A DNA stretch of 14,706 nucleotides from Nitrososphaerales archaeon TH526 (lineage in GTDB: Archaea > Thermoproteota > Nitrososphaeria > Nitrososphaerales > Nitrososphaeraceae), in contig JAATVR010000085.1 of the NCBI GenBank assembly GCA_014523665.1, positions 1-14,706 of the forward strand, read 5' to 3'. Both the position numbers and the translations under genes were made by a program. Shown one piece after another: positions 1 to 14,706 of this stretch (its first letter is position 1; every line of letters begins with the position of its first letter). The notes beneath the pieces were generated by a model. That model was given only the letters and a program-made list of their open reading frames with translations, made no database searches and was not told the origin of the DNA.

Positions 1-360
1 ACCAACAATTCTTATCCACCCTTTGGAGCAATCCAACGTGCCTTTCTTGTGCTTGCTTCTTTTCTCTTTAGCTTAGGAATATACTCTGTCGCGCTGTCAG
101 TGGCCCAAGATTCAGAATTGCGTCATTTAGCCAGAAAATATGTAAAGGAGTATGCTCTGCTAGATACTTTAGGTAATGCACAAGAGAACGCAGAGATTAT
201 GCGAAAGCTTGTAAGACTAATCCACCAACACGCAGATGCTATGGAAAAAGAAACAGGAGTAGAATCTTCAATGTTAGATGATAACGAAGCTAGACGATAT
301 TTAGACTTGGTAATTGTGGAGACTAGAGGAAAAAAGGATGACGGAACAGTCGGCGCCTAG
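1..360 (+). CDS. C-terminal part of a membrane-anchored protein, 5' end outside the window
   Basis: The reading frame is open from base 1, so the internal GTG at 49 is not needed as a start and this is the 3' end of a longer gene. The visible ~119 residues begin with a Tyr-Pro-Pro-Phe-Gly stretch, then one hydrophobic helix (roughly residues 13-35) ending in Ser-Val-Ala-Gln-Asp-Ser. A charged, probably cytoplasmic helical tail follows, rich in Glu, Arg and Lys. The layout resembles multi-spanning proteins of unknown function that I recall as multicopy in Nitrososphaeria; that family link is from memory and unchecked. No catalytic motif is visible. The stop is TAG at 358-360. Reading is good to the end, unlike the region that follows, so the gene is probably intact. 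Confidence 0.7.
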   Translation, partial: TNNSYPPFGAIQRAFLVLASFLFSLGIYSVALSVAQDSELRHLARKYVKEYALLDTLGNAQENAEIMRKLVRLIHQHADAMEKETGVESSMLDDNEARRYLDLVIVETRGKKDDGTVGA

Positions 361-429
361 CTTTAAGCTTAGTGGCTAATGCTTGACACAAAGAGGGATT
401 TGTAAATGGGTGTATGGACTCTGGAAATA

Positions 430-596
430 CTAAGGAGACGCGTAACAATAGAATAGAATAGGTGAACGTTTTAAAGCGAAACTAAAACCAATTCCAACAA
501 CAGCTACGACTCCCATTAACACCCAAGTGGCATTTTGTTGAAACCACTTAGTACTCCCTTTTCCTCAAGATATTGTATGTGGTGTAGGCGGTCTAG
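430..596 (-). pseudogene. Eroded membrane-protein remnant
   Basis: On the minus strand, translation from about 596 reads LDRLHHIQYLEEKG. After a one-base frame change it continues as TKWFQQNATWVLMGVVAVVG and then a short hydrophobic/basic tail ending in a stop at 430-432. The Trp/Asn-rich lead into a hydrophobic helix looks protein-coding, but it needs a frameshift near 555 and has no start codon. I read it as the C-terminal remnant of a single-span membrane protein. The parent family is not recognised. The stretch 361-429 holds nothing I can identify. Confidence 0.4.
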
Positions 597-684
597 CTAC
601 AGGTTACACGGTCGAGAGGAATAGGTCCACGTGTTCATTATCCGCGGTTTGTTGGGCAGGTAATAAGGAATCGACGAGAGACTA

Positions 685-913
685 TTAGGTAGGCCCTATT
701 TGTTCTGGACTATTCAAATAGTCTCTGGCATCTTGGGTCAAGTCCTTGATGACAGGCGTTCCAATGTCTACAGCTCTATCAAGGACAGTGATAACTCCAG
801 AAGAGAAAGTCTTCCATCCCAAACCCCATTATGGCAAGGATGACCACAATTACAAGAAGGAATGTAAGTAGACCATTACATTTTGTTAGCTCTTTGAAGC
901 TATAAACATCAGT
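685..913 (-). pseudogene. Small membrane-protein remnant with one frameshift
   Basis: Minus-strand translation gives VYSFKELTKCNGLLTFLLVI and a strongly hydrophobic helix ending near Gly-Phe-Gly. Shifting by one base near 823-830, it continues as WKTFSSGVITVLDRAVDIGT and then PVIKDLTQDARDYLNSPEQ to a TAA at 685-687. The two halves join naturally into a ~75-residue protein: one membrane helix followed by an amphipathic C-terminal domain. The frame is closed upstream by a TAG just before 913 with no ATG, so this is a broken gene. Function unknown. It lies upstream of the remnant at 430-596 on the same strand, so both may derive from one former operon. Confidence 0.5.
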
Positions 914-1242
914 AATCTATAGTAGAATAAACTACTATAGGATATTTTCAGTGGTCCCATGAATACCCACTGTCTTTAGAATGAACACATGGTAACATCA
1001 TGATAATGAAATAAGAGAATACTAACATATTACTTGCCTTAGAACATCATAAAGCATGATACATACAGGTCGACACAGACAATAGACATTAACTTGTTAT
1101 TATAATTCTGTAACCATTAACGTACTTGTCGTGCCTCACGTTTTAACAAGTAATAAAATACAATCTATAATGTCATTACCGGTATTAACGGTAACAACAT
1201 GGTAACAAAGTATCGTCTTACAAAAGGGTTTTTGAGCTGGTT
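914..1242. other. Non-coding AT-rich stretch
   Basis: I see no credible reading frame or RNA gene here. The sequence is AT-rich with scattered short direct repeats such as ACATGGTAACA (near 985 and 1197) that are too short to interpret. Confidence 0.4.
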
Positions 1243-1258
1243 ATGTATTCATATACAT
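1243..1258 (+). promoter_or_regulatory. Putative TATA-type promoter with dyad, upstream of the HTH gene
   Basis: ATGTAT-TCAT-ATACAT is a perfect 6-bp inverted repeat containing a TATA-like core (CATATACAT). Its centre is about 25 bases upstream of the ATG at 1276, the usual spacing between an archaeal TATA box and the start site of a leaderless transcript. The dyad could be an operator, perhaps for the HTH protein itself; this is inference. Confidence 0.35.
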
Positions 1259-1275
1259 AGAAATTATCTGGATTG

Positions 1276-2200
1276 ATGATATTAGACAGAAAAGAAAAAA
1301 CTAAACAGGTTCTACAACTCCATAGCCGAGGGAGGACCTATCGTGAGATTGCTAATGAAGTACACATGTCATTACGTGATATAAGCTCAACTATTAAGAA
1401 GTCAATGGGAGCCAATGAAATAACTCTAACGGATAGTCAGCTAGCTCCTGAAATAAAGGAGCATCAGCAACCACAACCACCTAATACATCAAAGCAGTCA
1501 CAAGCGTTAAAGCTGTTCTCTGATGATGGGAATCCACTGAATGTTGCAATTGAATTGGATTTGCCAGCTGATGAGGTACATGAGTTGTATCAAGATTATC
1601 TCAGGCTTAATAGTCTTCATAAGCTTGTTCAGGTTTATGAAGATATAGACTATAACCTCTACACTTTGTTGGATCTATATAAAATCATTGAAAACAAAAC
1701 AATATGTTACATCAAGAAACACTAGAAGCCGTTCGCTACGGTAACTAGCTTACATATCTTAGTGATACGTGTCAGAAGCTGAGAAATGACCTTGGTATAT
1801 TGCAAACTACCAGGAATGGTCTCAAGAATAATATGTCTATACTACAATCAGAGATTTCCAGTCTGATTAAAACGAAGAGAGTATTAGACACTGATATACA
1901 ACGCAAAGGCAGTGACATAAACAATATGAAAAATAAACTAGCAAAATTGGAAAGTTTAGTTAATCTAAAATTAACTAAAAAAGAATATAGAAATATAGAG
2001 AAATTGTTGAACAGACTGTCTGGTCAACATTATATGAGAAAGAAGAATTACTTGTAATCGCAGTAGATGTTGTCCTAGAAGCTTGCCTAAAGGATCCAAT
2101 AATTGAGCCTCATATAGTGACTTCTACTTCACAAATTTCTTTTCGTGAACGAATACTTCAATCATCTAAGAGGCTCTATAATGAAGCAGAAGGAATCTGA
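1276..2200 (+). pseudogene. Helix-turn-helix/coiled-coil protein gene, broken by two frameshifts
   Basis: The first segment (ATG 1276 to 1725) encodes an N-terminal helix-turn-helix (about residues 8-42, with RGRTYREIANEVHMSLRDIS). A Pro/Gln-rich linker follows, then a second helical repeat (ALKLFSDDGNPLNVAIEL and a Leu-Tyr-Asp-Tyr-Leu-like segment). The coding then changes frame: from about 1749 to 2057 it gives a coiled coil (QKLRNDLGILQTTRNG onward, with regular Leu/Ile spacing). Near 2036 it changes frame again to give EKEELLVIAVDVVLEACLKD and a C-terminal tail ending in TGA at 2198-2200. The three pieces add up to a ~300-residue protein. The HTH plus coiled-coil architecture resembles a multicopy family I recall from Nitrososphaeria genomes (unchecked). 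A DNA-binding role is likely for the ancestor. The intact first segment could still yield a 149-aa protein. Confidence 0.6.
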
Positions 2201-2380
2201 GTCGATAGGACTATGAGCGAATTATCTAATCAAAAGGTTACAATATCGAATACAACTTGCGAGAAACAGTTTTGATTTATCATTTGGTACATATTCATAT
2301 TGTAAATATAGCTTCGCAACTGTCAACCAGTTTTATCTCAAATCTTAAAAATTAAGTTAGATGAACCAACTCGATATCTC
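2201..2380. other. Non-coding stretch after the broken HTH gene
   Basis: AT-rich sequence with only a 20-codon frame (ATG at 2213) that has no supporting features. I see nothing else here. Confidence 0.3.
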
Positions 2381-2470
2381 AGATGACCTCAAGATGACCT
2401 CATGTACCTCAGAAACCTCAGATTTAAAATTTGAATAGCCATCTGAGGTAACTGATGAATCTGATGTAAC
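2381..2470 (+). repeat. Degenerate coding repeat, copy A (Thr-Ser-Glu-Thr-Ser-Asp motif)
   Basis: Shares with 4391-4475 the ordered blocks ATGACCTCA, TACCTCAGAAAC, TCAGAT, CATCTGA and GGTAACTGATGAATCTGA. Translated from ATG 2361 it gives MNQLDISDDLKMTSCTSETS, then a stop. After one frame change, Ser-Glu-Val-Thr-Asp-Glu-Ser-Asp-Val follows. The two copies look like the acidic, Ser/Thr-rich N-terminus of a duplicated gene family, here interrupted. The parent family is not identified. Confidence 0.5.
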
Positions 2471-2543
2471 GGTGAAATCAATTGTAATTAAAGGGATATC
2501 AATTTGTCTTTCGGTTCATAAGTCAACTATTTCACATCTTTGT

Positions 2544-2862
2544 TTATTTAAGTATATGAATACTCTCATTTAGCTGGGTTAGAAAATCAGAAACATCACT
2601 CCACCATACTTCTACTTCGAATTCAGTTTTAACACGTGCTTCCGGAGAACACACTATTCTTCCTCTGTCCTATAAACTCAGACCAGAAGGAGGTGACTGT
2701 ACTTTATTGCTAGATTTTTTAGCTGACCATGCAATATAGTTTATTAATCTTTGACTGTCATATTTTTGTATAAATAATTTAAGTACACGTTCTTTCTTTT
2801 TAAATCCCTCTAGAGAGATCAAATCATTTTATTGAAGCACTCTCGTATTCAATTTCGTCCAT
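2544..2862 (-). pseudogene. Broken gene of unknown family, ~105 residues
   Basis: From an ATG at 2862 the minus strand reads MDEIEYESASIK. After a one-base shift it continues as NDLISLEGFKKKERVLKLF, then a Tyr-Asp-Ser-Gln-Arg-Leu-Ile-Asn-Tyr-Ile-Ala-Trp segment. One in-frame TAG interrupts the frame in its middle (after PPSGLSL). It resumes as DRGRIVCSPEARVKTEFEVE, then VWWSDVSDFLTQLNES, to TAA at 2544-2546. The continuity of a sensible helical N-half and a Trp-Trp C-half across a frameshift plus a nonsense codon argues for a recently inactivated gene. I do not recognise the family. Confidence 0.5.
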
Positions 2863-2931
2863 GAAGTAGGGCAGACGAATAGTTTTCAGTTATTATGCGA
2901 GTTCAAGCTCAGAAGTTCTGCTCATATAAAC

Positions 2932-3801
2932 TTATTTCCTTACAGTAGTTAAAAAGGAATATATTTTTTCAAATACTAAAGCTGTCTTCTCCACAAATGG
3001 TGCATGACCCGAATCTCCTATTATCTCAAGCCTGGCATTTGGAAGATCTTTCATAAACTCGTTGGCATACTCTGGTGGTATTAAACTGTCCTCTTTACCC
3101 CATATAATTAGACAGGGAATATTATCAATTTGTTTCAATCTTTCTGACTCAACCTTTGTTGTTGTGCTATTAAGGAAAGTAAGTTCAAATACATGCCTTG
3201 CTAAGGACTTTTCGATCGTATAATTAAATAGATCGATCACTATCGGAAGTAGCCTTGAGGGATGTGCGTACATTTTCTCAAATACCTCTCTAACTTTATC
3301 GTACCTTAAGAGTGGATTTGTTTCCTTTGCAGCATCAAGATATTGGTTCAATAATGGGGTCGGTCCATTAAGCTTCCCCGAAGGGTCTATTAAGACAAGT
3401 TTTTCAACTCGGTCCCAATTATCAACTGCAACTTGTGTAGCTATATACCCTCCTAATGAATGACCAATTATGCTTATTTTTTCATCTTGCTTGAGTTCAA
3501 TTGCTTGCTCGAGAAAATCTATTATAAATTTGCTGAATCCATTGATCGTATAATCACCTTCCTTTGGCTTATCACTCCCACCAAAACCTATTAAATCAAC
3601 ACATATTGTATGAAAATATTCTGATAATGCGTCAGGAATATCTCGCCAACCAATTGACGATCCACCAAGCCCGTGTATGAACAAAACATGTTTCTTATTA
3701 GCATCTGTAGATTCATTGTATAGTATATTATAGCCATTCACCCTTTTTGTTTTGAATGTATTTGTCTTCACTATGTAGTTATTGAGGTTTAAATTGTCCA
3801 T
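2932..3801 (-). CDS. Alpha/beta-hydrolase fold protein
   Basis: A complete 289-residue alpha/beta-hydrolase of the MhpC/epoxide-hydrolase-like type. The oxyanion-hole motif His-Gly-Leu-Gly-Gly is at 43-47, the nucleophile elbow Gly-His-Ser-Leu-Gly-Gly at 113-118 (Ser115), the acid at Asp238 in WGKEDSLIP and the base at His266 in SGHAP, so the catalytic triad is complete. The cap region (about 140-205) is helical. The protein is soluble with no signal peptide. Substrate cannot be deduced: esterase, lactonase and C-C hydrolase are all possible. The ATG at 3801 is supported by a TATA-like element about 33 bases upstream. It is the only clearly intact mid-size gene inside an otherwise decayed 5-kb region and has no same-strand intact partner. 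Confidence 0.85.
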   Translation of the reverse strand: MDNLNLNNYIVKTNTFKTKRVNGYNILYNESTDANKKHVLFIHGLGGSSIGWRDIPDALSEYFHTICVDLIGFGGSDKPKEGDYTINGFSKFIIDFLEQAIELKQDEKISIIGHSLGGYIATQVAVDNWDRVEKLVLIDPSGKLNGPTPLLNQYLDAAKETNPLLRYDKVREVFEKMYAHPSRLLPIVIDLFNYTIEKSLARHVFELTFLNSTTTKVESERLKQIDNIPCLIIWGKEDSLIPPEYANEFMKDLPNARLEIIGDSGHAPFVEKTALVFEKIYSFLTTVRK

Positions 3802-4290
3802 ATAGTCCAGTACATTGTCTTTTACCAGATATAAATATCTCTTGTCGAGGACCCATTAATGATACTAGGAACATATTCGAGATAAAGCTGGAATGGATTC
3901 TCAGAAAGCAAGAGCAGTTTGTTTTTGTCCTTGCTATAGGATCTGCTATTATACTTTGAATATCATTTTGAATTTGTGCCACTTGTTTTTGCAGCAAACT
4001 GACTTGAGATTTAATCTGTTTTACAGATTGGAACTGTGACTGGTCTGATACTGCGCCTGGAACATCAGATTATATAGGTTCTTTTATAATGATAGTTCAT
4101 ATAACATGACCAAAGATAGGAATATTTGACACAGATTGAATGTTAGCTTCTCAGTAAATTTGGTTAAATTGATAATTGAATGATCCATCTTCTTTACCAG
4201 CCTGTCTTGAAAATCAATAGCAGTAATACAGCTTTTGTTACAAATATTGTTTCCTGCAAACAAGTGGCAATCAGAAGGATGTGGCAAGAT
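3779..4290 (-). pseudogene. Possible coiled-coil protein remnant
   Basis: Minus-strand frames give DFQDRLVKKMDHSIINLTKF in one frame (up to about 4290). In another frame, open from 4069 to 3779 without a proper start, they give QFQSVKQIKSQVSLLQKQVA and QIQNDIQSIIADP. The Gln/Leu/Ile spacing of the latter is coiled-coil-like. Together they suggest a frameshifted helical protein whose end runs into the hydrolase promoter and the first 23 bases of that gene. Coding evidence is modest and no family is recognised; the frames could be fortuitous. Plus-strand frames over the same stretch look worse. Confidence 0.25.
3828..3839 (-). promoter_or_regulatory. Putative TATA box of the hydrolase gene
   Basis: On the minus strand GATATTTATATC is a self-complementary AT-rich box centred 33 bases upstream of the ATG at 3801. 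Archaeal spacing would place the transcript start within about 10 bases of the ATG, giving a very short leader. No Shine-Dalgarno sequence is seen, which fits. Confidence 0.4.
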
Positions 4291-4390
4291 TATTATGTCT
4301 ATTTAAAACCCCTACCTACTCTTCACTCAGTTATTTTCATGACTCACGACTCTGTGTCTATATCAAAAACTACCATCTTCAGGTTTTGAC

Positions 4391-4570
4391 ATGACCTCAG
4401 ATACCTCAGAAACATCAGATGATGTAACATTTACAAACGAACATCTGAAGGTAACTGATGAATCTGAAGTAGGAACGAAGGCCTCTGTTACAGATCTTAT
4501 ATGTGAGCGTCTTGCTTTATTGCTCTTCAGAATCTACAGAACCATCACAGCCTGTAAAATGAAGGACTAA
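4391..4570 (+). CDS. Short acidic Ser/Thr-rich ORF, copy B of the repeat; possibly a gene fragment
   Basis: ATG at 4391 opens a 59-codon frame beginning MTSDTSETSDDVTFTNEHLK and continuing VTDESEVGTKASVTDLICER to a TAA at 4568-4570. Bases 4391-4475 match 2381-2470 (copy A), where the same frame is broken. Copy B keeps its frame across the matching region, which suggests it is the less damaged member. Its C-terminal part (hydrophobic, then a short basic end) may be read-through into unrelated sequence. No promoter is obvious. Function unknown. Confidence 0.3.
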   Translation: MTSDTSETSDDVTFTNEHLKVTDESEVGTKASVTDLICERLALLLFRIYRTITACKMKD

Positions 4571-4670
4571 GATATATGACGTATATGATGTATCTAAGGA
4601 AATTATAGATATCTATATTTACTTCGGAGCTATTTTTTAGTACCAATATGTGAGAAAAAGTCACATTTGT

Positions 4671-4680
4671 CTTATATATC
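4671..4680 (+). promoter_or_regulatory. TATA-like box before the 52-aa ORF
   Basis: CTTATATATC is centred about 25 bases upstream of the ATG at 4700, the spacing expected for leaderless transcription in archaea. This favours the ATG over the upstream TTG at 4667, which would lie upstream of the box. Confidence 0.35.
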
Positions 4681-4699
4681 ATTAATTGCAATCTTTATT

Positions 4700-4858
4700 A
4701 TGGTAAATGAATCTAAAACAAGTGATTCGGTTCTGCATTCTAAAAGAAGTTATGATTTACTGAATGGAATAAAACGTTATTTACAAATAGAACATCAGGA
4801 CGATGACAAAGAATTACTGAAATATCTGCAAAGGCAAGTAGGTTTACATCGGGAATAG
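4700..4858 (+). CDS. Small hypothetical protein, 52 aa
   Basis: ATG 4700 to TAG 4856-4858 encodes a charged protein beginning MVNESKTSDSVLHSKRSYDL and ending in a helical, Lys/Leu/Gln-rich stretch (residues about 22-49). It has no signal peptide, cysteines or known motif. It stands alone between decayed sequence and a possible minus-strand small gene. The support is the TATA-like box at the right distance and plausible helix composition; it may still be a chance frame. Confidence 0.35.
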   Translation: MVNESKTSDSVLHSKRSYDLLNGIKRYLQIEHQDDDKELLKYLQRQVGLHRE

Positions 4859-4905
4859 CCATTTAGGGGGGTTATCTGATTTCATTGTTGCGAACAGAAT
4901 AAAAA

Positions 4906-5073
4906 TCAGATTTTTGACTGTGTCTGAATTTGCCCAATGAAAATAAGCAAAATTTCTTCTCCGTAACTATCATCATGAATACAAAATATATGGGCATAGT
5001 GGCCACGAATGATGTTATGCTCATTGGATGAACAGCACCTGCAACACCCAAGGGGGTATTTACAAATCGTCAT
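4906..5073 (-). CDS. Small cysteine/histidine-rich hypothetical protein, 55 aa
   Basis: The frame runs from ATG 5073 to TGA at 4906-4908. It starts MTICKYPLGCCRCCSSNEHN, then has a Gly-His-Tyr-Ala-His-Ile-Phe-Cys-Ile-His segment and a beta-like C-terminus. Six Cys and four His in the first ~40 residues suggest metal binding, for example a small zinc fold, but the spacing (CC-x-CC) matches no motif I can name. The frame extends upstream to an ATG at 5163; I prefer the inner start because the metal-binding-like part begins there and the upstream part has no protein-like features. No clear promoter. It could be a remnant. Confidence 0.35.
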   Translation of the reverse strand: MTICKYPLGCCRCCSSNEHNIIRGHYAHIFCIHDDSYGEEILLIFIGQIQTQSKI

Positions 5074-5163
5074 GGACGTAAGAAGATAACTGAAAACAGG
5101 CAAGGGATTTCGCAAGAAAACGACGGTGACAACTGATTCTTGCCGGAGAATGGCGGCTGTCAA

Positions 5164-5563
5164 AGCTCTGCTTCACAGATTCAAGGCTACGAAAACGAAG
5201 CATCAATATCATTAGAACATATATTCTCAGAATGCTGGGTACAACAACACCATAATAAATTCAAACCGCCACTTGTTTTGATTTTCTTATCAGATAGTAG
5301 GTAAGTTTCCATATTGGCTTTAATATTATGAGGAGCTACCGACTTCATTGACTAGATGAAATACAGGCCATCGACTTGTCCATTCTACATGTTTAAGAAG
5401 TGATCTTAAAGGAGCATAAACAAAAATTGGCTTTCTTTGTCGCTTTTACAACTCTTTAGATACACTAGGAAAGCCGCGTACGGTCCAGGCAATACCGTAT
5501 GCAGTTTGGGCAAACGACATTGGATTGACAAATCAAAATTTAACCAGCTTGCGGATGAAAATG
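5164..5563. other. Gene-free stretch next to tRNA-Thr
   Basis: No convincing frame on either strand; the longest pieces are interrupted every 20-40 codons. The stretch abuts the 3' end of the minus-strand tRNA-Thr, where integrated elements would be expected, but I see no integrase and no second copy of the tRNA 3' end. Confidence 0.4.
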
Positions 5564-5637
5564 AGCCTTGACCGGGATTTGGACCCGGGACCTTTGCCTT
5601 ACCAAGGCAACGCTCTACCAGGCTGAGCTATCAAGGC
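5564..5637 (-). tRNA. tRNA-Thr (anticodon GGT)
   Basis: A full cloverleaf reads on the minus strand. The acceptor stem is GCCTTGA/TCAAGGC, the D-stem GCTC/GAGC with AGCCTGGTA loop, the anticodon stem TTGCC/GGCAA and the T-stem CCGGG/CCCGG. The anticodon loop is TTGGTAA (anticodon GGT, Thr codons ACC and ACU). The discriminator is T and CCA is not encoded. There is no intron. The T-loop is TCCAAAT, with C where U55 is normally invariant; all stems are otherwise perfect. Its 3' end faces the decayed region to the left. Confidence 0.93.
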
Positions 5638-5908
5638 ACTAACAACCCCCTGCAAGGTAGGAAGTAACATTCGCTACGGCCACCTACATAAGCTTAACTG
5701 CACTTCTTTATCGAAGTTCGCAATCTCTGCCGAATGGGCAACCACCATCTTTATGCATTCCAGTATTGAATTCGCATATTTCATGAAATGAGTGTGCTAA
5801 CAAAGGCTTTTAGATGATCTTGAAATAAGCTGCGATTGTTGGCCTTCATATTTACTTGTTCCTGTAAGATTTAAGTAAGGACTAGTCGATTCGTCCTATG
5901 AAGTAGTA
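5638..5908. other. Spacer between the two tRNA genes
   Basis: No gene recognised. The sequence GATTTAAGTAAGG near 5869-5881, 30-40 bases upstream of tRNA-Leu, may be its TATA element. Confidence 0.35.
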
Positions 5909-5934
5909 GCGGGGGTTGTAGAGCCTGGCCAAAT

Positions 5935-5953
5935 TGTAATCACGTGCTTGGAG
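5935..5953 (+). other. Predicted non-canonical D-arm tRNA intron (19 nt)
   Basis: The central helix pairs CCAA (5929-5932) with TTGG (5948-5951). It is flanked by 3-nt bulges ATT (5933-5935) and AGA (5952-5954), and the endonuclease cut after the second base of each bulge gives exactly this intron. An inner GTA/TGC stem (5936-5938 with 5945-5947, one G-U pair) closes the loop. Ligation restores the D-stem T-A and G-C pairs at about positions 23/24. The outer helix is weak (only G5928-C5955). Confidence 0.7.
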
Positions 5954-5967
5954 ACGCGGGACTTAAG

Positions 5968-5983
5968 ATCACAGTTATAGGTG
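5968..5983 (+). other. Predicted canonical 37/38 tRNA intron (16 nt)
   Basis: Loop bases CTTA (5962-5965) pair with TAGG (5978-5981) as the 4-bp central helix. The bulges are AGA (5966-5968) and TGA (5982-5984), and the intact anticodon stem is the outer helix. Cutting after the second bulge base removes this stretch and leaves a 7-base anticodon loop. Confidence 0.8.
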
Positions 5984-5993
5984 ATCCCGTCTC

Positions 5994-6668
5994 TCAGGGG
6001 TTCGTGGGTTCGAATCCCACCCCCCGCATCAAATTGGTCCGATCCCTGAATTCAGAAGCAGATTTTATAAGATGTAAGTGAAATCTATGGTCAGAACCAA
6101 GTTCAGGATGAAAAGCTGTGGCAACAATGTTATCTTGCTTTACAGCTACAACCTTGTCCTCTATCTTTGCAATAACTTGAACCCCTTCCTCTGCTTTCGA
6201 CACTATGGGAGCTCGTATGAAAATGCCCTTGAAAGGCCTTTTTCCCATCATAGGGATTTCCATATCTGCCTCAAAGGAATCCTTTTGCCTTCCAAAGGCG
6301 TTTCTTTCTACTACTATGTTCAACAACGATAGTAACTTTTGTTTTGTCTGCCCAATCACTCTGTCATGAGCTCTAGTAGATAGGATAATCATACCTGCAC
6401 AAGTTCCTAATACTGGCATCCCCCTCGATACCACATCAGCGATTTCACGAAAAAGTTCCCCATTTACGGTAGCCAAGTTGCTGACTACGGTGCTTTCTCC
6501 ACCCGGCAAAATTAAACCGCTAATTCCGGAAATATCCTTAGCGTATCGAACAATCCTTACATCACCTCTCCTTCCTAAATAATTAAAAGCAGTCCTAGTC
6601 TGGGAAACGTTCTCCTCGACATCTCCTTGAATTCCTAGTACCCCTATTATAGGCCCATCATTCCTCAT
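5994..6668 (-). CDS. pdxT: PLP synthase glutaminase subunit PdxT
   Basis: PdxT is the class I glutamine amidotransferase that hydrolyses glutamine and channels ammonia to PdxS for pyridoxal 5'-phosphate synthesis (EC 4.3.3.6 complex). Visible motifs are Gly-Ile-Gln-Gly-Asp at 12-16, LPGGEST at 54-60, the nucleophile Cys90 in GTCAGM, and the His187/Glu189 pair in FHPEL. The family normally ends near residue 200, matching Ile-Lys-Ser-Ala at 201-204. Here 20 further residues follow, the last being [10 protein letters not shown], the typical translation of antisense tRNA sequence. The stop lies inside tRNA-Leu. The start overlaps the pdxS stop by ATGA, which implies translational coupling. Confidence 0.95.
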
Positions 6669-7636
6669 ACAGATGGTCCTCTTTCTTGCATCCTCAGAGA
6701 TAAATTTTGAGTATCCAGCCCCAACATTGACTTCTTTTCGTCAACCATTCTCTGCGATTCAAGTACAGTAGCAGGGTCATCAAAATATGTAGTAGCAAGG
6801 ACTATTGCATGAGCTCGTTGTGAAGCATCGTCTGACTTGAATACTCCAGAACCTACAAACACACCGTCACAGCCCAAACTCATCAGAAGTGCGGCGTCAG
6901 CAGGTGTAGATATTCCACCTGCCGCAAAATTTACTACGGGTAACTTTCCTAACCTCGCCGTCTCTTCAACGATAGGCAGAGCCGACTGTAACTGTCTACA
7001 TGCCTTTATGAGTTCCTGTGGATCATCCACTATTGATTTAAGCCTTCGTATATCATTGTTAACCGCTTTAATATGAGACACTGCTTCAGCTACATTGCCC
7101 GTCCCTGGTTCACCTTTGGTTCTTATCATGGAACATCCTTCTTCTATTCTGCGAAGGGCTTCACCGAGATTTCTCGCACCATTTACAAAAGGTACTCTGA
7201 AATTCCATTTCCAAAGATGGTTTTCTTCATCCGCTGGAGTGAGTACTTCGCTTTCGTCAATCATATCAACACCTATTTCCTCCAAGATTTGAGCTTCTCC
7301 AAGATGACCTATCCTACACTTGGCCATGATAGGAATTGTAACTGCTTCCATTATTTCTTGGACAACTTTCACACTAGCAGTCCTTGCAACGCCACCTGCC
7401 AATCTGACATCAAACGGGAGTTTATCGAGCACCATTACGGCGACTGCTCCTGCATCTTCCGCAATTTGCGCTTGCTCAACATTGGTGACATCCATAATAA
7501 CACCATGTTTCTGCATGTGCGCGAATCCTCTCTTAACCAAGGTTGTTCCAGCTGTAAATGGCGAATGAAAACCTGTACTACGTTTTTGAATATTTCTCTG
7601 CTCAACTATTTCGGATGGAACGAGAGATATCGTCAT
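6665..7636 (-). CDS. pdxS: PLP synthase subunit PdxS
   Basis: PdxS condenses ribose 5-phosphate, glyceraldehyde 3-phosphate and ammonia into pyridoxal 5'-phosphate in the DXP-independent route. The 323-residue length is slightly longer than the usual ~295, with ~25 extra residues at the N-terminus. The conserved residues are present: Asp49 in MDVTN, Lys106 in MAKCRIGH (first Schiff-base lysine), [12 protein letters not shown] (127-138) and Lys174 in [10 protein letters not shown] (second lysine). The C-terminal phosphate-binding glycines ([16 protein letters not shown]) are also intact. It is the first gene of the pdxS-pdxT operon. A weak TATA-like TCTAAATAAC sits about 28 bases upstream of the ATG. 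Confidence 0.96.
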
Positions 7637-7725
7637 TTAAAGGAGTGTACCTATAACAGTTATTTAGAGATTAGTATCAGTATGAATTGAAGAATGAGTA
7701 CTCTTTTTGCAACTATATTTGAATT

Positions 7726-7749
7726 GAGTTATTAAAAGTATAATAACTC
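7726..7749. promoter_or_regulatory. Perfect 9-bp inverted repeat over a TATA-like core (putative operator)
   Basis: GAGTTATTA (7726-7734), a 6-base spacer AAAGTA, and TAATAACTC (7741-7749) form a perfect dyad. The AT-rich centre lies ~34 bases upstream of the ATG at 7771, where the TATA box should be, and ~90-110 bases upstream of the divergent pdxS start. A dimeric regulator bound here would block transcription of the plus-strand genes. It has no T-tract on either side, so it does not look like a terminator. Confidence 0.5.
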
Positions 7750-7770
7750 ACCAACTGAATATTTTAGAAG

Positions 7771-7914
7771 ATGGTTGATGAGACCAAGGCGGACCCTCCG
7801 CCATGCGATATATGCGGTAACGCTCTGGAAGCATGCTTGTGTGTTTGTCCATATTGTGGTGAACGAGATAAGTGTGAATGTTGTTTGTACGATGCTGCAA
7901 CTGGTGGCGGATGA
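7771..7914 (+). CDS. 47-aa cysteine-rich, zinc-ribbon-like protein
   Basis: ATG 7771 to TGA 7912-7914. Nine cysteines fall within residues 12-38: C12-x2-C15, C22-x-C24-x-C26-x2-C29, then C35-x-C37-C38. The clearest part is CVCPYCGERDKCECC. The C-terminus ends Tyr-Asp-Ala-Ala-Thr with three glycines. The Cys-x2-Cys knuckles point to zinc or other metal binding, and two sites are possible. It lies 62 bases upstream of korA on the same strand and may be co-transcribed with it, downstream of the 9-bp dyad. Function is not known; a regulatory or assembly role for the iron-sulfur oxidoreductase is only a guess. Confidence 0.7.
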   Translation: MVDETKADPPPCDICGNALEACLCVCPYCGERDKCECCLYDAATGGG

Positions 7915-7976
7915 ATACTAATACGAAATAAAATTGTAAACTAATAAAAGCTGGCAAATTAGAAGCTATAATATCG

Positions 7977-10935
<2,959 letters not shown>

Positions 10936-10977
10936 CTATTTCGTAGCGAATCCTTTTCTAAACGTAATCCTAGTACG

Positions 10978-11000
10978 GTTTCATTTTCAATTTTTAACTT
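10978..11000 (+). terminator. T-rich terminator after korB
   Basis: About 45 bases after the korB stop come T-rich tracts (GTTTCATTTTC, then ATTTTTAACTTT) without a hairpin, typical of archaeal intrinsic termination. This region is convergent with amoA. Confidence 0.45.
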
Positions 11001-11079
11001 TCAACTATATTAGGATAACTTGATCAAGACTTGACAACTACGCTCATAAATCATTTAAGAATAAAATTGAATCTTGACG

Positions 11080-11097
11080 AAAAGAAAAAAGAAAAGG
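11080..11097 (-). terminator. T-rich terminator after amoA
   Basis: On the minus strand CCTTTTCTTTTTTCTTTT begins about 17 bases past the amoA stop, an oligo-T run expected to end the amoA transcript. Confidence 0.5.
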
Positions 11098-11113
11098 ATT
11101 GGCTTAATTTGGC

Positions 11114-11764
11114 TTAGTCCCACTTACTCCAAGCGGCCATCCATCTGTAAGTCCATGTATTGAGTTTTGCACCCAAAGCTGCGATTGGCACAGATAGCAC
11201 GGCTCCCGCGCCAGCTCCTAAGGCTACTGGACTATTATAGAATTTACCGACTTGCGGTTCGATTGGGGTCATGTATGGAGGTAGTGTTGGTCTAGGATAC
11301 TTGAATGCCATTTCCAGTGGATCGCGTATGGTCAATAGGTTGATCATGTTAAACAGTGGCAGTGAAAGTCCAACCAATGTTCCTCCTATCAGTATCGCTG
11401 CGTGTTTGTTCCTTCTTGTTGCCCAGTACGACAGGTCCAGCAACATTGCAGATGGAATCCACACCGGTACCGTAATGAAGTCGTATGGATATCCAAGAGC
11501 AAACCAAGCTCCTTTCGCAACCCATGTATAAATTGTCATTATAGTGGCATAGTAGGTTGCTGTCCCCGGCACTCCCGTAAACAACATGTAATAGATGGCA
11601 CCCACAACGAGCATCGTTGATTGCGATATAGAGAACACGACGAATGAAGTCCACGCCCAATCAGTGTAGAATATGTAGTCTCCAGCATTAATAGTCAGCA
11701 GCGTGCTGTTAACAGCTACGACAACTATGAACAGATAATGCGTTGTGCGTCTTAGCCAGACCAT
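11114..11764 (-). CDS. amoA: Ammonia monooxygenase subunit A
   Basis: A full-length 216-residue archaeal AmoA, starting MVWLRRTTHYLFIVVVAVNS and ending AAWSKWD. Diagnostic stretches include INAGDYIFYTDWAWTS, YTWVAKGAWFALGYPYDF, FKYPRPTLPPYMTPIEPQVG and FYNSPVALGAGAGAV. Five to six membrane helices span the protein. It is the membrane subunit of the copper monooxygenase that oxidises ammonia to hydroxylamine outside the cytoplasmic membrane. I chose ATG 11764 over an upstream TTG (11770) because it gives the standard archaeal length. A GGAG motif lies about 10 bases upstream, and a strong TATA-like box lies about 27 bases upstream. Substitutions such as YWATRRNKHAAILIGG differ from Nitrososphaera sequences as I recall them, suggesting another I.1b lineage. 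Confidence 0.98.
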   Translation of the reverse strand: MVWLRRTTHYLFIVVVAVNSTLLTINAGDYIFYTDWAWTSFVVFSISQSTMLVVGAIYYMLFTGVPGTATYYATIMTIYTWVAKGAWFALGYPYDFITVPVWIPSAMLLDLSYWATRRNKHAAILIGGTLVGLSLPLFNMINLLTIRDPLEMAFKYPRPTLPPYMTPIEPQVGKFYNSPVALGAGAGAVLSVPIAALGAKLNTWTYRWMAAWSKWD

Positions 11765-11783
11765 TAACAACTTTCTCCTAGAG

Positions 11784-11797
11784 GTTATATATAAAAT
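11784..11797 (-). promoter_or_regulatory. amoA TATA box
   Basis: Minus-strand AATTTTATATATAACC contains a TTTATATA core centred 26-28 bases upstream of the amoA ATG. That spacing predicts a start at or near the ATG, yet a GGAG motif (TAGGAGAAAG) sits between the box and the ATG. The box implies amoA has its own promoter in addition to any read-through from amoX. Confidence 0.5.
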
Positions 11798-11809
11798 TTA
11801 TCTAAGCTC

Positions 11810-11817
11810 AAAAAAAA
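11810..11817 (-). terminator. Oligo-T tract between amoX and amoA
   Basis: Eight consecutive T on the minus strand, 60 bases past the amoX stop and just upstream of the amoA TATA box. It could end the amoX transcript and separate the two units; alternatively it is only an AT-rich promoter element. Confidence 0.3.
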
Positions 11818-11876
11818 TTTGCTGAGAGAAAATTAGATCATACGGTGTAATTTATTGCTAAAAAATAGAGAATAAA

Positions 11877-12176
11877 TCAGTACGGACGTAGAGGTTTTTC
11901 TGTTGCGATCTTCCACATCCAGAAGAAGCCTAGCGCTTCAATAACAGTAAGCACAGATAGGGCATATAGTCCACTTGGCAGGGGATACGCCCAAGGATAA
12001 ACAGTCACGCCTACATAAACACCGCCAGCTGTTGCAGCCCAACATAATGCAAAGCCTAAAACCAAGATACCTTTGAAGTTTTCGACTCTGCGTCCGATCA
12101 TCTTTTCTACATCGTCTCTACTGCCGCCGCCTTCAACTCGTCTTCCACCAGGTCCGAATCCCTTTGGTAAAGTCAT
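11877..12176 (-). CDS. amoX: AmoX (orf38), small membrane protein of the amo cluster
   Basis: A 99-residue protein from ATG 12176, starting MTLPKGFGPGGRRVEGGG and then SRDDVEKMIGRRVENFKG. Two membrane helices follow (about residues 34-55 and 66-88), and it ends EKPLRPY. This matches the conserved archaeal orf38/AmoX found next to amoA, proposed as an extra subunit of the archaeal monooxygenase. The frame extends upstream to 12236, but the TATA-like box lies inside that extension, so the ATG at 12176 is favoured. It precedes amoA on the same strand with a 112-base gap. Confidence 0.92.
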   Translation of the reverse strand: MTLPKGFGPGGRRVEGGGSRDDVEKMIGRRVENFKGILVLGFALCWAATAGGVYVGVTVYPWAYPLPSGLYALSVLTVIEALGFFWMWKIATEKPLRPY

Positions 12177-12207
12177 CTTATACATTACCTGATAAGTACG
12201 TACCTTT

Positions 12208-12218
12208 TTAAATTTTGC
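12208..12218 (-). promoter_or_regulatory. amoX TATA-like box
   Basis: Minus-strand AAATTTAAAAAGG, centred about 36 bases upstream of the ATG at 12176, would start transcription roughly 10 bases before the ATG. No Shine-Dalgarno is visible. Confidence 0.4.
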
Positions 12219-12260
12219 TGTGCGAATTGAAATCATATTGATAGATAGTCTGCAAAAACA

Positions 12261-12278
12261 GATCCCACTTCAGGGATC
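12261..12278. promoter_or_regulatory. Perfect GATCCC/GGGATC inverted repeat between amoX and amoB
   Basis: GATCCC-ACTTCA-GGGATC is a perfect 6-bp dyad with a 6-base loop, about 45-65 bases upstream of the amoX TATA box and well upstream of amoB, in the divergent control region. Spacing fits a regulator-binding site. It is GC-rich in an AT-rich setting. Function is inferred only from position and symmetry. Confidence 0.35.
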
Positions 12279-12403
12279 ATATTTATTCAAAGTTACACCG
12301 AAAGGAGACTCTATAAGAATTATGAATTCATTTCGAAAAACTGATGCACCAAGTGCCAACTAGTACTTCAAATAGGAATTGGAACTGGCAAATCGGCAAC
12401 AGC

Positions 12404-12415
12404 AAAATATATATC
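12404..12415 (+). promoter_or_regulatory. amoB TATA box
   Basis: AAAATATATATC is centred about 40 bases upstream of the ATG at 12450, so the transcript would begin about 12-15 bases before the ATG. This supports the ATG over in-frame starts at or near 12417, which would fall in the promoter. Confidence 0.5.
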
Positions 12416-12449
12416 TTTGTTTCTTCTGGTATCGCTTAGAATCGACAAA

Positions 12450-13004
12450 ATGATTAACAAGGCTATAGTCTTGACAGGATTGGCTGCAGTATTAGTAATG
12501 TCTAGTGCATTCGCATTTATGCCTTCTGTAGAGGGACATGGTGTTCAGGCCCAGCTCCAGAGTAGGTTTGTGAGAATTCAAGATGAATCTTTTTCTGGTC
12601 AGACAATTCAGACTGGCGATGAGTTAACAGTAACTGGCACTCTTCAGAGCTTGGTGAACAGGCCACTGAGAGCATGGTTGTCGCTATTCAGTGAATCTAC
12701 AAATGCAGGCAATAGGTGGGAGTTTATAGCTCGTGACCCGCCCGGCAACGTCTTTGACATTGAACCAGAAGCTACGATACCATACTCACTAACCGTCAGA
12801 GCGTTAGAACCAGGTATTTATCATGTCCATACGCAGCTCAATATTCAGACAATTGGTCCAGGACTTGGTCCGGGACAAACCGTTCAAGTAACAGGCCAAC
12901 CAATATTCAAGCCGGTTCCATGGACGAATGTGACATATCAAGTAATATTGATTGGAGCAGGCTTAGGCGTAACCTTTGCGACTAGACCGTGGCAAGTTAT
13001 CTAA
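12450..13004 (+). CDS. amoB: Ammonia monooxygenase subunit B
   Basis: A 184-residue archaeal AmoB. A signal-peptide-like hydrophobic start (MINKAIVLTGLAAVLVMSSA, to about residue 29) precedes His30 in GHGVQAQLQ. Cleavage just before it would expose an N-terminal histidine. Together with His125 and His127 in the Tyr-His-Val-His motif, this matches the three-histidine copper site of bacterial PmoB. One immunoglobulin-like domain (residues ~35-160) is followed by a C-terminal membrane helix (VTYQVILIGAGLGVTF). The second membrane helix and cupredoxin domain of bacterial PmoB/AmoB are absent, as is normal in archaea. The gene is divergent from amoX-amoA and convergent with serS. Confidence 0.96.
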   Translation: MINKAIVLTGLAAVLVMSSAFAFMPSVEGHGVQAQLQSRFVRIQDESFSGQTIQTGDELTVTGTLQSLVNRPLRAWLSLFSESTNAGNRWEFIARDPPGNVFDIEPEATIPYSLTVRALEPGIYHVHTQLNIQTIGPGLGPGQTVQVTGQPIFKPVPWTNVTYQVILIGAGLGVTFATRPWQVI

Positions 13005-13091
13005 TAACTACACACAAACTAACTTCCCCTCATTTTTGTATCTGTTTAATAATTGGCTTAGGGTTTGTTTAGGAATTAATTCGTCTCATTC
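13005..13091. terminator. Convergent amoB/serS spacer with T-tracts
   Basis: The 87-base spacer contains CATTTTTGTATCTGTTT about 28 bases past the amoB stop, a plausible oligo-T terminator for amoB. Nothing comparable is clear for serS. Confidence 0.35.
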
Positions 13092-14375
13092 TCAGAGTTT
13101 CTGGCGGGCTGAAATCTCATCGGACCCTACATATTTCTTCAAAGGATCTGGTATTCTTATCGTTCCGTCAGCACGCTGAAAGTTTTCAATTATTGCAACT
13201 AGCGTTCTTCCAGTTGCGACCAGAGTGCTGTTCAAGGTATGAACTAAGCGGGTCTCTTCATCGGGACGATCTCTGAATCTTATTCTTAATCTCCTAGATT
13301 GGTAGTCCAGACAATTGGAGCTTGACACGATCTCCCTGTAAGAATCCTGACCTGGCATCCAAGCTTCTATATCGTAAGTTTTAGATGAAGTTTTGCCCAT
13401 GTCCCCCGTACACAAAAGGACAGTCCGAATGGGAATCCCCAATCCTTCATAAAACTTCTCTGCCAATTCTACCATTTTCTGATGCTCTTTTTCTGACTCC
13501 TCTGGTCTTGTGAATATGAATTGCTCAACCTTGTCAAAGTGATGCACTCGAAAGATGCCTTTCGTATCCTTTCCGTGCGCACCCGCTTCTTTTCTAAAAC
13601 ATGGACTGATACCGGCGTATCTCAGAGGAAGAGACGCACCATCAAGAATTTCATCCATATGCATTGCCGCCATTGCATGTTCGGAGGTCCCAATCATGTG
13701 TAAATCTTCTCCATGGATTTTATAGATGACATGTTCGAAATCTTCCAATATGACTGCGCCCTCCATCGGCTCTCTTCTAATCATGTAAGGAGGTTGTACG
13801 GGTACGTACCCTTGGTCGTTTAAATAATCAAGAGCATATTGAAGCAGTCCAATATTCAGCTTAACCAAAACATTCTTCAAGAAGTAAAAACGAGAGCCAG
13901 AAATTTTTGCAGCCCGTTCTATATCAAACAGATCCAATCTTGTTCCAAGATCAACATGATCAAGAGGAGCAAAATCGAATTTACTTGGTGCTCCTATTGA
14001 TCTTATTACCACGTTATCTTGTTCATTCGCACCTACAGGTACCGAGCTGCTGACCAAATTAGGCAGACTCATTATCAAATGCTTAAAGTTTACTTCGGTT
14101 TCTTCAAGATCTTTACCAAGTTTTACAATTTTATTGCCGAGGGATTTCATCTCACTGAGCTCTTCAGAGCAATCCTCTCTAGTTTTCTTCCTCTTCGCAA
14201 TTGTTTGAGCAATCAGATTCTTTCGGTGTCTTGCAGAATCGCTCTCGGAGATCAGAGAACGTCTTCTCTCAACTAGCGACAACAATTCATCTAACGGAAA
14301 TGTTTGGTTTCTTTGAAAGAGCATTCGACGTAGCCGTTCAGGATCGTCCTTTAGAAGCCGCGGATCAATCATCAT
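13092..14375 (-). CDS. serS: Seryl-tRNA synthetase
   Basis: The class II synthetase that charges tRNA-Ser (and tRNA-Sec where present). The 427 residues match the standard (non-methanogen) type. An N-terminal long coiled-coil arm (about 28-105) binds the tRNA. The catalytic core carries motif 2 from FRKEAGAHGKDTKG (260 onward) to VHHFDKVEQF, and motif 3 LNSTLVATGRTLVAIIEN near 380-400, followed by IPDPLKKYVG. Two consecutive ATG codons occur at the start (14375 and 14372). The start overlaps the end of pcc1 by 11 bases (ATGATGATTGA), so translation is probably coupled. Confidence 0.97.
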   Translation of the reverse strand: MMIDPRLLKDDPERLRRMLFQRNQTFPLDELLSLVERRRSLISESDSARHRKNLIAQTIAKRKKTREDCSEELSEMKSLGNKIVKLGKDLEETEVNFKHLIMSLPNLVSSSVPVGANEQDNVVIRSIGAPSKFDFAPLDHVDLGTRLDLFDIERAAKISGSRFYFLKNVLVKLNIGLLQYALDYLNDQGYVPVQPPYMIRREPMEGAVILEDFEHVIYKIHGEDLHMIGTSEHAMAAMHMDEILDGASLPLRYAGISPCFRKEAGAHGKDTKGIFRVHHFDKVEQFIFTRPEESEKEHQKMVELAEKFYEGLGIPIRTVLLCTGDMGKTSSKTYDIEAWMPGQDSYREIVSSSNCLDYQSRRLRIRFRDRPDEETRLVHTLNSTLVATGRTLVAIIENFQRADGTIRIPDPLKKYVGSDEISARQKL

Positions 14376-14634
14376 TCAGCACCATTTTCCCAATCGAAAT
14401 ATGACTCAAAACTTCGTCTACAGTATTAGAAACCGTTTCTATAGAACCATCACTATCGAATTCAATTGAAAGTATGTTCTCCGGCAGAGAATGCATATGC
14501 ATTTTTAACCCTTGGGGAAATTTGATGTTGTCAGCGATCAGTGACTTCATTATTGCATCTCTTTTGCCTTCATCTTCTAAATCTAGTTCTATATATACAG
14601 TGATTTTGTCAACGAGAGTTTCTTGCATTTTCAT
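14365..14634 (-). CDS. pcc1: KEOPS complex subunit Pcc1-like protein
   Basis: An 89-residue protein with the Pcc1/CTAG fold pattern. It has a beta strand (ITVYIELDLEDEGKRDAIMK), a helix, then LKMHMHSLPENILSIEFDSD and a C-terminal helix VSNTVDEVLSHISIG. Pcc1 is the dimerising subunit of KEOPS, which makes the N6-threonylcarbamoyladenosine of ANN-decoding tRNAs. The family is short and divergent, so the assignment rests on size, fold pattern and a translation-related neighbour (serS). The ATG at 14634 overlaps an upstream minus-strand frame by 26 bases. Confidence 0.7.
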   Translation of the reverse strand: MKMQETLVDKITVYIELDLEDEGKRDAIMKSLIADNIKFPQGLKMHMHSLPENILSIEFDSDGSIETVSNTVDEVLSHISIGKMVLNDD

Positions 14635-14706
14635 TGGTCCTGGAAGCAGCTTTCAAACATGTGATGAATTTTTCTAACTCGCTAGGTGGGACTTCGCAGC
14701 ATAGTA
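14609..14706 (-). CDS. 3' end of an upstream gene, cut by the window edge
   Basis: Entering from the right edge on the minus strand, a frame reads CCEVPPSELEKFITCLKAAS and RTNENARNSR to a TGA at 14609-14611. The helical segment looks genuinely coding, and the stop lies just past the pcc1 start, as in a tightly packed operon. Only 31 residues are visible, so the family cannot be named. Confidence 0.5.
   Translation of the reverse strand, partial: LCCEVPPSELEKFITCLKAASRTNENARNSR

Follow-up and report, generated by a model that had tools for sequence, protein, structure and literature searches.

A twice-interrupted tRNA-Leu(UAA) gene in Nitrososphaerales archaeon TH526 and the D-arm intron it shares with its relatives

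The tRNA-Leu(UAA) gene of the archaeon TH526 is almost certainly a working, apparently single-copy gene with two bulge-helix-bulge (BHB) introns that are removed by proteins, and its D-arm intron is probably old and mostly vertically inherited. The gene lies in the window analysed here, a 14,706-nt stretch of DNA (contig JAATVR010000085.1). In the proposed pathway, both BHB motifs would be cut by a splicing endonuclease with a catalytic alpha and a structural beta subunit, after which an RNA ligase would join the exons. The product, an 85-nt class II tRNA-Leu with its D-stem and anticodon loop re-formed, would decode UUA (and UUG). The D-arm intron would be an old insertion, passed on mostly by vertical inheritance, lost in several lineages and not peculiar to TH526. 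We infer transcription, cleavage, ligation, the order of splicing and inheritance, the last from a boundary and a sequence that are shared among relatives.

Structure of the gene and its splice motifs

The exons, introns and splice motifs are listed in Table 1. Removal of both introns in silico produces a class II tRNA-Leu with a 14-nt variable region, a 3-bp D-stem (pairs 10-25, 11-24 and 12-23), fully paired acceptor and T stems, and A6028 as the discriminator (A73). ARAGORN reads this 85-nt product as Leu(taa), in agreement with the identity and class given to the gene by a first-pass annotation. The two introns proposed there, 19 nt at 23/24 in the D-arm and 16 nt at 37/38, were correct almost to the base. 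Its BHB anatomy of 4-bp helices and 3-nt bulges also stands, with one omission, the relaxed outer helix of the D-arm motif. That motif is a relaxed-type BHB because its adjacent outer helix is a single base pair, G5928-C5955. The outer helix of the second motif is the anticodon stem.

Table 1. Features of the tRNA-Leu(UAA) gene and other genes named in the text. Positions are those of the window, except for the last two rows, which lie elsewhere in the TH526 genome (G000).
Feature	Position	Strand	Basis or remark
tRNA-Leu(UAA) gene, two introns	5909-6028	+	120 nt; 85 nt mature; sequence parse, ARAGORN
Exon 1: acceptor 5' strand, D-stem 5' strand, D-loop, position 23 (U5934)	5909-5934	+	sequence, parse
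D-stem 5' strand, positions 10-12, in exon 1	5918-5920	+	sequence, parse
BHB 1 central helix 5' strand CCAA (exon 1)	5929-5932	+	sequence; bulge 1 = AUU 5933-5935
Noncanonical D-arm intron, 19 nt, position 23/24	5935-5953	+	parse, ARAGORN, covariation, orthologous inserts
BHB 1 central helix 3' strand UUGG (intron)	5948-5951	+	sequence; bulge 2 = AGA 5952-5954
Exon 2: positions 24-37	5954-5967	+	D-stem 24-25 = 5954-5955; anticodon-stem 5' strand = 5957-5961
BHB 2 central helix 5' strand CUUA (exon)	5962-5965	+	sequence; bulge 1 = AGA 5966-5968
Anticodon UAA	5964-5966	+	sequence; ARAGORN on spliced gene
Canonical intron, 16 nt, position 37/38	5968-5983	+	sequence, parse, ARAGORN
BHB 2 central helix 3' strand UAGG (intron)	5978-5981	+	sequence; bulge 2 = UGA 5982-5984
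Exon 3: position 38, anticodon-stem 3' strand, variable region, T arm, acceptor 3' strand, A73	5984-6028	+	sequence, parse, ARAGORN
Archaeal amoA	11114-11770	-	AmoA match, E 1.8e-118
AmoB-like ORF	12417-13004	+	marks ammonia-oxidiser window
tRNA-Leu(UAG), two introns (30/31 in anticodon stem, 37/38)	L142, G000:C812:7410-7553	-	spliced by hand
tRNA-Leu(CAG), two introns (30/31 in anticodon stem, 37/38)	L141, G000:C202:828-942	-	spliced by hand

Exon 1 ends in ...GGCCAAAU and exon 2 starts with ACGCGGG..., the predicted junction being 5934^5954. At their 3' ends exon 1 has T and the intron G, and at their 5' ends the intron has T and exon 2 A. Because these end bases differ, only one placement of the D-arm intron lets the D-stem form; shifted boundaries were ruled out, as every shift alters the product and breaks pair 12-23. 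The insert at 5935-5953 has the anatomy of a noncanonical BHB intron in three respects: i) it lies outside 37/38; ii) its BHB is of the relaxed type; and iii) its removal restores the D-stem. The insert at 5968-5983 has the form of a canonical archaeal intron, with position 37/38 and a 4-bp helix between two 3-nt bulges. A self-splicing intron was ruled out. The catalytic core of group I and II introns takes ~200 nt or more, the two introns are only 19 and 16 nt long, and neither gave an Rfam match to such an intron; an Rfam scan of the window at E values up to 1 returned a tRNA-Thr as its sole match.

The host is an ammonia oxidiser, as the first-pass annotation had supposed, with an archaeal amoA gene in the window (Table 1). 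The soil setting, that annotation's word, fits the nearest named relatives. On the strand opposite to the tRNA gene, and overlapping it by 35 nt, is a pdxT-like ORF (SNO glutaminase, PF01174; 5994-6668, minus strand). Because its last residues are antisense tRNA, any annotation of its C-terminus should be checked.

Covariation across the D-arm intron

The D-stem pairs covary across the D-arm intron, and the gene is more than a chance resemblance. Gene copies were parsed from 70 loci, 66 of which gave a hit: 52 of these copies, counting that of the window, belong to the same family and 14 to further families of the order, and 63 of the 66 are distinct. The loci without a hit were two Leu(UAG) genes (L073, L074) and a Leu(CAA) gene (L076), all by eye, and L072, the gene in which was later read as a three-intron Leu(UAA) (L113). 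Every spliced copy gave an 85-nt product typed by ARAGORN as Leu(taa) (66/66), and no unspliced copy did (0/66). In all 63 distinct rows the three pairs interrupted by the intron (10-25, 11-24 and 12-23) are standard, and both partners have changed in 2, 12 and 13 rows, respectively. Paired cells amount to 98.8% overall; shifting the partners by 1-3 columns lowers this to 39.7-56.0%. None of 500 shuffles, which ignore kinship, attained the observed score for pairing or for covariation. Further pair types, one of five measures of covariation, do not rise above the shuffles, 357 of the 500 being as high.

The splice motifs are conserved as well, the central helix of BHB 1 being paired in 98.0% of the cells and that of BHB 2 in 94.0% (63 distinct rows). 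Among the 66 copies the D-arm intron measures 14-27 nt and the 37/38 intron 12-41 nt. The interiors vary in both length and sequence, and UUGGA or GUGGA is kept near the 3' end; UUGGA can be followed by any base. The inserts are orthologous, and the D-stem is standard throughout the distinct rows. A decaying gene was ruled out by this conservation.

Gene number and detection

A covariance model built from the 66 copies was searched against the TH526 genome, a draft assembly of 833 contigs that is 96.6% complete. It gave 33 matches, one of them a Leu(UAA) at 132.6 bits. The next best was a Leu(CAA) at 87.0 bits, followed by Leu(CAG), Leu(UAG) and Leu(GAG). Of the 33 matches, 31 were read or typed with ARAGORN; the other two, C270 and C390, have scores equal to those of C269 and C167, which were read. 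A second, intact tRNA-Leu(TAA) gene, which the first-pass annotation had named as one finding that would speak against its reading if this copy were not transcribed, was found in the draft assembly neither by DNA similarity nor with the model (31/33 matches typed). The genome yielded five Leu tRNA genes, three with two introns; the Leu(CAA) gene, spliced by hand, has one. Across 10 of the window's ORFs, 53 of the 279 Leu codons are UUA.

Simple scanners fail on the gene, as had been predicted. The default ARAGORN and the Rfam tRNA model both miss it in the window, where their only match is the tRNA-Thr near 5563-5637, on the strand opposite to the tRNA-Leu. The default ARAGORN calls Leu(taa) only with both introns removed. 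When introns are permitted it also does so with the D-arm intron alone removed, and it misreads the full unspliced gene as Val(cac). Assemblies annotated with default ARAGORN or the Rfam tRNA model would appear to be without this gene, the sole UUA-reading one found in TH526.

Distribution of the D-arm intron

The twice-interrupted Leu(UAA) gene is ordinary for its lineage, an inherited oddity of an already recognised kind. Of 60 relatives from the same family, 51 yielded a full-length gene with two introns. The first-pass annotation had considered two introns in one tRNA notable for a soil ammonia oxidiser; because most relatives share the two-intron gene, this claim of rarity is unsupported. 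The gene was not obtained in nine of the 60 (G007, G013, G020, G025, G036, G039, G040, G043, G053), seven of which are 59-84% complete, G007 being 99% and G043 95% complete. A closer search of the latter two showed no Leu(UAA) or Leu(CAA) in the 14 matches read of 53. Several relatives have a match of another Leu-tRNA type (identified as Leu(CAA) in G000 alone) within a few kilobases of the Leu(UAA) match, so a single assembly gap could perhaps have removed both genes from G007 and G043; loss of the gene or a split gene may be alternatives.

The order also holds Nitrosopumilus-like lineages. In a model search of 72 genomes, 30 loci, 60 regions and 4 more were read among the matches listed, so that a lower-ranking Leu(UAA) gene may have been overlooked. 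The 23/24 intron was read in complete genes of 11 of the order's 17 families (f1, f2, f3, f4, f6, f7, f9, f10, f14, f15, f17), and named records that carry it include Nitrosocosmicus, Nitrososphaera, Nitrosopumilus, Nitrosarchaeum, Nitrosopelagicus, Nitrosotenuis and Nitrosothermus. In f11 (L354, G070:C38:6236-6362) exon 1, a 20-nt D-arm insert and exon 2 were read, with the 3' end not closing; L354 perhaps carries a further intron in the T-arm. The Leu(UAA) of f13 (L200-L202) has an insert apparently at 21/22 (by eye) with an equally good product. The D-arm intron is absent from f12 and from parts of f10 and f14, and in f8 (L126, L134; G098, G081) the gene, by eye, lacks one in the D-arm and has instead one intron in the anticodon stem and a long one at 37/38. 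No Leu(UAA) was present among the sequences read from f5 and f16. Two genes have the D-arm intron only and no canonical 37/38 intron (L119, L120; G065, G074), and two of f7 have three, in the D-arm, at 37/38 and in the T-loop at 59/60 (L113, L117; G080, G066), the T-loop intron of L113 having a UUCG/CGAG helix (by eye).

A D-arm insert is also present in the tRNA-Leu(UAG) of f13 (L114, L115, L118; G072, G094, G085). Together with the differently placed insert of the Leu(UAA) genes there, it hints at spread between isoacceptors.

A strict pattern run over 400 genomes of the class, with gaps seen among the matches listed, matched 234 at any gap of 6-36: 9, in three families, at the intronless gap of 6, and 225 only with a longer, intron-like gap. 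Neither form matched in the remaining 166, the pattern being strict and genomes incomplete. The 37 genomes of other orders in the class sample gave no match to the pattern, and four Leu(UAA) genes read from other orders (G114, G120, G129, G151) have no D-arm intron. In the phylum, 106 of 398 genomes match; the 68 in the class each have an insert, and the 38 outside it comprise 30 intronless, 2 with 2-3 extra bases and 6 with inserts, four of these six belonging to f29. In a contig scan, 80 loci of at least 119 stretches were examined and 51 parsed as complete tRNAs. At least one of the 51, L244 (a bacterium), is a chance hit, and L235 fits poorly. L210 and L238 (titled Nanoarchaeia and Woesearchaeota) are Leu(UAA) genes with a D-arm insert apparently at 21/22 (by eye) and a 37/38 intron.

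Independent gains of the D-arm intron in many lineages are possible, though unlikely; the GGCCAA of the Leu D-loop, for instance, might have served as a ready-made BHB strand. Inserts with another sequence and an apparently shifted position (21/22, by eye) do exist in the Leu(UAA) of f13, L210 and L238, and there is another kind in L231 (titled Brockarchaeota) and the four f29 genomes. Against repeated gain, the 11 families of the order and, in part, f11 share one boundary and a nearly identical helix (CCAA, UCAA or ACAA with UUGG or GUGG). The intronless pattern matched 9/400 class genomes, in three families, and f8 is likewise without the intron (two genomes, by eye).

Persistence of the D-arm intron

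An old, mostly vertically inherited intron may also have been kept for a use, and the two explanations are compatible and may hold together. The intron could spoil an attachment site for integration, or delay the modification or folding of the D-arm until splicing. The first idea is that of Randau and Soll, as cited in a passage of PMC4090602, and two genomes (G065, G074) do have the D-arm intron with no canonical one. Its interior looks unconstrained, however, and intronless forms exist. Moreover, in the portion of PMC6563490 consulted, the tRNA-targeting elements of Thaumarchaeota lie, with one exception, in the gene's 3' part, and 10 out of 39 target tRNA genes that contain introns. On balance, retention for a use is quite improbable.

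A bolder version, which we regard as doubtful, is a single insertion before the split of the Nitrososphaera-like and Nitrosopumilus-like lineages that was selectively kept; the intron outlives the canonical one in some genomes and would therefore be functional. If true, the intron might, for example, hold back the folding or modification of the D-arm, or disrupt a site of integration.

Predicted splicing of the precursor

The TH526 genome contains two splicing-endonuclease ORFs (PF01974). The alpha-like ORF is nearest to 3p1z_B (E 4.1e-43), with which it aligns over residues 8-184 of 185. We take 3p1z_B to be the Aeropyrum pernix EndA; the K44, P45 and R46 named in the literature agree with its numbering. 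Aligned by eye, the ORF has K-P-K where 3p1z_B has K44-P45-R46, in the crenarchaea-specific loop. It also retains Y, H and K in the stretches aligned to 3p1z_B (by eye), presumably the Tyr/His/Lys catalytic residues of the endonuclease. The second ORF is a diverged member of the family, 25% identical to the alpha-like ORF, and the two may together form an (alpha-beta)2 endonuclease. The lysine of the K44-P45-R46 loop is reportedly required for broad specificity, according to passages of PMC6379350 and PMC12397907, and the Lys-Pro-Lys loop of the alpha-like ORF appears to resemble that of the relaxed-specificity enzymes.

Predicted folds speak against the proposed splicing. The minimum-free-energy fold of the window's precursor has neither BHB helix, and forcing both costs 5.2 kcal/mol (median 5.45 and maximum 17.7 kcal/mol over the 66 copies). 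Over the 66 copies, the full set of four BHB-1 pairs appears in 33 optimal folds and the full set of BHB-2 pairs in one. The folding test of the motifs is weak, because the accepted canonical intron fails it more often than the D-arm intron. Folding energies were dropped as evidence for the BHB, since the optimal fold of the window's gene is without either helix, and the case therefore rests on covariation and conservation.

That the D-arm insert stays unspliced, either retained as an enlarged D arm or sitting in a decaying copy with another supplier of Leu(UAA), would accord with the BHB lying outside the optimal fold and with splicing being deduced from sequence, but is scarcely credible when the D-stem pairs covary across the insert and are standard in every distinct row, the insert ranges over 13-27 nt in the copies read with the exons unaffected, no other Leu(UAA) was found in the draft assembly, and the gene recurs in 51/60 family relatives.

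Relation to known introns and significance

The first-pass annotation, which described noncanonical and multiple tRNA introns as known mainly from Thermoproteales, is not supported in calling the gene notable for its lineage, given the D-arm intron in 11/17 families of the order and the Thaumarchaeota introns already in print. The sections of PMC8450103 consulted count 107 noncanonical introns in the Thaumarchaeota genomes analysed there, and describe tRNAscan-SE 2.0 as including a BHB intron model trained on Thaumarchaeota and allowing two or three introns per tRNA. Those introns are likewise BHB introns outside 37/38 in the same archaeal group, and no difference from the TH526 intron was seen in that text. 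A more distant relative, 'Candidatus Caldiarchaeum subterraneum', has multiple introns in the same isoacceptor, tRNA-Leu(UAA), and introns in the D-, V- and T-arms of its tRNAs (PMC3293823, in part). D-arm intron positions 20/21, 22/23, 25/26, "etc." are given in a passage of PMC4090602. In the open-access literature, most subscription journals being outside its scope, no paper on a D-arm intron of Leu(UAA) in ammonia oxidisers was noticed.

Thermoproteales such as Pyrobaculum resemble TH526 in that a single tRNA may have two or three BHB introns, at positions outside 37/38. There, according to parts of PMC3218864 and PMC4033280, similar introns occur across diverse tRNAs and look transposed. 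In the order of TH526, by contrast, one intron position in one isoacceptor recurs (other tRNAs surveyed in part).

The gene is otherwise ordinary for the biology of these archaea, and the remaining interest lies in the age of its D-arm intron and in why it was kept for so long. Its distribution suggests that a noncanonical tRNA intron can stay stable across an archaeal order, rather than being recent and mobile as in Thermoproteales.
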